Below are positions 1 through 64,000 of a stretch of 64,000 nt of DNA, one piece after another; within the stretch, counting starts at the first letter, position 1, and the number at the start of each line of letters is the position of its first letter. Below the pieces are notes generated by a model that searched no databases, was not told the DNA's origin, and saw nothing but the letters and a program-made list of their open reading frames with translations. The stretch comes from a bacterium. GTDB taxonomy: Bacteria; Armatimonadota; UBA5829. A program made the position numbers and the translations under genes. The DNA is taken from the NCBI GenBank assembly GCA_021371935.1, contig JAJFVF010000019.1, forward strand, positions 213,268-277,267, in the 5' to 3' direction.

Positions 1-2757
1 TCATACTACAATTGTCTGTATAACAACGGCACAAACTTCAATGTCACACCCAGTTACAGCGCAGGGGTGGTTACATCTAGTCCTACATTTGATACGGATG
101 GGTATCATATAACTTCAGATTCCAATTGCTTGAATGCCGGCTACAGTTCCGCTCCGGGACTTCCAACCACGGATTTGGATGGAGACACACGTATTTTATA
201 CAGTGCGGTGGACATCGGAGCAGATGAGTATGTTGATGAACTTCCACCATCCCCCGGCACAGCATCAAGTCCAACTTTCAGCAATGGTGCAACTGCGATT
301 CAAGTCGACTATACAGGCGCATCCGATGATGCGAGTGGGCTCAAAGAAGTAGTTCTTTGGTATCGTGAGGGAGTTCATGGTGCGTGGACAGACTCCGGGT
401 TTACTCAAACCGGTGCATCAGGTTCATTCAGCTTCTCGCCTACTAAGCAGACTACGTATTACTTTGACCTTGTTGCTGAAGACAATGCCGGCAACATGTC
501 CAGTGCTGCGGCAGGAGATGGAGACTGCCAAACGATCTGCCAGACTGATCTGTCTTCGAATGCGTCTGGACATGCATTTATTCACAATGAATATCTTTAC
601 CCTGGAGGGCCTAAAGTCCGCGTCAGTGCATATGACGATCAAGGCAGCGAATATCGCCAAACGACCATAACATATGGTTCTGAAGGCGAGGTTGTTTCTC
701 AATCAGGCAGCGCCGAATCTGCCGGTTACACATATGACGCGGCGTATAGAGTCAAGACCATAAGTGATGGCAATAACCAGACAACCAGCTACACGTATGA
801 CCTGAATGGCAATATAACACTTGTCGAACTGCCTGGAGGCGATACGATCCAGTATACGGAGTATGATCCAATCGGCAATGTATTGGAGCGAATCGATCCC
901 AACAGCGTGACGACCAATTACGTCTACGATGACCCAGAGAGTTTGCTGACGGATATAGAATATCCCGACAGCTCATCTTTGAATGTCCACTACGACTACG
1001 ATTCTGTATACGGTCGACTCACCAGCGCGCAAGACGGGACCGGAACGACTACATTCGACTATGACGATCTCGATCTGGTAACAAGTGCCACCACTACATA
1101 CACCAATTTGCCAGCCCGGACTATCGAGTATGATTTCTGGCCGGACGGCAGTCTGGACACTATGACAACGCCTGCAGGCGACTTCACATACACATACGAT
1201 GCAGCCGGTCGGCCAACGGGCCTTACTAATCCGTTCAGCGAATCCTTTTCTTGGGACTATTATAGTAACGATTGGCTGCAGACACAGACTTCGCCGGTCT
1301 CGGAATCGTCATATGAATATAACCCGCGTGGTTTCCTTACGAGCCTTACAAACAGCAAGACAGACCAGACCCTGCTTTCGGAGTTTACCGGCACATCGGG
1401 TATGGTCTACGATGCAGTCGGCAATCTGCAGTCGGTGTCGGTGAATATACCCGGTTCGACAGTTCTGAGCGGGACTACTGACTACACATACGATATCAAG
1501 AACCAGCTTACTCAGGAGCTTTCGACACGCAACAGCGGCTACACATATAACTTCGTCTATGACGATGCCGGTAACCCAACGACTTTCAAGGGCAGCAGCC
1601 GCACATTTAATTCAAGAAACCAGAACACTGCATTTACCTACGATGCCAATGGCAACCCGACAAGCTATAACAGTAATACGCTTGTCTATGACCCGGAGAA
1701 CCGACTTACTCAGTATGGCAGCGCAATGAACGCCGGATATACAGCCGATGGGCTGCGAGCATGGAAGCAATCCGGCACAACTGTAACTTATTCCCTCTAT
1801 GCAGGCGGCGTCCCGGTTTGCGAAATGGACGATACCGGCTCTGTGATGGCAATAAACACTTTCGGGCCGACCGGCCTGCTGGCAAGAAGAGACGGTTCCA
1901 CGAGCACGTTTTATACTTATGACCCGCTGGGAAGTGCAGTCCAGACCCTGGACTCAAGTGGGACAGCGACCTCCACCCAACTATATGACGCTTATGGAAA
2001 CCTGCTTGCCGGGATCGCCACAACGCCATTCGGCTATGGCGCTCAGTACGGCTACTATACAGATTCCGAGACTGGTTTGCAGCTTCTCTCTCACCGTTAT
2101 TATGATCCGGCCGAGGGTAGGTTCCTTACTCGTGACCCGATAGGCTATGAGGGAGGAATGAACCTCTACGGATATGTGGAAAACAATCCTGTCAATGCGA
2201 TTGATCCGAGTGGGTTGTGTGGTGAAACAAGCTTAGGAAAAGAGTTTTTAAAACAACTAAATCCATTTGATCCGAATTCTGCATTTTCCAGGCAAGCTTA
2301 TTCGATAGGCGATTTTTATCGCGGGCGCTGGAAAAGCGCAGCCGATAACTCCGGTTGGGCACAGATGCAGGAATCTAATGCATCTTCTGGCGAGTTCAAA
2401 GCATATGTTGGAACTCAGGTTGTGGCAGGAGTTGCTATCATAAGTGCAATTGCATTGAACGCTGCCGGAACTGCTGCATCTTCAGAAGTTAGTGAACTCG
2501 AACTCCAAACCCATCATATTGTAGAGCAACGCAATATAGGGCGATTTGGCAAGGAGCTTATTGATAATCCAGATAATCTTGTCGATATAGAGAAGTCTCT
2601 TCATCAGCAGATAAGCAATTTCTATTCGTCGAAGAAACCTTTTCTAACTGGCTCCGACACATTAACCGTTAGGCAATGGATGAACACTATGAATTATGAG
2701 CAACAGCTAGAATGGGGCAAAACCATAATTCAGAATATAGCAACTGGGAGATGGTGA
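1..2757 (+). CDS. Rhs-family polymorphic toxin, 5'-truncated by window edge, C-terminal HNH-type nuclease
   Basis: The frame is open from base 1, so the true start lies upstream; the GTG at 67 is only the first in-window candidate. The visible N-terminus is the end of a parallel beta-helix region (IGADEY-type motif), followed by a fibronectin-like segment. Many YD/RHS repeats (Y-D-x-x-G-N pattern) come next, then the RHS-associated core ending at YYDPAEGRFLTRDPIGYEGG. After the core the variable C-terminus carries a hydrophobic stretch (VVAGVAIISAIALNAAG) and LQTHHIVEQ...NPDNLV...LHQQISNFY, which resembles HNH/endonuclease-VII-type toxin domains. In this family the RHS shell encapsulates the toxin, which is released by cleavage after the core. 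The next gene overlaps the stop and is the probable immunity gene. The Rhs assignment is firm; the nuclease class is inferred. Confidence 0.9.
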   Translation, partial: SYYNCLYNNGTNFNVTPSYSAGVVTSSPTFDTDGYHITSDSNCLNAGYSSAPGLPTTDLDGDTRILYSAVDIGADEYVDELPPSPGTASSPTFSNGATAIQVDYTGASDDASGLKEVVLWYREGVHGAWTDSGFTQTGASGSFSFSPTKQTTYYFDLVAEDNAGNMSSAAAGDGDCQTICQTDLSSNASGHAFIHNEYLYPGGPKVRVSAYDDQGSEYRQTTITYGSEGEVVSQSGSAESAGYTYDAAYRVKTISDGNNQTTSYTYDLNGNITLVELPGGDTIQYTEYDPIGNVLERIDPNSVTTNYVYDDPESLLTDIEYPDSSSLNVHYDYDSVYGRLTSAQDGTGTTTFDYDDLDLVTSATTTYTNLPARTIEYDFWPDGSLDTMTTPAGDFTYTYDAAGRPTGLTNPFSESFSWDYYSNDWLQTQTSPVSESSYEYNPRGFLTSLTNSKTDQTLLSEFTGTSGMVYDAVGNLQSVSVNIPGSTVLSGTTDYTYDIKNQLTQELSTRNSGYTYNFVYDDAGNPTTFKGSSRTFNSRNQNTAFTYDANGNPTSYNSNTLVYDPENRLTQYGSAMNAGYTADGLRAWKQSGTTVTYSLYAGGVPVCEMDDTGSVMAINTFGPTGLLARRDGSTSTFYTYDPLGSAVQTLDSSGTATSTQLYDAYGNLLAGIATTPFGYGAQYGYYTDSETGLQLLSHRYYDPAEGRFLTRDPIGYEGGMNLYGYVENNPVNAIDPSGLCGETSLGKEFLKQLNPFDPNSAFSRQAYSIGDFYRGRWKSAADNSGWAQMQESNASSGEFKAYVGTQVVAGVAIISAIALNAAGTAASSEVSELELQTHHIVEQRNIGRFGKELIDNPDNLVDIEKSLHQQISNFYSSKKPFLTGSDTLTVRQWMNTMNYEQQLEWGKTIIQNIATGRW
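2101..2218 (+). repeat. RHS core-end direct repeat, copy 1
   Basis: Codes for the end of the RHS core (YYDPAEGRFLTRDPIGYEGG through NAIDPSG). Nearly the same DNA recurs at 3144-3263 and 4092-4195, each time followed by a different toxin tail. Such repeats are the recombination points by which Rhs loci swap C-termini. Confidence 0.85.
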
Positions 2758-3104
2758 CAATGGTTGAGGATGATGTATCAAAATTAGTTGATGAATTTGC
2801 TGAAGCGATTATCAAGCAAAATCAAGCGATACACTCTGGAACAACAAAGGAAGTTAAACATTATGGCAATAAAATAGGTCCGACTGCGCGGAAGCTGCTA
2901 CAAAAAGGGGAAGAGGCAAAACGACAGTTTGCTACTTTATTTAGTCATCCGGATCGAGAAGTTAGAGCAAACGCTGCTTTTTATCTCATAAACTCAATGC
3001 CTGAAGAAGCATTAGCAGTTTACAAGGAATTGGCACAGGGTGACGATCTTGTAGCACTAGGTGCACAGATGCGTGTCAAAGAATGGGAAGAACGCCAAAC
3101 ATAG
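2751..3104 (+). CDS. DUF2019-like immunity protein for the upstream HNH toxin
   Basis: Encodes about 117 residues in an ATG that overlaps the toxin stop codon, typical of a translationally coupled toxin-immunity pair. The sequence is helical and HEAT-like, with an ARKLLQKGEEA segment, then SHPDREVRANAAFYLINSMPEEAL, as in DUF2019 proteins that occur as immunity proteins beside Rhs and CDI toxins. ATG 2751 or 2760 is possible. It has no signal peptide and would act in the cytoplasm by binding the cognate nuclease. The pairing with the HNH toxin is inferred from adjacency. Confidence 0.75.
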   Translation: MVTMVEDDVSKLVDEFAEAIIKQNQAIHSGTTKEVKHYGNKIGPTARKLLQKGEEAKRQFATLFSHPDREVRANAAFYLINSMPEEALAVYKELAQGDDLVALGAQMRVKEWEERQT

Positions 3105-3143
3105 CATCAATAAAGCAACTGGGTCTGATAGAAACACAAATAT

Positions 3144-3263
3144 TATGACCCAGCCGAAGGCCGCTTCATCACTCGTGACCCGATAGGCTATGAGGGAGGG
3201 ATGAACCTCTACGGATATGTGGAAAATAACCCAGTTAATGCGATTGATCCCAATGGGTTCTGC
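3144..3263 (+). repeat. RHS core-end direct repeat, copy 2
   Basis: Near-identical to 2101-2218. The matching frame begins just after an in-frame TAG at 3129 and has no start codon before 3201, so this is a displaced recombination-donor cassette. Confidence 0.85.
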
Positions 3264-3797
3264 GGGGAAGGTGGTGTCTTGGGCGGACCACCGATGTGGT
3301 ATGACAAGTTAGCTGATGCAACCGACAAATATCTTCCTGACAGTCCTATACTAGATGCGCTGATTCCAGGTTATTCATCCTTGCGCGGTACGTTTAAGTT
3401 TCCTAAGAAGATTGGGCATTGTGGCGAGGGAGCAGGCACATTCGTAGGACGTCCTAGTGTTCGGAATGCACCAGGTTTAGTGGATGATGTAGTTACCGTT
3501 GTCACAGTGATTACCGCTGGCGTAGCTGCTGCAGCTCCTTTTGGGGCGGCGGAAGCAACAACTATACCTATCAAAGGCTACACAGGTCATGGTATTGAGC
3601 AAGCTATATCGCGAGATGCACATGGTGTTTCAACGAAAGCAATACTCGATGCAGTAAGAAATCCAAGAAAAACAGTTTCACAACCAACACGTGGAACCAC
3701 TCTTTATGTGGGCAGAGATGCAGTAGTTTCACTTAATCAAGAGGGCAAGGTGGTTACCACATGGGCTAAGAATAGTAATGGGTGGAGGTATAAATAA
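3201..3797 (+). CDS. orphan Rhs C-terminal toxin cassette (BECR/DUF4258-like)
   Basis: 198 residues. The first 21 are the end of the RHS core (MNLYGYVENNPVNAIDPNGF) and the rest is a new toxin tail. A central Ala/Val-rich hydrophobic stretch precedes a C-terminal domain with GHGIEQAISRDAHGVS, ILDAVRNPRKT, a Tyr strand and a final strand GKVVTTWAKNSNGWRYK. That layout resembles small ribonuclease toxins of the BECR/DUF4258 type. There is no convincing ribosome binding site before ATG 3201 and the homologous frame extends upstream to 3144, so the cassette is probably silent until recombined onto the complete Rhs gene. Function is inferred. Confidence 0.6.
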   Translation: MNLYGYVENNPVNAIDPNGFCGEGGVLGGPPMWYDKLADATDKYLPDSPILDALIPGYSSLRGTFKFPKKIGHCGEGAGTFVGRPSVRNAPGLVDDVVTVVTVITAGVAAAAPFGAAEATTIPIKGYTGHGIEQAISRDAHGVSTKAILDAVRNPRKTVSQPTRGTTLYVGRDAVVSLNQEGKVVTTWAKNSNGWRYK

Positions 3798-3801
3798 AGC
3801 G

Positions 3802-4050
3802 ATGGATAAACAATCCGCGGTATCACAAGAACAGTTGACACTACTACACGAGGTTATATCGAAATGTAGTCCTGAGTCACTAGCAATACTAGATCATATC
3901 GGAGAGTCACCGCTTACCAGTGAACAACGAGAAGAGCTTCGTGAGATCATTTGGATGGAATTCTGTAACACAGGGCTTCGAGAAGATAGCGAGCCAAATG
4001 AGAGAGGATTGGTTCTCGAAGGACTCATTGATATGTTGGGCCACTTGTAA
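3802..4050 (+). CDS. small acidic immunity protein for cassette 2
   Basis: 82 residues starting at ATG 3802 (MDKQS); a frame-extended start at 3778 would overlap the toxin. It is acidic and helical, with LTSEQREELREIIWMEFCNTGL and PNERGLVLEGLIDMLG. Small proteins of this type are often found directly after DUF4258-like toxins. It lies four bases after the toxin stop. It is most likely the cognate immunity protein; the family name is not certain. Confidence 0.6.
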   Translation: MDKQSAVSQEQLTLLHEVISKCSPESLAILDHIGESPLTSEQREELREIIWMEFCNTGLREDSEPNERGLVLEGLIDMLGHL

Positions 4051-4091
4051 CTCATAGCCGTTGGATATCTTACTGGATCGATAACTGATTC

Positions 4092-4195
4092 GGCAGGTTC
4101 CTGACTCGTGACCCGATAGGATATGAGGGAGGGATGAACCTCTACGGATATGTGGAGAATAATCCTGTTAATGCGATTGATCCCAGTGGGTTCTG
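4092..4195 (+). repeat. RHS core-end direct repeat, copy 3
   Basis: Third copy of the core-end repeat (see 2101-2218), starting inside the core at the GRFLTRDPIGYEGG region and joined to a third, different tail. Confidence 0.85.
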
Positions 4196-4781
4196 CAGGA
4201 GCAAGCTGTGGTGGGAAAAGCTTGAAGACGGCGATTATGTCGGCACCCAGCGGGGAGAATATGCTGCTGAATGGTATGCGGCGCAATATGACAAAACTCA
4301 CAATCCGCTGTATATCGCCGGTGGTCTATTTTCATCACTCTGGACACCGAAAACGTGGAAAGAAACTGCCCTAACGGTTTCGACCGCTAGTGTTGGTAGT
4401 AGTGCAAGTGGCGGAAATCTATAGCACAGGTTACACTCAACAGAGCGGAAGGCCTGGCATTCGAAAATGGCGCTCTTGCCGGGCGAGGAATAGCAGCCAA
4501 CACTGAGATGGTTGCGGGCAGAACGCTGAGTGGAGCTGTACGAAACACTGTGTTTGATTCTATGGAGGGTGGACTTACAGAGGTAAAGAATGTAGTCTAT
4601 CAATCATATACTAAGCAGTTGCAGGCGCAAGTAAGCTATGCTGAAGCAACCGGCCAGAGCTATGAGTTTGATTGTAAACACAAGCACAAAGGTGTCCAGA
4701 CCCTTGCAGGGAGCCATTAAAAACATAGGTGGAACCATAACAAAATTTGATACTGCAACAGGCACGTTTGTACCTTACTGA
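4092..4781 (+). pseudogene. frameshifted orphan Rhs cassette with REase-fold (Tox-REase-7-like) toxin
   Basis: Core-end repeat and linker run in one frame to a stop at 4424 (MNLYGYVENN...SASGGNL). The toxin domain continues in a second frame from about 4436 to 4720 (LAFENGALAGRG, GGLTEVKNVVYQSYTKQLQAQ, AEATGQSYEF). The last strand returns to the first frame and ends at 4781 (GGTITKFDTATGTFVPY). The E-x-K motif (LTEVKN) followed by QLxxQ and the end matching GG-I-FD-TG-Y suggest a restriction-endonuclease-fold toxin of the Tox-REase-7 kind. Two roughly compensating frame changes make it a decayed or mis-sequenced cassette. The next gene would be its immunity partner. Confidence 0.65.
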
Positions 4782-4793
4782 TAGGAGATACTA

Positions 4794-5582
4794 ATGGTCA
4801 GAGAAATTGAAATGGATATACTTACACCGAGACGCCTTATGTCCAAAGAAGATGGGCGAGAGGTGCTCGATCTTCTATGCAAAACTTCACCCAATCTCAT
4901 TCCTGAGAAATGGGGAACGTATGAACCTATTCGCACTCCTTTTGATCCGGCGGATTATGGACCGGCATTAAGTGATTGGGGCAATGTGTTCTTATGGAAG
5001 CGCAGACAGCCAAAAACAGAAGGAAGTGTGTGGTCTGCATGGTCTGTACGAAAGAAGACCGGTAGTATTATGGTGACAGTCGATGCCGCGAAAGCTGACG
5101 TTGCCGGGTTGATACGGTTACTTGAGATGTCCGCTCCAGGACTCACTCCCCATTTTGCATATATCCATATGCTTACTGAGCAAGACATTGACATTGGCAG
5201 ATTGAACGATACAGTCGGCTGCTTGGACCCGGAGCGCCAGCGTTATGGACTATGCGTTACCGGCTATCAACTGGAAAAGTACATACCAGAGCTATACTGG
5301 GTGACAGTATTCGGCAAGCCCTATGTGGAACTCTTTGGTCTGGACAGACTACTTTGCGCTCCGGCGCCTGTTGTCCGTGAGATTGGCGGCGGATGTGTCT
5401 ATATTCAGCTCAGCGACAGCATATATGACCTGGAAAATGACTACCAATCCGTCAACAACACAAGACTTGCTGTAAAGAAGCATCTGGACTCCAATGCATT
5501 CTTTGATCCTGATGCGCCTAAAGATCACGTGTATAATGTGCCGGCTCTGGAGCTTGAGCCGCTGCCGGATTCGGCGAGATGA
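4794..5582 (+). CDS. Imm52-like immunity protein
   Basis: 262 residues with no signal peptide. Motifs include WGNVFLWKRRQPKTEGSVWSAW, a mid-region FAYIHMLTEQD and GYQLEKYIPELYWVTVFGKPYVELFG. It is like Imm52-type immunity proteins that follow polymorphic toxins. It begins 12 bases after the decayed REase-like cassette and remains intact although its toxin is broken. A protective role against sister cells that still carry the toxin is inferred. The family call is tentative. Confidence 0.55.
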   Translation: MVREIEMDILTPRRLMSKEDGREVLDLLCKTSPNLIPEKWGTYEPIRTPFDPADYGPALSDWGNVFLWKRRQPKTEGSVWSAWSVRKKTGSIMVTVDAAKADVAGLIRLLEMSAPGLTPHFAYIHMLTEQDIDIGRLNDTVGCLDPERQRYGLCVTGYQLEKYIPELYWVTVFGKPYVELFGLDRLLCAPAPVVREIGGGCVYIQLSDSIYDLENDYQSVNNTRLAVKKHLDSNAFFDPDAPKDHVYNVPALELEPLPDSAR

Positions 5583-5617
5583 TTGGTGATTTGAAAACAA
5601 TAAGGAGCACTCTTGAG

Positions 5618-7882
5618 ATGAAAGCGAAATATATAGTCATAGAATTAGCTGCTGTTGGAATATTGCTTTGCCTGGCAGTAGTTCCTGTGCAGAGTTGGAC
5701 TTATGATTCCGGCGGCGGTATACTACAAGTGGATAAATGTACTGCAGGTTGTCATGATTGTATGAGCTGCGATTGTCCTCCAATCACAACAACGCAATCA
5801 GGTCCAGGCCCAGTATACGGTGTTGTTTACTCAGGCACAAGCGGCTGTTACGCCTACTTACATCTTGCCAGAACATGTTGGAGTAAATGGATATGGAACG
5901 GTGGAGGAATCCCTGCAACTACTTGGATAAATGAATTTGCATCGTATGCCATCTACAGTCCATACGGGAACAGCTTCACTTACAATTTTTGCTCGTGCAT
6001 TGGTGTGCCCGCTCCTGGAACTACCAGACGTGATAGGTATTATAAGGTTGACTCCTCTTCCGGAGTTATTGAGATATCGGGTTGGGTGGATGGCAAGGGA
6101 GAATGCTCAGGGTATAAATATGGTGTTCATGTAGGCACTACATGGGCATTTTCTATTTTAAGTAATTACACAGGCCCTATCGCAGACCGCAAAACAATAG
6201 CTTCTCCTGGACGCCGTGGTGCTCCGACATATCCGGCAAGGCCGAGCTTTTCGCCCGTTCATGGAGGCTGCCAGGAAGGTGATGATCCTGTAGATCTTGC
6301 TACAGGAGAGCATGTCTATATTCCGTGTGCGGATATAAGTGTCTACAATCCGTATGGACCTGGAATAGTCTACCAGAGAAACTTCCTGAGCAAGGTGGCC
6401 AAGGAGGGATATGCTTCTGCCGGTCAGTCTGTTGGCTGGGTGGATACATATGATGTAAGTATGACTTCAAGTGATGCGCAGACCTGGAGCGATCTAACAC
6501 TGAGATACCCGAACAGCGCCGAGGAGGATATGACTCCTGTGCTTGACAATGACGAGCCGACCGGCGAATTTACTGAACCCACTGGTTCCGAGTTCATTGT
6601 TACCGGCGTGCCGTCAGGTACGACAGGTCAGTGGCAGTCAATATCAATAACTTTCAAGGATCAGACTGTTTGGACATTCACACCAAAGGCAGCAGACAGC
6701 TATGTGCTCACCCGGATATCGAATAGAATGGGCCGCTATATTACAATAAACAGGGACTCGAACAATAACTATCAGGTAACCAGTATTGTCGATGACAGTA
6801 CACCGGCCAATTCTTTGCTGAGCTTTGTTTATACGAATGGCTACCTGACATCCGTTACTGACGCATATAACAGAAAAGTAATTTACTCATATGGAAGCAG
6901 CGCGGGAACAACATGTCTGCTTTCGACTTCTCAGATCGGCAATGTATCCGACAGCGCTATACCCGCTCGATGGACTTATGGATATACCGCATATGTGGAC
7001 CCGGCAAATCCGATGGGGCCAGCACAGCCTCACGTAACTTCCGTCAGTTTTCCCAGCCCTACAGGTTCGGGTATGAGTACAGAGACTTTTAATTACAACT
7101 CTGATGCACAGGTGGAGTCGATTGTCGATGACAATGGCAACCAAACGGAATTTTCTTACAAATATACTGATGGCACCATTGTTAGCATAAAGAATTTGCA
7201 AGATGTCGTTGAGTCTCAGTGGATTGCCAACTTCGATCCTGCCAATGGCAATATTGACACAGGTATTACTGACGCGACAGGATACGATATAGCGTATCTG
7301 TATGAGGATTCTACTAACCCAACAAAGATTACAAAAATTGTTGATCAGAAAAGACAGGAAACATCACTTGCCTACGACCAATACGGCAATATCACGAGCA
7401 CCACGACTCCAAGAGATACTACGACTACCTACACTTACGATTACAACAATTTCGCCCTCGGCAGACTGACGAGTATTCAGGAAGGAACCAAACCGGCAAC
7501 GACATTTACATACTATGAACCGAGCGGATTGGTGAATACAGTTGTTGGTCCCAAGCCAGGCACAACCGGCGGCAGTGAGACTGTGAGCACTTCGTTTACT
7601 TATGACAGCCTGGGAAACGTACTTACGAAAGTGGCACCTGGAAACAATGCCACTCAGACGATCACTACAACATACAACTACACAACAGACGGCATCTACA
7701 CTCAATCTGCCAAGATCGGGCAGCCGGTAACCATTACAGATCAGTTGGGACATATTACCCACATTCGATATGATTCGCGAGGAAACGTGACCGAAAGCAC
7801 TGACGCCATAGGTAACACAACCAGCTTTATGTATAATATTGCCGATCAACTGTCTGATATCATTCATCCGGTGATACCTTGA
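5618..7882 (+). CDS. secreted Rhs/YD-repeat protein, truncated (lacks core)
   Basis: Start ATG 5618 follows an AAGGAG and gives a signal peptide (KAKYIVIELAAVGILLCLAVVPVQSW); the longer frame from 5579 would spoil it. A Cys-rich stretch (CTAGCHDCMSCDC) follows, then a DUF6531-type segment (GDDPVDLATGEHVYIPCADI). YD repeats run to the end (for example YDQYGNITSTTTPRDTTTTYTYDYNN). The frame stops at IIHPVIP, well before any RHS core. The core sequence appears in another frame at 7896-8441, so an internal deletion or rearrangement removed the middle of a once longer gene. Probably a non-functional or passive surface protein. Confidence 0.7.
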   Translation: MKAKYIVIELAAVGILLCLAVVPVQSWTYDSGGGILQVDKCTAGCHDCMSCDCPPITTTQSGPGPVYGVVYSGTSGCYAYLHLARTCWSKWIWNGGGIPATTWINEFASYAIYSPYGNSFTYNFCSCIGVPAPGTTRRDRYYKVDSSSGVIEISGWVDGKGECSGYKYGVHVGTTWAFSILSNYTGPIADRKTIASPGRRGAPTYPARPSFSPVHGGCQEGDDPVDLATGEHVYIPCADISVYNPYGPGIVYQRNFLSKVAKEGYASAGQSVGWVDTYDVSMTSSDAQTWSDLTLRYPNSAEEDMTPVLDNDEPTGEFTEPTGSEFIVTGVPSGTTGQWQSISITFKDQTVWTFTPKAADSYVLTRISNRMGRYITINRDSNNNYQVTSIVDDSTPANSLLSFVYTNGYLTSVTDAYNRKVIYSYGSSAGTTCLLSTSQIGNVSDSAIPARWTYGYTAYVDPANPMGPAQPHVTSVSFPSPTGSGMSTETFNYNSDAQVESIVDDNGNQTEFSYKYTDGTIVSIKNLQDVVESQWIANFDPANGNIDTGITDATGYDIAYLYEDSTNPTKITKIVDQKRQETSLAYDQYGNITSTTTPRDTTTTYTYDYNNFALGRLTSIQEGTKPATTFTYYEPSGLVNTVVGPKPGTTGGSETVSTSFTYDSLGNVLTKVAPGNNATQTITTTYNYTTDGIYTQSAKIGQPVTITDQLGHITHIRYDSRGNVTESTDAIGNTTSFMYNIADQLSDIIHPVIP

Positions 7883-7895
7883 TTCGAAACATAAG

Positions 7896-8441
7896 TTGAG
7901 TTTGCATAATGAAGCGAAAACAAGTAGGAAATATACATATCCCACGGCTCCAATCAGAACCGCCAAGCATTCAGCAACATCACTCGCAGGGGCATTCGGT
8001 TCTACCCGGCTGCTTACAGATTCAGGTGGCAGTGTTATTGATCGGTATTCTTATGATGCTTATGGCTCACTGATTACGCATGATGAGTTTACAGGGCATA
8101 TCGACCAGCCGTATCAGTACGTCGGTGAACTTGGGTATTATACGCATTACCAGGAGCCTGAGTTTGGGCTGTTACAGCTTGGGGTTAGATTTTATGATGT
8201 GGAGACAGGGCGGTTTGTAAGTAGAGACCCGGCTAAAGAAGGGTTCAGTTACTACAGCTATAATGCTGGGTCCCCACTAGTTCTTGCAGACCCGAAAGGC
8301 CAAACTTGCACTCCAGTCAATAGTTGGGGTTCCCAGCATAAGCCTTGTCACCAAGAACAACCAGATTGGTTCTGTTTTCAAGCATCTGGCTTACCACGTA
8401 TGCGTTACTGCTGCCGTGGTAGGCACGCCATAATGGTTTGA
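7896..8441 (+). pseudogene. detached RHS core and C-terminus of the second Rhs gene
   Basis: The frame contains FGSTRLLTDSGGSVIDRYSYDAYG, GYYTHYQEPEFGLLQLGVRFYD and ETGRFVSRDPAKEGFSYYSY, which is an RHS-associated core. A short Cys-rich tail follows and ends at CCRGRHAIMV. The first 25 or so residues do not look Rhs-like, and the preceding repeats end in another frame at 7882. This is best read as the 3' remnant of the gene at 5618. The short tail shows no toxin motif I recognise and no immunity gene follows. Confidence 0.65.
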
Positions 8442-8484
8442 GAAGTACCTAGTAGTCCTCTTTGTGGGCATATTATAAAACCAA

Positions 8485-8515
8485 GCGGGTCTATCCAATA
8501 ATTGGATAGACCCGC
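8485..8515. terminator. hairpin terminator between convergent genes
   Basis: A perfect 14-bp stem (GCGGGTCTATCCAA and its complement) with a TAA loop. It lies between the Rhs remnant ending at 8441 and the lyase gene ending at 8541 on the other strand, so it could serve both directions. There is no long U tract. Confidence 0.7.
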
Positions 8516-8540
8516 AAAGTATGGCAGCTGATTTTTTCAA

Positions 8541-11500
8541 CTAGTAGCAACTGATGATATGCTCGCCAGCCGACGATATAGTAAATGTTAGGTGTCCGCT
8601 GGTCCATGTAAACGAAAGAGAATTACCGTCCATTGTAGCCGTAGTCGGCTGGTTGGGACAATATATTGTCACGCTACAGCTTCCACCCGCATAGATCTTT
8701 GTTGTGTTTGGGTCATTTGCTGATGGTGTATGCTCCATCCTGGCTTGAAGCGATACGGATGCGGACGCACTCAATAACGAAGTGCCATTATCGACCACGG
8801 ACGTCGTCTCCCTTGCAAAATATGAAGGAGAATCACCACCCAGGTAACGTCTCCCGGCCATTGTCCCTGTAACACTCCAGCCTCGCGAGCTGGTACAACT
8901 ACCATTTACAGGCCACAAAACCGATAGGACTGATTGACTGGAAGAATTACGTATTACAACACCTTCCGCCTGACTATCCCCGCCATCATTTGTGTCATTC
9001 CACCTTTTCAGCGTCCAGCCAGTCGTCTGGTCATCAAAACGAAGACCGATCAAAGAACTGGCACTGTTTGCCGTCCTGCTGCGAGTCAGCATCCCACCAT
9101 ACTGGTATGGAGTTTTATCATTTACATTCGAATCACCATTCGGTTTGCTCGTTGGAACATAGTAGGATGCATCAATTGCACCGGACCAATTCGTATCATA
9201 TGACAGCTCGTCTACATACAACTCATGTGCCGCTGTAGCCGTAGTATAGGTCTGAGTATCAACATCTTTGCGCGGGTCGGTACTCCAACCTCCACTCTCA
9301 GTAGCCCAAGGATTTGTCGTTCGGTATACATCTTGGTTATATGTGTAAGTCGTATGGTAACCGTCATATGGATTTGAAGTATTATCCCACATGGTGCCGT
9401 ATTGATCAGGCACGCTCACCAATGAGTGAAGCAGGAGTTGGAACTCAGGACTATACTCTGATTCGGCACTCATTACATCGCGTATCATGAAAAAGTCACC
9501 CAACCCTACGCACTCTCTCGTCCATGCGCCTAGATGACTGGCAGTCGAATCATAACTTGGAGCCGGATTGCAGACAACGTCAAAATAAGCACCCGGATTT
9601 CCACTTTCTCCATTAGCCAAAACATGCGTAATGCTTCCCCAATACGCCGGGCCAGGCTGAGGCTCATTTTCAACACCAAACCACTCGTATCCTTCGCCAT
9701 ATTGTCCGACAGGTGCTTCACCACCATAATCGAGAAGCAACACGTTTTCGTCATCTGTCATTTTCTTATACGTGAAACCGTAATCGACAATATACGGCAC
9801 ACCATCTCGATGCAAAATGAAAGTGCCGGCATCAGGATGAGCATGGCTTATAAACGTCCGGCCACACTTGAGTGAGAAGTATGTTGCAGTATTATCCCAC
9901 GAAGAACGCCATGTAAAAATACCGCCACTATAGTCGACGCCACTGTGCAAATTGCTGTCGTGGCTGTAATTCCAGTTGGGCAATGTGCTCAAATCTACTG
10001 CAGAAACAGTAGCGTCATACCACAAATAGCGTAAAGGTGTTGTGTAAGTTGTCGGCTGAACCAAAGTAGTGGCGAGCCACTGTGCAATCGGATCATCTAG
10101 AACGCGGGCCAAAAGTGACATACTTCCTTTGGGGAGTATCCATGCATAGGGAGTGCTGTCACCAAACATTGCAAACCCCGAGCAATTATCACTTCCTCCC
10201 GGCAATACAGAGTACAACAACCAACGGCTCGTATTGCTAAACCATGGATCATCTGCAAAACCATTGCCTTCTCCTGCAATACGACGCATTTCTACCCAAC
10301 GATTCAGGTATTCCAGACCGTAGCAGCCATACCCAACTCCTTCAGGGTGGCTGCCATCTTCGCTGATTACCGAGATGATTCTGTCCCATGCCGCTTCGCA
10401 TTTGTCATCCCACTCAGTTCTGGTGGTCTCATCCATCTCATCTTCAAGCGCGTACGCCACACTAGCAAGACCCGAATGAACAATCCATATGTGATTGCAC
10501 AAACTGAATTCTGCACCATATTGATCGAACTGTCGCCAAAAGTCATTAAGGGCACGTTCAGAATATTGCAACAGGCAGCGCCTTACTTCTTGGCGTTCTG
10601 TCGAGGTCAGATCATCATAAAACCAATCATAAGTTATTGCAAGAGACTGCAGGAAAATCATTCCACATAGGTCACTGTTGTTGTTCGCCCACAGTTCGCC
10701 ATCATCATACCAGTTTTTATAGCGGAGCATTGTCCAGAAATACTCCCACATTTTTGTCTTGTATGTAGTTAGATCTGGATTAACCTTAACTGCTAAAGCC
10801 AACGCAAGTAATCTATCACCGTAACTGCGTATATCTGCGCCGCTTGCAGGTATCTCCACAGGATCGTTGCCGCAATAATTCACAATCTGATTGCAGCTGG
10901 ATATAAGATTGTTCCACATTGCTTCATGGGTCGTGGTTCGCCGAGCTTGTATGTTGGACAGATCAGATGAAGAGAAAAGAACATGTGGATGTGCATGTCC
11001 CTCCAGGACCTCTATCTCTTTTGATGCCACCAGCGTCTGACCATCATATACTTCCAAGGTCCAGGTTCCCCAGTCTTCGACTGATTGAACATCATAGGAT
11101 GCCTCATACCGCCCGTCATCTGTCGCGACAAGATTGATCGAAAGATCAGACAGGCTAGGGCGATTCCATATAGCTGTGATATTCATACTGGTTGGTGCAC
11201 ATATATCAATAGGAATACAATCGCCAGGTACAAATACAGTATCTGCTTTAGGCTGTATAATCGTAACACTCGTGGCTGAATCACCCACAGTCCAGCCTGG
11301 GTTCATTGATTCAAACAGTTCGACAATATCGTCTCGATCACCGAAAACCCACAAGTATCTATATGTGTTATCATCCTCAACATTGAAAGGAGCCGAGTTG
11401 AAAATCTCTATACCACTGTTGTCTCGTGTGCGCAGGTCTCCGGGCTTGAACATATACCATCCTGCAGCCTTACTTGTATCGCTGGAATTGTAGTCGACTA

Positions 11501-14225
11501 TCCAGTTCACGTTTGTATTGTATCTAAGTGCGATAGGGTCACTGCTATACTCATCTGATACCATGTAATCGAAGCCACATTCGCCGGTATTGAAGTATAG
11601 TATTTTAGGACCCCAGTTTGTGCTGGTTAGTTCGACATCGTCTGAAACAGTCATTACGAATTCACACCATGGCTGTCCTTTGATGAGCCTATAAGTCTCT
11701 TCCGCAGAATGCGACGGGAAACCAGTTGGACTGCTTGGTGTTACATTCGTAAAGGAAAATGATAGAGAGACCTGATTATCAGAGCTGTCAGATTGCCATG
11801 TTGGAACCACTAGGTCCTCAGCATTAACACTATTAGCAACCAATTCTCCACTTGTTGCCGTGTAGCTGTTGTAGAAGCCTTCCACAGGCGACCAGTAGTC
11901 TGACAATCGCTCAATTAGTGAGTATCCGGGTCTTCGACCATGCTTCAGCTCTCCAATAAAACCACTATACATCTCCCAACGAGAACGCTCGAGCCCTAGA
12001 ACATCCGACTCAAGCCTGAAATAGTCATCGCCGGTTGGTAATTCACGATCACGCTCGTCATATAATCCCCAATTGGGATTGCCCCAAGTATATGCTGTAG
12101 CGGTATTAGTCGCATTGTAGTACACAAGAAAACGCCTCTGAGAACCTGATGCAGTCGTACCGCTTGCTATAAAATGTACCTCGGCTACCTTGCCCGATGG
12201 CTGCGCCCAAATATCAGCACAACTTACTGACACTGCCGTACCTAAAGTTATTTCGTCTACTGCAACCGAAGTTGTATTCACATACATGCCATCAGGCGCA
12301 GATATGCGTACAAAAAGAGGCACATTATCACGCGAAAAGTCGCATGAATTAAGCGTCACTTCTCGACGGTAATCAAAACCACTATTGCTGGGGTTCCATG
12401 GAGTTATCGAATCCCGAACCAGTGCCGCATCATCAATATATGCCGACTCACCGGAAGCCGTATTCACCACTTTGATGAAAACAGTTGCAGCATTTGTCAG
12501 AGCATTAGTGGTAACGGAAATTTGTGTCCAATCGGTGCTTGAAGAGGCAGCACTCCATACAGTGCTGGTCGATGCAGGATCGGTGCAACCGTACGGGTTA
12601 ATGCCAACGTAAGTGCTGACATCACCACTGCTACTTTTTACCCAGACAGATGCAGTATAGTTTTGTCCTGTCGTGAGATTGTTGATCGCTTGATAAACCC
12701 CAGCACAACAGATCGACCCGACACATTGGCTATAATTTGCCGAAACATAGTTCGTGTTGTCACTACTAAACGTCGGCGTGCCGGATACCGTGAAAGTATT
12801 CCAGTGATCCGCCAATCCATTACTGAAGTTTTCCTCGAAATTGCCGTTTTGCAAGCCGGCGGCAGCAATTATGCCATCACTGGTCCCTACACTGCTTACC
12901 AGCCCCTGACCATTGGTCGCCTTCACCGATACGTAATACGTCGGACCAACCACAAGCGATAGTCCGGTGTGAGTGACTTGCGTAGCAGTTGCCGGGCTTG
13001 GAGCAGTCCAGCCAGCAATGTCTGTTCCGCCTACAGTTGTTCCGATTGCATACTGATACTCGGTTATACCAGACTCGGAATCTGTGGATACCCAACTGGC
13101 ATGTATTTGGCTCAAGCACGCAGTCATCTGACCGTCATCTGTCACGACAGGTGTGCTGGGTGCCGTGGTATCGGCATACTCATCGGCTCCTATGTCGACC
13201 TTGTCTCCGCCGGATACCATATCCACCAGCCTCAGTTCGCCGTCAATATCGACCCAACCTGTTTCGACTTCATCGTCTTCACCCGCATCAATGCAGGAAG
13301 AGTTTGAGGTGATGTGATAATCATCATTTTCCTCATCAACGAAGAGCGGATTTGAGGAGATGTTTCCGTCGTTCCCGGTTGGGTCTGTGATTCCGTAGTA
13401 GTTGGCAGTTGTGTTGCCATATACGCAGTTGTGACTGATTGTTGGAGTAGTGTCTGGATCATTATAGTACAAGCCGTATTCGTTGAGTGCAATAATGTTG
13501 TTGCATATGGTTGCTGGAAATGATGTCTCGGCAATATCGTAACATTCAATTCCATTGCCACATCCGACTATTGTGTTGTTTGTAATTACCGAACCCTGAT
13601 CCCACTCAAGAAAGACGCCACGCCACTCTGCCCCAACAATCAAATTGTCAAAAGCCCTTATGCTAGACCATTCACAGTATAGTGTGTCGTAGCCTCCTAT
13701 GAAAGTGTTGTTTGAAACGATGGCCGAGGAAAAACAGAAGTAGATATGTACACACCAGTATTGTGACTGCCATGGATTTGAGAATGTGTTATTGGCTATT
13801 GTTGGTGAACTCTCATAAGCCCAAAGTTCGAAGTTCTGAATCTTGAATCCGTCCAGAATCGGGTCGGGCGACGTATAATAATCGCAGTATATGCCACTCC
13901 CGTCTATGATCGTCTCGTTAGTCTCCCAATCTCTATCTGAAAAGGAGGTGTCATTTTCATCGAATCCACCGTACAAGCCTATCCCAGATTTCAAGTCTAT
14001 GTCTTCTTCATTGTCGTATGTTCCGGCGGCCACCCATATCTGGTCGCCACTGGAAGCGGCTGTGACCGCTGCCTGGATGGTCGCTTTTGCGAGAGCCCAG
14101 GTGGAACCGTCGTAGTTGTCATTGCCGTCTGTCTTTACACGGATTACTGCCGCCTGTGCGGGCAGCGCCCAAATCATCAGAAAACAAATTGCCAGTACTA
14201 CCAGATTACGAGACTTGCCTTGCAT
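8541..14225 (-). CDS. giant secreted multidomain polysaccharide lyase (heparinase II/III-like)
   Basis: 1894 residues from ATG 14225, which has AAGGAGG just upstream; the longer frame to 14330 lacks such a site. A signal peptide (LVVLAICFLMIWALPAQA) is followed by a parallel beta-helix of about 330 residues ending GADEYAD, and a fibronectin-like domain. A carbohydrate-binding jelly-roll segment (NGNFEENFSNGLADHW...YIDDAAL) and a DUF2341-type domain (FDYRREVTLN...) come next. An alpha/alpha toroid (SGLASVAYALEDE) and a C-terminal beta-sandwich with GRTFISHAHPDAGTFILHRDG, as in heparinase II/III-type lyases, complete it. It probably cleaves uronic-acid-containing polysaccharide outside the cell. 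The substrate cannot be told. No sugar-uptake genes adjoin it. Confidence 0.8.
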   Translation of the reverse strand: MQGKSRNLVVLAICFLMIWALPAQAAVIRVKTDGNDNYDGSTWALAKATIQAAVTAASSGDQIWVAAGTYDNEEDIDLKSGIGLYGGFDENDTSFSDRDWETNETIIDGSGIYCDYYTSPDPILDGFKIQNFELWAYESSPTIANNTFSNPWQSQYWCVHIYFCFSSAIVSNNTFIGGYDTLYCEWSSIRAFDNLIVGAEWRGVFLEWDQGSVITNNTIVGCGNGIECYDIAETSFPATICNNIIALNEYGLYYNDPDTTPTISHNCVYGNTTANYYGITDPTGNDGNISSNPLFVDEENDDYHITSNSSCIDAGEDDEVETGWVDIDGELRLVDMVSGGDKVDIGADEYADTTAPSTPVVTDDGQMTACLSQIHASWVSTDSESGITEYQYAIGTTVGGTDIAGWTAPSPATATQVTHTGLSLVVGPTYYVSVKATNGQGLVSSVGTSDGIIAAAGLQNGNFEENFSNGLADHWNTFTVSGTPTFSSDNTNYVSANYSQCVGSICCAGVYQAINNLTTGQNYTASVWVKSSSGDVSTYVGINPYGCTDPASTSTVWSAASSSTDWTQISVTTNALTNAATVFIKVVNTASGESAYIDDAALVRDSITPWNPSNSGFDYRREVTLNSCDFSRDNVPLFVRISAPDGMYVNTTSVAVDEITLGTAVSVSCADIWAQPSGKVAEVHFIASGTTASGSQRRFLVYYNATNTATAYTWGNPNWGLYDERDRELPTGDDYFRLESDVLGLERSRWEMYSGFIGELKHGRRPGYSLIERLSDYWSPVEGFYNSYTATSGELVANSVNAEDLVVPTWQSDSSDNQVSLSFSFTNVTPSSPTGFPSHSAEETYRLIKGQPWCEFVMTVSDDVELTSTNWGPKILYFNTGECGFDYMVSDEYSSDPIALRYNTNVNWIVDYNSSDTSKAAGWYMFKPGDLRTRDNSGIEIFNSAPFNVEDDNTYRYLWVFGDRDDIVELFESMNPGWTVGDSATSVTIIQPKADTVFVPGDCIPIDICAPTSMNITAIWNRPSLSDLSINLVATDDGRYEASYDVQSVEDWGTWTLEVYDGQTLVASKEIEVLEGHAHPHVLFSSSDLSNIQARRTTTHEAMWNNLISSCNQIVNYCGNDPVEIPASGADIRSYGDRLLALALAVKVNPDLTTYKTKMWEYFWTMLRYKNWYDDGELWANNNSDLCGMIFLQSLAITYDWFYDDLTSTERQEVRRCLLQYSERALNDFWRQFDQYGAEFSLCNHIWIVHSGLASVAYALEDEMDETTRTEWDDKCEAAWDRIISVISEDGSHPEGVGYGCYGLEYLNRWVEMRRIAGEGNGFADDPWFSNTSRWLLYSVLPGGSDNCSGFAMFGDSTPYAWILPKGSMSLLARVLDDPIAQWLATTLVQPTTYTTPLRYLWYDATVSAVDLSTLPNWNYSHDSNLHSGVDYSGGIFTWRSSWDNTATYFSLKCGRTFISHAHPDAGTFILHRDGVPYIVDYGFTYKKMTDDENVLLLDYGGEAPVGQYGEGYEWFGVENEPQPGPAYWGSITHVLANGESGNPGAYFDVVCNPAPSYDSTASHLGAWTRECVGLGDFFMIRDVMSAESEYSPEFQLLLHSLVSVPDQYGTMWDNTSNPYDGYHTTYTYNQDVYRTTNPWATESGGWSTDPRKDVDTQTYTTATAAHELYVDELSYDTNWSGAIDASYYVPTSKPNGDSNVNDKTPYQYGGMLTRSRTANSASSLIGLRFDDQTTGWTLKRWNDTNDGGDSQAEGVVIRNSSSQSVLSVLWPVNGSCTSSRGWSVTGTMAGRRYLGGDSPSYFARETTSVVDNGTSLLSASASVSLQARMEHTPSANDPNTTKIYAGGSCSVTIYCPNQPTTATMDGNSLSFTWTSGHLTFTISSAGEHIISCY

Positions 14226-14469
14226 GAATTGCCTCCTTAGTAGCTGATCATGACTGTGATGCTCACACGGGCGCGGTATTCCCGACTGCATTACCACCTC
14301 CATTTGTGCGCAGCAAGCATCATTATACATAGTCTTATTGAAAACTAGCTCATGAATAAGATATTGTCAACGATATAATGATGAATTGTTTAACTGCTGG
14401 GGGACATAATGTGCGCAAGACGTGAATGATATTTTGACAATTGCAGAGAATAACCACGTGAGGCTATCG

Positions 14470-14688
14470 TCAGGAGCGCTTTGCTACCACAAGGCTCCGC
14501 CAGGAGAAATCAGAGGCTATAGAGGTTCTACTGACGCCTAGCATTTCTGCCACATTATCTTGTCTCAAACCGAGGTCAAGACGGCGCTTCTTTATCATTT
14601 CTCCAAACGTCTTCACTTTTGTAGGATAACCCTCTAGAACAGGTTTTTGAGCGCGAAGCACTATATTGCAAAATGGCAACGCAACCAC
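14470..14688 (-). pseudogene. truncated XRE-type helix-turn-helix regulator
   Basis: The middle of this 72-residue frame (PTKVKTFGEMIKKRRLDLGLRQDNVAEMLGVSRTSI) is a clear XRE/Cro helix-turn-helix of the variety that usually ends a longer protein. It breaks off right after the recognition helix, and the last residues (SDFSWRSLVVAKRS) are unrelated. The usual N-terminal part is also poorly matched. A remnant seems likelier than a functional mini-regulator. Confidence 0.55.
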
Positions 14689-14741
14689 CCCTACGGGGAC
14701 TAAAACTGCAACTTGATTCGCATAATGCGTGAAAAATAATC

Positions 14742-14765
14742 AATATAAAGTACTACTTCTAAAAT
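14742..14765. repeat. heptanucleotide array at a stop codon
   Basis: Degenerate 7-base periodicity (read on the minus strand AATTTTA GAAGTAG TACTTTA TATTGAT) that contains the TAG of the gene at 14759. It closely resembles the array at 20020-20047. Confidence 0.55.
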
Positions 14766-15568
14766 TGAAGGCTTTCATTTATGGACTGTTCGAGCGTGTC
14801 AACGGCGGTGTGCAGCCCGACAAGTTCGACTTTCAGGTCTTCATTCGCCGAGACCCACTCTTTGATGTCGGTGGACTTGATTCGCACGAGCCTGGCTCTC
14901 AGCCCAGCGAATGAACATTCGATGCTCTCTAGTTGACCCATAATCCGCACTCCTGCCTGCTCTATCGCTCGATAGTCGTCGAGTTCACGACGTTTTGCGC
15001 CCAGTGCTATTTCGATTTCGGAATGCCGTGCATGATCGGTCTCGGATTCGAGACGGTGTTGCAGGTCAGTAATGCGCGATTCTATACTGGTCGGGTCAGT
15101 CTTATTTAGGAAACGTTGAAGCTCGCGTTTTTGCTGGGCAAGAGAGAGTGCCCGGTCGACTATGTCTTCTGTCTGAACGAGAGTGTCCGCAAGACCTGCG
15201 GCGGTCTCATCGATAGGCGAGCTTGCTATGTCATCGGCGATTTCATTCTGGAGCCTGACTATCGTTTTCATACGCACACGGCTCTCGATATCAAGCTCCT
15301 CGATCCTGAACACACGGCTCTCTGCCTCATGGGCATGTCGCCTGTTGGTGTCTTCTCGGATTGCGGCTCGGATAAAATCGCTGTCCTGGAGCTTGGATAG
15401 TACAAAGAAGAACACTCCGGTTATCGAAAGTCCAAAAATAAACAGACCCGGCAAATTGTGCATCATGAGCGCAAAGAGCGCGCCCACACTCAATAAGATG
15501 ACCGATAACGGCATCTTCAGCGCCCGCTTGATTACCAAAGAAAGATTATGCCGATGAGAAAAAGGCAT
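14759..15568 (-). CDS. membrane-anchored coiled-coil protein, partner of PspA
   Basis: 269 residues. Two adjacent hydrophobic segments near the N-terminus (about residues 19-36 and 38-60) form a membrane hairpin. The rest is charged, heptad-rich helix (for example ESRITDLQHRLESETDHARHSEIEIALGAKRRELDDYRAIEQ). It starts one base after the PspA stop on the same strand, so the two are almost certainly co-transcribed. No family is recognised. A role in stress response or membrane maintenance with PspA is inferred from operon structure only. Its stop codon lies in a heptanucleotide array (14742-14765). Confidence 0.6.
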   Translation of the reverse strand: MPFSHRHNLSLVIKRALKMPLSVILLSVGALFALMMHNLPGLFIFGLSITGVFFFVLSKLQDSDFIRAAIREDTNRRHAHEAESRVFRIEELDIESRVRMKTIVRLQNEIADDIASSPIDETAAGLADTLVQTEDIVDRALSLAQQKRELQRFLNKTDPTSIESRITDLQHRLESETDHARHSEIEIALGAKRRELDDYRAIEQAGVRIMGQLESIECSFAGLRARLVRIKSTDIKEWVSANEDLKVELVGLHTAVDTLEQSINESLQF

Positions 15569-16396
15569 TTACTCCTGCTTTTGTTCCGGCTGCTCCTCTT
15601 GCGAAGGTGTCTGCTCGGATGTTTCGGCTGGAGCTGTCCCCAGCTTTGACTCAAGCTCGGCCAGTTGGCGCTCGACATCACTCTCAGTAACCTGACCAGC
15701 TTGGACTGTCTGCTGAGCCTCGACTTCGGCTTTTGGAGCTGCCATTTTCTGTTCGAGTTCTTCGAGCGCTTTCTCGGCCTGGGCATCGATTGCATCATCC
15801 TGCAGACCTGCAATCTTGGCCTGAATGCTGGCCTGGGCTAGTTCGGCTCGCGCTGCGGCTTCGGACTGCGCCGTGCGAATCTTTTCACCCGCGCGTTCCC
15901 ATGCGGAGGACTCTGCCTCGAATGTCAGGCCGTTGAGAGCCTTGTCGATCTCGATCTGTATCTGAGCCTGTTTCCACTGAGCCTTTTTTGCGAGTGCCTC
16001 GGCTGTGCGCTGGCGGACTGTCTCTTCCTGTCTGCGGATCGCGACTTTTATCGCCTCCGACGCCTCGACAGCCTGGTCATAACTCGTGCGTGTGGATACG
16101 ATTGTCTCCTCGAACGTCATCTTCTCTCGAAGAACGCGCCGTGCCAGATCGCGATCGCCACGCTTGACGGCCATCTCTGCCTGCGCTTCAAGCTGGGCGA
16201 CACGCTTTTCCTGTTCATCCAAAAGCGTCTTGAGATTGTTTTTCTGGGTGATTGCAGTGACGGCACGCTGGCGGTTGGCCGCGAGGTTTTCACGCATCTC
16301 ACGAGCCGCTTCCTGAAGCAGAATCTCCGGGTTCTCCAACTCGTCCAGCTTTCCCAGGAATAAGGCCTTGAGGTAGCGCCACAGTCTTGTGAACAT
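15569..16396 (-). CDS. pspA: PspA/IM30 (Vipp1) family membrane-maintenance protein
   Basis: 275 residues starting at ATG 16396 (MFTRLWRYLKALFLGKLDELENP). A GGGAGG lies six bases upstream of this ATG, whereas the ATG at 16402 is too close to it. The N-terminal amphipathic helix and the long alpha-helical hairpin (MRENLAANRQRAVTAITQKNNLKTLLDEQEKRV...) are typical of the PspA/ESCRT-III superfamily. The C-terminus is an extended acidic Glu/Gln/Pro-rich tail (TSEQTPSQEEQPEQKQE), longer than usual. Family members polymerise on membranes to repair damage. No PspF-like regulator is nearby. Confidence 0.88.
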   Translation of the reverse strand: MFTRLWRYLKALFLGKLDELENPEILLQEAAREMRENLAANRQRAVTAITQKNNLKTLLDEQEKRVAQLEAQAEMAVKRGDRDLARRVLREKMTFEETIVSTRTSYDQAVEASEAIKVAIRRQEETVRQRTAEALAKKAQWKQAQIQIEIDKALNGLTFEAESSAWERAGEKIRTAQSEAAARAELAQASIQAKIAGLQDDAIDAQAEKALEELEQKMAAPKAEVEAQQTVQAGQVTESDVERQLAELESKLGTAPAETSEQTPSQEEQPEQKQE

Positions 16397-16457
16397 AAGC
16401 ATCCTCCCTGCGCATCGACGCGCATGTGTAGTAGAATCATTCCCACTAATTCAAAGA

Positions 16458-16497
16458 TTCGATATCGAACGCAATATCCCTGCTTACATGCTATAAT
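16458..16497 (+). promoter_or_regulatory. palindrome plus -10 element upstream of PEP-CTERM gene
   Basis: A perfect 12-bp palindrome TTCGATATCGAA (16458-16469) is followed by TATAAT at 16492-16497, about 38 bases before the ATG at 16536. No good -35 is seen, so an activator bound at the palindrome is possible but unproven. Confidence 0.3.
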
Positions 16498-16535
16498 ACA
16501 AAAAGATACTATTTATAAATGAGAGAGACGAAACT

Positions 16536-17165
16536 ATGATGAATAGACGCAAGACTGCTGCTATTATAATTACCTTGTGCCTTTTGTCGATCGGGATTCC
16601 GGGCTGGGCATGGCTGTTTGATGGTGGATCGTATGTGGGAAATGGTCCATCTCTGAATGACGGCACTACGCTGTATTGGGCTGCCGCGCCGTTTGTGCTC
16701 GATTCGGACTCGTATGCAAATAACTTCGGTACGGCTCTCTCTCGCAGTGTGCAGGATACAAGTTTTACAGTATATCTGACGCCGTCTCTTGTTGATATTT
16801 CAACATCCGCGCTGGCACAATGGACAATATTTCCGACCGGTCCCGTGATGCAGTATTACTATGTTCAACCCGAGAACCCTATATTGTTGACCGGCGGCAC
16901 ACCGTATTTTTTGGTTGTGATGCCGAGTGATGCCGACAGTTACGGCGGGATATCTTATTCATACTCGGGTTATTACGGGTTTCTGTCGGGCGATCAGGGT
17001 GAAACATGGTATAAGCAGGCGCTGCCTTTCAGCTTACGTGTGGATGGGACCTTGGTGCCTGAGCCGGGTGGATTAAGCATACTCGTAATTGGCGTAATAG
17101 TAATATTATTACGACTTGGCTCGGCAGGAGGGACGCCCTCCCGACTCACAACTCACAACTCGTAA
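16536..17165 (+). CDS. exported PEP-CTERM protein
   Basis: 209 residues. An N-terminal signal peptide (KTAAIIITLCLLSIGIPGWAW) is followed by a small beta-rich domain of about 140 residues resembling choice-of-anchor domains. The C-terminal sorting signal is VPEPGG followed by a hydrophobic helix (LSILVIGVIVILLR). PEP-CTERM tails are cut and processed by exosortase. The final 17 residues are unusual because they are encoded by an intruding GC-rich repeat (17118-17143) and a heptanucleotide array that supplies the stop codon. A normal tail would have ended near the LLR. No exosortase is in the window. Confidence 0.75.
   Translation: MMNRRKTAAIIITLCLLSIGIPGWAWLFDGGSYVGNGPSLNDGTTLYWAAAPFVLDSDSYANNFGTALSRSVQDTSFTVYLTPSLVDISTSALAQWTIFPTGPVMQYYYVQPENPILLTGGTPYFLVVMPSDADSYGGISYSYSGYYGFLSGDQGETWYKQALPFSLRVDGTLVPEPGGLSILVIGVIVILLRLGSAGGTPSRLTTHNS
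17118..17143 (-). repeat. GC-rich dispersed repeat, copy 1
   Basis: Starts GGCTCGGCAGGAG and ends GCCCTCCCG; member of a seven-copy family (also 19788, 22809, 31174, 34876, 52662, 52702). It lies inside the coding end of the PEP-CTERM gene. Confidence 0.75.
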
Positions 17166-17183
17166 CCCATTAACTCATAACTC
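17144..17183. repeat. heptanucleotide array between two stop codons
   Basis: ACTCACA ACTCACA ACTCGTA ACCCATT, then ACTCATA ACTC after one extra base. It contains the stop of the gene at 16536 and ends two bases before the stop of the converging gene at 17186. Confidence 0.75.
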
Positions 17184-17185
17184 TA

Positions 17186-19531
17186 TTAGAAGTCTTCGCC
17201 CACACTCGTATCGAGGACCTGACCGAATGCTCCTGCGCCGAAATTCTGCGTGAGCGGGAATGCTTTGATTCGCAGGTTGAGCCTGATGCCCTTATCTGTG
17301 TAGAAGCCGGTCTGGTTTACATATGCCAGCGACAGCTCCCAACAGTGCAGGTCGCGGGTTATCATGATGTTTTGATAGTCGAAGTCCTGGCTGATGCCGT
17401 TATAGCCCAGTGAAGCCTGCACCCGAGTCTTTGGACCGACCCTTGTGTCAAGCAGCCCTTTGATGCTGGAGAGTTTTCGCACGCCTACCGTCGTGTCATA
17501 GCGCGTGCCGAGGTCGAAACGGAAGCAGTCGTCGAGTGATCTGTATCTGACCTGGTTGATGAGAGCTTTCCATTTCCAGGTATTGAAATTGAACCCCGTC
17601 GCCGTATAGAAGAGCAGGTGTGGTGAGGTCTGGATCGACCATCTGAGCGTCGTGTTCTGCCAGGGCACGGACGGCTGTTCAAAGTTGTAGCCGCCAATCA
17701 GACTGAATTTGTTGTTTTCTCCCTGCTTTAGGGTCAGGGCTGCGTTTATGATGTTGTAGGTGCTGATGTAATCGGAACGGAACGGCGTATATCCGCGGGG
17801 GTTCTGGTAGCGATATGTCAGAGAGAAATCGGAGCACTCAGTAAATTTCTTTTTGAGCTGCGTGCTGGCGTTGAGCGCGTATTGCGCCGTATCGTTGCTG
17901 TAAACATATTGCTTGAGTCCTGCACCCATAAGCAGGTTCCACGTGCTGCTGATGGGGTGGGGCTTTGCCGGAGTAGCCATCTCATAATATGTGCGGAACA
18001 GACTGGTGTTTCCCACCTCGGCATATTCACCGAATGCAAGTTTCATCTGCGTTGGAATCCCAAACGGCAGCAGATTGCCGATCCGTGCGCTGTCCGTTGT
18101 AAGCGAAAGCTCCGGCAGTTTTTCGACACCGCCGAATGACCCGCTGGTGACGAACGCTTCGTCGCTGAGGTCGGTCTGTTTGATGGCGGTAAGGCTCCAG
18201 TCGAACTTTTCCTCTTTCTTTGTGAACGCAAGGTTTGAGGTGAGCCGCGCATTATTTGTGCTGCCGGAGTAGGCGATATAGTTAAACAGGCTGTCTAAAG
18301 ACGAGTTGGTCCCGATCTTTTGAGAGTAGGTCAGATTGCCGGTGGTGCTGGACGTTTTGGTGTATGTGTTGTTGCTCTGATAGCCGATCACGAGTGAGCT
18401 TTTCGACATCGATGTATCGCGCAGCAGTGTGGCTCTGCCGGTGAGTGTCTGGCTGTGCGGCGCGTATTGGTATTCGTTGGCTCTGAAGTCGGTCATCAAA
18501 TTTAACTTGTAGTCGCCTAAGCATTGATTGTGGTTGACCCTGCCCGTATATGTCTGGCGGCCGATGTTGCGGTCGTTGAGAGTGTAGAACTGTACATCGC
18601 CGTTTGTGGAGCCGGACTGATAGTTGTTGCTGATCCCCGTGCCGACTCCTTTCTTGGACATCAGGTCCACCAGCAGAAGTGTTGCCTCTTTTCCACTGCC
18701 GGAAAGTGGATACGAAAATTTGGTGTAAAAGCCTTCTTCGGTGGTCTGGCCTATCTTGGGCAGAAGCTCAGGGTCTCGCATGATGCGGTTTATTGGGATC
18801 ACCAGCCTGCGAAATGTGAGGAGTCTTTTATGTAGCGCGATCAGCTTTACATTTCGCAATACGAGCCTTTGACCTGGATATATGTCGACCGACCTGGCAA
18901 CAAGCTGATAGTGCGGATCGGCGAGATCGCATGTGGTGACCTCGCCCTTTCTGACAGCCATGGAGGACCGCTTTATGCCCTCGATGGTCGGTGCATTACC
19001 GAAAACGGGTGCGCAAGTGTAGCCTCTGGTGAAGTCGGGGGTCAGCGTCGTAATGGCGTCCTGCATGTCCCATTTGCCAGTGTTTAGGTTTATGATGATC
19101 TGCTTGCCCAGCACCTGTTGTTTGTCTATCTGAAAGACAACATTGCCGCAGAATGTCGCTGTGTTTGTCTTATAGTCAACCGTTCCGGCATCGGCTGTCA
19201 CCAGCACGTTGCGGTAGCGGGCAGTGACATGTCCGCTCGCAACTGTGAGGGCAGGCTTGCCGTCTTCAAATATCGTGTTCCACTCTGCCCCGAAGACACT
19301 GATGAAGTTGGCCGGACCTGTTGATGCAGAGGGTTCGGGCATAGGAATATAGCCCGATGGCGGTTGGGACGGCGCGACAGGTATCGGAGCGACCTGGTTG
19401 GGTGGGGTGATGGGTGCGGGCACGGTTATGTCGGACGATGTGGTTGTCGAGTCAATATCGTCAGTCTGCGAATATGCGCACACCGGCAGAAGCACACACA
19501 CCAAAACTGCCCAATATCCAAATAGTCTCAT
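17186..19531 (-). CDS. LptD/OstA-like outer-membrane LPS-assembly protein
   Basis: 781 residues. A signal peptide (MRLFGYWAVLVCVLLPVCAYS) is followed by a Pro-rich linker and an OstA/LptA-like beta-taco domain (about residues 100-210: ASGHVTARYRNVLVTADAGTVDYKTNTATFCGNV). A long series of amphipathic beta-strands runs to the C-terminus, consistent with a barrel. In LptD the periplasmic domain receives LPS from LptA and the barrel inserts it into the outer membrane. An LptF/G-type permease gene lies upstream on the same strand (20043), which supports a transport link. Divergent from proteobacterial LptD; only the domain order is secure. Confidence 0.75.
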   Translation of the reverse strand: MRLFGYWAVLVCVLLPVCAYSQTDDIDSTTTSSDITVPAPITPPNQVAPIPVAPSQPPSGYIPMPEPSASTGPANFISVFGAEWNTIFEDGKPALTVASGHVTARYRNVLVTADAGTVDYKTNTATFCGNVVFQIDKQQVLGKQIIINLNTGKWDMQDAITTLTPDFTRGYTCAPVFGNAPTIEGIKRSSMAVRKGEVTTCDLADPHYQLVARSVDIYPGQRLVLRNVKLIALHKRLLTFRRLVIPINRIMRDPELLPKIGQTTEEGFYTKFSYPLSGSGKEATLLLVDLMSKKGVGTGISNNYQSGSTNGDVQFYTLNDRNIGRQTYTGRVNHNQCLGDYKLNLMTDFRANEYQYAPHSQTLTGRATLLRDTSMSKSSLVIGYQSNNTYTKTSSTTGNLTYSQKIGTNSSLDSLFNYIAYSGSTNNARLTSNLAFTKKEEKFDWSLTAIKQTDLSDEAFVTSGSFGGVEKLPELSLTTDSARIGNLLPFGIPTQMKLAFGEYAEVGNTSLFRTYYEMATPAKPHPISSTWNLLMGAGLKQYVYSNDTAQYALNASTQLKKKFTECSDFSLTYRYQNPRGYTPFRSDYISTYNIINAALTLKQGENNKFSLIGGYNFEQPSVPWQNTTLRWSIQTSPHLLFYTATGFNFNTWKWKALINQVRYRSLDDCFRFDLGTRYDTTVGVRKLSSIKGLLDTRVGPKTRVQASLGYNGISQDFDYQNIMITRDLHCWELSLAYVNQTGFYTDKGIRLNLRIKAFPLTQNFGAGAFGQVLDTSVGEDF

Positions 19532-19600
19532 AAGAAGTAGAAAAGCATTTAGTTGTGATTCAAAAAATTTGGGGATTCAAATCCCCCGTATATATGCGAC

Positions 19601-19649
19601 GCCAGGTTCAAAGCAGATTCCTCGCATTCGCTCAGAATGACTGCATTTG
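19601..19649. repeat. direct repeat, copy A
   Basis: About 48 bases starting GGTTCAAAGCAGATTCCTCG a few bases in, and repeated with few changes at 19921-19968 in the same orientation. Confidence 0.85.
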
Positions 19650-19704
19650 TAGCGTATTCTGGTTTAGCGGTCGGCTCACATAATAGAAAGCGTTGACTGT
19701 AAAA

Positions 19705-19760
19705 GCCGGATTTTGAGATCCGGCACTGGCCTTGGGGTAAGGATTCAGAGATCCTTACCC
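19705..19760. repeat. twin-hairpin element
   Basis: Hairpin 1: GCCGGAT with loop TTTGAG (19705-19724). Hairpin 2: GGGTAAGGAT with loop TCAGAG and a perfect complement (19735-19760). Same layout as the twin hairpins at 28669, 31213, 44702 and 52755, with different stem sequences. Confidence 0.7.
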
Positions 19761-19787
19761 ATCAATGATTACTTCAACTGGAAAAAT

Positions 19788-19812
19788 GGGAGGGCGAGGC
19801 TCCTGCCGAGCC
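19788..19812 (+). repeat. GC-rich dispersed repeat, copy 2
   Basis: GGGAGGGCGAGGCTCC through GAGCC; internal GGCTC/GAGCC pairing makes a small hairpin. Confidence 0.8.
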
Positions 19813-19920
19813 TAATTTGCACCAATAAATCGAATTTCTTTCAGAATAACTCCCACCATGGGATTTCCTTACTTTTAGCGTCTCTCATTTTTCAGTGTCT
19901 CAGCGGTTCAAATTCGTAAA

Positions 19921-19968
19921 GTCAGGTTCAAAGCAGATTCCTCGCTTCGCTCGGAATGACTGTATTTG
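19921..19968. repeat. direct repeat, copy B
   Basis: Second copy of the element at 19601, lacking one base of the CGC(A)TTCGCTC segment. Confidence 0.85.
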
Positions 19969-20019
19969 AATTGTTTTCAGCTCTTGTTGCCAACCCCACA
20001 TAACCACGCGTAAATTATC

Positions 20020-20047
20020 AATATAAAATACTAAATCTAAAATTACT
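20020..20047. repeat. heptanucleotide array at a stop codon
   Basis: AATATAA AATACTA AATCTAA AATTACT; contains the TAA of the LptF/G gene (minus strand). Nearly the same as the array at 14742. Confidence 0.65.
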
Positions 20048-21122
20048 CGGTTTCCCACATAAGGTAGATGCCGAGGATTGTGAAGATGATTACTTCACTC
20101 CAGCCCGCCAAGCCGGGCGGCAGACCTCCTGTTTTGCCGAGCACACGGCTGAATAGGATCACGTTCCAATAGAAGAATAGCACCACAATCCCTATGAGCA
20201 CCCCCATGAAACCTCCGCCTCGACCAAAACGCAGGCTCAGCGGTGCCACACACAAAAGCAATATGAGTGAGCTTAAGGGGATTGCGAGCTTGTAGCCGTA
20301 TTCGAGTTGGTAGCTATCGGATTTTTGGCCACTCTGACAGAGCTTGTCCATTTCGCCTTTAAGCTCTTTTATCGACATTGCTTCGGGGACTTTTTGTTCC
20401 TGAGCAAAGTAGTCCGTCACTGCACGCCGCAGATCAAGCTTCATTTTTTTTGGGTGGCCTATCAATTCGGGGTCGCCGTTGTCGGCGACGCAGTATATTG
20501 TGCACTCCTTAAGATACCAAATATGATCTTCTTCCATGGCCGATTTTGCAGTGATCAAAGTAGGGAAGCCGTCTCCTATCGGAGGCTCGTAGATCATCAA
20601 GTCGGTGAGTGTGGTATTGCCGCCTGTCCGTTCGATACGGTTCACATAAAAATAATACCGCTCCGCCCGAAAGAAGACGTTTGCCTGGATAGGTATCGAA
20701 CCGGGTGCGAGATAGATGCGTTTGAGTACTTTGACGCCCTCGCGCTGGGTCCAGACAGTTACCTTTTCCTGGAAGACATAGGCTGCGATGCTGGTAAGCG
20801 CTCCTACGATGAAGACCGGCAGAAATATTCGCCGCACGCTGATGCCCGCCATTCGCATCATCGTGATCTCGCTGTCTCGCGCGAGCCTGCTGACAGCCAG
20901 AGTGCAGCCGAACAGCGCACCTGCCGGAAGAGCGAGCATGACCCAGTACGGAGTCTGCAGAAATATATAGTAAAGCAGGTCCGGCCACTGGCTGATTCTG
21001 CTGACTATCAGGTCGATGCTGTTATAGATGATGTTGCCGACAAGGAGGATGAGGACGACCGCAAATCCGGCAACAAACGGAACCATCATCTCTCTTGCGA
21101 CGTATTTATCTAAGGTCTTCAT
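20043..21122 (-). CDS. LptF/LptG family permease
   Basis: 359 residues of the YjgP/YjgQ family, within the usual length. There are three N-terminal membrane helices (about residues 15-37, 58-80, 100-120), a large periplasmic beta-jelly-roll domain (about 130-270) and three C-terminal helices. The start MKTLDKYVAREMMVPFVAGF is typical. LptF/G with LptB extracts LPS from the inner membrane and passes it to LptC/LptA. Only one such gene is here; the second subunit and LptB must be elsewhere. Divergently placed from ftsE. Confidence 0.88.
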   Translation of the reverse strand: MKTLDKYVAREMMVPFVAGFAVVLILLVGNIIYNSIDLIVSRISQWPDLLYYIFLQTPYWVMLALPAGALFGCTLAVSRLARDSEITMMRMAGISVRRIFLPVFIVGALTSIAAYVFQEKVTVWTQREGVKVLKRIYLAPGSIPIQANVFFRAERYYFYVNRIERTGGNTTLTDLMIYEPPIGDGFPTLITAKSAMEEDHIWYLKECTIYCVADNGDPELIGHPKKMKLDLRRAVTDYFAQEQKVPEAMSIKELKGEMDKLCQSGQKSDSYQLEYGYKLAIPLSSLILLLCVAPLSLRFGRGGGFMGVLIGIVVLFFYWNVILFSRVLGKTGGLPPGLAGWSEVIIFTILGIYLMWETE

Positions 21123-21156
21123 ACTTGTGCTCAGTTCGATTATAACATATATGTCA

Positions 21157-21185
21157 TTGCATCCAAAACGAGCATAAAGTATAAT
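21157..21185 (+). promoter_or_regulatory. sigma70-type promoter for ftsE
   Basis: TTGCAT, a 17-base spacer and TATAAT (21180-21185). The expected transcription start is only about three bases before the ATG at 21195, implying a nearly leaderless mRNA if this promoter is used. Confidence 0.45.
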
Positions 21186-21194
21186 TGAGGCAAT

Positions 21195-21884
21195 ATGATT
21201 TATCTACAGGGCGTGTCGGTCGAATATCCCAATGGTGTCCATGCTCTAAAAGACATCGATCTATCTATAGACAAAGGTGAGTTCGTCTTCGTTGTAGGCT
21301 CCACTGGCAGCGGAAAGTCCACTTTTCTCAAGCTGCTGTATCGTGAAATATTGCCGAGTTCCGGCAGTGTGGTTGTCGATAATGAGGACGTCACCCTTTT
21401 GAACTCATCACAAGTGCCATTTCTGCGCCGCAAGCTCGGGATAGTATTCCAAGACTTCAAGCTCCTTCCTCAGAAAAATGTCTGGGAGAACCTGGCGTTT
21501 GCGCTGCGTGTTATCGGCGTGAACCCCAGAGATATCAGACGCAGGATTGGCGATGTGCTCGAACTTGTGGGGCTCACTCACAGGTGTGACTCATTTCCGC
21601 ATCAGATGTCGGGAGGCGAACAGCAGAGAGCCGCGATTGCACGCGCTCTTATCAACCATCCGACCATTCTCATTGCCGACGAGCCCACGGGTAATCTCGA
21701 CCCTGCGACTTCATGGGAGATTATGCAACTGCTTGAACAGATAAACGTCCGCGGGACCACGATCCTGGTGGCGACACATGATTCTCAGATAGTGGACAAG
21801 ATGAAAAAACGGGTAATCCAGCTCGAATCGGGCACGCTGGTCCGTGATGTCAATAAAGGTATGTATCAATACTGTGAACCTTAG
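21195..21884 (+). CDS. ftsE: cell-division ATP-binding protein FtsE
   Basis: 229 residues, the normal size. Walker A GSTGSGKST (about 36-44), Q-loop in VFQDFKLLP, signature MSGGEQQRAAIARAL and Walker B ILIADEPTGNLD are all present. The start MIYLQGVSVEYPNGVHALKDIDL is typical of FtsE. With FtsX it forms an ABC-type complex at the division site that, rather than transporting, drives activation of a peptidoglycan hydrolase. The adjoining M23 gene is the expected partner. ftsX overlaps its 3' end. Confidence 0.95.
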   Translation: MIYLQGVSVEYPNGVHALKDIDLSIDKGEFVFVVGSTGSGKSTFLKLLYREILPSSGSVVVDNEDVTLLNSSQVPFLRRKLGIVFQDFKLLPQKNVWENLAFALRVIGVNPRDIRRRIGDVLELVGLTHRCDSFPHQMSGGEQQRAAIARALINHPTILIADEPTGNLDPATSWEIMQLLEQINVRGTTILVATHDSQIVDKMKKRVIQLESGTLVRDVNKGMYQYCEP

Positions 21885-22752
21885 AAACATAGAGTTTGTG
21901 ATTCAGGAAGCATTTACGGGGATATGGCGAAACGGCCTCATGGCCTTTGCGTCGATATCAACAATCGCGCTCTCGCTTGGAGTGCTGGGGGCGTTCGTTC
22001 TGGCTGCGCTTGGAGCAAACAATTTTTCTACAGCTCAGATCGGCAGGTTTAAGATAGCCGTGTTTATGCACGATGATGCTGACCGAAGTCATGCCGAAGA
22101 GACTGCCGCGCGGATTCGCAAGATGCATGGTGTCAGCAGTGTGGAACTGCGTGACCGCGACAAAGAATGGCGCAATTTCAAGAGAATGTACCCCGATATC
22201 AACTCAGCGGGTCTGCCGACCAACGTTTTGCCGTATGCGATGGATGTGAAGGTCGCCGACCCTGAGAGGCTGCCGGTGATCGCCTCCAGAATTCGCTCCA
22301 TGGGCGGCATCGATGCGGTCCGTGAGGGGCGTGAGACATTCCAAAGGGTAATGGCCGGAGCGCAAGTCGTCAAAGCGGTGAGTTTTGCCGGTGTGATTGT
22401 GCTCCTCATCACAACCGCATTTATCATTAGTAATGCAATCAGACTTACACTTTATGCGCGCAGGCGCGAGATACGGATAATGCAGCTTGTCGGAGCTACG
22501 AATGAGTTCATCAGGCTGCCTCTGGTCATCGAAGGTATCGTCTTTGGAGTGGCAGGGGCGATTGTGGCATGGTGCCTGCTCAGAATCGGCTCTACATATA
22601 TTGCATATGCCGCCGAGAAAGTGACGCCGCTGCTCGGCAAGGTCTCCAGTGGGCTTGGGGCATCTGCTCAGGCTTTGTCTCTGGTGATACTGGGTGCTGC
22701 AATAGGTGCAGCGGGCAGTTTTGTGTCCATCAGACGTTTTTTGAGGGATTAG
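21874..22752 (+). CDS. ftsX: cell-division protein FtsX
   Basis: 292 residues if started at GTG 21874 (MNLRNIEFVIQEAFTGIWRNGLMAFASIS), which overlaps the ftsE stop; ATG 21847 is an alternative. Four membrane helices are seen: one N-terminal and three in the C-terminal half (FAGVIVLLITTAFIISNAI, LVIEGIVFGVAGAIVAWCLL, LSLVILGAAIGAAGSFVSI). An extracytoplasmic domain (about residues 55-155) is the part that contacts the EnvC/RipC-type hydrolase factor. The gene pair and following M23 gene form the expected division module. Confidence 0.93.
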   Translation: MNLRNIEFVIQEAFTGIWRNGLMAFASISTIALSLGVLGAFVLAALGANNFSTAQIGRFKIAVFMHDDADRSHAEETAARIRKMHGVSSVELRDRDKEWRNFKRMYPDINSAGLPTNVLPYAMDVKVADPERLPVIASRIRSMGGIDAVREGRETFQRVMAGAQVVKAVSFAGVIVLLITTAFIISNAIRLTLYARRREIRIMQLVGATNEFIRLPLVIEGIVFGVAGAIVAWCLLRIGSTYIAYAAEKVTPLLGKVSSGLGASAQALSLVILGAAIGAAGSFVSIRRFLRD

Positions 22753-22808
22753 ACCTGCTGAGGCGCTAAATGAATAGAAAGCCCACAGTGGAGAGTTGGC
22801 GCAGACTA

Positions 22809-22834
22809 GGCTCGGCGGGAGCCTCGCCCTCCCG
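22809..22834 (-). repeat. GC-rich dispersed repeat, copy 3
   Basis: GGCTCGGCGGGAGCCTCGCC followed by CTCCCGG, between ftsX and the M23 gene. Confidence 0.8.
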
Positions 22835-22909
22835 GCTTTCCGGTTTATGCTCTCTATTATGTGAATCGAACGTATAACCAGAGGATTCAGTCATTCCAAA
22901 AAGATAATC

Positions 22910-24061
22910 ATGCTGAACGGATTTGCTAATAAAACAAGGTTTGCCGTAATATCATTGGCCTTTATAGTGGCGTTTGGGCTGTGTTTGCCTGTGCTCGGCG
23001 CCAAGAAAAAAACGTCTGCTCTGAAATCTGACTTGCGCAATGTCCAGAGTAAAATCCGCTATTATAGAAAAGAAATAAAGAAAAAAGAACACCAGAAGCG
23101 CTTTGTACTGAGCCAGCTCTACTCCACACAGCGTGACCTCGAAAGCACTCAGACCAGTCTTACACGCAACAAGATCAAACTGCTGGATGCTCAGACCGAC
23201 CTCAATGAGACCGTGGAAAGACTCAAAAGGACCCAGAAACAGCTCGATAGACGTGAAATGCTGCTGCAGAGCAGGGTGGTCGACATATATGAGGGTGAGG
23301 GTCTGGACTATCTGAATGTCGTGCTTGGCGCGGCCAATATGTGGTCGTTCCAGACTCGAGTATATTATCTCCAGCGAATACTCGATTCTGATGCAAAACT
23401 CATCAGGCAGATTAAAGCAGATAAGGCGGCTATTGAAAGAGATAAGGCTCGCCAGGCGCGCAGAGTAAGTGAGATTAGCTCGCTTCAGACACGGCTTGAG
23501 TTTCAACGCAATAAAGTTGCTGCATTGGCCGACAGCCAGCAGGAGATGATTGATAACCTTGAGCACAACATAGAACTGCAAAAAAAAGCTGAAGACGAAC
23601 TCCAAGCGGAATCACAAGAGATTGAAAATCAGATCAGGCGCTATCAGATGACTCCAAAGGGTCGCGCACGATATGCCCGTGCTTTCAAAGGCGGACTTTC
23701 GATGCCGTGCTCCGGTCCCATTACATCACCGTTTGGTTACAGAAAGCATCCGATCAGTGGTATATATAAACCGCATACCGGTGTCGATATCGGTGTTCCA
23801 TCGGGTACGCCTATTCATGCGGCTGCCGATGGTGAAGTAATTTTTGCGGGCTGGAGGAATGCATATGGTTATGCAGTTATTGTAGATCACGGCGGCGGTG
23901 TTTCCACACTCTATGGCCACAACTCAAGACTCCTCGTAAAGTGTGGGCAGCAAGTGTCAAGGGGCCAGGTTATCGCCAAATCCGGCAGCACCGGCTACTC
24001 CACAGGTCCTCACCTCCACTTCGAGAAACGTGTCAACGGAAAGCCAGTTAATCCACTATAG
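22910..24061 (+). CDS. EnvC-like M23 murein hydrolase factor
   Basis: 383 residues. A signal peptide (FAVISLAFIVAFGLCLPVLGA) is followed by a long coiled coil of about 230 residues (LRNVQSKIRYYRKEIKKKEHQ...). The C-terminal LytM/M23 domain carries HTGVDI (zinc His and Asp) and HLHFE (second zinc His), so it may be catalytic. EnvC itself lacks the metal ligands and only activates amidases, so this protein may cut peptidoglycan directly. Placement right after ftsEX matches the coiled-coil-to-FtsX docking known for this family. The stop is followed at once by a heptanucleotide array. Confidence 0.9.
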   Translation: MLNGFANKTRFAVISLAFIVAFGLCLPVLGAKKKTSALKSDLRNVQSKIRYYRKEIKKKEHQKRFVLSQLYSTQRDLESTQTSLTRNKIKLLDAQTDLNETVERLKRTQKQLDRREMLLQSRVVDIYEGEGLDYLNVVLGAANMWSFQTRVYYLQRILDSDAKLIRQIKADKAAIERDKARQARRVSEISSLQTRLEFQRNKVAALADSQQEMIDNLEHNIELQKKAEDELQAESQEIENQIRRYQMTPKGRARYARAFKGGLSMPCSGPITSPFGYRKHPISGIYKPHTGVDIGVPSGTPIHAAADGEVIFAGWRNAYGYAVIVDHGGGVSTLYGHNSRLLVKCGQQVSRGQVIAKSGSTGYSTGPHLHFEKRVNGKPVNPL

Positions 24062-24063
24062 AA

Positions 24064-24091
24064 TTTGATATTTAGTATTTTGGATTTGGTA
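24064..24091. repeat. heptanucleotide array just after a stop codon
   Basis: TTTGATA TTTAGTA TTTTGGA TTTGGTA, beginning two bases after the stop of the M23 gene. Confidence 0.8.
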
Positions 24092-24215
24092 TTTGCCAGA
24101 ATCATTGCGTTCTTTCGATATTAAACACAAAATATACATTATTAAATTCTCTCCCCTCGGGTATACTGATTGTGTGATACGTATGCCTTTGGCTCAGGCA
24201 GTAAGGGGGCACGAG

Positions 24216-24974
24216 ATGAAATCCATAGGTTTGCTCTCGTGGGTGCTGGTGTTGACGGCTTTTGTGTGTGCAAGCGCATATGCTGCCGGACAAAATCCCG
24301 CGCTCGTTAATTTGGAGCTTAAGAACGTTACCGTGCAAGAGGGCTTATCGGCTCTGTTTGCGGGGACGTGTTATCAATATACGGTTGAGCCCGGAGTCTC
24401 GGGCAGGGTGGTTGAACTCAAACTCAAAGGGATAACATTTGAACAGGCGCTGACGCTGTTTACCAACGCGGCAGGGCTGACATATACAATCAGTGACGGT
24501 ATATATATAATCGGGCCATCAGCGAATGCCGGACAGGCGACCAGGACAGTTATTGCGCAGGGGACGGCCAAGCCCAAGAAGCCGACCAAGAGCACGTCGG
24601 TCAAATATCCTCAGGAGACGAACCAGGCTCAACAGTCTCAGCCCGCAATGACACAAACTGCTCCTCAAACGACAGCCCAACCGGCTCCACCGTCACAGCA
24701 GGTTGTGGTCAATCAACAGGCGCCGGTTTTTTATAGTCAGCCGGGTAATAATCCTGGATATTACGGATATCCACAGATTTATGGCACGGGGAATTTCGGT
24801 GTCATCGGAGGATGTGGACCGCTTGTGGCACTGGGTGGAGGATACCCATATGTGACAAGATTTGGTCTGGGAGCTGTGCCGCCTCCCGGATGGGTCAACG
24901 CTGATACACTCAGGTTTTTGCGCAACCTGAAGGCTCTTCTCCCAGGGCTGCATATATATGGTCCGGGATATTGA
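24216..24974 (+). CDS. exported STN-domain (secretin N-terminal-like) protein
   Basis: 252 residues from ATG 24216, preceded by GGGGG; the frame upstream is not protein-like. A signal peptide (SIGLLSWVLVLTAFVCASAYA) is followed by an STN-like domain of about 80 residues (VNLELKNVTVQEGLSALFAG...GITFEQALTLFTNAAGLTYTISDGIYIIG). A Lys/Pro/Gln-rich linker and a Gly/Tyr/Pro-rich tail come last. STN domains occur at the N-terminus of secretins and TonB receptors, but no barrel follows here. Possibly a periplasmic scaffold. Function not known. Confidence 0.6.
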   Translation: MKSIGLLSWVLVLTAFVCASAYAAGQNPALVNLELKNVTVQEGLSALFAGTCYQYTVEPGVSGRVVELKLKGITFEQALTLFTNAAGLTYTISDGIYIIGPSANAGQATRTVIAQGTAKPKKPTKSTSVKYPQETNQAQQSQPAMTQTAPQTTAQPAPPSQQVVVNQQAPVFYSQPGNNPGYYGYPQIYGTGNFGVIGGCGPLVALGGGYPYVTRFGLGAVPPPGWVNADTLRFLRNLKALLPGLHIYGPGY

Positions 24975-24984
24975 TGTAGCGTTC

Positions 24985-25019
24985 AAGCAGCTCTCACAGT
25001 AATTTCGCGAGAGCTGCTT
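24985..25019 (+). terminator. hairpin terminator
   Basis: An 11-bp stem AAGCAGCTCTC/GAGAGCTGCTT with a 13-base loop, 11 bases after the stop of the STN protein, followed by an A/T-rich stretch. Confidence 0.7.
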
Positions 25020-25106
25020 ATTATATGGTTGACTGCTGAGCTTGTTGTCTAATGCATAAATAATGGCGACAAAATAGCGCCATGCTCTTTACATCGCCAT
25101 GTCGGA

Positions 25107-25688
25107 GTGATAGAATACAATTACATAAAGGCATTTGCCGACCACTCAGGAGTACGGAAGTTGAAGGTAGTCGAGATTCTCTTCTATGATAGCAATCACG
25201 TCAAGCTGGTGGTGGAGATGCCTGACCCAAATTGCTATTCCACCAAGCACGCACCTCATATTCCCAAGCTGCTTTTTAAGCTCTTTCCACATCTGGCGCG
25301 CCATCGGTGCGAAAACGATAATGGTTTCTCTTTTCGGCGTGAGTGCCAGTCCACGGAGATTCCGCATCTGTTTGAGCACTTGATTATCGAGCTTCAGGGT
25401 CAGGTTCTTCGTAATAGCACGCTGAAAGGCGAGACGCAGTGGAATTGGCGGGTCGACCCGAAGGGCAGGTTCCACGTGTATGTTGAGTATGAAAATGAGA
25501 TACTTGTGCTGGGAGCAATAAGGGTCGCCGAGCGTATTATTCAGGCGCTGGATCGGCGTGATGTCGATTCGATAAATGTGGACGAAGAAATAGAACGGCT
25601 GCGCAAGTTGGCCAAGGTCGGCGATCAGCTCAAAGAGGACCCACACGATGCGCTTATGGAGAGGCGTCACCCTACGGCTGCGGGCTAG
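25107..25688 (+). CDS. stand-alone protein like the CphA N-terminal domain
   Basis: 193 residues. The segment STEIPHLFEHLIIELQGQVL, then WNWRVDPKGRFHVYVEYENEILVLGAIRVAERIIQAL, matches the pattern of the N-terminal domain of cyanophycin synthetases (HxxEHxxLELQ, then a Y-x-V-x-x-E-Y-E strand). The ATP-grasp and Mur-ligase domains of CphA are absent. GTG 25107 is the only reasonable start upstream; a later start is possible. The domain binds polymer or primer in cyanophycin synthetases; what it does alone is unknown. The 3' end overlaps the convergent gene by 17 bases. Confidence 0.55.
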   Translation: MIEYNYIKAFADHSGVRKLKVVEILFYDSNHVKLVVEMPDPNCYSTKHAPHIPKLLFKLFPHLARHRCENDNGFSFRRECQSTEIPHLFEHLIIELQGQVLRNSTLKGETQWNWRVDPKGRFHVYVEYENEILVLGAIRVAERIIQALDRRDVDSINVDEEIERLRKLAKVGDQLKEDPHDALMERRHPTAAG

Positions 25689-27834
25689 GAATCTTTATGC
25701 CGGCGCGCATTTCATCTGCTGAACATGTGAACTTGTGTCTGTTGATGCGCACACTGTAGGCTCTGCCGCGCATTCCGTCAAACACGATCCTGGCTGTATT
25801 GGCCTGCGCATCACATATCGACAGGCCGAGTATACTCCGGTCGAAACTTACGCTATGTATCTTTGCGCCGTTTACTGGGAATGCCCATTTTTTTCCAACA
25901 TGGACGAATGCAGCGCCGAATGAACGGCGTATTACTGCATCAATCGCACCTATATGCGCTGCGCTCAGCGGTCTGATATTGTTTGCATTCACTGCGGCCT
26001 TTAGTGCTGCCGCTCCCCGCTCAAAATAGAGTTTCTCGCCTGACACGCGCGAGTATCGCATTGCACATTCGGCGAATGCGGCTGTAAGCTCGATATCGGC
26101 TGATATATCCACATTGCCTCTGGCGCACATCCCGAATGGTATCGTTCCACACCCATTCCATACCGACTGGAACAGGCTGAGATCGTTCAAAATATCGATT
26201 CCCTGCTTGAGAAACTTGTGATCGGCAGTAGATTCGTATATTTCCAGGCAGGCTATTGCACTCCAGAGCAGCGACCATCCGCTTTGGGGAAGCGAGCCGG
26301 TATGAGGGTCCTGGATCGAAGTGGTGAGGTGGTTTTGCGTGTCGATGAGTGTGTGGTCCTGATACAGGTTGCTCTTGATTACAAACTTCACTGCATCTTG
26401 GGCAGCCTGAGTATATCGATTGTCACCTGTGATCGAGCCAAACCGTGCAAGAAACAGTGCGGAGACGGCTGTCTGGGAACTGCTCAGCAGAGTCGGTAAT
26501 GGATGGGCATATTTATCGAAGAATGAGGGAATTGATCCGTCATCGCGCATGATCCTGACTAAGAATTCGCCATAATCTTTACAATAGTTGACTATTCGCT
26601 GATCATGATCGATATCCGTATACCACCTGAGCAGCCATATGCCCTGGCGCGAGCATTCGACGCTGTGATAATATGCCCCATCAACTGCGACATTACAGCC
26701 GGACCATTCACGTTTGTTGCTGTTAAACTTTGTTGGAAAAAGTCCTGCATACTTGGGCGCACTGAGCAATGCATTTATTAGAGCATGCGCTCCTTTTTTT
26801 AACGCCGTATCGCCCATAAAATATACTCCATATGCCGACCATGCATCAGGCTCAAGCAGAGCTAGTCTGAGTGTTCCGGTTTTGTCGGTGTATATGTCTG
26901 CAGTCGATATTGCATAATTATTGTGCCCTGCGCTCTCCGCTCTCCACTCTCTGCCGTGTCGCCATAGCGCTATAGCCACATACTTGTGCATGGATTTCCT
27001 CTTGCGGTCTGCATCCAGCAGAATGTCGAAGCCATATTTGAGATATGGAGTGTTGAGGTGTCTGGCCATGGTCATATCGTGAGTGAAATACCTGCCTGAC
27101 TCTTCGTATCCGCAGAAACCATATGAGATGAGGGGTGATGAGAGCAGGCCGTTTGCGATGTCCAGGTCGAGTGCTGTCTGCATCTCTCCTTTCGTGACTT
27201 GCGGGTCTGGTATGAGCGCGGCAGCCAAATGGCCGTGCTGGATAATCGCGGCGGGCGAATGGAATGCGCGATCGCCGATGATTTGCTCATCGCCCGGCCT
27301 GAGGACTGGAGCCCATGTATAATCGATATTGCTGCCGTGAGTGACTGCCCACCTGGCGGGAGTGAACGCATACGAACTCATCAGATACTCAACCAGTGGG
27401 GGGTGTGCGTTATTCTCGATATTGTCTTCTACTGTAATATGGACGCAGGACTCAGCATCACGCAGTTCGATTTGTTGTTTCAATTGGTGACCCATGGCGG
27501 AGCCTGTCAGGAGTATTACCACGCTTTGTTCGGTTTGCGAAATGACCCGTGCATCGGAAAATACCATTCTCAGCGAGTCACGGCTGATTGAAAAAAGATG
27601 TGGACGGCTGCCGGAGATCATGGGTGATGCGCATGCCCGGAATTCGCTGGACGGAATCAGGTTCTTGTGCAGTGACGACAGCACAAGCTGGAAGTTGCCG
27701 TCCTTATCGACGGCGTGATATTCCTGTGCGTAGCCGCCGTCTCTGAGGGCAAGCCTGACCAGCACAAGCCCGTTTGTCACGTCGATGCCTGATTCTGATG
27801 TCGAAACAGAGAGATTATTATGTATGGATGCCAT
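25672..27834 (-). CDS. cytoplasmic alpha/alpha six-hairpin barrel protein, function unknown
   Basis: 720 residues and no signal peptide. The N-terminal third is beta-rich (residues 1-290). The central part (about 330-640) has the repeated helical hairpins of six-hairpin glycosidase-like proteins (GWSLLWSAIACLEIYESTADHKFLKQGIDIL; IELTAAFAECAMRYSRVSGE). A small beta domain closes it. The fold recalls GH families or glucuronyl-epimerase and heparinase-type enzymes, but no catalytic motif is clear. It is in single-gene context, convergent with the CphA-N-like gene. Confidence 0.5.
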   Translation of the reverse strand: MASIHNNLSVSTSESGIDVTNGLVLVRLALRDGGYAQEYHAVDKDGNFQLVLSSLHKNLIPSSEFRACASPMISGSRPHLFSISRDSLRMVFSDARVISQTEQSVVILLTGSAMGHQLKQQIELRDAESCVHITVEDNIENNAHPPLVEYLMSSYAFTPARWAVTHGSNIDYTWAPVLRPGDEQIIGDRAFHSPAAIIQHGHLAAALIPDPQVTKGEMQTALDLDIANGLLSSPLISYGFCGYEESGRYFTHDMTMARHLNTPYLKYGFDILLDADRKRKSMHKYVAIALWRHGREWRAESAGHNNYAISTADIYTDKTGTLRLALLEPDAWSAYGVYFMGDTALKKGAHALINALLSAPKYAGLFPTKFNSNKREWSGCNVAVDGAYYHSVECSRQGIWLLRWYTDIDHDQRIVNYCKDYGEFLVRIMRDDGSIPSFFDKYAHPLPTLLSSSQTAVSALFLARFGSITGDNRYTQAAQDAVKFVIKSNLYQDHTLIDTQNHLTTSIQDPHTGSLPQSGWSLLWSAIACLEIYESTADHKFLKQGIDILNDLSLFQSVWNGCGTIPFGMCARGNVDISADIELTAAFAECAMRYSRVSGEKLYFERGAAALKAAVNANNIRPLSAAHIGAIDAVIRRSFGAAFVHVGKKWAFPVNGAKIHSVSFDRSILGLSICDAQANTARIVFDGMRGRAYSVRINRHKFTCSADEMRAGIKIPSPQP

Positions 27835-28091
27835 GATATATTAACAAACCCCTATAGTAATTACCACAATATTGCGGAGCTGTCTATATAATTGCAGAGC
27901 TGCGAGATTAAATTATTGACAAATATTAACAAGCGTGCTTAATGATGCGTATAGAGGGCGGGGGTTGGGTATATAGGGAGGAAGCCGCTTGTGATTTTAC
28001 GACCATGCCAATCACCAGTCCCAAATTTATATTTCTTAACCCCTATAAAACTTGCGGGGAATTTTGCATCAGTAAAATTTGCTGAGCCTCA

Positions 28092-28120
28092 TTGACAGCG
28101 CATATGTTGTGTGATACTAT
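28092..28120 (+). promoter_or_regulatory. sigma70-type promoter of nrdR
   Basis: Consensus TTGACA (28092-28097), a 17-base spacer and TACTAT (28115-28120). Transcription would start near 28127, about 30 bases before the ATG. Confidence 0.75.
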
Positions 28121-28128
28121 TCTGAAGT

Positions 28129-28144
28129 CCACTAGATATAGTGG
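28129..28144. promoter_or_regulatory. NrdR box candidate
   Basis: CCACTAGATATAGTGG closely follows the known NrdR-box pattern (acaCTATATATAGtgt) and is nearly palindromic. It lies just downstream of the predicted transcription start, where repressor binding would block elongation or initiation. A second box, common in other genomes, is not clear here. Confidence 0.6.
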
Positions 28145-28157
28145 CAGAGGGCTTATC

Positions 28158-28640
28158 ATGAAATGTCCATTTTGTGGCAATCTGGACGATAAAGTTCTTG
28201 ATTCGCGCACCGCAAAAGGCGGTGAGGCTATCAGGCGGCGGAGAGAGTGTGTGGGCTGCGGCAGGCGCTACACAACCTTTGAACAGATAGAAGAACTCCG
28301 CGTGATGGTGGTCAAAAGAGACAAACGCCGCGAGCCGTTCGATAGAAATAAGATATTGAAGGGTATGATCGTGGCATGTGAAAAGCGTCCAGTGGGAATG
28401 GATATGTTGGAATCGATTGCCGACGACATAGAGCGCAGGGTCTATGACTCCGGGATCAGAGAAGTTGAATCGGAGCAGATCGGCGAGATGGTGGTCGAAG
28501 CCCTGAGGAAAGTGGACCAGGTTGCTTTCGTGAGGTTTGCATCGGTCTACAGGCAATTCCAAGATGCAGGGCAGTTCAAAGATATAGTGGAGGTCCTGGG
28601 CGGCAGCGGGCGGCGCTCCTCCAAACGGTCTTCACGCTAA
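28158..28640 (+). CDS. nrdR: transcriptional repressor NrdR
   Basis: 160 residues from ATG 28158, giving the canonical MKCPFCGNLDDKVLDSR. The zinc ribbon uses CPFC and CVGCGRRYTTFE. The ATP-cone follows (VVKRDKRREPFDRNKILKGMIVACEKRPV). NrdR senses dATP/ATP and represses ribonucleotide-reductase genes. nrdJ lies downstream on the same strand, and a candidate NrdR box sits in the nrdR leader, so autoregulation is likely. The usual tail (RFASVYRQF) is intact. Confidence 0.96.
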   Translation: MKCPFCGNLDDKVLDSRTAKGGEAIRRRRECVGCGRRYTTFEQIEELRVMVVKRDKRREPFDRNKILKGMIVACEKRPVGMDMLESIADDIERRVYDSGIREVESEQIGEMVVEALRKVDQVAFVRFASVYRQFQDAGQFKDIVEVLGGSGRRSSKRSSR

Positions 28641-28668
28641 ATAAATTACGGCCTTGAACTTGTATTAC

Positions 28669-28738
28669 CCCTGATTATGCGCTTACCGCATAATCAGGGT
28701 CTCTGAGAGCATTATTCACGTTCCTTGTGAATAATGCT
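28669..28738. repeat. twin-hairpin element, family A copy 1
   Basis: Hairpin 1: 13-bp stem CCCTGATTATGCG with loop CTTAC. Hairpin 2: 12-bp stem AGCATTATTCAC with loop GTTCCTT. The linker GTCTCTGAGAGC joins them. Close copies are at 44702-44768 and 52755-52820. Here it lies between nrdR and nrdJ. Confidence 0.85.
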
Positions 28739-28840
28739 GGCCAGAGATATGTGTTCTGAATACGGAATTCAGACCGAGACGTGCAATTTACATTGCGTAA
28801 ATTGCTTAGTTGTTCTATTAATTGATTATGTCCGTGTTTT

Positions 28841-28868
28841 TACATCTAACCTCTTACATCTAACTTCA
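28841..28868. repeat. heptanucleotide-based array upstream of nrdJ
   Basis: Two 14-base units, TACATCTAACCTCT and TACATCTAACTTCA, ending 15 bases before the nrdJ start codon. Confidence 0.65.
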
Positions 28869-28883
28869 AAACAGGGGTGGGCT

Positions 28884-31115
28884 ATGCTTACTAAAAACGC
28901 AATAACCGTTCTTGAAAAACGATATCTGAGAAAAAATGAGAAAGGCGAACTGCTTGAAGACGTCGACGGGATGTTCAAGCGCGTGGCGCGCGCAATTGCA
29001 GATGCCGAGATCGCATATGGCAAGTCCGAGAAATATATCGATGGGCTTGCGGGCGAATATTATGAACTCATAAGTAATCTTCATTTCCTTCCAAACAGCC
29101 CGACCCTTATGAACGCAGGCCGCGAACTCGGTCAGTTATCGGCTTGTTTCGTTTTGCCTATCGACGACTCGATGGAGAGCATCTTCGAGACGGTGAAGAA
29201 TACTGCGCTCATCCACAAGAGCGGCGGCGGAACCGGCTTCTCGTTCTCACGATTGAGACCGGCTCATGACTGCGTCAAGTCCACCAACGGAGTCTCAAGC
29301 GGACCTATATCGTTTATGGAGGTCTTCAACTCGGCAACCGAAGCGATCAAGCAGGGCGGTACCCGTCGCGGGGCCAACATGGGGTGTCTTCGCGTGGATC
29401 ACCCGGATATCATCGACTTCATAACCTGCAAAAAAGACACATCCAAGCTCACCAATTTCAACATAAGCGTGCTGCTCACAGAAAAATTCATGCAGGCTGC
29501 AATCAAGAATAAGGAGTATGATCTTATCAACCCCCGCGACGGCAAGCCTTGCAAGAAACTCAATGCGGGCAAAGTATTCGATCTGATCGTGAACCTGGCA
29601 TGGACGAACGGTGAGCCCGGCATCATATTCATAGACCGGATAAACCGTGACAACCCGACCCCGAATGTCGGCCAGATCGAAAGCACGAACCCGTGCGGTG
29701 AGCAGCCTCTGCTGCCGTATGAGTCGTGCAACCTCGGTTCGATCAACCTTGCGCTGATGGTGAAGGAGGTCGATGACCATTATGAAGTGGATTATGACAA
29801 GCTCCGCCATGCGGTCCAGCTTGCAGTGCGGTTCCTGGACGACGTTATAGACGTGAATCGCTATCCGCTCGATGAGATTGCAGAGATGACCAGGGGCAAC
29901 CGCAAGATCGGGCTGGGAGTGATGGGCTTTGCCGATATGCTGCTGCAGTTGGGGATTCCATACGACTCTGAAGAGGGCATATCCATTGCCGAGCAGGTGA
30001 TGAGCTTTATAAACAATGAGGGTCGCAAGGTCTCGTGCGAGCTTGCAAAGGAGCGGGGCATTTTCCCGAACTTCAAAGGCAGTATATATGATCGCAAGGA
30101 CGATGGGATGGAAGTGCGCAACGCCACCGTCACCACCATCGCCCCGACGGGCACTCTGAGCATTATCGCGGCGTGCTCCAGTGGGGTCGAGCCGCTGTTT
30201 GCAATCAGTTATGTGAAGCGTGTTATGGACGGCACTGAGCTTGTTGAGGTCAATCCATACTTCGAGAAAGTGGCACGGGAGCGTGGGTTCTACAGTGAAG
30301 AACTGATGCGCAATATCGCTGAGAGGGGCGGTGTGCGCGGGATGAATGAAGTGCCCGAGGATGTTCAGAAGGTCTTCGGAACAGCTCTGGACATCGCTCC
30401 GGTCTGGCATATACGCATGCAGGCGGCTTTCCAGAGGTTTACGGACAATGCCGTATCCAAGACAGTGAACTTCCCGCAGGATGCGACCCCCGATGATGTG
30501 CGTGAGGTCTATCTGCTCGCATACAAAGAAGGGTGCAAGGGCTGCACGATCTATCGCTATGGCAGCAGGGACTCGCAGGTGCTCAATGTGTCCGGGATGG
30601 ACAAGAAGGCCGCTGAAGCAGCCGGTAAGGTCGTGCGCGGTCCCAGACCCAGGCCGAACCGCACCCAAGGCTCCACCGAGCGAATGAACACGGGCTGCGG
30701 CAATCTTTACGTTACGATAAATGAGGATGATGAAGGGCTGTGCGAGGTCTTTACTTCGATGGGTAAAGCAGGCGGCTGCGCGTCGAGTCAGCTAGAAGCC
30801 ATAGGCAGGTTGATTTCGCTTGCGCTGAGGGCAGGTGTGGATGCTCAGTCGATCCAGAAACATCTGCGTGGGATCAGGTGCCCGACCCCGGCATGGGGCA
30901 ACGGAGGCTCAGTGCTCTCGTGCGCTGACGCAATAGGGATTGCAATAGAGCATTATCTGGCCGAACGCAAGACGGGTGTAGCCACTGATGAGATATCCAA
31001 GAATATAGACAAGCTCGACAACATGGTTGGAGCATGCCCGGACTGCGGGAGCGCCGTAGAGCATGAGTCGGGATGCGTGGTCTGCAGGTTCTGCGGGTTC
31101 AGCAAGTGCGGGTAA
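28884..31115 (+). CDS. nrdJ: class II (adenosylcobalamin-dependent) ribonucleotide reductase NrdJ
   Basis: 743 residues from ATG 28884; the frame further upstream runs through a repeat and is not coding. Typical features are LPNSPTLMNAGRELGQLSACFVLP, GGTGFSFS, NPCGEQPLLPYESCNLGSINL with the catalytic Cys, and APTGTLSIIA. A C-terminal zinc-ribbon tail (CPDCGSAVEHESGCVVCRFCG) is present. It reduces ribonucleoside diphosphates or triphosphates using a B12-derived radical and is oxygen-independent. It is likely under NrdR control. This gene implies cobalamin supply, shared with the corrinoid protein of the 35-41 kb operon. Confidence 0.95.
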   Translation: MLTKNAITVLEKRYLRKNEKGELLEDVDGMFKRVARAIADAEIAYGKSEKYIDGLAGEYYELISNLHFLPNSPTLMNAGRELGQLSACFVLPIDDSMESIFETVKNTALIHKSGGGTGFSFSRLRPAHDCVKSTNGVSSGPISFMEVFNSATEAIKQGGTRRGANMGCLRVDHPDIIDFITCKKDTSKLTNFNISVLLTEKFMQAAIKNKEYDLINPRDGKPCKKLNAGKVFDLIVNLAWTNGEPGIIFIDRINRDNPTPNVGQIESTNPCGEQPLLPYESCNLGSINLALMVKEVDDHYEVDYDKLRHAVQLAVRFLDDVIDVNRYPLDEIAEMTRGNRKIGLGVMGFADMLLQLGIPYDSEEGISIAEQVMSFINNEGRKVSCELAKERGIFPNFKGSIYDRKDDGMEVRNATVTTIAPTGTLSIIAACSSGVEPLFAISYVKRVMDGTELVEVNPYFEKVARERGFYSEELMRNIAERGGVRGMNEVPEDVQKVFGTALDIAPVWHIRMQAAFQRFTDNAVSKTVNFPQDATPDDVREVYLLAYKEGCKGCTIYRYGSRDSQVLNVSGMDKKAAEAAGKVVRGPRPRPNRTQGSTERMNTGCGNLYVTINEDDEGLCEVFTSMGKAGGCASSQLEAIGRLISLALRAGVDAQSIQKHLRGIRCPTPAWGNGGSVLSCADAIGIAIEHYLAERKTGVATDEISKNIDKLDNMVGACPDCGSAVEHESGCVVCRFCGFSKCG

Positions 31116-31121
31116 ATATCA

Positions 31122-31149
31122 GGTGTTGGGTGTCGGGTGCCGGGTGATG
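31122..31149. repeat. heptanucleotide array after nrdJ
   Basis: GGTGTTG GGTGTCG GGTGCCG GGTGATG, starting seven bases after the nrdJ stop. Confidence 0.85.
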
Positions 31150-31173
31150 GAGCTGGTAATCGGACACGGGGAT

Positions 31174-31194
31174 GGGGCGTCCCTCCTGCCGAGT
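31174..31194 (+). repeat. GC-rich dispersed repeat, partial copy 4
   Basis: GGGGCGTCCCTCCTGCCGAG; the inner part is changed compared with the other copies but matches copy 1 on the opposite strand. Confidence 0.6.
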
Positions 31195-31212
31195 TTGGTA
31201 ATCGGTGTTGCT

Positions 31213-31270
31213 GTATCGGGAATCTTGTTTCCGATACGTGGTGATCGTTTCGGGAATGAATTCCCGAAAC
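31213..31270. repeat. twin-hairpin element
   Basis: Hairpin 1: GTATCGGGAA with loop TCTTG and TTTCCGATAC. Hairpin 2: GTTTCGGGAAT, GA, ATTCCCGAAAC (perfect 11 bp), extended outward by GTGGT/ACCAC. Confidence 0.7.
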
Positions 31271-31447
31271 ACCACACCAAATACAAAAAAACACCAACAC
31301 CAAAAAATTCTGAGAGTTTATATCACGAAAACACGAAAGGAAAGAAACACGAAAAGAAAATATCGTGATTTCGTATTTTCGTGCTTACGTGACAAAGCAA
31401 AGTGTCAGATTTGCAGGAAGCACTGCTGATACAAGGACGTTATGATT

Positions 31448-31477
31448 GGGCGCCGGGGAAGGGAATTCCCGGCGCCC
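31448..31477 (+). terminator. strong GC-rich hairpin before the M23-like gene
   Basis: A perfect 10-bp stem GGGCGCCGGG/CCCGGCGCCC with a 10-base loop, followed by GGCTTATTTATATAT. It could end upstream transcription or act as an attenuator, because the next ATG (31493) is only 16 bases away. Confidence 0.6.
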
Positions 31478-31492
31478 GGCTTATTTATATAT

Positions 31493-32356
31493 ATGAGGTG
31501 CCGTGCCAAAGAAACACTCACCGCAGTCGAGATGGACCGTGGTGAAGCCATAGAGTTTCAACTTGTCTCCGGGGATGTGGCAAAAATCACGCTCGTCTCC
31601 ACTGATGCACATGTCCTGCGCACAACGCTGAAGCAGCTTGGTGTGCCCGAACAGGGTGCGCGCACGGATTATCGTTTCTCGTGCGTTCTGGATATCAATG
31701 GGTATGAGCATATACTCGAACGCGAAGTCTCCACGCAGAACAGTTTCTATGAGCCGTGGATGATAGACGGCATGCGCATATGGCTGGATGCCGTGGATGA
31801 CATTTTCGAGTTTTTGGCGGAAGACCACGGCGAGTGCCGTCCACACAAACATGCTCGGTTTGCCATTCAGGATGCGGCGCTGCGCATATGCCCCGACATA
31901 CTCTATCCATGGTGTCCGCTGCCCGAAGGAGGACTCAGGATCGAGCAGTGTTATCGGGGTGAGGACTGCTGGCTCGGCGCATATGAGGGCACGCAGGCGC
32001 ATGGCGGGCTGGATATCAATCACCCGCGCGGCACGCCGCTTTGGGCTCCTCTGGATATCCACGATCATTACCTTTTCAACAGCCTCGGAAATGGTGATAA
32101 TAATAACCGGTGGCGCGGAATACATAAATGGCAGGACGGTTCCGAATGGATCATCCAGACGCATCATATAATCGAGCTGACTGTGCCGGAGCATGAGCCC
32201 ATACCCAAGGGCAGGCAGTATGCGATTGGAGCAGGAGTGTTCACCGGATGCGTCGACCACAGCCACTTTGTTTTCAAGGTCCATGACCATGGTCAGACGA
32301 TATTGCTCGACCCATGGATTCTATTTTGGCAGATGTATCGTGACCGGCAGGGGTAG
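31493..32356 (+). CDS. degenerate M23-like peptidase domain protein
   Basis: 287 residues from ATG 31493; the frame upstream runs through a hairpin, and ATG 31532 (MDRGEAIEF) is an alternative. There is no signal peptide. The N-terminal half is beta-rich. The C-terminal half has QAHGGLDINHPRGTPLWAPLD, like the H-x3-D zinc motif of M23 peptidases, and CVDHSHFVFKV in place of HxHxx. It might be a metallopeptidase-like fold used for another purpose. No family is recognised with certainty. Confidence 0.45.
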   Translation: MRCRAKETLTAVEMDRGEAIEFQLVSGDVAKITLVSTDAHVLRTTLKQLGVPEQGARTDYRFSCVLDINGYEHILEREVSTQNSFYEPWMIDGMRIWLDAVDDIFEFLAEDHGECRPHKHARFAIQDAALRICPDILYPWCPLPEGGLRIEQCYRGEDCWLGAYEGTQAHGGLDINHPRGTPLWAPLDIHDHYLFNSLGNGDNNNRWRGIHKWQDGSEWIIQTHHIIELTVPEHEPIPKGRQYAIGAGVFTGCVDHSHFVFKVHDHGQTILLDPWILFWQMYRDRQG

Positions 32357-32382
32357 CAGCACCTGGCGGCGAAGGGTATTTT

Positions 32383-32505
32383 ATGAAGAACTTTGCGATT
32401 GGCCTGGCTGTTGTTATAGCGTTAATCATTCTGTGGGCCGGCCTGCAGGCAATAGGGCCGAAGACGGATGAACCGAGCCAGTGCGGATCATCCGGCGGTG
32501 GGTGA
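32383..32505 (+). CDS. 40-residue membrane anchor, in frame with the next gene across a TGA
   Basis: MKNFAIGLAVVIALIILWAG gives one membrane helix, followed by a short hydrophilic tail ending CGSSGGG. The stop is TGA. The same frame continues open as [13 protein letters not shown]... into the thioredoxin-like protein at 32521-32856. Together they would make a membrane-anchored thioredoxin-fold protein of about 157 residues. Either the gene carries a nonsense change or sequencing error, or the TGA is read through. Confidence 0.5.
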   Translation: MKNFAIGLAVVIALIILWAGLQAIGPKTDEPSQCGSSGGG

Positions 32506-32520
32506 GGCGTCCCGATTGAC

Positions 32521-32856
32521 GTGGGGCAGGTTGCTCCCGCATTCACCTTTCATAAGGGCAGGCCGACTTGGCTATTGGTTCGATCCGACAAGAAGCCGGG
32601 CGGCAGTGATATGGACAAGACGTTTGCCCGTATGAATGCCGAATTCGGCGATAAGATCGAGTTTCGCAGGCTGAACTGGGAAGAGAGGGCAGGAAAGGGC
32701 GCGATTGAGAGCCTTTCTCTTGCAAAACCTCCTGCATCTGTCCTGGCGGACTGCCGAGGGCATGTTGTCGAGAAATTTGAAGGCGTGTGTGATGCAACTG
32801 CCATCAAGGATAAACTTAGTAATATGATCGAAAGCAACGAGGAGAAGACGAAATAA
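32521..32856 (+). CDS. thioredoxin-fold protein lacking the active-site cysteines
   Basis: 111 residues from a GTG at 32521, or the distal part of the gene starting at 32383. The pattern beta ([10 protein letters not shown]), helix ([12 protein letters not shown]), beta (IEFRRLNW), cis-Pro loop (KPPASVLAD) and beta (GHVVEKFEG) is thioredoxin-like. The place of CxxC is taken by KKPGGSDMD, so it cannot be a normal disulfide oxidoreductase. A DNA methyltransferase gene follows with overlap. Confidence 0.5.
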
Positions 32857-33713
32857 TCAGCGAACAGGCAATAAATTCACGGACGTTCGTATGCGGAAAC
32901 GCTCAGGTCAAGCTGATCAACAGCGACTGCATCTCGGGTATGCGCAGCGGTCTGGATGCGGGCAGTGTGGATGTTGTTGTGACATCGCCGCCGTATAACC
33001 TCGGGATCGACTACAACGGTTATGACGACACCCTCTCTCGTGAGGATTACCTGTCGTGGATGGACGAGTGGGCATCAGAAGTCAAAAGAGTGCTTTCGGA
33101 GACGGGTTCGCTTTTCCTCAATGTAGGCGGCAAGCCGAGTGATCCGCTGGTGCCGTTTCAACTGCTGGACGTGATGGTCCGGCATTTCACATTGCAGAAT
33201 GTGATCCACTGGGTGAAGTCGATTGCGATATTGAAGAGCGAGGTCGGCAATTACCCCGGGATAGCAGGCGATGTGGCAGTTGGTCACTTCAAGCCGATCT
33301 CATCACAGCGCTTCCTCAACGATTGCCATGAGTATATTTTTCACCTCACAAAGTGCGGTGATGTCCCGCTCGATAGGCTGGCCGTGGGTGTGCCGTATCA
33401 GGATAAGAGCAATATAGGCCGCTGGAAAAGTGCTGATAGGGATCTGCGCTGTCGGGGAAACACATGGTTTATCCCATATGAGACTATCCAGAGCCGCGAT
33501 AAGGAAAGGCCGCACCCGGCGACGTTCCCGGTCGAGCTTCCTATGCGATGTATAAAGTTGCATGGCGTCGAGCGTGCACGGCTTGTGCTTGACCCGTTTT
33601 TGGGGATAGGCTCCAGCGCAATTGCATGCGCAAGGCTCGGCTTGCCGTTTATCGGTTTCGAGATTGCGCAGGAATACTATGCCGAGTCATGCGAGCGCTT
33701 GACAGCAGAGTAG
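32853..33713 (+). CDS. DNA adenine/cytosine-N4 methyltransferase, beta class
   Basis: Motif IV TSPPYN comes early and the SAM-binding motif [25 protein letters not shown] comes at the C-terminus, the permuted order of beta-class enzymes. The first ATG (32940) would cut off conserved sequence: the upstream codons give [19 protein letters not shown], which is normal for this family. No ATG, GTG or TTG exists in that stretch, so translation probably begins at a rare AUA/AUC near 32853 or at CTG 32913, with AGGAG at 32839. No restriction enzyme is adjacent, so it is an orphan methylase. Confidence 0.8.
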
Positions 33714-33760
33714 TGTGAGCTTAAGATATTGTCATAAACTGATAAGTCGCGGAGTGTAAT

Positions 33761-34792
33761 ATGATCGTCGCAATGAAGTCCGGCGCCTCAAAAAGTGAGA
33801 TCGAGGCAGTCGTTGACCGTATATCCACCTACAAACTCAAGCCGCTCAATATGCCCGGAGGCGAACGCACCGCCATCGGCATAGCCAGCGCAATTCCGCC
33901 GGACCTGCGCGGTGCGCTCACGAGCATCCTCGAAAGTATGCCGGGGGTCGATCACGTCACCCAGGTCACGCGCGCGTATAAGTGTGCCTCGCGTGAGTTT
34001 CATCCGGCGGATACTGTTGTGACGGTCAAAGGCGTCTCCATCGGTTCCAAAGAAGTGATTGTTGCTGCCGGACCGTGCGCAATCGAAAGCCGCGATCAAC
34101 TGATGGCTGCTGCGAAGGCCGTCAAAGATAGCGGAGGCAAGCTGCTTCGAGGCGGGGCATTCAAGCCCAGGACTTCGCCGTATGCATTTCAGGGACTGGG
34201 AATCGAAGGTCTCAAGCTTCTCAAAGAGGCAGGTGAGGCTATGGGTCTGGTTACAGTGACTGAGGTGATGGACCCGCATGACCTGGACGCAATAGTGGAA
34301 CACGCGGATATACTCCAGATTGGCGCTCGGAACATGCAGAATTATCCGCTGCTCATCGAAGTCGGCAAGACGAAGCGCCCGGTTGTGCTCAAGCGCGGCT
34401 CCAGCGCGACTATAGACGAGTGGCTCCTTGCGGCTGAGTATATCCTGGCGCAGGGCAACGGCAATGTGATCCTGTGCGAGCGCGGCGTCCATCCTCTCGA
34501 ACGAAACCATACCCGCTACACGCTTGATCTGTCGGCCGTGCCGGTGGTGAAGTCTTTATCGCACCTGCCGGTAATTGTGGACCCGTCGCACGCATGCGGC
34601 AACTGGAGATATGTCTCGGCTATGAGTAAGGCTGCTGTTGCGGCTGGCGCTGACGGGTTGCTTATAGAAATTCATCCACATCCATGCGATGCGCTTTGTG
34701 ACGGTGCGCAGTCTCTCGACCTCGATGTTTTTGCAAAACTTATGGCTGACCTGGGTGCTGTGGCTTCTTCGATTGGACGGTTTATAGATTAG
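33761..34792 (+). CDS. aroF: 3-deoxy-7-phosphoheptulonate synthase (DAHP synthase, type I-beta)
   Basis: 343 residues. An N-terminal ferredoxin-like regulatory domain (about 1-75) is followed by the TIM barrel. Landmarks are GPCAIES, GGAFKPRTSPYAFQG, VLKRGSSATIDEWLLAAEYI and VDPSHACGN. It joins phosphoenolpyruvate and erythrose 4-phosphate in the first step of the shikimate pathway. The N-terminal domain is the usual feedback-control site for tyrosine or phenylalanine in Thermotoga-type enzymes. No other aro genes are in the window. Confidence 0.95.
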   Translation: MIVAMKSGASKSEIEAVVDRISTYKLKPLNMPGGERTAIGIASAIPPDLRGALTSILESMPGVDHVTQVTRAYKCASREFHPADTVVTVKGVSIGSKEVIVAAGPCAIESRDQLMAAAKAVKDSGGKLLRGGAFKPRTSPYAFQGLGIEGLKLLKEAGEAMGLVTVTEVMDPHDLDAIVEHADILQIGARNMQNYPLLIEVGKTKRPVVLKRGSSATIDEWLLAAEYILAQGNGNVILCERGVHPLERNHTRYTLDLSAVPVVKSLSHLPVIVDPSHACGNWRYVSAMSKAAVAAGADGLLIEIHPHPCDALCDGAQSLDLDVFAKLMADLGAVASSIGRFID

Positions 34793-34875
34793 ATATTGTG
34801 AGAGAGTTCAGTTATCCGGGAATTTGTGCTAATTGTAGATTCTATGAGCTTTTTTCTTCCAATGACAGGCATGCC

Positions 34876-34900
34876 GGGAGGGCGAGGCTCCTGCCGAGCC
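34876..34900 (+). repeat. GC-rich dispersed repeat, copy 5
   Basis: GGGAGGGCGAGGCTCC through GAGCC, identical to copy 2 at 19788. Confidence 0.85.
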
Positions 34901-34931
34901 TTATTTATTCCCACTAAACTGAACAGTTCAG

Positions 34932-34971
34932 ATATTGTAATTTGGTGCTCAATATTGTAATCTAGTGCTGT
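34932..34971. repeat. 20-bp tandem repeat upstream of mesB
   Basis: ATATTGTAATTTGGTGCTCA then ATATTGTAATCTAGTGCTGT. It ends about 30 bases before the GTG start and could be an operator or part of a promoter region; this is not established. Confidence 0.5.
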
Positions 34972-34999
34972 CCGACCAAACTCAGGAGAATCAGCCAAA

Positions 35000-36046
35000 G
35001 TGAGCTTCTTACCCAGATGCATGGCCACGGCGATAGGCAGCATGCCGCATGCCGACGCCAAAGCTGCTATAGATATCGTTCTTGATAGTATCCCAGATGC
35101 GCCTATATGGCCTCAGCTTCCCGCAAACGGCATGAACGAGCAGATGGAGGTCCAATACTCCGAGGGTCTGCCGGATGTGGTGATCGATAATGAAAAACAG
35201 CGGATTTATTTCGATACAACTGACGATACATTCGCTGCTCTGGGCGCGTTTATGGAGAAAATCGCAATGGATGAAGTTGACGCCTTCGCCATAAGCCCAG
35301 ACTACTCCAGGGGAATATACGCTATGGAGGTGGCGCTTAAAAACTGCGGTTCGACGCGGCCGTTTGTTAAGGTGCAGACTACCGGGCCGCTGAGTTTTGG
35401 CCTTACTGTTGTTGACCAAGACAAGCGCGCAATATATTACAACGACATCTACAAGGACGCTATTATAAAGGCTCTGACGATGAAGTGTCGATGGCAGATT
35501 CGCAAATTCAAGCCGTATGCCGAAAAAGTGATATGCTTTATCGATGAGCCGATACTCTCGGCGTTCGGATCGTCGACATATGTCAGCGTGAGCCGGGATG
35601 ATGTGATCTCAGCTTTGAACGAGATGATAGAGGCTGTTCACTCCGAAGGTGCGCTTGCGGGCATTCACTGCTGCGGCAACACTGAATGGTCGATACTCAT
35701 CGATGCAGGGGTCGATATCATCAGCTTCGACGCATTCGATTTTGGCGATACTATTGCTCTCTACCCGGATGCCGTCAAAAAATATCTGGAAGACGGCAAG
35801 TATTTGGCATGGGGGATCGTGCCTACAAACAGTGAGAAAGTGCGGTCTCAGTCGGTCGAGAGCCTTGTCGCGAAGTTCGACTCGGTGGTAGATAACCTTG
35901 CCTCAAAAAGTGGGTTGAGCCGCGAATATATCATCGAGCGGGCATTTATTACTCCCTCATGCGGGACTGGTTCGCTGCCGGTTGACGATGCGGAGATGGT
36001 ATTCAGACTTCTAAGCGAAACAAGCAAAGCACTGCAAGGCAGGTAG
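35000..36046 (+). CDS. folate-independent core methionine synthase (MesB-like)
   Basis: 348 residues from GTG 35000, preceded by AGGAG. It matches only the C-terminal catalytic half of MetE (ATAIGSMPH at the start, IDEP at 182-184). Zinc ligands H223, C225 or C224, and C321 are in GIHCCGNTEW and ITPSCGTGSL. The folate-binding N-terminal half of MetE is missing. Core synthases of this kind in Wood-Ljungdahl anaerobes (MesB) are predicted to take methyl from the corrinoid iron-sulfur protein. Its place directly before cooC and the CODH/ACS genes supports that donor. Assignment to MesB rather than another core family is inferred. Confidence 0.8.
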   Translation: MSFLPRCMATAIGSMPHADAKAAIDIVLDSIPDAPIWPQLPANGMNEQMEVQYSEGLPDVVIDNEKQRIYFDTTDDTFAALGAFMEKIAMDEVDAFAISPDYSRGIYAMEVALKNCGSTRPFVKVQTTGPLSFGLTVVDQDKRAIYYNDIYKDAIIKALTMKCRWQIRKFKPYAEKVICFIDEPILSAFGSSTYVSVSRDDVISALNEMIEAVHSEGALAGIHCCGNTEWSILIDAGVDIISFDAFDFGDTIALYPDAVKKYLEDGKYLAWGIVPTNSEKVRSQSVESLVAKFDSVVDNLASKSGLSREYIIERAFITPSCGTGSLPVDDAEMVFRLLSETSKALQGR

Positions 36047-36048
36047 TT

Positions 36049-36801
36049 ATGGGTTATACGATAGCGGTTACAGGCAAAGGTGGCGTGGGCAAGACCACAA
36101 TCTCCACACTGATTCTCCAATGGCTGGTGGCGCACAAAGAGACGCCCGTGTTGGCGGTGGATGCCGACTCAAACGCCAACCTCAACGAGGCTTTGGGAAT
36201 CACGTACGAGGCGTCTGTCGGCGGGATACGCGAAGAGGCAAGATCAACTGCAACCAAGTTGGCCGGGATCGCCAAGCAGGAGTTTCTGGATATGCAGGTG
36301 CAGTCGGCTCTGGTCGAGCAGGAAGGTTACGACCTGATCGTGATGGGTAGACCTGAAGGTCCGGGCTGCTACTGCTTCGCCAACAACGTGCTGCGCGATG
36401 TGATCCAACGACTTTCGTCGAACTACAAGCATATTTTGGTGGACAGCGAGGCGGGCTGCGAGCATATCTCGCGTCGGACTCTGCTCAAGATAGACTTTTT
36501 GCTTATTGTGTCCGACTGCAGTGTGCGCGGTATACGCACTGCAAAGCGCATTGCCGACCTGACGCAGGAGATGGGCACGCCGGTCGCAAATCGTGGATTG
36601 ATTGTCAATCGAGTGCCTGACGGTGTATTACCGGAAAGAGTAAAGGCCGAAGTAGATGCTGCGGGTCTGCTGCTGCTTGAGGTCATAAAAATGGATGATA
36701 ACGTGGCCGCGCTGGATGCGGACGGATTGGCGGTCGGCGATATACCGGCTGATTCGGCGTGCAGGATGAGTGTAGACAAAATGATGAGCCATTTGATTTA
36801 G
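36049..36801 (+). CDS. cooC: CO dehydrogenase maturation ATPase CooC
   Basis: 250 residues of the MinD/ParA-type P-loop group. The deviant Walker A is GKGGVGKTT (about 10-18) and VLAVDADSNANL follows, as in CooC/AcsF. The mid-region MGRPEGPGCYCFANNVLRDVI carries the CxC motif that binds nickel at the dimer interface. CooC loads nickel into CODH or ACS. It starts two bases after the mesB stop. Its own stop codon is part of a heptanucleotide array. Confidence 0.93.
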   Translation: MGYTIAVTGKGGVGKTTISTLILQWLVAHKETPVLAVDADSNANLNEALGITYEASVGGIREEARSTATKLAGIAKQEFLDMQVQSALVEQEGYDLIVMGRPEGPGCYCFANNVLRDVIQRLSSNYKHILVDSEAGCEHISRRTLLKIDFLLIVSDCSVRGIRTAKRIADLTQEMGTPVANRGLIVNRVPDGVLPERVKAEVDAAGLLLLEVIKMDDNVAALDADGLAVGDIPADSACRMSVDKMMSHLI

Positions 36802-36820
36802 TATTTTATATTTTGGATTG
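36797..36820. repeat. heptanucleotide array containing a stop codon
   Basis: TTTAGTA TTTTATA TTTTGGA; the TAG of cooC is inside the first unit. Confidence 0.8.
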
Positions 36821-36868
36821 ATTATTGCTCTCTGTACCGACACCTAACAACCAATTTTGGAGACTCCG

Positions 36869-38068
36869 ATGGCTGTTGATATAACTGAATTTACGCGCAC
36901 ATGCACAATGGGCACTGCTTCCATTTCCGATTTCGCCAAAACGAAAATTGCAGCCCTCAAGCTCGCATCGCAGAAGCGCAGTGGGATAGTGGACGCAAAA
37001 AGTCTGCGCAAGGCTGCATCACTCTTCGACATCGATACCGATGGCAGGGGCGATTATGAGATAGCATCCGACCTGGCTGATTTTTTTATGAGTCAATTCT
37101 CTTGGTCGGACCAGCCGAGCGCTGCATTGAACCTGGCTCCGGTAAAACTCAGGCAGCACTGGAAGAATATCGGTGTCGAGCCGAGTGGAATCGATTCGGT
37201 AGTGATTGAAGCTCTGGCTGGTGCTGGTGACATGACTAAGACGTGTATGAAATGCGGCATAGCTGACGGCTGGATAGGCTCACTTGTCGCCACTATCACG
37301 TCGGACATACTTGATGGTTCGCCGGAGCCGTTTGTGGCTCATGCCGATCCTGATAAGCATGTCGAGTGTAAAAACTTCAATGATTCCATTAAAAGTGACA
37401 CTGGTGTCGAGCTGATCGCAGGGTTCTCGAATGAGTCGATTGCGCATATGCTCGGTGGGCGGTTCAGAGCAGGGTTCCAAGTCTTCTCGGATGCGATAAC
37501 TGACGGCAGAATCCGCGGGATCGTATGCCTGTTCGGCTGCAGTCAAAGTGATACCGGTTTGGCCGATATAGCGGGTGAGCTTATAAAGAAAAATGTCCTC
37601 GTGCTCAATATTGGGTGCTGTGCGGTCGAGTTGGCAAAGGCCGGACTGCTTCTGCCTGAAGCGGCTGAACGTGCCGGTGAGACACTTGCTGAGATGTGCG
37701 AGATGATAGGGATGCCGCTTGTTCTGCAGATGGGATCGTGTTATGAAGGCGCTCGTGTGCTCTTATTGGCAAATGAACTACTCGCGTTGGGTGGACTCGG
37801 CGAGGACTTCTCTGATATGCCGCTAGCCGCATATTGTGGTCAAATTGATGGAAGAGGTGCTGCAATTGCGAGCTGCTTTGCAGCAAGTGGTCTATTCACG
37901 GTGATAGGCAAATCCGGGTTTTCCACTTTCCACTTTCCGCTTTCCACTGTTGACGATCCTGTCGACGCGATAATCACGCACATCGAGTCCAAGCGTGATG
38001 ATCTGAAGATCAATGCTCAGCGCGAACGCAAATTACTGGATATGAAGGAGCGCAGGGAACTGGTATGA
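36869..38068 (+). CDS. short CooS-like protein lacking one Rossmann domain and the B/D clusters
   Basis: 399 residues against about 630 for CooS. ATG 36869 has GGAG six bases upstream. The helical region (GIADGWIGSLVATITSDILDGSPEP) and the last Rossmann domain are well matched. C224 (VCLFGC), C250 (LNIGC) and C291 (QMGSC) correspond to the last three C-cluster ligands of CooS. The middle domain with the His and two other Cys ligands is missing, as is the N-terminal iron-sulfur Cys motif. A canonical Ni-Fe-S C-cluster is therefore unlikely. A heptanucleotide array (37920-37947) codes FSTFHFPLST in the C-terminal part. It may be a scaffold, or use another metal site. Confidence 0.8.
   Translation: MAVDITEFTRTCTMGTASISDFAKTKIAALKLASQKRSGIVDAKSLRKAASLFDIDTDGRGDYEIASDLADFFMSQFSWSDQPSAALNLAPVKLRQHWKNIGVEPSGIDSVVIEALAGAGDMTKTCMKCGIADGWIGSLVATITSDILDGSPEPFVAHADPDKHVECKNFNDSIKSDTGVELIAGFSNESIAHMLGGRFRAGFQVFSDAITDGRIRGIVCLFGCSQSDTGLADIAGELIKKNVLVLNIGCCAVELAKAGLLLPEAAERAGETLAEMCEMIGMPLVLQMGSCYEGARVLLLANELLALGGLGEDFSDMPLAAYCGQIDGRGAAIASCFAASGLFTVIGKSGFSTFHFPLSTVDDPVDAIITHIESKRDDLKINAQRERKLLDMKERRELV
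37920..37947. repeat. heptanucleotide array inside a coding region
   Basis: TTTCCAC TTTCCAC TTTCCGC TTTCCAC, read in frame within the CooS-like gene. Confidence 0.85.
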
Positions 38069-41000
38069 GCAAAATTATATCCTCCATAGCCATATCCGGC
38101 GCACAAAAAGTGGTTGGGGCAGTCGATTCGGCTGTGCGGCAGGTGATTGCCGACAAGGGCAGCGACTGCCCGGTGGGCTTTCCAGATACTGCCTATTATC
38201 TGCCGGTGATATACTCGCTGCTGGGTCATAAGGTCGAGACACTCGGGGACATGCTGCCGGTGCTGGATGAGTGCAAGGCTCTGCTGGCTCCTCCGCCGTC
38301 TGAGAACGCATGGCTGCCGTATTTCGGCAGTACTCTGGACGCGGGTATGGCGACACTTTTTGCTGCCGAGATGCTTGAAGCGTGCAAATATCTGATCGGT
38401 CCGAACCCTGTGGATGGAATATGGCTGGGCGCTGCAAGCGATGTGATTATACGCGAGCGAGGGATCGAGTTTGTGGACGGTTCCGCTCCGGGATTTGCCG
38501 CTATTGTGGGTGCGGCTCCTGATGTCGAAACTGCGGTCAGGATCGCACGTGAGCTTCAAGAGAAGAACATCTACGTCTTCATGGCCGGTGAGACTGACGG
38601 CATATCCTTTGCTGAGCAGCTCGTCGAAGGCGGAGTGGAAGTCGGATGGGACACTCGTCTTGTTCCATTCGGCAAGGATGTCTCGGCTGCGATATACGCG
38701 CTGGGCTTTGCGAACCGCGCGGCACTGTCATTCGGCGGTGTCCAGCCAGGCGATTATGCTCGCAATCTCAAATATAACAAAGACCGCATCTTCGCATTCG
38801 TGATGGCTCTGGGCGCTGTGGATGAGATCAAATGCGCTGCCGCAGCCGGTGCGCTCAGTTACGGCTTCCCGATTATTGCCGACACTGCCATTCCGCAGAT
38901 ATTGCCCAGCGGCGTATGTACATATGAGCACATCATCTCGGATGTGCCGCTGGATCAGATAGTCGAAAAAGCTCTTGAAGTGCGCGGGTGCAAAATCAAG
39001 ATCACAAAAGTCCCGATTCCGGTTACCTATGGCGCGGCATTCGAGGGCGAGAGGATCAGGAAAGAACAGACCCACGTCGAGTTCGGCGGCAACCGCACGC
39101 CCGCATTCGAGTATGTGACCACAAAAGATCTCGATGAGGTCCAGGACGGCAGGATTGAAGTTGTCGGGCCGGATGTGAATGATGTCGAGCCGGGCACCGC
39201 TCTGCCGCTGGGTATATGGGTGGAAGTGGCAGGCCGTAAGATGCAGTCCGACTTCGAGTCGATCCTTGAGCGCCAGATTCATCACCTGATCAACGGCGCC
39301 GAGGGTATCTGGCACATGGGTCAGCGCGACATCATATGGGTAAGGATCAGCAAAAACGCCCAGGCCAAGGGCTTTACTATCGCTCACCTGGGAGAAATTC
39401 TGCATGCCAAGCTCCTGAATGAATATCCGGCGATTGTGGATAAGGTGCAGGTGACGCTCTTCACCAAGAAGGACGAGGTCGAAAAACGCCTGACTGAGGC
39501 GCGAAGGGTCTATCGTGAGCGCAATTTGCGTGTGGAGTCGCTTACTGACGAGACTGTGGACACGTTCTATTCATGCCTGCTGTGCCAGAGTTTTGCGCCC
39601 AATCATGTCTGTGTCATAACTCCTGAGAGGCTGGGGCTGTGTGGTGCATATAACTGGCTGGACGGCAAGGCAGCCTATGAGATCGACCCGACAGGTCCGA
39701 ACCAGCCGCTGGTGAAGGGCGAATGTCTGGACCCGGTTCGCGGGCAGTGGAAGAATATCAACGACTACGTATATCAAAACTCCAAGCAGACTATCAAAGC
39801 GTTCAACGCATACTCGATGCTCAAAGACCCGATGACGAGCTGCGGTTGCTTCGAGGCGATAGTCGCGATGCTGCCGGAGTGCAACGGAGTCGCGATAGTG
39901 AGCCGCGAGTATCCGGGCAATACGCCAATGGGCATGAAGTTCTCCACTCTTGCGGGTATGATCGGCGGAGGCATTCAAACACCGGGCTTTATAGGTGTAG
40001 GCAAAGCCTACATCTCAAGCCGGAAGTTTATTGCATCCGAGGGTGGGCACAAACGCATCGTCTGGATGCCTAAAGAACTCAAAGATTCCCTGCGCGAAGA
40101 GCTGCTTCATATCGGCGAACAGGTTGGCATACCCGGCTTTATTGATATGATCGCTGATGAAACAATCGCGATGGACGATGCCTCGATCCGTGCTCATATG
40201 GAGAAGGTGAGCCATCCTGCGCTGGATATGTGGGATATTACCCAGTCATCACCGGAGGCCGAGGCATGGGATGCAAAGAAAGCTGCCGCTCCGGTGGCAG
40301 AGCCGGTGCATATCGAGACTGTCAAACCGGCTGAACCCGTGAAAACTGCCAAACCTGTAGTCAAGCCTGTAGAGGCAGTGGCTGCTGCGCCTGTGGTTTC
40401 ACCGGACAGGCAATATACGTCGGCTGAGATTGTCATGCCCGGCAGGTTCAGTGTGCCCGGCGAGACGGCCAACATGCAGGTTCGCACAGTTACACTCGGC
40501 GGCGGCGGGACACGGACATCGGCTGTGACCATTGGAGGAGCGTCCACGCTGCCGTTCAGGCATTTCGAGGGCGACACGGGCTGCAGGCAGATAGTCGCGA
40601 TGGAGGTCTTCGATCAGGTCTCGCCAAAGCTGCCTGAGAGCATACTCGAAGCATACGGCAATCTGCTTGAAAATCCTGCCGGTATGGCTAAATACTGCGT
40701 TGAGGAGCTTGGTGCGGAGGCGATCAGCGTCAGACTCGACGGGACCCATCCCGATAATGGCGACAAATCACCAGAAGAAGCGGCAAAAGTAGTCGAGAGC
40801 GTGCTCAAGGCTGTAGGAGTGCCGATTATAGTGACTGGTCCGGGCAATTATGATAAAATGAACGAGGTAATCAAGCAGATAGCCAGTGAGTTTACCGGCG
40901 AAAACCTGCTCCTGAACTGGGCGGAGACGGATAATTACAAGACACTCGCCGCCGCCGCGATGGGATATGGGCACTCTGTGGTCGCTCAGACGCCGATAGA

Positions 41001-41403
41001 TGTCAATATGGCCAAGCAGCTCAATATTCTGATGACCAATATGGGGATCGCACCGGAGAAGATAGTGATCGATGCTCTTACCGGCGCTATAGGCTATGGC
41101 CTTGAATATACATATTCTGTGATGGAGCGAATACGCACCGCGGCGTTTACTGGTGACGCTATGCTAGCTATGCCGATGCTGGGCACTCCGGGCTGCGAGG
41201 TCGCAAAGACAAAGGAGAGCAAGGCTCCTCAAGATGCATTTCCACTTTGGGGATCGGCTGAGAAGCGCGGAGCTTTACTTGAGATAGCGACGGCCATGAG
41301 CCTGCTGAATGCGGGTGCGGATTTGCTGATTATGTATCATCCTCTTGCCGCTAAGACAGTCAAGCAGAAGATTGCAGAGATGGGGGAAATAGGTAACAGG
41401 TAA
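38065..41403 (+). CDS. acetyl-CoA synthase fused to corrinoid protein small subunit (AcsB-AcsD)
   Basis: 1112 residues. Residues 1 to about 732 are acetyl-CoA synthase of normal length. The A-cluster cysteines are C504, C507, C516, C526 (FYSCLLC, HVC, GLC) and C593, C595 (TSCGC). Residues about 733-785 form an Ala/Pro/Val/Lys-rich linker. Residues about 786-1112 are the small TIM-barrel subunit of the corrinoid iron-sulfur protein (FEGDTGCRQIVAMEVFD, LNWAETDNYKTLAAAAMGYGHSVVAQ). ACS joins methyl, CO and CoA; AcsD supports the B12 subunit AcsC. A physical link of these two is unusual. The start overlaps the cooS-like stop (ATGA). AcsC and AcsE are not in the window. Confidence 0.93.
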   Translation: MSKIISSIAISGAQKVVGAVDSAVRQVIADKGSDCPVGFPDTAYYLPVIYSLLGHKVETLGDMLPVLDECKALLAPPPSENAWLPYFGSTLDAGMATLFAAEMLEACKYLIGPNPVDGIWLGAASDVIIRERGIEFVDGSAPGFAAIVGAAPDVETAVRIARELQEKNIYVFMAGETDGISFAEQLVEGGVEVGWDTRLVPFGKDVSAAIYALGFANRAALSFGGVQPGDYARNLKYNKDRIFAFVMALGAVDEIKCAAAAGALSYGFPIIADTAIPQILPSGVCTYEHIISDVPLDQIVEKALEVRGCKIKITKVPIPVTYGAAFEGERIRKEQTHVEFGGNRTPAFEYVTTKDLDEVQDGRIEVVGPDVNDVEPGTALPLGIWVEVAGRKMQSDFESILERQIHHLINGAEGIWHMGQRDIIWVRISKNAQAKGFTIAHLGEILHAKLLNEYPAIVDKVQVTLFTKKDEVEKRLTEARRVYRERNLRVESLTDETVDTFYSCLLCQSFAPNHVCVITPERLGLCGAYNWLDGKAAYEIDPTGPNQPLVKGECLDPVRGQWKNINDYVYQNSKQTIKAFNAYSMLKDPMTSCGCFEAIVAMLPECNGVAIVSREYPGNTPMGMKFSTLAGMIGGGIQTPGFIGVGKAYISSRKFIASEGGHKRIVWMPKELKDSLREELLHIGEQVGIPGFIDMIADETIAMDDASIRAHMEKVSHPALDMWDITQSSPEAEAWDAKKAAAPVAEPVHIETVKPAEPVKTAKPVVKPVEAVAAAPVVSPDRQYTSAEIVMPGRFSVPGETANMQVRTVTLGGGGTRTSAVTIGGASTLPFRHFEGDTGCRQIVAMEVFDQVSPKLPESILEAYGNLLENPAGMAKYCVEELGAEAISVRLDGTHPDNGDKSPEEAAKVVESVLKAVGVPIIVTGPGNYDKMNEVIKQIASEFTGENLLLNWAETDNYKTLAAAAMGYGHSVVAQTPIDVNMAKQLNILMTNMGIAPEKIVIDALTGAIGYGLEYTYSVMERIRTAAFTGDAMLAMPMLGTPGCEVAKTKESKAPQDAFPLWGSAEKRGALLEIATAMSLLNAGADLLIMYHPLAAKTVKQKIAEMGEIGNR

Positions 41404-41409
41404 TAGGTG
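41389..41409. repeat. heptanucleotide array containing a stop codon
   Basis: ATAGGTA ACAGGTA ATAGGTG; the TAA of the AcsB-AcsD gene spans two units, and the last three residues (GNR) are encoded by the array. Confidence 0.7.
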
Positions 41410-41419
41410 TGTGAGACAG

Positions 41420-42610
41420 ATGGAACCGATAGAGATAAAGAAAAACATTTACTGGGTGGGAGCGCTGGACTGGGATGTGCGCGATTTCCACGGCTATTCC
41501 ACTCCCCAGGGAACGACATATAATGCATATCTGGTCATAGACGACAAGGTTACGCTCTTCGATACTGTGAAAAAAGGCCATGGCTGCGCGCTTATCTCCA
41601 ACATAAAGCGCATTATCGACCCCGCAAAAATTGACTATATAGTAGTAAACCATGTCGAGCCGGATCACAGCGGGTCTATGCCCGAGGTGATGGAAATAGT
41701 CAGGCCGGAGAAAGTGTTCTGTTCGTCAAACGGCAAAAAGTCGCTGCTTGCGCATTATCATCGTGATGACTGGCCGTATGAAGTGGTCACCGACGGCCAG
41801 ACTCTGAGCCTGGGTTCAAAGACAGTGCGTTTTCTCGAGACCCGAATGCTCCACTGGCCGGACAGCATGTTTTCATATATCGAGCAGGACAAGTTGCTGA
41901 TATCGCAGGATGCGTTCGGCGAACACTGGGCGACCACTGAGCGATTCGATGATGAGGTTGACCAGTCTAAACTGATGCACGAGGCTGCCAAGTATTACGC
42001 CAATATCCTGCTGCCTTATTCGCCGCTCGTGCAAAAGCTGTTGGCACGTGTGAGTGAGATGAACCTTGAGATAGAGATGATCGCACCGGACCATGGTGTG
42101 ATCTGGCGGAGCAATCCCGGTTCCATCATCGAAGCATGGGGCAAATGGAGCAGGCAGGAGACAACAGCCAAGGCCCTGGTCGTCTATGATACCATGTGGC
42201 ACAGCACAGAGCATATGGCCAACGCCATTGCCGAGGGTCTTGACGCCGAGGGCATAAGCGTCAAAGTCATGAATATGCAGTTCAACCACCGCAGCGATGT
42301 CGCGACCGAGATGCTGGACGCCAAAGCGATCATATTCGGCTCAGCGACCATCAACAACGGCATGCTCCCGCGAATGGCCGATGTCGTAAGCTATGTGAAG
42401 GGTCTGCGCCCGGCGAACAAGATAGGCGCTGCGTTCGGGTCATACGGATGGGGCGGCGAGGCGGTCAAGCTGCTCAATGCTGCTATGGAAGAGATGAAGT
42501 TCGATATCATCGATCCGGGCGTGCGTGTGAACTATGTTCCCACCGAATCCGACTTAGCAGGTTGTGTTGAGTTGGGGCGAAAAGTCGCCAAGGCGATAAA
42601 AGGTGAGTAA
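41420..42610 (+). CDS. fprA: flavodiiron protein FprA (A-type)
   Basis: 396 residues from ATG 41420. The metallo-beta-lactamase-like domain has NHVEPDHSG (di-iron ligands), MLHWPDSMFSY, DAFGEH and APDHGVIWR. The flavodoxin domain (VVYDTMWHSTEHMANAIAEGL) follows from about residue 250. These enzymes reduce oxygen or NO to harmless products, protecting anaerobes. Placed directly after the oxygen-sensitive ACS gene, it probably protects that system. In acetogens FprA-type genes often sit near Wood-Ljungdahl genes. Confidence 0.93.
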   Translation: MEPIEIKKNIYWVGALDWDVRDFHGYSTPQGTTYNAYLVIDDKVTLFDTVKKGHGCALISNIKRIIDPAKIDYIVVNHVEPDHSGSMPEVMEIVRPEKVFCSSNGKKSLLAHYHRDDWPYEVVTDGQTLSLGSKTVRFLETRMLHWPDSMFSYIEQDKLLISQDAFGEHWATTERFDDEVDQSKLMHEAAKYYANILLPYSPLVQKLLARVSEMNLEIEMIAPDHGVIWRSNPGSIIEAWGKWSRQETTAKALVVYDTMWHSTEHMANAIAEGLDAEGISVKVMNMQFNHRSDVATEMLDAKAIIFGSATINNGMLPRMADVVSYVKGLRPANKIGAAFGSYGWGGEAVKLLNAAMEEMKFDIIDPGVRVNYVPTESDLAGCVELGRKVAKAIKGE

Positions 42611-43391
42611 AAGATTGAGGGTAGCCAGTTTCAATGCGAACTCGATCAGGAACCGTCTGCAGGTAATCCTCGACTGGATGGGCGCGAATGAGGCCGATGT
42701 CGTCTGCGTGCAGGAGACAAAAGTCCGCGATGAAGAGTTCCCTCTCGATGCAATAACCAATGCGGGCTATCACACGGCTTTCAAGGGTCAAAAGGCCTTC
42801 AATGGCGTAGCAATTATAAGCCGGCATCCGCTGGAGGATATAGTTATCGGTACCGGCAGAACCGACTGGGATGAGGAAGCTCGCATTATACGCGCCGGTG
42901 TGAATGGCATCACTATAGTCAACACATATATTCCACAGGGGACGGCCATTGATTCGCCCAAATTCGACTATAAGCTCGCATGGATACAGAATATGCGAAG
43001 CTACTTCGATGTTTCATTTACTCCCGATGATTCGATTGTGTGGGTGGGAGATTTCAATGTCGCACGCGAGCCAATAGATGTGTATGACCCCGAGGGGCTG
43101 ATGGGCAGTGTGTGTTATAACCCTAAGGAGCATGCGGCGCTCGATTTTGCGAAGGAGTGGGGGTTCGTCGACGTCTTCCGCAAGCATCATCTGGGTGAGT
43201 CGAACCAGTTTACATTCTGGGACTATCGTGTGCCCAACGCGCTTAAGCGCAGGATGGGATGGCGGCTTGACCATATATGGGCAACCGAGACGCTGGCCGC
43301 AAAGTCGACAGGCTGCTGGATCGACGCTGAGCCTAGGATGCTTGAAAAGCCGTCCGATCACACATTCATCGCCGCTGATTTTGAAATATAG
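42603..43391 (+). CDS. xthA: exodeoxyribonuclease III (AP endonuclease)
   Basis: 262 residues, normal size. Typical motifs are ASFNANSIRNRL, CVQETKV (catalytic Glu), VNTYIPQG, WVGDFNVA, RRMGWRLDHIWAT and PSDHTFIAADF (catalytic Asp-His). It repairs abasic sites. GTG start, overlapping the fprA stop by eight bases, so the genes are probably coupled. Confidence 0.95.
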   Translation: MSKRLRVASFNANSIRNRLQVILDWMGANEADVVCVQETKVRDEEFPLDAITNAGYHTAFKGQKAFNGVAIISRHPLEDIVIGTGRTDWDEEARIIRAGVNGITIVNTYIPQGTAIDSPKFDYKLAWIQNMRSYFDVSFTPDDSIVWVGDFNVAREPIDVYDPEGLMGSVCYNPKEHAALDFAKEWGFVDVFRKHHLGESNQFTFWDYRVPNALKRRMGWRLDHIWATETLAAKSTGCWIDAEPRMLEKPSDHTFIAADFEI

Positions 43392-43405
43392 TGTATTAGG
43401 AGAGC

Positions 43406-44206
43406 ATGTTGAAGTTTGTTCGTTTTAAGAGTGCGAGATACCCACAGGGCACATATGGAGTGTTTGCTGATGATGGGCAAATAGAAGTGATAAAGGGCAG
43501 CCTGTTCGATACTGTCGCAAAAACAGGCGATTCGATAGATGAGTCTGAGATAACGACTTATCTGCCGCCTGTTGACCCGCCTAATGTGCTGGCGATAGGC
43601 CTCAACTATGCCGAGCACTCGAAAGAAACAAATGATATTCTTCCGACTGCTCCGCTGCTCTTTATGAAGGCGAGCACGGCGGTTATCGCTCATGGTCAGA
43701 ATATAGTGCTCCCTCATACAGCGCCGGATCATGTGGATTATGAAGCCGAGCTGTGCGTCATAATAGGCAAAAGCGCCCGAAATGTCTCCGAGTCGGATGC
43801 GCTCGATTACGTTTTCGGCTATACATGTGCCAATGATGTTTCAGCGAGAGATGCGCAGAAAGCAGACGGTCAGTGGGTCCGTGCAAAGAGTTTCGATACG
43901 TTCGCGCCCATGGGACCATATGTGGTGACGTATCTTGACCCGACCAACTTGCGGGTTATCTCACGCTTGAATGGTAAGGTTATGCAGGACGGCAACACTA
44001 ATGATATGATCTTTCCGGTAGCCAGTGTGGTCAGCTATTTGAGCAGGTGTATGACACTCCTGCCCGGTACTGCCATACTTACCGGTACACCGTCTGGTGT
44101 GGGTTTTGCGCGCACTCCGCCGGTCTACATGAGACCCGGAGATGTTTCCGAGATAGAGATCGAGGAAATAGGCGTTCTGAGAAACACCGTCGTCTCGGAA
44201 AACTGA
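43406..44206 (+). CDS. fumarylacetoacetate hydrolase family enzyme
   Basis: 266 residues with a good AGGAG before ATG 43406. Family landmarks are AIGLNYAEHSKET, HVDYEAELCVIIG (metal-binding Asp-x-Glu-x-Glu), GYTCANDVSARDAQK, KSFDTFAPMGPY and ILTGTPSGVGFARTPP. Members hydrolyse or decarboxylate beta-diketo acids such as oxaloacetate or catechol-pathway intermediates; the substrate cannot be told here. No aromatic-degradation genes are nearby, so a housekeeping oxaloacetate decarboxylase or tautomerase role is plausible. Confidence 0.88.
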   Translation: MLKFVRFKSARYPQGTYGVFADDGQIEVIKGSLFDTVAKTGDSIDESEITTYLPPVDPPNVLAIGLNYAEHSKETNDILPTAPLLFMKASTAVIAHGQNIVLPHTAPDHVDYEAELCVIIGKSARNVSESDALDYVFGYTCANDVSARDAQKADGQWVRAKSFDTFAPMGPYVVTYLDPTNLRVISRLNGKVMQDGNTNDMIFPVASVVSYLSRCMTLLPGTAILTGTPSGVGFARTPPVYMRPGDVSEIEIEEIGVLRNTVVSEN

Positions 44207-44214
44207 TGGTTGGC

Positions 44215-44571
44215 TCAGTCGTGATCGGCGGAGTCCTGCCGTGTCGCCTGCCATGGCCATCTGCCTTCGAGTTCAAACTGCAATGCGGTGCTCAAAAATG
44301 TCCGGATGAGGACTATCAACCCCAGCACCACCACATTCTCCAGTGTGGGCGCAACCACTACCGTGCGAATTATGTCTCCAGCTATTAGAAATTCAAGTCC
44401 CAGGAGTATGGCGCGACCAAGGTTCAGCCTATAGAGTTGGTATGATGCGGCAGGCTCCCGCCGGAATAGGAAACGGCCTGTAGCGTATACGGCTCCGATC
44501 ACGATTACCACGACTCCCATCGCGTCTATCACTGTGCCGATATCTCCCATAAGCTGACGATAGTCGTTCAT
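44215..44571 (-). CDS. DUF1622 membrane protein
   Basis: 118 residues from ATG 44571 (MNDYRQLMGDIGTVIDAMG), which has GAGG upstream; the frame extends to 44625. There are three hydrophobic segments (VVVIVIGAVYATGRF, LGLEFLIAGDIIRTVV, NVVVLGLIVLIRTFLSTAL). The end LQFELEGRWPW is typical of DUF1622 proteins. Function unknown. It converges on the FAH gene. Confidence 0.8.
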   Translation of the reverse strand: MNDYRQLMGDIGTVIDAMGVVVIVIGAVYATGRFLFRREPAASYQLYRLNLGRAILLGLEFLIAGDIIRTVVVAPTLENVVVLGLIVLIRTFLSTALQFELEGRWPWQATRQDSADHD

Positions 44572-44701
44572 TTGTGATGCCTCGGAATTGCTTATACCCA
44601 TTGGTGGCGGTTGGTGGGGCGGCAAAAATTTAAGCTGGCAAGAACGTCTTAGTTATTGACAAGCAAGCGTATTGGGGCTAGACTACAATGACCTTTATAC
44701 C

Positions 44702-44768
44702 TGGATTACGCGCTTCACGCATAATTCGGGTCTCCGAGAGCATTATTCACGTTTCTCGTGAATAATGC
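44702..44768. repeat. twin-hairpin element, family A copy 2
   Basis: Hairpin 1 around CGCGCTTCACGC with G-U pairs; hairpin 2 a perfect GCATTATTCACG stem with loop TTTCT. The linker GGTCTCCGAGA is almost identical to that of copies 28669 and 52755. It lies about 66 bases upstream of the beta-helix gene. Confidence 0.85.
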
Positions 44769-44834
44769 GGTACAGCTGTCATGGCTTCGCATTTATGCCC
44801 AATAACAATCTCAAATTACAGGAGTTGGTGAGAA

Positions 44835-46469
44835 ATGTGTGATAGGATGACTGCAATATACATCTTCGCTGTGTTATGTCTCTCTTGTATTGCCGGACCT
44901 GCTTCGTCCAGCATATGGTATGTGAAATGGAATTCCACAGGTAATGAGTCGGGTTATACCTGGGCAAACTCTTTTCATGCCATATCAGACGCGATCGATG
45001 CTGCCATCCCAGGTGATGAAATATGGGTTGCAGGCGATATCACTCATCCTTACAAGGAATGTATCATACTTCCATCGGGTGTTGCGTTATATGGCGGATT
45101 TGCCGGCAGCGAGAGCGCAAAAAATCAAAGAAACTGGCTTGCCAACAATACAATCATTGACGGTAATCAGGCGGGCACAGTCATAACTATACCTGATTCT
45201 GCGATCTCTACCACACGTATAGATGGGTTTACAATACAAAACGGGAAATATTCAACCTCCGATACAGGCAGCGGGATACATTGCCTTTATGCTGGGTCGC
45301 CTGTTATAGCCCACAACACAATTACCGGTAACAATGCCAGTAATGGCGGCGGAATTTATTGCTCAGGTGCTTCTCCGACGATAATTAACAACTTGATAGT
45401 AGGCAATGAGGCGGGCGATGGCGGCGGTATATACTGCACAAGTTATTCATCACCTATCATTGCAAACAACACTATTTTGTCGAACACATCATTGTGTTTG
45501 GGTGGTGCAATATATAGCTTTGCTTCTTCGCCGTCTATATCCAACAATATAGTGGTATTCAACAGTTCGGGAATTTATCGATACGGCGGATTACCTGTCT
45601 TGCGGAACAACGATTTTTATCAGAATATTTATACCGATTATGATGGCATATCTGCCGGAGATGGCGATATTTCGGTAGATCCGCAGTTCGCTGATTATTG
45701 CTATCACATCAAATCGACCTCACCTTGTGTCGATGCAGGCATAATAGTGGATGGTGTATCTGATGACATAGATGGACAGGGGCGCTATTCAGGCACATCG
45801 TTTGATATTGGCGCGGATGAATATTCGGCTCCTATCGAAGTTAAGAAAGCGAGAGACGGCAATAGCGTTGTGCTGAATAACGTGGTTATCACTGCATCAT
45901 TTGACGACTGTTGTTATGTTGAGACCACCGATCGCACGATGGGAATCAGGGTGGAAAATTCTGCTTCTAGCTATAGAATTTTACCGAATACGCTGGTTAA
46001 TGTGATTGGGCAGTGCAACACAAATGAGAACGGAGAGCGCTACATTGCAGCAGCCATAATCAACCAGACTAAGTTTAGTTATCAGTTGAAACCGTTGGGC
46101 TTAAGCAACAGCAGCATTGGTAATGGATCACTCGGATATCAGAGAGGCGTTTATGGCTGGATTATCAGACTGGATGCGGAAAAGAAACCTTATCGTGTAT
46201 GGGGGCCTGTATCCGGCCTGAATAACATCGGCCTCCTGATTAAAACATGGGGTAAGGTGACAGATAAGGAGCAAGACACAGCTACATGGTTCACGATTGA
46301 TGACGGCAGCGACCTTGATATCAAGTGTACCTGCTCCAGTGGCGTGAGCGTGAATGTTGGAGATTCGGTGTTCGTCACTGGCGTTGTGTCGTGTGAAAAA
46401 GTCGGAGGTGAATTGCGTCCTGTAATTAGGATGCGAGGGTCCTCTGATCTTGCTTGGGGCGATAAATGA
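44835..46469 (+). CDS. secreted parallel beta-helix protein
   Basis: 544 residues. The signal peptide (YIFAVLCLSCIAGPASS) is followed by IWYVKWNSTGNESGYTWANSFHAISDAIDAAIPGDEIWVA, the usual lead-in of these exported beta-helices. Helical turns (SPVIAHNTITGNNASNGGGIYCSGASPTIINN...) run to the closing motif FDIGADEYS. A C-terminal region of about 200 residues contains OB-like strands. The same lead-in and closing motif occur in the giant lyase at 8541. It may bind or cleave polysaccharide. The next gene follows after 17 bases and may be co-expressed. Confidence 0.75.
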   Translation: MCDRMTAIYIFAVLCLSCIAGPASSSIWYVKWNSTGNESGYTWANSFHAISDAIDAAIPGDEIWVAGDITHPYKECIILPSGVALYGGFAGSESAKNQRNWLANNTIIDGNQAGTVITIPDSAISTTRIDGFTIQNGKYSTSDTGSGIHCLYAGSPVIAHNTITGNNASNGGGIYCSGASPTIINNLIVGNEAGDGGGIYCTSYSSPIIANNTILSNTSLCLGGAIYSFASSPSISNNIVVFNSSGIYRYGGLPVLRNNDFYQNIYTDYDGISAGDGDISVDPQFADYCYHIKSTSPCVDAGIIVDGVSDDIDGQGRYSGTSFDIGADEYSAPIEVKKARDGNSVVLNNVVITASFDDCCYVETTDRTMGIRVENSASSYRILPNTLVNVIGQCNTNENGERYIAAAIINQTKFSYQLKPLGLSNSSIGNGSLGYQRGVYGWIIRLDAEKKPYRVWGPVSGLNNIGLLIKTWGKVTDKEQDTATWFTIDDGSDLDIKCTCSSGVSVNVGDSVFVTGVVSCEKVGGELRPVIRMRGSSDLAWGDK

Positions 46470-46486
46470 GTGTGAGGAGTAGAAAA

Positions 46487-48694
46487 ATGCATAGAACGTT
46501 ACTTATTATTGCTTGTGTTTTTTGCATGGTTTGTGTGGCTTCTGTAGCTATTGCAGATACAAGAACTGATCTGCAAGTCATCAAGTTATCCCTGCCTACT
46601 ATTAAGACGAAGCTGGACAGGATCAAAGCCAGTGGGCAGGATATCTCATATCCGATGGTGAGTTATACAGTGCTTGAGAATTTTGTGGATTATGCGCTGA
46701 CGGATGTAGATACTAATGCCACGCTGGCGGCGACTGAACTGTCTGAACTACAGACGATTAAAAGCGACCTTGATCAGCAGATTGCCCAGGCTTTAGCGGG
46801 CAGCCTGGTTTTTCCCATACTCCCCAGGTGGACAGGAGACACAAGACCTGTAATAAGCGGCGGTTCATTTATGGCTCCAACCATTACTTTCGGCAGCGAT
46901 TGTCGCGAAATACGCCCGGTCTTCTTTACCGGATTTGGTCACTTTGGGCAGGTTAGAGCGGATATGGAAAAGTGGCCGAATTATGGGATCAATATGGTCC
47001 AGTTTGAAATTGGACCATGGAGCCTATATGGTGATGGAACAGAGATAAACCCACCTGACCTGACGCCTGTCCAAAGCATTAAGGCAGACCTGGACAGAGC
47101 ACAGAAGGCCGGTGTAGCAGTGAATCTTCTTATAAGCCCGCATTATTTTCCTGCTTGGATGAAAGCTAAATATCCAGAACTTGTGAAGTCTCGCAGCGGG
47201 TTTATAGCGTTCTGTATCCATGCGCCTTCCGGTCAGGAATTTCTGAAGGAGTATATCACGGAATTGATAACTCCGATCAAAAATCATCCTGCCCTTCACA
47301 GCATTTGTTTGACGAACGAGCCGGTGAATATCGAGGAGCCCTGCGAATATGCGACTGCTGCGTTCCATACATGGCTGTGGAAGCGCCATGTGAGCGTAGA
47401 CCTCCTTAACAGACGTTGGGGGACGAACTATGCCAGTTTTGATGACATTACAATTCCAATTTCGGGTTTGAGTGCAGTTACCACACCTATGGGACGTTGG
47501 GCTGATTATGTGCGGTGGAACCAGGAATACTTCGCTGGCTGGCATAAGATACTTGCCGATGCCGTTCATGCCGTAGCTCCCAATCTGCCAGTTCACGCAA
47601 AGGTTCAGGATTGGACTTTTGGCAACAAAAGCCAGATGATCTGTGGCAACGATCCATATTTATATGCAGGCATATCCCAGATCAACGGCAATGATGGTTC
47701 CAATTACTACGTCGATCCATCTCCCTACTTTAACGAATGGCTGGGCTGTTACATGTATGCCGATCTCCAGCGGTCTATGAAAGATGCTCCGGTCTTTAAT
47801 TCTGAAAACCATATGGTTGGGGATTACAGTCTCGAAACTGTGTTGTGGAGGCATATGCGTACTGCTCTTTGGCAGGAGGCAATCCATGGGCAGAGCGCAA
47901 CAACTCTTTGGGTTTGGGAGCGTTCCGGCACTCCCGACAGCCAGATATATGGCCATTATATGTACCGGCCTTTATGCACAAAAGCAGTTGGTATTGTAAA
48001 CTGTGATCTGAACCGTGCCGCGAAAGAGGTTACCGCTTTGCAGAGTCTTCCCGAGCAGGTCGACCTCCTTTATTCCACAAGTTCGCTGATTTGGGATACC
48101 GGCAACGAATATGACTACCTTACGATGCGGGCATATAATGCTTTGGTTTTCAGCAAGGTGAGAACAGGCTTTATATCTGAAAGGCAGTTGGAAGACGGGA
48201 TTCTGCCGAAGGCACCGGTGCTCGTGGTCCCGAATGCCAAACACCTGTCAAACGCAGCGTTTGCGACACTCAAAAATTACACAGGACGCATAATATATCT
48301 GGTCAATTCATCTCTTCTGGCTTATGACGAGTATGACAAACCCAGATCTGAAACATTGAACGCTACTGTCCTTTCCTTCACTTCAGCGTCTGCTGCAAAT
48401 ATAACGGCACTATACAAGGTCCTGTCACCTCAACTCATTTCCTGGGGGATAAAACCCAAGATTACAATGACGGATACGGCAGGCAATCAGTTAATGGCGG
48501 TTGAGTATCTGGAAGCCAGTACCGCTGACGGCATAATCGTGGATATGTGCAACTACTATGATGGGTCTGTCAATGTGAGATTGTCCAGAGATGGTGAGCC
48601 TGTTACTGCCGTTGATGTTCTTACCGGCGAAACCGTGACTGGAATTATTACGCTCGAAACGCTTGAGTTCCGGTTGCTGAAGATTGCCAACTGA
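46487..48694 (+). CDS. exported GH42-like beta-galactosidase family protein
   Basis: 735 residues from ATG 46487, with GAGGAG upstream; a longer start at 46466 overlaps the previous stop. The signal peptide (LLIIACVFCMVCVASVAIA) is followed by a helical segment of about 80 residues. A TIM barrel with GH42-type marks comes next: NYGINMVQFEIGPWSLYGDG, then ICLTNEPVN with the presumed acid/base Glu, and RRWGTNYASFDDI. A trimerisation-like Rossmann domain (VDLLYSTSSLIWDTGNEYDYL) and a small beta domain end it. It probably trims galactosides outside the cytoplasm. The substrate is unproven. Confidence 0.75.
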   Translation: MHRTLLIIACVFCMVCVASVAIADTRTDLQVIKLSLPTIKTKLDRIKASGQDISYPMVSYTVLENFVDYALTDVDTNATLAATELSELQTIKSDLDQQIAQALAGSLVFPILPRWTGDTRPVISGGSFMAPTITFGSDCREIRPVFFTGFGHFGQVRADMEKWPNYGINMVQFEIGPWSLYGDGTEINPPDLTPVQSIKADLDRAQKAGVAVNLLISPHYFPAWMKAKYPELVKSRSGFIAFCIHAPSGQEFLKEYITELITPIKNHPALHSICLTNEPVNIEEPCEYATAAFHTWLWKRHVSVDLLNRRWGTNYASFDDITIPISGLSAVTTPMGRWADYVRWNQEYFAGWHKILADAVHAVAPNLPVHAKVQDWTFGNKSQMICGNDPYLYAGISQINGNDGSNYYVDPSPYFNEWLGCYMYADLQRSMKDAPVFNSENHMVGDYSLETVLWRHMRTALWQEAIHGQSATTLWVWERSGTPDSQIYGHYMYRPLCTKAVGIVNCDLNRAAKEVTALQSLPEQVDLLYSTSSLIWDTGNEYDYLTMRAYNALVFSKVRTGFISERQLEDGILPKAPVLVVPNAKHLSNAAFATLKNYTGRIIYLVNSSLLAYDEYDKPRSETLNATVLSFTSASAANITALYKVLSPQLISWGIKPKITMTDTAGNQLMAVEYLEASTADGIIVDMCNYYDGSVNVRLSRDGEPVTAVDVLTGETVTGIITLETLEFRLLKIAN

Positions 48695-48840
48695 TGAAGT
48701 ATATGATGGCTTCTAGAAACCCATAAGAGCATTTTCATGCTGCCGTATTGTCAGGACTGATGATAGATGTGTGGGAATATGAGTCTTGCGGCAAGCTTTG
48801 TTTACTCAAGAATAATTAAACTGTCCCTATCGTCTGAAAG

Positions 48841-48870
48841 TTGACAGTAAGTATGGCAGCATGATATGTT
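48841..48870 (+). promoter_or_regulatory. possible promoter of the RiPP gene cluster
   Basis: Consensus TTGACA (48841-48846), an 18-base spacer and TATGTT (48865-48870). This is the first plausible promoter before the run of co-directional genes beginning at 48908. Confidence 0.4.
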
Positions 48871-48907
48871 ATTTCTGGGTGGTTTTTATCGAGGGTTGCT
48901 GGTGGGA

Positions 48908-49756
48908 ATGTGTAAATCAAGTGCCTTTTGGTCATGCAATTGTCTTCGGTTTGTTGTAATTTTGGCTTTAGCAGTCGTTCTGTTGGTGGCATCTCCACAT
49001 GGTGTACTGTCCACAGGTAAACACAAGCAGGAGAAGAAAGAAAAAATTGCGAGAAAAGTCTATATAACGAACGATCCTGTCTCTGCAGGTGTGTTCAATG
49101 AGCTGACTAAGGCAGTTATATCGTCGACTAAAAACCTGGAGGATTTGAGTTTTCAAGTCAAGATAGTGAAATCAAATCCGAAAGTGCTTCAAAAGCTCAA
49201 GAATGATTTTATGCCGTTGAAAGGGATGCGAAGGGCGTCAGTCTGGTATAAACCCCCCAAGATCAAAGTTGAAGTCAAAGTCGGGTCCATGACACTGACC
49301 GAAAAATCCGATGGCATAAAAAGAAGTCTTTCTGTTCGGCCTCTGCGATACAAAAAAAATGAATCGTCGGACGAGAGAGAGTCTGCCAGCCTACTGGATG
49401 CATATTTTGGACTGTTGACAGAGAATATCTGGCAAAATTATGTCGTCAAATCGGCATCCAGGGCGCAAGATGGCCGTTCGGAGAATTGCACAGTGTGTTT
49501 TTCGCTTGGAAACAAAACCAGCGGCAGTCATAACTGCGTCATAGACATGTCGGATATGAAGCTGCTCAAGATAAACCAGTATGATTCATCCGGTGTGTTG
49601 CAGGCTAAGTATGTGTATTCCGATCACAAACGATATTGCGACGGATTTTGGGTTCCAAGACACATAGATATATATAATGCAAAATCGGAACTGGCTGCAA
49701 GTGTTGAATATGTAGACATAAAAGTGAATGCCGGCATACGGGATTCAATTTTCTAA
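48908..49756 (+). CDS. exported protein resembling outer-membrane lipoprotein-sorting proteins
   Basis: 282 residues from ATG 48908 (MCKSSAFWSCNCLRFVVILALAVVLLVASPHG), giving a signal peptide. The mature part begins with a Lys-rich stretch. Beta-rich sequence follows, with RRASVWYKPPKIKVEVKVG and MKLLKINQYDSSGVLQAKYVYSDHKRYCDGFWVPRHIDIYN. That pattern of substrate or lipid carrier half-barrels recalls LolA-type proteins. It lies just before the RiPP genes on the same strand, so it could belong to that operon, for example in export across the periplasm. This is inferred. Confidence 0.5.
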   Translation: MCKSSAFWSCNCLRFVVILALAVVLLVASPHGVLSTGKHKQEKKEKIARKVYITNDPVSAGVFNELTKAVISSTKNLEDLSFQVKIVKSNPKVLQKLKNDFMPLKGMRRASVWYKPPKIKVEVKVGSMTLTEKSDGIKRSLSVRPLRYKKNESSDERESASLLDAYFGLLTENIWQNYVVKSASRAQDGRSENCTVCFSLGNKTSGSHNCVIDMSDMKLLKINQYDSSGVLQAKYVYSDHKRYCDGFWVPRHIDIYNAKSELAASVEYVDIKVNAGIRDSIF

Positions 49757-49765
49757 AAACAGCCG

Positions 49766-50203
49766 ATGGGTTTGGAACCACTTGATTCAAATATAGAAGA
49801 GACCTTGAAACGAATGGTCGTGCATGAGGGGGCTAGGGGAGTTCTCCAGAGACTGGGCTGCCGAGTGGGGCTTGTGCTATTTGCGGCTGCACGCCTGGTT
49901 ATTCCCGCTTTTCGCAAACAACCATGTTATTGGCGAGTCTGCCTGATATGGTGCACCCTCAACGAGGAACAAAGAACAGCTGTGCGGATCAATATATCTC
50001 TGGACGTAAGCAATATGCACTGCGTCTGCGGGCATATATGGCTGACAAAAGATGGAGAAGCAATAGGCGAGAAGAGGGATGCTTCGAGAAGGCCGTTGAA
50101 ACTGGTGGGGTCGTGCGGTCGTGTCGATTATTGGATCGATACGCCTGCTTGCAGCATCGATTACCGGCTGACCGATTTGTCTGAAGGCAGGTTCTTACAT
50201 TAA
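49766..50203 (+). CDS. lasso-peptide B2-like (transglutaminase-fold) leader peptidase
   Basis: 145 residues. The pattern matches the short bacterial transglutaminase-like domain found as protein B2 in lasso-peptide clusters. Cys54 (QPCYWRVCLIW) is at the nucleophile position. A strand VRINISLDVS follows, then His90 and Asp96 in GHIWLTKDGEAIGE, equivalent to the HAWVEVDG motif. B2 proteins cleave the leader from the precursor with help from a RiPP recognition protein. A PqqD-type protein is encoded at 52183. The stop TAA overlaps the next ATG. Sequence between the motifs is divergent, so the assignment rests on motif order plus context. Confidence 0.7.
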   Translation: MGLEPLDSNIEETLKRMVVHEGARGVLQRLGCRVGLVLFAAARLVIPAFRKQPCYWRVCLIWCTLNEEQRTAVRINISLDVSNMHCVCGHIWLTKDGEAIGEKRDASRRPLKLVGSCGRVDYWIDTPACSIDYRLTDLSEGRFLH

Positions 50204-51171
50204 TGGCAAACATATTTCTAACCCCCCATTGCGGTCGGAATTGCGCTTTCTGCTTTGCGAAAGAAGGCCCATGGTCGGATGAATATCAGGCGCGTGAACT
50301 GAGCCTGGATGAAGTCGAATGCATTCTGGAGACGGGCGACAGGTCTGTATGCACTGAATGCGGCTTCATAGGCGGAGAACCACTGACCTACAAAAACCTC
50401 TCCAAGGTCATCAGAATGTGTCTTGACAGAGGGATTCGTGCAAAGGTGTTCACCAGCGGCAGTTGCGTATGTCCCGAGGGTATGGACGAATTCGTCGGTG
50501 TCGAAAACCTGAGCTTCATTGTAAACGTCAGCCCACCTCACACATATGAAGAGACTCGAATGAAGAACCTTGATGCTTTTTTCAAAACATTTGGAGGAGC
50601 ATGCACACTGTCATATACTCTTTCGCCGTCACAGCCCGATGGACGATATTTGGTGGACTATATTCTCAAATATGGACTATCCAAGCATATCCGGGTGGGC
50701 ATCGCGGTCCCTATGATAGGCGGGGGAAATGAGCACGTTGCGCCAACCAAATTCAGGGAAGCTGCGCTGGCATTTATCGATCTTGCACGATATGCCGCAA
50801 GGTTCAATATATCTTTGGGCACGGACTGCGGGTTCGTGGCGTGTATGTTTACGGAGCGCGAGATCGGTGAACTGCAGTGGCTGGGAGCAAAACTCATATT
50901 CACATGCGGTCCTGTGATGGATATCGGTCCCGATTATGAAGTGTGGCACTGTTTCCCGCTGGCCAGGATAATGCGGGTCAAAATGGAAGACAACAAGATG
51001 CCGATTGGTGCTTTCAAAGACGCGGCACAGACCTTGAGGGAGCATTTCAGAGCAGGTGTCTTCGAGAGATGCTCAATATGCGACTTTCGCAGGAAAGGCA
51101 TATGCATGGGAGGGTGTTTGGGCCACATCATCCCGAGCGTCAATGAAGGAATCTCTGCTTTGTCCGGTTAG
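50203..51171 (+). CDS. radical-SAM RiPP maturase A
   Basis: 322 residues. The CxxxCxxC motif is at C10, C14, C17 (PHCGRNCAFCF), unusually close to the N-terminus, and the GGEP motif (FIGGEPLTY) follows. C-terminal cysteines include FTCGP, WHCFPL and CSICDFRRKGICMGGC, typical of a SPASM/twitch domain with auxiliary Fe-S clusters. It is co-linear with and similar to the next gene, suggesting duplication. It probably modifies the tyrosine-rich precursor by C-C, C-O or similar bond formation, as many SPASM enzymes do. Confidence 0.85.
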   Translation: MANIFLTPHCGRNCAFCFAKEGPWSDEYQARELSLDEVECILETGDRSVCTECGFIGGEPLTYKNLSKVIRMCLDRGIRAKVFTSGSCVCPEGMDEFVGVENLSFIVNVSPPHTYEETRMKNLDAFFKTFGGACTLSYTLSPSQPDGRYLVDYILKYGLSKHIRVGIAVPMIGGGNEHVAPTKFREAALAFIDLARYAARFNISLGTDCGFVACMFTEREIGELQWLGAKLIFTCGPVMDIGPDYEVWHCFPLARIMRVKMEDNKMPIGAFKDAAQTLREHFRAGVFERCSICDFRRKGICMGGCLGHIIPSVNEGISALSG

Positions 51172-51203
51172 GCTGAAAGAGAATTATTCGGGGGAGAGAC
51201 TAG

Positions 51204-52193
51204 ATGCCGAATTTGATCCTGACTACAAAATGCAATCTGGACTGCTCATATTGCTTTGGACGCGATGTGATGCAAAAGGGCGGCAACAAGATCGCCGACA
51301 TGTCGATGGAAATCTTCCATGAGCTGAAAGCATGGATAATCCGGGAACGTCAGAAGATCACAAGCGTACATCTGATGGGCGGTGAGCCGACACTAAACCA
51401 TAATCTCGTCGAAATGGCATGCTCTCTCCTTGATGAAGGCCTTGCTGTCTCAATCTTCTCTAACTGCTCAACGAGCGAAAGCCCCGTCTGCGCGCAGTGG
51501 CTCAAAGATAAAAATGTGACCTGGGTGGTGAATGTGAACCCACCCGAGTCAAGAACCGCCCAACAGGACAGCTTCCTGAGAGAATCACTCGAGACTCTGG
51601 GAGAGGCAGTGGTCATCACACTCAACATTCTCCCTCAGCAGATGGATTATGAATGGACGCTCGACCTGATTGCCCAGTATGGCCTGGCGAGGAAAATAAA
51701 GATCGGGTTTGTCCTGCCGACGCTCAGTAAGACGAATGAATATCTTTCGGATGAGGACTATCCGGTTGTCGCCGAACGTGTTGTCGAGTTCGCACGGCTT
51801 TGCAACAGGTTTGACGTGAAACTGGAGTATGAATGTGGAGTGCCCTGGTGTTCATTTACCACCGAGCAGCTCGGGGCGCTGTGGGCGTGCAATTCCTCAT
51901 TCTTTTCGTCATGTGATTCCCGGCTGGATATATTGCCCGACGGTCGTGTGATATACTGTCTGCCTCTGGCGGAGCTTTGCTCTGTGGCTTACAGTAATTT
52001 CTACTCATATAGAGAGGCAAAAAAATGGTTCGAGGGCAGCCTGTCTCCATACAGGCCGTTGGGCTCAAAAACTGAATGCCCGAGCTGCCGTTTGATGATT
52101 CAAGGACCATGCAGAGGCGGATGCCTAGCTCGCACGTTGTCGGGTGCGAAAAATATTGAAATAGGAGGCAGAACTATAAGCAATGTCTCATGA
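51204..52193 (+). CDS. radical-SAM RiPP maturase B
   Basis: 329 residues, a paralogue of the upstream enzyme. It has C10, C14, C17 (TKCNLDCSYCF), LMGGEPTLN, and the C-terminal cluster cysteines CSSFF-type region, YCLPLAELC and CPSCRLMIQGPCRGGC. GGGGGAGAG lies before the ATG. It ends inside the pqqD-like start (overlap of 11 bases), so the proteins are made in a fixed ratio. Two related SPASM enzymes in tandem suggest either a heterodimer or two successive modifications of the Tyr-rich core. Confidence 0.85.
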   Translation: MPNLILTTKCNLDCSYCFGRDVMQKGGNKIADMSMEIFHELKAWIIRERQKITSVHLMGGEPTLNHNLVEMACSLLDEGLAVSIFSNCSTSESPVCAQWLKDKNVTWVVNVNPPESRTAQQDSFLRESLETLGEAVVITLNILPQQMDYEWTLDLIAQYGLARKIKIGFVLPTLSKTNEYLSDEDYPVVAERVVEFARLCNRFDVKLEYECGVPWCSFTTEQLGALWACNSSFFSSCDSRLDILPDGRVIYCLPLAELCSVAYSNFYSYREAKKWFEGSLSPYRPLGSKTECPSCRLMIQGPCRGGCLARTLSGAKNIEIGGRTISNVS

Positions 52194-52449
52194 AGTTGCT
52201 CCAAATGCTACTTGGAAAGAACTGGACGGTTCCATCGTTGTTGTTAATACTGTTTCAGGAGCGTATTACTGCCTGAACGAAAGTGCCGCGGTGATCTGGC
52301 AGGATGTGGCCGCGGGCAAAGACAATAATTCCATTATCGAGCATTTGTCGGGGGTCTATGAAGTCGATCCGACAATGGTTGCAGCCGATCTGCAAAAATC
52401 AATCGACTATTGGATACAGGAAAACCTGATTGTCGCAAAAGATGCTTAA
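52183..52449 (+). CDS. PqqD-family RiPP recognition protein
   Basis: 88 residues. Typical PqqD features are a beta hairpin (ATWKELDGSIVVVNTVSGAYYCLNESAAVIW) followed by three helices (DVAAGKDNNSIIEHL; MVAADLQKSIDYWIQ). Such RRE domains bind the leader peptide and deliver it to the processing enzymes. In lasso clusters this role is protein B1, with B2 as the protease. The precursor gene starts 27 bases downstream, and its leader has the YxxP motif (YVSP) that RREs of this group recognise. Confidence 0.9.
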   Translation: MSHEVAPNATWKELDGSIVVVNTVSGAYYCLNESAAVIWQDVAAGKDNNSIIEHLSGVYEVDPTMVAADLQKSIDYWIQENLIVAKDA

Positions 52450-52476
52450 ACCACTCTAGAGAAAAGGAGGAAAGGG

Positions 52477-52620
52477 ATGGAGATTAACGAGGAAAGCAAG
52501 ACTGTAAAAAAGAAGTATGTCAGCCCTGAAACAGTCAAGCATGAGCCGCTTGACATTGTTCGCGGTTCCGGCAGCTATTCGAGCCTGTACTACACATATT
52601 ATTACTACTATTATTACTAG
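52477..52620 (+). CDS. tyrosine-rich RiPP precursor peptide (47 residues)
   Basis: ATG 52477 has AGGAGG six bases upstream, the best ribosome binding site in the locus. The leader is charged (MEINEESKTVKKK), then YVSPETVKHEPLDIVRG with a YxxP motif. After the linker SGS the C-terminal core is YSSLYYT followed by seven tyrosines: 10 of the last 14 residues are Tyr. Codons alternate TAT and TAC, so this is not a plain triplet expansion. The short length, strong ribosome binding site, leader-core layout, and position between a PqqD gene and a kinase gene identify it as the substrate. Cleavage after a Gly in RGSGS is a guess. Confidence 0.85.
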   Translation: MEINEESKTVKKKYVSPETVKHEPLDIVRGSGSYSSLYYTYYYYYYY

Positions 52621-52661
52621 CCCGTATTATGGAAACAGTTCAGTTTTACGGGAGCGAATAT

Positions 52662-52726
52662 GGCTCGGTGGGAACCTCGCCCTCCCGGCAAGCTCAATAT
52701 TGGGAGGGTGAAGCTCCTGCTGAGCC
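52662..52726. terminator. inverted pair of GC-rich repeats downstream of the precursor gene
   Basis: Copy 6 (52662-52688, GGCTCGGTGGGAACC...) and copy 7 (52702-52726, GGGAGGGTGAAGCTCC...) face each other. They form an imperfect stem of about 25 bp with a loop near AAGCTCAATAT. It begins 41 bases after the precursor stop and could act as a partial terminator or mRNA-stabilising hairpin, raising precursor over enzyme levels. Confidence 0.6.
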
Positions 52727-52754
52727 TAAAATTCCAGGGTAACTGAGCTTTCTC

Positions 52755-52820
52755 GTATTATGCGCTTTCCGCATAATACAGGTCTCCGAGAGCATTATTC
52801 ACGTTCCTTGTGAATAATGC
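52755..52820. repeat. twin-hairpin element, family A copy 3
   Basis: Hairpin 1: perfect GTATTATGCG stem, loop CTTTC. Hairpin 2: GCATTATTCAC stem, loop GTTCCTT. The linker AGGTCTCCGAGA is shared with the copies at 28669 and 44702. Confidence 0.85.
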
Positions 52821-52851
52821 GGGCTAGAGGGCAGAATGGCAGTGAGTATGT

Positions 52852-52910
52852 CCGCCATATGGCGGGCGGCTTGACAGTCGTTTGGTGATCGTGTGCAAAC
52901 ACGATCACCA
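52852..52910. repeat. palindrome and 12-bp hairpin before the kinase gene
   Basis: CCGCCATATGGCGG (52852-52865) and TGGTGATCGTGT with loop GCAA and a perfect complement (52883-52910). Possibly another twin-hairpin variant or a terminator. Confidence 0.6.
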
Positions 52911-52962
52911 TATTTGCTGGTACGTCAAAAGCGTATCCTACCACTTATTTTGTTGACAGACA

Positions 52963-53940
52963 ATGGTATACAATACTGCTGACCATACAATTGTGATGTG
53001 CCTTGCCGGCGGCAGGTTTCGGATCAGGACTTCATGTGCGCAGACCATGCAAACTCTCGAGAATATGTTCAGCTATCACAGCACTGATGATATCGCGGAG
53101 GCGGGTTTCGAGCATGAGGTATGCATACGTCATCGTCGTGTCGATCAGGACATAATCGATCTGCTGGATAACGCGAATGATCCATGGCTTGGACGGACGG
53201 CCATAGACATACCGGTTATGGCTGTAAGGGACTCCGATAAGGGCATTGCACTAAAAATTGGTGATGAAGCGTATTCATATACCGATATCGGACGGCACAA
53301 GACTGTATGCTATCTGAAGCCTGAGTGCAGCGGTGATGCATCGATATGCCCACAGCCGTGGGTCTATCTGCTGCCGATCTTGCAGGCTCTGCTGGCATTA
53401 TACGGCATTTATGTCATACACTCCGCTGCGGTGACATATGAAGACAAGGCTCTGCTGCTGCTCGGCGAGTCAGGCGCTGGAAAGACGACCATGTGCCTGG
53501 CTCTGGCGCGCGCAGGAATGGCTTATATGGGCGATGACCTCGTGGGGCTGCAGCGGCACGAAAATACGATTTATGCGCATGCCATCCTGCTCAGACCCAA
53601 GCTGGTTATAGATGAAAGCGGCGAAAAGTGCACGGTCGATGCGGTCGCCGATGAGAGACTTGCCTGCATGCGATTCGCTCCGGTGGGAGCGCTGGTCCAT
53701 CTGCAGCGAAGTGTGCCGGAGTTGAAGCAGACCGCGAGAATGCAGAGACCGCAAATGATGTCGCAGCTTTTGTCTATGGGCAATTCACCTGTGATGACGA
53801 ATGATATGAAGCAGTGGTTCGATACTGTTTTTGAACTGTCGCAGCAGGTGCCGGGATGGATATGGTCGCCTCCATTTCCTGATGCGGATAATATCGATGC
53901 AGTTTTCGGACACATGCGGAGGATGATGAATATTGCGTGA
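52963..53940 (+). CDS. HprK-like serine kinase of RiPP clusters
   Basis: 325 residues. The N-terminal domain of about 140 residues is not catalytic. The C-terminal half has IHSAAV (about 152-157), P-loop GESGAGKTT (168-176) and YMGDDLV with the catalytic Asp pair (191-192), as in HPr kinase/phosphorylase-like proteins of lasso-peptide clusters. Some of these phosphorylate a Ser on the precursor. Ser33, Ser35 and Ser36 near the core are possible targets here. No HPr gene is close. The next gene starts inside its 3' end. Confidence 0.8.
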   Translation: MVYNTADHTIVMCLAGGRFRIRTSCAQTMQTLENMFSYHSTDDIAEAGFEHEVCIRHRRVDQDIIDLLDNANDPWLGRTAIDIPVMAVRDSDKGIALKIGDEAYSYTDIGRHKTVCYLKPECSGDASICPQPWVYLLPILQALLALYGIYVIHSAAVTYEDKALLLLGESGAGKTTMCLALARAGMAYMGDDLVGLQRHENTIYAHAILLRPKLVIDESGEKCTVDAVADERLACMRFAPVGALVHLQRSVPELKQTARMQRPQMMSQLLSMGNSPVMTNDMKQWFDTVFELSQQVPGWIWSPPFPDADNIDAVFGHMRRMMNIA

Positions 53941-55342
53941 ACCCGGCCTGGCAGGGATATCGACACTTCTTGCGTCGAGAGATTGCGTCTTTCATAATGT
54001 CGGCATACAACAAGTTCTGGAGAACTTGCCATATTCTATCGCGCCGGCTATCGAATACCTCGCTCAGGCAGAAGCTGATATGGCATATAGGCTCATAGAC
54101 AGCATAAATAAATTCTGCCCGTATTTGCAGCGGCCATATTCGACCCAACAGGACATTTCCGGCAGGACATTTCCCATTTTCGATGATCTGCGCAGTGAAA
54201 TGGAACTGTTTCTTGCGGCTGTGCAAAATAAAATTTCTTATTGCAGCGCACATGAGCGGCATGTGTTGACCAAAAGGCTTGCCCGTTTCCTGGGGGTCAG
54301 GCAGGAGGTGCGTGAAATTGTCCGTGCTGCTGTGGGAGATGACGCCGCGGACGAGTTTGATGCAGCAGTGGCCTCAGAAGAGTCCAAAGCCATGGACCGG
54401 CAGTTGATGCTTTTCCTGTCATACAGGTGCAATCTGGATTGCCCGTATTGCTTTGCAAAGGGCAATCAGGGCGATATGCCGCTTGACATGGCTGTTGAAC
54501 TTATTGATTGGGCAAAAGAAAACGGCGCAACTGTCATAACTTTTCTGGGCGGCGAACCCACAATATATCCCCACTTCATTGATGTTTTACATGAGCTAAA
54601 ATGCAGGGGGCTATACACATTCTTTGCGACAAACCTGCTGGCTGAACCGGATGTGATCCATGCACTGGAAAAAGATTTCGTGCGCTCGCTGGTGGTTCAT
54701 GTCGCCCACAAAAATGTATACAAACCGGGACAGTGGGATATGTTGAATCGCAATCTCGCGGATGTGCTATCCAAGGGTTTGGCGGTTTCGCTGCGCGCGA
54801 ATGCGTATGCCCATGGGCACGACTGGTCGCACTTATTTGAGCTTACTGATAAATTCGGCGTAAAGGAAGTGCAGTATGCGCTTACGTTTCCCGGAGGAGA
54901 CGGCTCCAATGCGTTCGTAAAGAGGGATGACCTGGCCGCGATGATACCCGAAGTGATGGAGATGCAGCGGCTTTGTGATGAAAAAGGGCTGCACCTGATA
55001 ATAACAAAACCTCTGCCGCCATGCCTCTTCCCGCTACACATGCAAACGAGAATTGCCAGGCTTCACGAATATCAGATCTCATGTACGGCGCCATGCGACG
55101 GGTATTCCCACAACCTTTGCGTGCTGCCGGACGGTGGTTTTGTGCCATGTATGGCTATGCTGGATGTAAAATATCCAGCGACTGAGCCACATGATTACGA
55201 CCGGATTGCGGATTTCTGCAAATCTCAACTGCAGCCTTGGCTGGATAAGCCGCTGTTTGAGGATTGCGTGGGCTGCTTCCTTTTTGCAAGAAAAATCTGT
55301 CAGGGCAGCTGCATCGGGCATAAGCGGGAATTGGGTCTATGA
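53933..55342 (+). CDS. radical-SAM RiPP maturase C with N-terminal extension
   Basis: 469 residues. TTG start at 53933 with GGAGG eight bases upstream, overlapping the kinase stop. Residues 1 to about 150 are helical and unrecognised. The radical-SAM core has C166, C170, C173 (YRCNLDCPYCF) and FLGGEPTIY. The C-terminal cluster cysteines are CTAPC, CVLPDG/CMAM and CVGCFLFARKICQGSC, a SPASM-type set. The extension might bind the leader or another subunit. Stop overlaps the next ATG (ATGA). Confidence 0.83.
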   Translation: MREPGLAGISTLLASRDCVFHNVGIQQVLENLPYSIAPAIEYLAQAEADMAYRLIDSINKFCPYLQRPYSTQQDISGRTFPIFDDLRSEMELFLAAVQNKISYCSAHERHVLTKRLARFLGVRQEVREIVRAAVGDDAADEFDAAVASEESKAMDRQLMLFLSYRCNLDCPYCFAKGNQGDMPLDMAVELIDWAKENGATVITFLGGEPTIYPHFIDVLHELKCRGLYTFFATNLLAEPDVIHALEKDFVRSLVVHVAHKNVYKPGQWDMLNRNLADVLSKGLAVSLRANAYAHGHDWSHLFELTDKFGVKEVQYALTFPGGDGSNAFVKRDDLAAMIPEVMEMQRLCDEKGLHLIITKPLPPCLFPLHMQTRIARLHEYQISCTAPCDGYSHNLCVLPDGGFVPCMAMLDVKYPATEPHDYDRIADFCKSQLQPWLDKPLFEDCVGCFLFARKICQGSCIGHKRELGL

Positions 55343-56337
55343 GCTTATCCAATGTCGACTGGCGGCAGGTGCTTGGTCTGAGGGTCTCGCTGCCGAAGAA
55401 AATAGATATCGAGCCGACGAACACATGCAACCTTGCATGTCCGTTGTGCCCACAGTCTTCATCGCACACGCGAAAACGGGGTTTCATGACCTTGGAGACC
55501 TTTGGAAATGCGATTTCGAGCTTTGACGGACGGGTATCCGAGGTGTCTCTATATCTTCATGGAGAGCCGTTCCTGAACCCGGACCTGCCCAAATTTGTGA
55601 AGGCGCTCTCTGAAGCCGGCATACAAACCACTATAGCCACGAACGGCCTGGCGATAACCGATGAATGCTGGCGGGGCGTGCTCGATGAAGGAGTCAATGC
55701 CGTACGGTTTTCGATGGACCTGATAAGCCGGCAGGGGTTTCTGGCATATAAGGGTCTGGACTCATATGATGAAGCGCGCAGCAGGCTCGACGAACTGATC
55801 GAGATCAAACTGGGTCAGAAGTCTGATGCTCACCTGGGGATTCGCACCATATACAGTGGGCAGTCGCGTGAGGAACTGCTATCGTTCCTGGAATACTACT
55901 TCAAGAAGCCCGGAATAGACGATATCTGGTTTACGCGCCCATGCCCATGGCCTGGATCAAAAGACCCGGAGATGCTGGCGGGACGCCTGATGAAAGACAG
56001 GAAACAACCGTGCTCCATCGCCCGCGAGTCGATCAGTATCTGTTGGGACGGCAGCGTGGTGCCCTGCAGCTTCGATCATAATGCGGAGTATGTGTTGGGA
56101 AATGTCAATGATGCGCCGCTTGACGAGATCGTCAACTCGGAGGCTGCGCGCAGCTTCAGAAAACTGCATGCAAATGGCAGACGTGATAAAATACAGCCAT
56201 GTGCAGACTGTATGCTCCCAAGATTTTTCTTTCGGGAGATATCGCTGAACGGAGCGCTTTTCAACAAGGCAAATACTGCGCAGATGGATAATCTGTTTGG
56301 CCGTATAGAGGCGTTGATGCCCAAACTGGAGATTTGA
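55339..56337 (+). CDS. radical-SAM/SPASM protein D
   Basis: 332 residues. C30, C34, C37 (TNTCNLACPLC) and YLHGEPFLN in place of GGEP show the MoaA/PqqE-type branch. SPASM cysteines appear in KQPCSIARESISICWDGSVVPCSFDHNAEYVLGN and CADCMLPRFFF. It belongs to a different subgroup from maturases A-C. It overlaps the gene before and is one base from the ABC gene after, so it is part of the same operon. The exact modification is not predictable. Confidence 0.83.
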   Translation: MSLSNVDWRQVLGLRVSLPKKIDIEPTNTCNLACPLCPQSSSHTRKRGFMTLETFGNAISSFDGRVSEVSLYLHGEPFLNPDLPKFVKALSEAGIQTTIATNGLAITDECWRGVLDEGVNAVRFSMDLISRQGFLAYKGLDSYDEARSRLDELIEIKLGQKSDAHLGIRTIYSGQSREELLSFLEYYFKKPGIDDIWFTRPCPWPGSKDPEMLAGRLMKDRKQPCSIARESISICWDGSVVPCSFDHNAEYVLGNVNDAPLDEIVNSEAARSFRKLHANGRRDKIQPCADCMLPRFFFREISLNGALFNKANTAQMDNLFGRIEALMPKLEI

Positions 56338-56338
56338 T

Positions 56339-58120
56339 ATGGCAGGCACTCGAATTCCAATCGGCATACCCGGAAGACCGATAGAAGACGACCGGTCGAA
56401 GTCGCCTTCGATAGAGACCCGCGACCTGCTCAGATGGGCATGGAAACACTCGCGCTCGGAAGTGCCGCTGATTGTCCTCGGCATGATATTGGCGCTTATC
56501 ATATCGTCTCTGTCGGGGTTGGTGCTGATTAAAGCACGCGAGTTTATCGAAGTTGTCAGTTCGGGAGTGGGACCCAGACACGGCCTGAACCTGGCTGTCA
56601 TTCTGAGTGTTATATTTCTTGGGCGCTCGCTGCTGGGTATGGTGGCCACGATGCTGGGTTCCTTTGCATCGGCGAATATCCGTAAAAACCTGGAATGGGC
56701 ATGTCTCGACCACCTTTCGTTTCTTCCATATGAGAGAATGGCTTCCAAGTCCGGCGGGCTGGTTAGCGCTGCGCTTTTCAATGAAATCCCTATGATGGCG
56801 GATATCCCGGTAATGATTACCCGCTCGTTTGCCAGAGCGCCGTTCACCATACTGATACTGTGCATCATACTCTACAAGAACCTGCCTCTGATGGGAATAT
56901 TGGTCCTGCTGGCTACGCCTCTTGTTTTTATCGGGATGTCGACCCTGGCAAAAGCAGCGAAAAATGCAAGCGCACGGGCTCACGATGCGATTTCGCTTCT
57001 ATATGCGAGAATGAGCGAATATCTCGGAGGTATGCGGACGATTCGCACACTTGGTCTGATGGACTGGTATACACGAAAGCTGAAGGCGCTGTCAGTCGAG
57101 ATTGCGCAAAAGATGAAAAGGACCATCTTCGTTACCTCGCTGCAGGGAGCCGTCCAAGAGGGCATTTCGCTGATACTGTTGATGTTTGCTCTATGGTGGT
57201 GCGCGGTGTGTGTCAACATGGGCCTGATCTCACTAAGCAAAGCTCTGCTTATTCCTGTGGCGCTGATTATGATAAAGGATGAAGCCCTCGCGATATCTGG
57301 AGGCATTATCGGGCTGCGCAGGATCGAAGGTGCTGCCGCGCGTATACAAAACCTCCTTTCAGAACGGCAGTCTGGAAATGGACAATTGAACCCGAAAGAA
57401 CCGGTCGAAGAAGTGAGGCTGTGTAATATCACGTTTGGATATGAGGGCTGCGGGCTGATCCTTGAAGATGTGAACCTGGAACTGAGCTCAGGCGGTATCA
57501 CCGTGCTGCTTGGTGAAAGTGGTGCGGGCAAATCGACTCTGTGCGACATTGTGCTCGGGCTGCGGCAGGCGAAAAGCGGTGAGGTCAGATTTAATGGACA
57601 CCTGCTTCGGGAATTGTCTGAGGAATATGTGATGAGCCAGATCGCTCTCGTGGATCAACTGCCGTACCTCTTCGAGGGTACAGTGCGCGAAAACCTGCTT
57701 TTCGGAGATATGACTGCCACGGACAGCCGGGTCTGGGAAATGCTGGAAGCTGTGAGTTCCGCGAATTTCGTCTCTGAAATGGATGGAAAGCTGGATGCAC
57801 ATATTACCCCGATGGGGTCGAACCTGTCGATGGGGCAGAGACAGAGACTGGTGCTGGCGAGGTCACTGCTGCGCCAGCCGCATCTGCTTGTGCTCGACGA
57901 GTTTACCAGTGCTCTCGACCCGGCAAACGAGGATTCGATCATGGATACCATATCGAGTCTGAGCAAAGATATTATTGTGCTTTGCACTACGCATCGAATG
58001 TCTGTGGCACGCAGAGCTGCGCATGTATATTGTCTGAGGGAAGGGCAAATTTCAGCGGTACCATCAGATGATTTTGCGCTGTGGGCATATGGCCGGACAG
58101 GCCGCGCAGGGGAGCGTTGA
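56339..58120 (+). CDS. peptide-exporting ABC transporter (permease-ATPase fusion)
   Basis: 593 residues. An N-terminal membrane domain with about six helices (from residue 40 to 320; LIVLGMILALIISSLSGLVLI, FTILILCIILYKNL and others) is fused to the ATPase domain. Walker A is GESGAGKST (about 392-400), the signature is NLSMGQRQRLVLARSL and Walker B is LLVLDEFTSALD. There is no N-terminal C39 protease domain, so leader removal must be done by another enzyme such as the B2-like protein. Equivalent to protein D of lasso clusters. Probably exports the mature peptide and gives immunity. Confidence 0.88.
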   Translation: MAGTRIPIGIPGRPIEDDRSKSPSIETRDLLRWAWKHSRSEVPLIVLGMILALIISSLSGLVLIKAREFIEVVSSGVGPRHGLNLAVILSVIFLGRSLLGMVATMLGSFASANIRKNLEWACLDHLSFLPYERMASKSGGLVSAALFNEIPMMADIPVMITRSFARAPFTILILCIILYKNLPLMGILVLLATPLVFIGMSTLAKAAKNASARAHDAISLLYARMSEYLGGMRTIRTLGLMDWYTRKLKALSVEIAQKMKRTIFVTSLQGAVQEGISLILLMFALWWCAVCVNMGLISLSKALLIPVALIMIKDEALAISGGIIGLRRIEGAAARIQNLLSERQSGNGQLNPKEPVEEVRLCNITFGYEGCGLILEDVNLELSSGGITVLLGESGAGKSTLCDIVLGLRQAKSGEVRFNGHLLRELSEEYVMSQIALVDQLPYLFEGTVRENLLFGDMTATDSRVWEMLEAVSSANFVSEMDGKLDAHITPMGSNLSMGQRQRLVLARSLLRQPHLLVLDEFTSALDPANEDSIMDTISSLSKDIIVLCTTHRMSVARRAAHVYCLREGQISAVPSDDFALWAYGRTGRAGER

Positions 58121-58122
58121 GA

Positions 58123-59148
58123 GTGGCTGAGGGCGCTTTGATACATGAGGGGCTGAAGGCGTTTGTCGATGGACGTCGAGGACTCATCCCGGGCGATGGG
58201 GTTGACTGGCGAATATTACTTGATAAAGCATCGGCTATGCGCATCGGTCCGGTCCTGCTCGAAGTGTTCGATAATTCCATGCTGCCGCAGGAGGCACTGG
58301 ATCGATGGAAGAATGAGCGGCAGATCACTTTTGTCCGTTATGCCAGGGCTGCTCAGGCCGCTGCACGGCTGTCCGGCATTCTTGATGAATCAGGCATTGC
58401 GCATGTGTTCACGAGGGGGCTGGTCACCGCTCATACGCTTTATCACAACCCCGCATTGCGTATCATGACGGATGTCGACATGCTCATATCCAGACAGGAT
58501 GTCGACGGTTTTCAAGAGTGCCTGACAAGACACGATATTCACCCCGAAAAGCTGCTGCGCAGTCAGATAGTGTACTCTATCGACGGTATGGTCTTTGAGG
58601 TGCACTGGTCACTGACCAGCATCAAACGGTTCAAATCGGTTGGGCTGACAGACGCTTTTATGAATGTGCGCATGCCTATGGATACGGAATACGGCCGAAT
58701 CCGGCGACTGCCGAACGGAGCAGAGCTGAGCATTGCGCTGGCGCACAGTTTTCTGCATCATGACATGGAAGAACCGCGTCAGCTTCTCGATATTGCCCTG
58801 CTCATGTCCTCTGAAGAAACCGACTGGCGATGGCTTGGCGAATGGAGCCGGAAAGTAGGTTTTGCGCGTGCAACAGGATTTATTCTTCAGTTTGTGAATA
58901 AAAGCTTTGGCCTTGAGCTGGATGATACTCTGCGGCGTGAGTTTTCCGAATCGACCGTGCCTGCCGAAAGAGTGTTCCAGGCCTATTACTGTGCACTTTT
59001 TGAGGAAGAATATCTGAGCCATTATCTGATAAAACAAGCCAATTTGGTCACCATGTCTGAGACGATGGGGGACAAAATGCGTCAGATAATCAGAAACTTT
59101 TCATCGGACCGCATCAGGCTGCTGGGCAAATTTGTCAGGAAATCGTAG
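58123..59148 (+). CDS. nucleotidyltransferase-fold protein (PF14907-type) of RiPP clusters
   Basis: 341 residues from GTG 58123, with GGGAG nine bases upstream; TTG 58117 overlaps the ABC stop. The sequence HTLYHNPALRIMTDVDMLI (the D-x-D of the nucleotidyltransferase fold) and FEVHWSL, then LAHSFLHHDMEEPRQLLDIALLM, are characteristic of the uncharacterised nucleotidyltransferase family common in lasso and other RiPP clusters. It may transfer a nucleotide or nucleotidyl group to the peptide. It ends 14 bases inside the converging radical-SAM gene. Confidence 0.8.
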   Translation: MAEGALIHEGLKAFVDGRRGLIPGDGVDWRILLDKASAMRIGPVLLEVFDNSMLPQEALDRWKNERQITFVRYARAAQAAARLSGILDESGIAHVFTRGLVTAHTLYHNPALRIMTDVDMLISRQDVDGFQECLTRHDIHPEKLLRSQIVYSIDGMVFEVHWSLTSIKRFKSVGLTDAFMNVRMPMDTEYGRIRRLPNGAELSIALAHSFLHHDMEEPRQLLDIALLMSSEETDWRWLGEWSRKVGFARATGFILQFVNKSFGLELDDTLRREFSESTVPAERVFQAYYCALFEEEYLSHYLIKQANLVTMSETMGDKMRQIIRNFSSDRIRLLGKFVRKS

Positions 59149-60046
59149 ACTCATCCACACGGTGGCCGGGCGCGCGAATCGAATGCTTGCCGCTGAGCAG
59201 GATCGTCTCCATGTCGGCTATTTTGTTAATTTCGTCCGCATACTTGTGCTCAAGCACCGGCTCGAGATATGTCCGACCAAGTTCTTCTTCCATACCACAG
59301 CACACCCTGCTGAAAACGCATTTGCCGCACGATTCACCAATTGCCGGAACGACCTGCCTGTCATATATCTCCTGGCAGTGATACTCCAGCCCTCCGACCA
59401 CGCAAAAAGGAAATCCGCTCAATACAGGCCATATCCCGGCGTCTAAAAGCTTGGGTATACAAGCCCCTATAGCGGATATGGAATCGCGATAGTCAGCATT
59501 GCCCGCATATTTATATACAACTCGATCCGGCCTGTATTTGATTATCTCCTTTGTGATTGCGCTGACATGCTCTATATTGCCGCCAAAGACCGGCACGCTC
59601 AGAAACAAAAACAGTTCATTGATCTGGAAACCGCGTGGTCTGACCTGCTTTATCGACCGAATCGCGCGGCAGGCATCACTATATGCGCCGCTTCTTCCGG
59701 CAATATCGTCGTGTGTTTTGGCGTCCGGGCCCAAAATATCGATCTCATATAGAAGTATGCCGGCATGCACAAGCTCCATCAGACGGTCGTTCTGGAGAAG
59801 AGGCGTGCCGGTCGTCTTCAGCTTGACTCTGCGAAGTCCCCATATGGAGGCCGTCTTCAACGCCTTGATGACGTGGGGTGAGCCTGCCGCGTCACCCTCG
59901 CCGAAATACAGGTTGCATGGTGGACGGGTATCGTTAATTTCGGAGACGATTGACGTCAGGTCGATATATTTGCCCCCACGCTGAGAGCAAAATTCGCAGT
60001 TGTTGGGACAGACTGCCCCTGTGTGGATGAAGTCGTATTTGTTCAT
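59135..60046 (-). CDS. radical-SAM enzyme E (convergent with the RiPP operon)
   Basis: 303 residues. C13, C17, C20 (AVCPNNCEFCSQRGG) and a GEG motif (YFGEGDAAG) in place of GGEP. The end has ESCGKCVFSRVCCGMEEELG, a short extra cysteine cluster. It lies on the opposite strand but overlaps the last RiPP gene. It forms a two-gene unit with the gene at 60060, separated by 13 bases. Membership in the RiPP system is possible but not shown. Confidence 0.75.
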   Translation of the reverse strand: MNKYDFIHTGAVCPNNCEFCSQRGGKYIDLTSIVSEINDTRPPCNLYFGEGDAAGSPHVIKALKTASIWGLRRVKLKTTGTPLLQNDRLMELVHAGILLYEIDILGPDAKTHDDIAGRSGAYSDACRAIRSIKQVRPRGFQINELFLFLSVPVFGGNIEHVSAITKEIIKYRPDRVVYKYAGNADYRDSISAIGACIPKLLDAGIWPVLSGFPFCVVGGLEYHCQEIYDRQVVPAIGESCGKCVFSRVCCGMEEELGRTYLEPVLEHKYADEINKIADMETILLSGKHSIRAPGHRVDESTIS

Positions 60047-60059
60047 AGGTTCTCGATTG

Positions 60060-61406
60060 TCAGGTCATTGCGGTCGCGCCGTGTTCTTTGGTGATCGTTT
60101 CGGCAAAGACTTTTGCCATGGCAAGCTCGGCTTCGCTGAAAGTGTCATTTTTCAACACGAAATACGGCGGATCCTGCATATAAGTTATGCCTAGACGTGC
60201 GGCATCGGTGCGTAACTGGGTGCCGTTGAGCACACACAGCAAATTGATAAAGAGCTTGTCGACATTGAGCGAATATACGAAGCGAACCCCTTCGAGAAAC
60301 GAGAAAAAGTTGTCACCCGCAAGCCCCAGCAGCAAATATACGCTCACATGTTTGTTGAGAGCCTGCAGAAGTCTGACACCGTTGATAAAGCGGTCACGCA
60401 CAAATGTGCGGTTAATTGCTGTAAGCGCTGACGGGTTGATGCTCTGCAAGCCAACGTCGAATAGAGTGAAATGCTTCAGCAGGCCGACATTCTTATCATT
60501 GATAAGCTCTGCATATATCTCCACGGAACACGTGTACTTTCCGCAGCCTGCCACATGTTTCGAGAGAATATTACTGATCTGCTCGAGCCGTGAGATATCG
60601 TTGTTGCCGACAATCGGGTCGAGGAAATGGAAATGTCTGACGCCGTTTTTCACTGCATCTGCTATCTCTTTTTCGACCCTCGAAATGGAAAAATAGCGGA
60701 CGCCAGCATATTTTTTGCCCTCAAAACAAAAAGTGCATCTGAAACGGCACCCTCTGGATGTCTCGATCATGATTCCCAGGTGATTGTGCTTGCCTATCCT
60801 GATCTCATGAGCAAGATATGGTGAGGGTATCGAGTCGAGATTGTCGATGAGCATACCGGGTGGATTGGATACTTGCCTGTCACCTTTACGAAACGAAATT
60901 GCCGGGATGTCATCCAAGCTCGACATATCGTCAAATATATAAGACCGGAGCAGGCGTCGAAAAGTCTCTTCTCCTTCTCCATCCACGCAGATATCGACTT
61001 CGGGATGTTCTTTGAGGTAATCGATCTCTGAGTTCGTGATCTCCTGGCCGCCGATGATGACAACGACTTTTGGCAGAAGCCGTTTAAGGATTCGTATCGT
61101 CTCCAGCGTGCGCCGGATGTTCCATATGTTGCATGAAAAGCCTGCGATGCTCGGTCTGGTGAGAGCAATCCTCAATGCGGCAAGCACGGGACTTATGCGG
61201 ACTCCCATCTCGATTATGTTTATGTTCAGTCTGTCTCTGAGGTCCGGGTCCTGCAAGGCATATAACTTTAGGTAATACAGCGCCAGGGCATAGTTTCTTT
61301 CGATATTCAGAGAAATCAACGCTATTCTTGCCCGTTTGAGCGTGGTGTCTGACAATTCGTTCACCCATCGTTGCAACTTACCACTTGTAAACTGTATACC
61401 GATCAA
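60060..61406 (-). CDS. B12-binding-type radical-SAM enzyme F
   Basis: 448 residues; TTG start 61406, or GTG 61364 (VNELSDTTLKRARIALISLN) with equal likelihood. The N-terminal Rossmann-like domain has the order of B12-binding domains (PKVVVIIGGQEITNSEIDYLKEHPEVDICVDGEGEETF), but the DxHxxG cobalamin motif is not visible. The radical-SAM core has C220, C224, C227 (SRGCRFRCTFCFEG). Class-B enzymes of this kind methylate or rearrange unactivated carbons. It is upstream of and co-transcribed with the gene at 59135. Confidence 0.8.
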   Translation of the reverse strand: MIGIQFTSGKLQRWVNELSDTTLKRARIALISLNIERNYALALYYLKLYALQDPDLRDRLNINIIEMGVRISPVLAALRIALTRPSIAGFSCNIWNIRRTLETIRILKRLLPKVVVIIGGQEITNSEIDYLKEHPEVDICVDGEGEETFRRLLRSYIFDDMSSLDDIPAISFRKGDRQVSNPPGMLIDNLDSIPSPYLAHEIRIGKHNHLGIMIETSRGCRFRCTFCFEGKKYAGVRYFSISRVEKEIADAVKNGVRHFHFLDPIVGNNDISRLEQISNILSKHVAGCGKYTCSVEIYAELINDKNVGLLKHFTLFDVGLQSINPSALTAINRTFVRDRFINGVRLLQALNKHVSVYLLLGLAGDNFFSFLEGVRFVYSLNVDKLFINLLCVLNGTQLRTDAARLGITYMQDPPYFVLKNDTFSEAELAMAKVFAETITKEHGATAMT

Positions 61407-61508
61407 TACAACTGTCGGATAAATCAGTTTACTTTTTATGCGGGTATGCTGTCAACAGCAACGTGTATCCCGGCAAGCATGGGACGGAGATTTACTTTTT
61501 GAATGATA

Positions 61509-61931
61509 CTAAAACGGTCCAGTCCGCAGGAGCACGTTGATGAATGCGAACACGCCTATGAGCGTCAATAGTAGAGCCGTTATGACAGCCAGAGACCAAG
61601 TGTTGATTCGCTCAGCAGCCCCGATCTTCTTGAGGAAATGCCAGTGCTGGCCGACGGCCAGCACCAGTGCGATCGTCCCGAGAGCGATAAGTGCCAGCCC
61701 GAGATGCCGGGGAGCCTGTGCTCTCATAGTGTAGTGGAAGCCCTCGGCTTGGCGAAGGTAGTCGAAAAACTTGAAGATGGTGAAACCGAACCCGATCAGA
61801 GAGATCGAGGTTCTGATCCAAGCCATCAGAGTCCTGTCGGCAGCGATGACGGTGCGTTGAAGCGCAAGATCAGTTCGTTCCTGAGCGAGATGGTCGGCAT
61901 TAGCCTCATTATTTTCCGGTGTCTCACTCAT
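61509..61931 (-). CDS. DUF202 (YidH-like) membrane protein
   Basis: 140 residues with AGGAG before the ATG. The family motif is LQRTVIAADRTLMAWIRTSISLIGFGFTIFKFFDYL, followed by two more membrane helices. Function unknown. It lies downstream of anSME on the same strand with a 20-base gap, so co-transcription is likely. Confidence 0.9.
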   Translation of the reverse strand: MSETPENNEANADHLAQERTDLALQRTVIAADRTLMAWIRTSISLIGFGFTIFKFFDYLRQAEGFHYTMRAQAPRHLGLALIALGTIALVLAVGQHWHFLKKIGAAERINTWSLAVITALLLTLIGVFAFINVLLRTGPF

Positions 61932-61951
61932 TGCGCGTATCTCCTTTCGGC

Positions 61952-63139
61952 TTAACGAGTTGAATTATCGCTCAAAACCTGCATCACCTCGTCTGCAAAA
62001 CGCCCGCTTCTAATCAGTTCTGCCATAATGCGCATGGGCTTTTCAGTGTGGCTGAAAAATGCTTTCAGTCCTTCGCATAAATAGTTGATGCCTGAATCGG
62101 AGATGCGGTTCTTCGGGCATTCGCCATAACAAGTAAACAGATACTTGCACTCGCGGCAGTATTCAGGCAGGGCATTGAACTTGGCCGAGCCGAACCACCT
62201 CTGCCTTTCACCAAGGACCAGTTGGTCGATAGGCGTCTCGGTGATATTGCCAAGCAAGTGCTCCGGCTCGACGAAATGATCGCACGAGTACACGTCGCCG
62301 TTGTGCTCCAGCACGACACTGTCACCGCAGGTTGGACGCAATACACACAGTGTCGAATATCCTCGAACCCAGGACGCAAGCACACCATCGAAGAAAATTA
62401 CAAACATCTTTCCCACGTCTCTGCGCACCCACTCGTCGAATATCTCGATGAGAAACCGGCCGTATTGTGCTGGATGCACCGACCTGTCGGTGACGCGGTC
62501 TCCATCCTGGAATCCGGTATCATTGTCCCTTTCGACAATAGGAATAAACTGCAGATATGGCGCTTGAAGTTCGTCCCGAAAGAATTTGTAGACTTCCAGT
62601 GGATGCATGCTGTTCACTGCGTTGACTGTGCAGAGGATGTTGAATTGCACATCGTGTGTCCGCATAAGTTTTGCCGCCCGAATCACACGGTCATAAACAG
62701 AATTGCCCGAACGGTCTCTACGATAAGCATCATGAAGCTTCTTGGGACCATCAAGACTAAGACCCACCAGGAAGTTGTTCTCGCGCAGAAAAGAGCACCA
62801 TTGCTCATCAATCAGAACTCCATTGGTCTGCATGGTATTTTCAACTTGCATCCCAGGCTTGAGATATCTTTTCTCCACCTCAATCGCACGCTTGAAGAAA
62901 TCCAAGCCCATCATGGTCGGCTCACCACCCTGCCATGCAATGGTTACTGCAGGAGCGTTATGCGCCTCGATTGTCTGGCGGATGTAGGTCTCCATCACTT
63001 CATCCGTCATTCTCAGTGTGCTCCCTGGATAAAGCCCGGCTTTTTTGAGAAAGAAGCAGTAGTCGCAGCGGAGGTTGCAGTCCGCTCCGGTCGGCTTTGC
63101 CATTACGTGAAACGAGCTAAGTGTGTCTGGACGTTTCAT
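61952..63139 (-). CDS. anaerobic sulfatase-maturating enzyme (anSME)
   Basis: 395 residues, normal size. C21, C25, C28 (ADCNLRCDYCFFLKK), WQGGEPTMMG and QTNGVLIDEQW are anSME signatures. The SPASM domain has CVLRPTCGDS, YSCDHFVEP, LPEYCRECKYLFTCYGECPKNR. It converts Cys or Ser in sulfatases to formylglycine without oxygen. No sulfatase gene is in the window, but the lyase, GH42 and beta-helix genes show polysaccharide use, so sulfated substrates are plausible. Overlaps the marC stop. Confidence 0.92.
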   Translation of the reverse strand: MKRPDTLSSFHVMAKPTGADCNLRCDYCFFLKKAGLYPGSTLRMTDEVMETYIRQTIEAHNAPAVTIAWQGGEPTMMGLDFFKRAIEVEKRYLKPGMQVENTMQTNGVLIDEQWCSFLRENNFLVGLSLDGPKKLHDAYRRDRSGNSVYDRVIRAAKLMRTHDVQFNILCTVNAVNSMHPLEVYKFFRDELQAPYLQFIPIVERDNDTGFQDGDRVTDRSVHPAQYGRFLIEIFDEWVRRDVGKMFVIFFDGVLASWVRGYSTLCVLRPTCGDSVVLEHNGDVYSCDHFVEPEHLLGNITETPIDQLVLGERQRWFGSAKFNALPEYCRECKYLFTCYGECPKNRISDSGINYLCEGLKAFFSHTEKPMRIMAELIRSGRFADEVMQVLSDNSTR

Positions 63140-63747
63140 TTGAACAACCCCAGTCTCTCAAACGCTGTTATGAGCACATCAACTGCGAGTGCTGTCTGAA
63201 ATAGATACAATACAACACCGACAACAGCGAGAGTCACTGCGCCGCCAAGCGATTTTAGAATTTTGTCTGCAGTGAGCATAGCAACAAGGTTAAGAACCAT
63301 AACCCCGATCAGGATTGCGATAATAATTCCGATACCCGCCCAATCGCGTGCTGTCATAGTGAAATACATAATTGCCGCAATTCCAGCAGGCGTGATGGAA
63401 TGCGGCAGTGTGAGTGGAAAGACCGACAGGCTCAGCCCCGGTTCCTCTGGTGGTGCCGGCGGCTTTGTGGGTCGACGCAGTGTGTGAATACTTTCAAGTC
63501 CCCACAGAAACAGCACAAGCCCTCCAGTTATGGCAACTGCGTTCTGCGATATCCCCCAACTGGCAGTCAGACGATTTGCTATCAGGGCTAGAATGACAAC
63601 TATAAGTGTCGACAGCCTGAATGTGCTGAATGCGATGGCACGACGAAGAGATGGATCAGCATTCGTGGTAAGGTTTGTGAACGGTACAATGAGCTTGATC
63701 GGACCAAGAGTTATAAAGAAGAAGATAAACACCTTACTCAGTTCCAC
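63136..63747 (-). CDS. MarC-family integral membrane protein
   Basis: 203 residues, GTG start 63747. Six membrane helices are apparent. Typical MarC features are FFITLGPIKLIVPF, AITGGLVLFLWGLESI and a PLTLPHSITPAGIAAIMYF motif. The PP-rich loop (RRPTKPPAPPEEPG) separates the halves. Function is not known for the family. It overlaps anSME by four bases. Confidence 0.88.
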   Translation of the reverse strand: MELSKVFIFFFITLGPIKLIVPFTNLTTNADPSLRRAIAFSTFRLSTLIVVILALIANRLTASWGISQNAVAITGGLVLFLWGLESIHTLRRPTKPPAPPEEPGLSLSVFPLTLPHSITPAGIAAIMYFTMTARDWAGIGIIIAILIGVMVLNLVAMLTADKILKSLGGAVTLAVVGVVLYLFQTALAVDVLITAFERLGLFK

Positions 63748-63772
63748 ATGCGATCCCCCGAGTTTTCATTCG

Positions 63773-64000
63773 TTACAAAGTGAGCGCCAACTCCAGCCAT
63801 CCCGAGTTACCTTCAAATCTGTGCTGAGTGTCAAGCTCGGTTATAAACTTGCCGATTAGGGTTATTGTCGTATTTCCAGCTTGTGCGTCATATGTGATGA
63901 GCGGTCCTATCCCAAATGTTCTGCCTTTGAAACCTCCCAGTCTGGCTCCTGGTCCGCTGTCTGGCGTTGTCTGCCATAGTGCATAACCAGTCAGTCCAGC
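63773..64000 (-). CDS. C-terminus of an outer-membrane beta-barrel protein (truncated by window edge)
   Basis: 75 residues before the TAA at 63773-63775; the start lies beyond base 64000. The sequence GGFKGRTFGIGPLITYDAQAGNTTITLIGKFITELDTQHRFEGNSGWLELALTL has alternating strands. It resembles the end of MetA/SphA-type barrel proteins (phenol-degradation MetA family). Small and partial, so only the class can be suggested. Confidence 0.55.
   Translation of the reverse strand, partial: AGLTGYALWQTTPDSGPGARLGGFKGRTFGIGPLITYDAQAGNTTITLIGKFITELDTQHRFEGNSGWLELALTL

Follow-up and report, generated by a model that had tools for sequence, protein, structure and literature searches.

A tyrosine-rich candidate RiPP precursor family encoded with four radical SAM enzymes and lasso-type genes in Armatimonadota and Bacteroidales

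One described lasso peptide cluster specifies a leader with a YxxPxL motif, its Tyr lying at position -17, together with kinase, B1, B2, N and ABC genes (PMC10368454), and the kinases that tailor lasso peptides carry a catalytic His-Lys-Asp-Asp set (PMC9266682). Among radical SAM systems, TvgB iteratively modifies the repeat core of its precursor TvgA (PMC9062424), and other SPASM enzymes make Tyr-Asp, Tyr-Arg and Phe-Ser cyclophanes (PMC11002830).

In this study, we analyzed a 64-kb stretch of DNA from a member of the phylum Armatimonadota, referred to here as the window, which contains a small gene, D, encoding a 47-residue peptide with a core dominated by tyrosine. Taken as a whole, the findings are best explained if D is the precursor of a RiPP family matured by the enzymes of the surrounding cluster, a reading we regard as probable. 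No model in NCBIfam or Pfam fits the precursors, and the open-access literature searched yielded no comparable Tyr-rich RiPP made by radical SAM enzymes, subscription papers lying outside the search; the main text of a survey of Bacteroidales RiPPs (PMC10352776) makes no mention of tyrosine. Within those limits, the result agrees with an earlier sequence-only reading of this DNA, which knew of no described RiPP class with such a core. The D family is thus apparently an undescribed family within the radical SAM RiPPs, and whether it also constitutes a new chemical class depends on its product. To that reading, the present analysis adds the split machinery resembling lasso B1/B2, the pairing of a kinase with a nucleotidyltransferase, and an LYY(T/S)x repeat in the cores of homologous precursors.

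The precursor gene and its family

Gene D (52477..52620, + strand) comprises 47 codons and translates as MEINEESKTVKKKYVSPETVKHEPLDIVRGSGSYSSLYYTYYYYYYY. Its charged leader (approximately residues 1-30) contains YVSP and is followed by a Gly-Ser linker and the core (approximately residues 31-47), in which 10 of the last 14 residues, including the final seven, are Tyr. Position, size, YxxP leader, linker and Tyr count, all read directly from the sequence, are as first described. A strong Shine-Dalgarno sequence precedes the start codon (AAAAGGAGGAAAGGG-ATG); this much of the earlier description of the ribosome binding site stands, while its ranking as the best in the locus is a by-eye judgement only.

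Given that Tyr makes up 2.7% of the neighbouring proteins, at least 10 Tyr in 14 residues would arise by chance with p ~2e-13, and the run in D is the sole (TAY)5+ run on either strand of the window. A (TAY)5 run followed by a stop occurs in 9 of 291 genomes of the phylum, the eight besides that of D being not gene-like, and searches of the phylum and of viral contigs with (TAY)n-stop patterns otherwise returned only non-genic or unrelated runs. Tyr is encoded by six TAT and five TAC codons in D and by 58 TAT and 67 TAC codons across the precursor family. Codon mixing had been taken from the outset to make slippage unlikely; with the mixing now counted in both D and its family, and with small homologous ORFs occupying the equivalent position in 11 Bacteroidales genomes, a slippage origin of the Tyr run is rejected. 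The leader is under purifying selection, with a pooled pN/pS of 0.27 calculated from non-independent pairs with pS near saturation.

The gap between D and the downstream kinase gene folds very strongly at 52640-52960 (z -8.8). Most of it is made up of dispersed palindromic repeats from two families, one of ~110 bp and the other of ~75 bp, for which the genome contains at least 40 matches, and the Bacteroidales loci have no such gap between D and E. Being made of dispersed genomic repeats, the stretch 52621-52962 was dropped as a candidate dedicated attenuator.

Homologous loci were sought with a profile of relatives of radical SAM enzymes A and B against one genome per species, which recovered 11 Bacteroidales genomes of gut type whose B proteins are 43-47% identical to that of the window. 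A single-sequence contig search with radical SAM enzyme F gave no match, whereas the alignment-based search succeeded. In all 11 loci, a small ORF with the conserved leader and a Tyr-rich core lies between the PqqD and HPr-kinase-like genes, as exemplified by the precursors of L147 (MTQKVYKKPATTKHASMDLVQGSGLYYTTLYYTYYYYY) and L141 (MIIMSKTYEKPLTKRHESKNIVQGSLYYTSLYYSSLYYSGLYYYY). The sequence-only reading had proposed looking for homologous leaders beside the same PqqD and radical SAM genes, and had named homologous loci devoid of a Tyr-rich ORF as the outcome that would count against it; the leaders were found in the 11 Bacteroidales genomes, and none of the loci lacks the ORF. Among 1324 ORFs of 30-75 aa in these loci, at least seven Tyr among the final 20 residues were counted in eight, each of which was the syntenic ORF; the same control in 69 other loci yielded one of 6049 ORFs, an antisense frame.

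The family leader follows the consensus YxxPxTx[KR]H...V[QR]GS, and an alignment of 12 precursors shows invariant Y14, P17, T19, H22, V28, G30, S31, L37 and Y44. The cores are built of LYY(T/S)x units, with Tyr accounting for 113 of the 255 residues in the 12 cores, from all of which Ala, Asp, Ile, Met, Pro and Gln are absent. C-termini vary (YYYY, RY, YYH, WH and YK), and each genome carries one precursor copy. The pure Tyr run of the window peptide is therefore an extreme member of the family and not its type. The family is rare: in 393 genomes sampled from the order of L141, a precursor profile matched only the two members already recovered, in 298 genomes of another order it matched only the precursor of L159 itself, and viral contigs gave no match.

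The biosynthetic genes and their relatives

Within the window, the genes are arranged in the order J-A-B-C-D-E-F-G-H-I, all on the + strand, and the cluster is conserved across Armatimonadota and Bacteroidota at the level of individual genes. A, B, C, E and G are present in all 11 Bacteroidales loci, F in 10 (it was not found in L151) and H in seven (by tblastn); J is recognisable in 10, the L148 locus being cut, and I follows the ABC gene in all three loci examined (L141, L144 and L148). Gene order otherwise matches that of the window except in L146 and L147, where B is displaced further downstream.

Four genes encode radical SAM enzymes. A (50203..51171, +; PF04055), whose orthologues in the 11 loci are 33-38% identical, has eight invariant auxiliary-cluster Cys: the CxxxCxxC motif and C209, C214, C235, C250, C290, C293, C301 and C305, 11 Cys in total, are invariant across 12 sequences. 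B (51204..52193, +), the best conserved protein of the cluster, has SPASM-type cysteines, with invariant C237-x9-G-x4-C252 and C292xxC295x7C303x3C307; these fit the SPASM pattern C-x9-15-G-x4-C...CxxC-x5-C-x3-C except that x7 replaces x5. An AlphaFold2 model of B (mean pLDDT 78.5, weak around residues 287-303) is predicted to lie nearest in fold to SuiB and anSME (Z 19.8 and 19.1; top match, VIA, rmsd 3.3 over 282 aligned residues), and this modelled match says peptide maturase fold and nothing further. F (53933..55342, +; PF04055) has an extra N-terminal region of ~150 aa, seven further conserved Cys at auxiliary-cluster positions, and a weak near-full-length match to ScmF over its radical SAM part. 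G (55339..56337, +; PF04055, PF13186) has four further conserved Cys and is the only one of the four in which Pfam detects SPASM. The Cys of A and F agree with the SPASM pattern in position, with spacing compared in part. Because the auxiliary Cys are invariant or near-invariant in all four enzymes, A, B, F and G likely bear auxiliary clusters, which accords with the initial description of the adjacent genes as SPASM enzymes.

Recognition, processing, decoration and export functions can be proposed for the remaining genes. C (52183..52449, +) encodes a PqqD-family, lasso-B1-like leader-recognition protein (RRE; PF05402, 1.3e-10), whose best NCBIfam match is the lasso PqqD model NF033530 (5e-10, under its cut-off). 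J (49766..50203, +), whose start codon is uncertain and whose stop codon runs into the start of A, encodes a short lasso-B2-like (transglutaminase-like, C96-type) putative leader peptidase. An alignment of 11 sequences shows invariant Cys54, His90 (in GH[AI]W) and Trp92, and the homologues combine the invariant Cys with GHAW[VL]TR[ND]G. The B2 assignment comes from relatives of the window protein: PF13471 (Transglut_core3) is matched by 4 of 11 members (best 3.6e-6) and NF033537 (lasso_biosyn_B2) by two (best 1.9e-5), while window J itself matches neither. J is short for a peptidase, its catalytic-triad Asp is not invariant, and a fold search with its model gave a best Z of 4.5, which shows neither relation nor novelty. 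Matches to PF13471 in related genomes are mostly large unrelated proteins.

E (52963..53940, +; HprK-related families) encodes an HPr-kinase-like peptide kinase in which H153, GxSGxGK174 and G190-D191-D192 are invariant in 12 sequences, as in the catalytic set of lasso-tailoring kinases. H (56339..58120, +; PF00664, PF00005) is an ABC exporter with membrane and ATPase domains, in which no C39 peptidase domain was found, and I (58081..59148, +; PF14907, 5.7e-32) encodes an NTP_transf_5 nucleotidyltransferase-like protein.

Downstream, at 59135-61406 (-) and 61952-63139 (-), three more radical SAM genes face the cluster, one of them with a B12-binding domain. A 32% relative of this B12-type enzyme adjoins NTP_transf_5, HprK-like and B-like genes in L154. 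The B12-type enzyme of the window may be part of an extended set; its conservation does not extend to the Bacteroidales clusters.

A tree of the A/B family placed the 12 LYY-A rows in a single clade (support 99) and the 12 LYY-B rows in another (support 100). LYY-A groups with a Tat clade (support 94, in a rapidly built tree, some branches of which are long); in this Tat clade, 9 of 11 loci encode an adjacent protein with a Tyr-rich or Tyr-containing tail, nearly always with a Tat-type signal. Recurring tail Tyr is strong in L191 (33 Tyr in 105 aa), L174, L185, L173, L168 and L188, and weak in L162, L172 and L192. Since the nearest relatives of A adjoin unrelated secreted proteins with Tyr-rich tails, gene neighbourhood ties the A lineage to Tyr independently of the window peptide. 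This link of one radical SAM lineage to Tyr-rich substrates in several unrelated contexts makes its Tyr chemistry directly testable. The Tyr-tail proteins themselves seem to form a radical SAM substrate class of their own, so far undescribed.

The strong Tyr-rich-tail proteins are encoded at L191:12606-12923, L174:12014-12265, L185:8495-8971, L173:8523-8957, L168:8555-8992 and L188:2948-3394. Tail repeats of proteins adjacent to A-type genes, which span several phyla and mostly carry a Tat-type signal, include NYTNYT and YYNYYN. In L003, L010, L011, L152, L153, L156, L161, L165-L167, L169, L180 and L219, from Chloroflexota, Armatimonadota, Acidobacteriota and others, B-family radical SAM genes are accompanied by proteins whose Cys-rich tails end in HYW[YH]PN or a close variant; in the fully read loci, these are WD40 repeat proteins. 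Relatives of B within the phylum (G016 and G283) were set aside as part of a different system, one with WD40 proteins ending in HYW[YH]PN. Separately, the precursors at L159:3879-4058, ending NQYYY, and L155:2642-2794, ending STYYH, adjoin HprK-like, B-like and F-like genes, and L159 also has a confirmed PqqD gene; L159 and L155 are probable sister RiPP systems.

Proposed maturation and competing explanations

The locus encodes a leader-core precursor beside modifying-enzyme genes, as expected of a RiPP, and the original proposal of a RiPP precursor is strengthened by 11 homologues in which the leader and the Tyr-rich core are kept and the PqqD, kinase and radical SAM genes again lie alongside. 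It is very likely that D undergoes RiPP maturation by the cluster enzymes, and we have good, somewhat lesser, confidence that Tyr is the residue modified.

Judging from the protein families, C would bind the YxxP part of the leader and present the core, whose tyrosines A, B, F and G would modify repeatedly. E, perhaps followed by I, may then place a phosphate or a further group on a core hydroxyl. If Tyr14 corresponds to position -17, the core would start at Ser31, behind the invariant Gly30; J would accordingly remove the leader between these two residues by lasso spacing, and H would export the product. Because the C-terminal residue of D is not Ser, the kinase target would differ from that of most lasso peptides.

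As to the radical step, the Tyr crosslinks or Tyr oxidation suggested in the sequence-only reading are plausible. Our guess is a C-C (or C-O) side-chain crosslink, most likely one that joins a Tyr ring carbon to the residue two positions on in a triceptide-like reaction at Tyr-x-Ser/Thr/Tyr. Repeated cyclophane formation by such Tyr(i)-to-residue(i+2) crosslinks is the leading candidate, though we rate it slightly less likely than not. Of 97 residues at i+2 from a Tyr, 75 are Ser, Thr or Tyr, a share that composition alone nearly gives, so in cores made mostly of Tyr, Ser and Thr this frequency is weak evidence for an aromatic-x-x motif. The pure Tyr run of the window, devoid of the (T/S)x positions of the repeat, counts against the i+2 reading, and we know of no precedent for Tyr at i+2 as a crosslink acceptor. 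Radical SAM enzymes also catalyse epimerisation, decarboxylation, methylation and thioether formation, and the sequence does not tell which reaction applies. More speculatively still, the system may represent a lasso chassis in which the cyclase has been swapped for four radical SAM enzymes, yielding a multiply stapled Tyr ladder that is phosphorylated or capped and secreted, while elsewhere, in other phyla, enzymes of this lineage would staple the Tyr-rich tails that secreted proteins carry.

The alternative that survives best, though we consider it unlikely, is that the tyrosines are oxidised or decarboxylated to a quinone or redox product resembling PQQ or mycofactocin, or are coupled Tyr to Tyr, with the C-terminal aromatics as the main site. 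PQQ and mycofactocin likewise rely on PqqD-type recognition and a SPASM enzyme acting on Tyr. Moreover, L159 and L155 have few Tyr yet end in YYY or YYH beside B-, E- and F-like enzymes, and because terminal YY is kept in these Tyr-poor precursors it is the more widely shared element. The C-termini within the D family are nevertheless variable, none of the four radical SAM enzymes comes near the mycofactocin or PqqE cut-offs, and an exporter, a kinase and a nucleotidyltransferase are more in keeping with a decorated peptide for secretion than with a cofactor.

Considerably less probable is a scheme in which the core is modified mainly through (poly)phosphorylation of its Tyr, Ser or Thr residues by E, I transferring a group and the radical SAM enzymes having another target. 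E does possess all catalytic residues of the lasso kinases, and BsfK phosphorylates an internal residue, Ser3, instead of the C-terminus (PMC10368454). Against this, all four radical SAM genes are conserved with the precursor across two phyla, and Tyr-rich proteins occur beside close relatives of A at loci where no such kinase is conserved.

That D is a lasso peptide with its cyclase encoded elsewhere and the radical SAM enzymes serving as extra tailoring is highly improbable. The YxxP leader and the B1-like, B2-like, kinase, nucleotidyltransferase and ABC genes are those of phosphorylated lasso clusters; yet the nearest Asn-synthase-like match lies ~140 kb away in the genome, none occurs in the homologous clusters, the window core has neither Asp nor Glu, and the 12 cores together hold no Asp and only two Glu. 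Because the core has no acceptor Asp or Glu, an isopeptide bond is impossible, and the missing acceptor refutes the lasso reading in practice.

Finally, although the Tyr run is of low complexity and similar runs exist outside genes in the phylum, the idea of a low-complexity accident or chance ORF is rejected with near certainty on the mixed codons, the strong ribosome binding site, the selected leader and the homologues found in synteny in 11 genomes from a second phylum.

Comparison with known systems

The candidate RiPP family shares most of its parts with the phosphorylated lasso peptides, including paeninodin, pseudomycoidin and the bsf cluster: a YxxP leader, a PqqD-like B1, a His-Lys-Asp-Asp kinase, a nucleotidyltransferase and an ABC exporter are common to both, and the putative peptidase J may correspond to B2. 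The pairing of YxxP with a B1-like RRE is present, with Tyr and Pro invariant in 12 sequences and Thr in place of the Leu of YxxPxL. In contrast to those systems, the present one combines a Tyr-rich repeat core with four radical SAM enzymes, the B2-like J is much shorter, and Gln or Arg occupies the Thr(-2) position. No Asn-synthetase-like macrolactam synthetase was found in the cluster, and the window core has no acceptor Asp or Glu at position 7-9. The parts are lasso-type, but the product is not a lasso peptide; recognition and processing genes of the lasso type without a lasso cyclase bear on module exchange among RiPPs.

Triceptide systems (YxdB, YhhB and MscB) likewise use SPASM radical SAM enzymes, some of which act on Tyr-x-x motifs. 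A SPASM-type enzyme adjoins the precursor here as well, and aromatic-x-x motifs are present in the core, if weakly evidenced. The triceptides differ in their leaders and enzyme families, usually have one such enzyme, and have no reported tandem LYY(T/S)x core or lasso-type processing genes (see also PMC11002830). TvgA and TvgB, which give poly-cyclopropylglycine, resemble the D family in having a repeat core with one repeated radical SAM modification, but their repeats are TVGG, the chemistry is on Val, and PqqD, kinase and B2 genes are absent.

The SynChlorMet and HPr-rel-A cassettes of NCBIfam bring HprK-like, PqqD-like and radical SAM/SPASM proteins together as here, while scores against their models reach 14.9-30.1 bits against cut-offs of 35-400. 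PQQ and mycofactocin share the PqqD-type recognition, SPASM enzyme and precursor Tyr, yet each is a cofactor derived from one modified residue pair, with no repeat core, kinase or comparable exporter; the best scores here were 36.2 of the 381 bits set for PqqE and 32.2 of the 265 bits set for mycofactocin. Set beside these systems, the locus offers a defined precursor family, whose simple repeated unit lends itself readily to assay, and four conserved radical SAM enzymes for a type of core that we did not find described.
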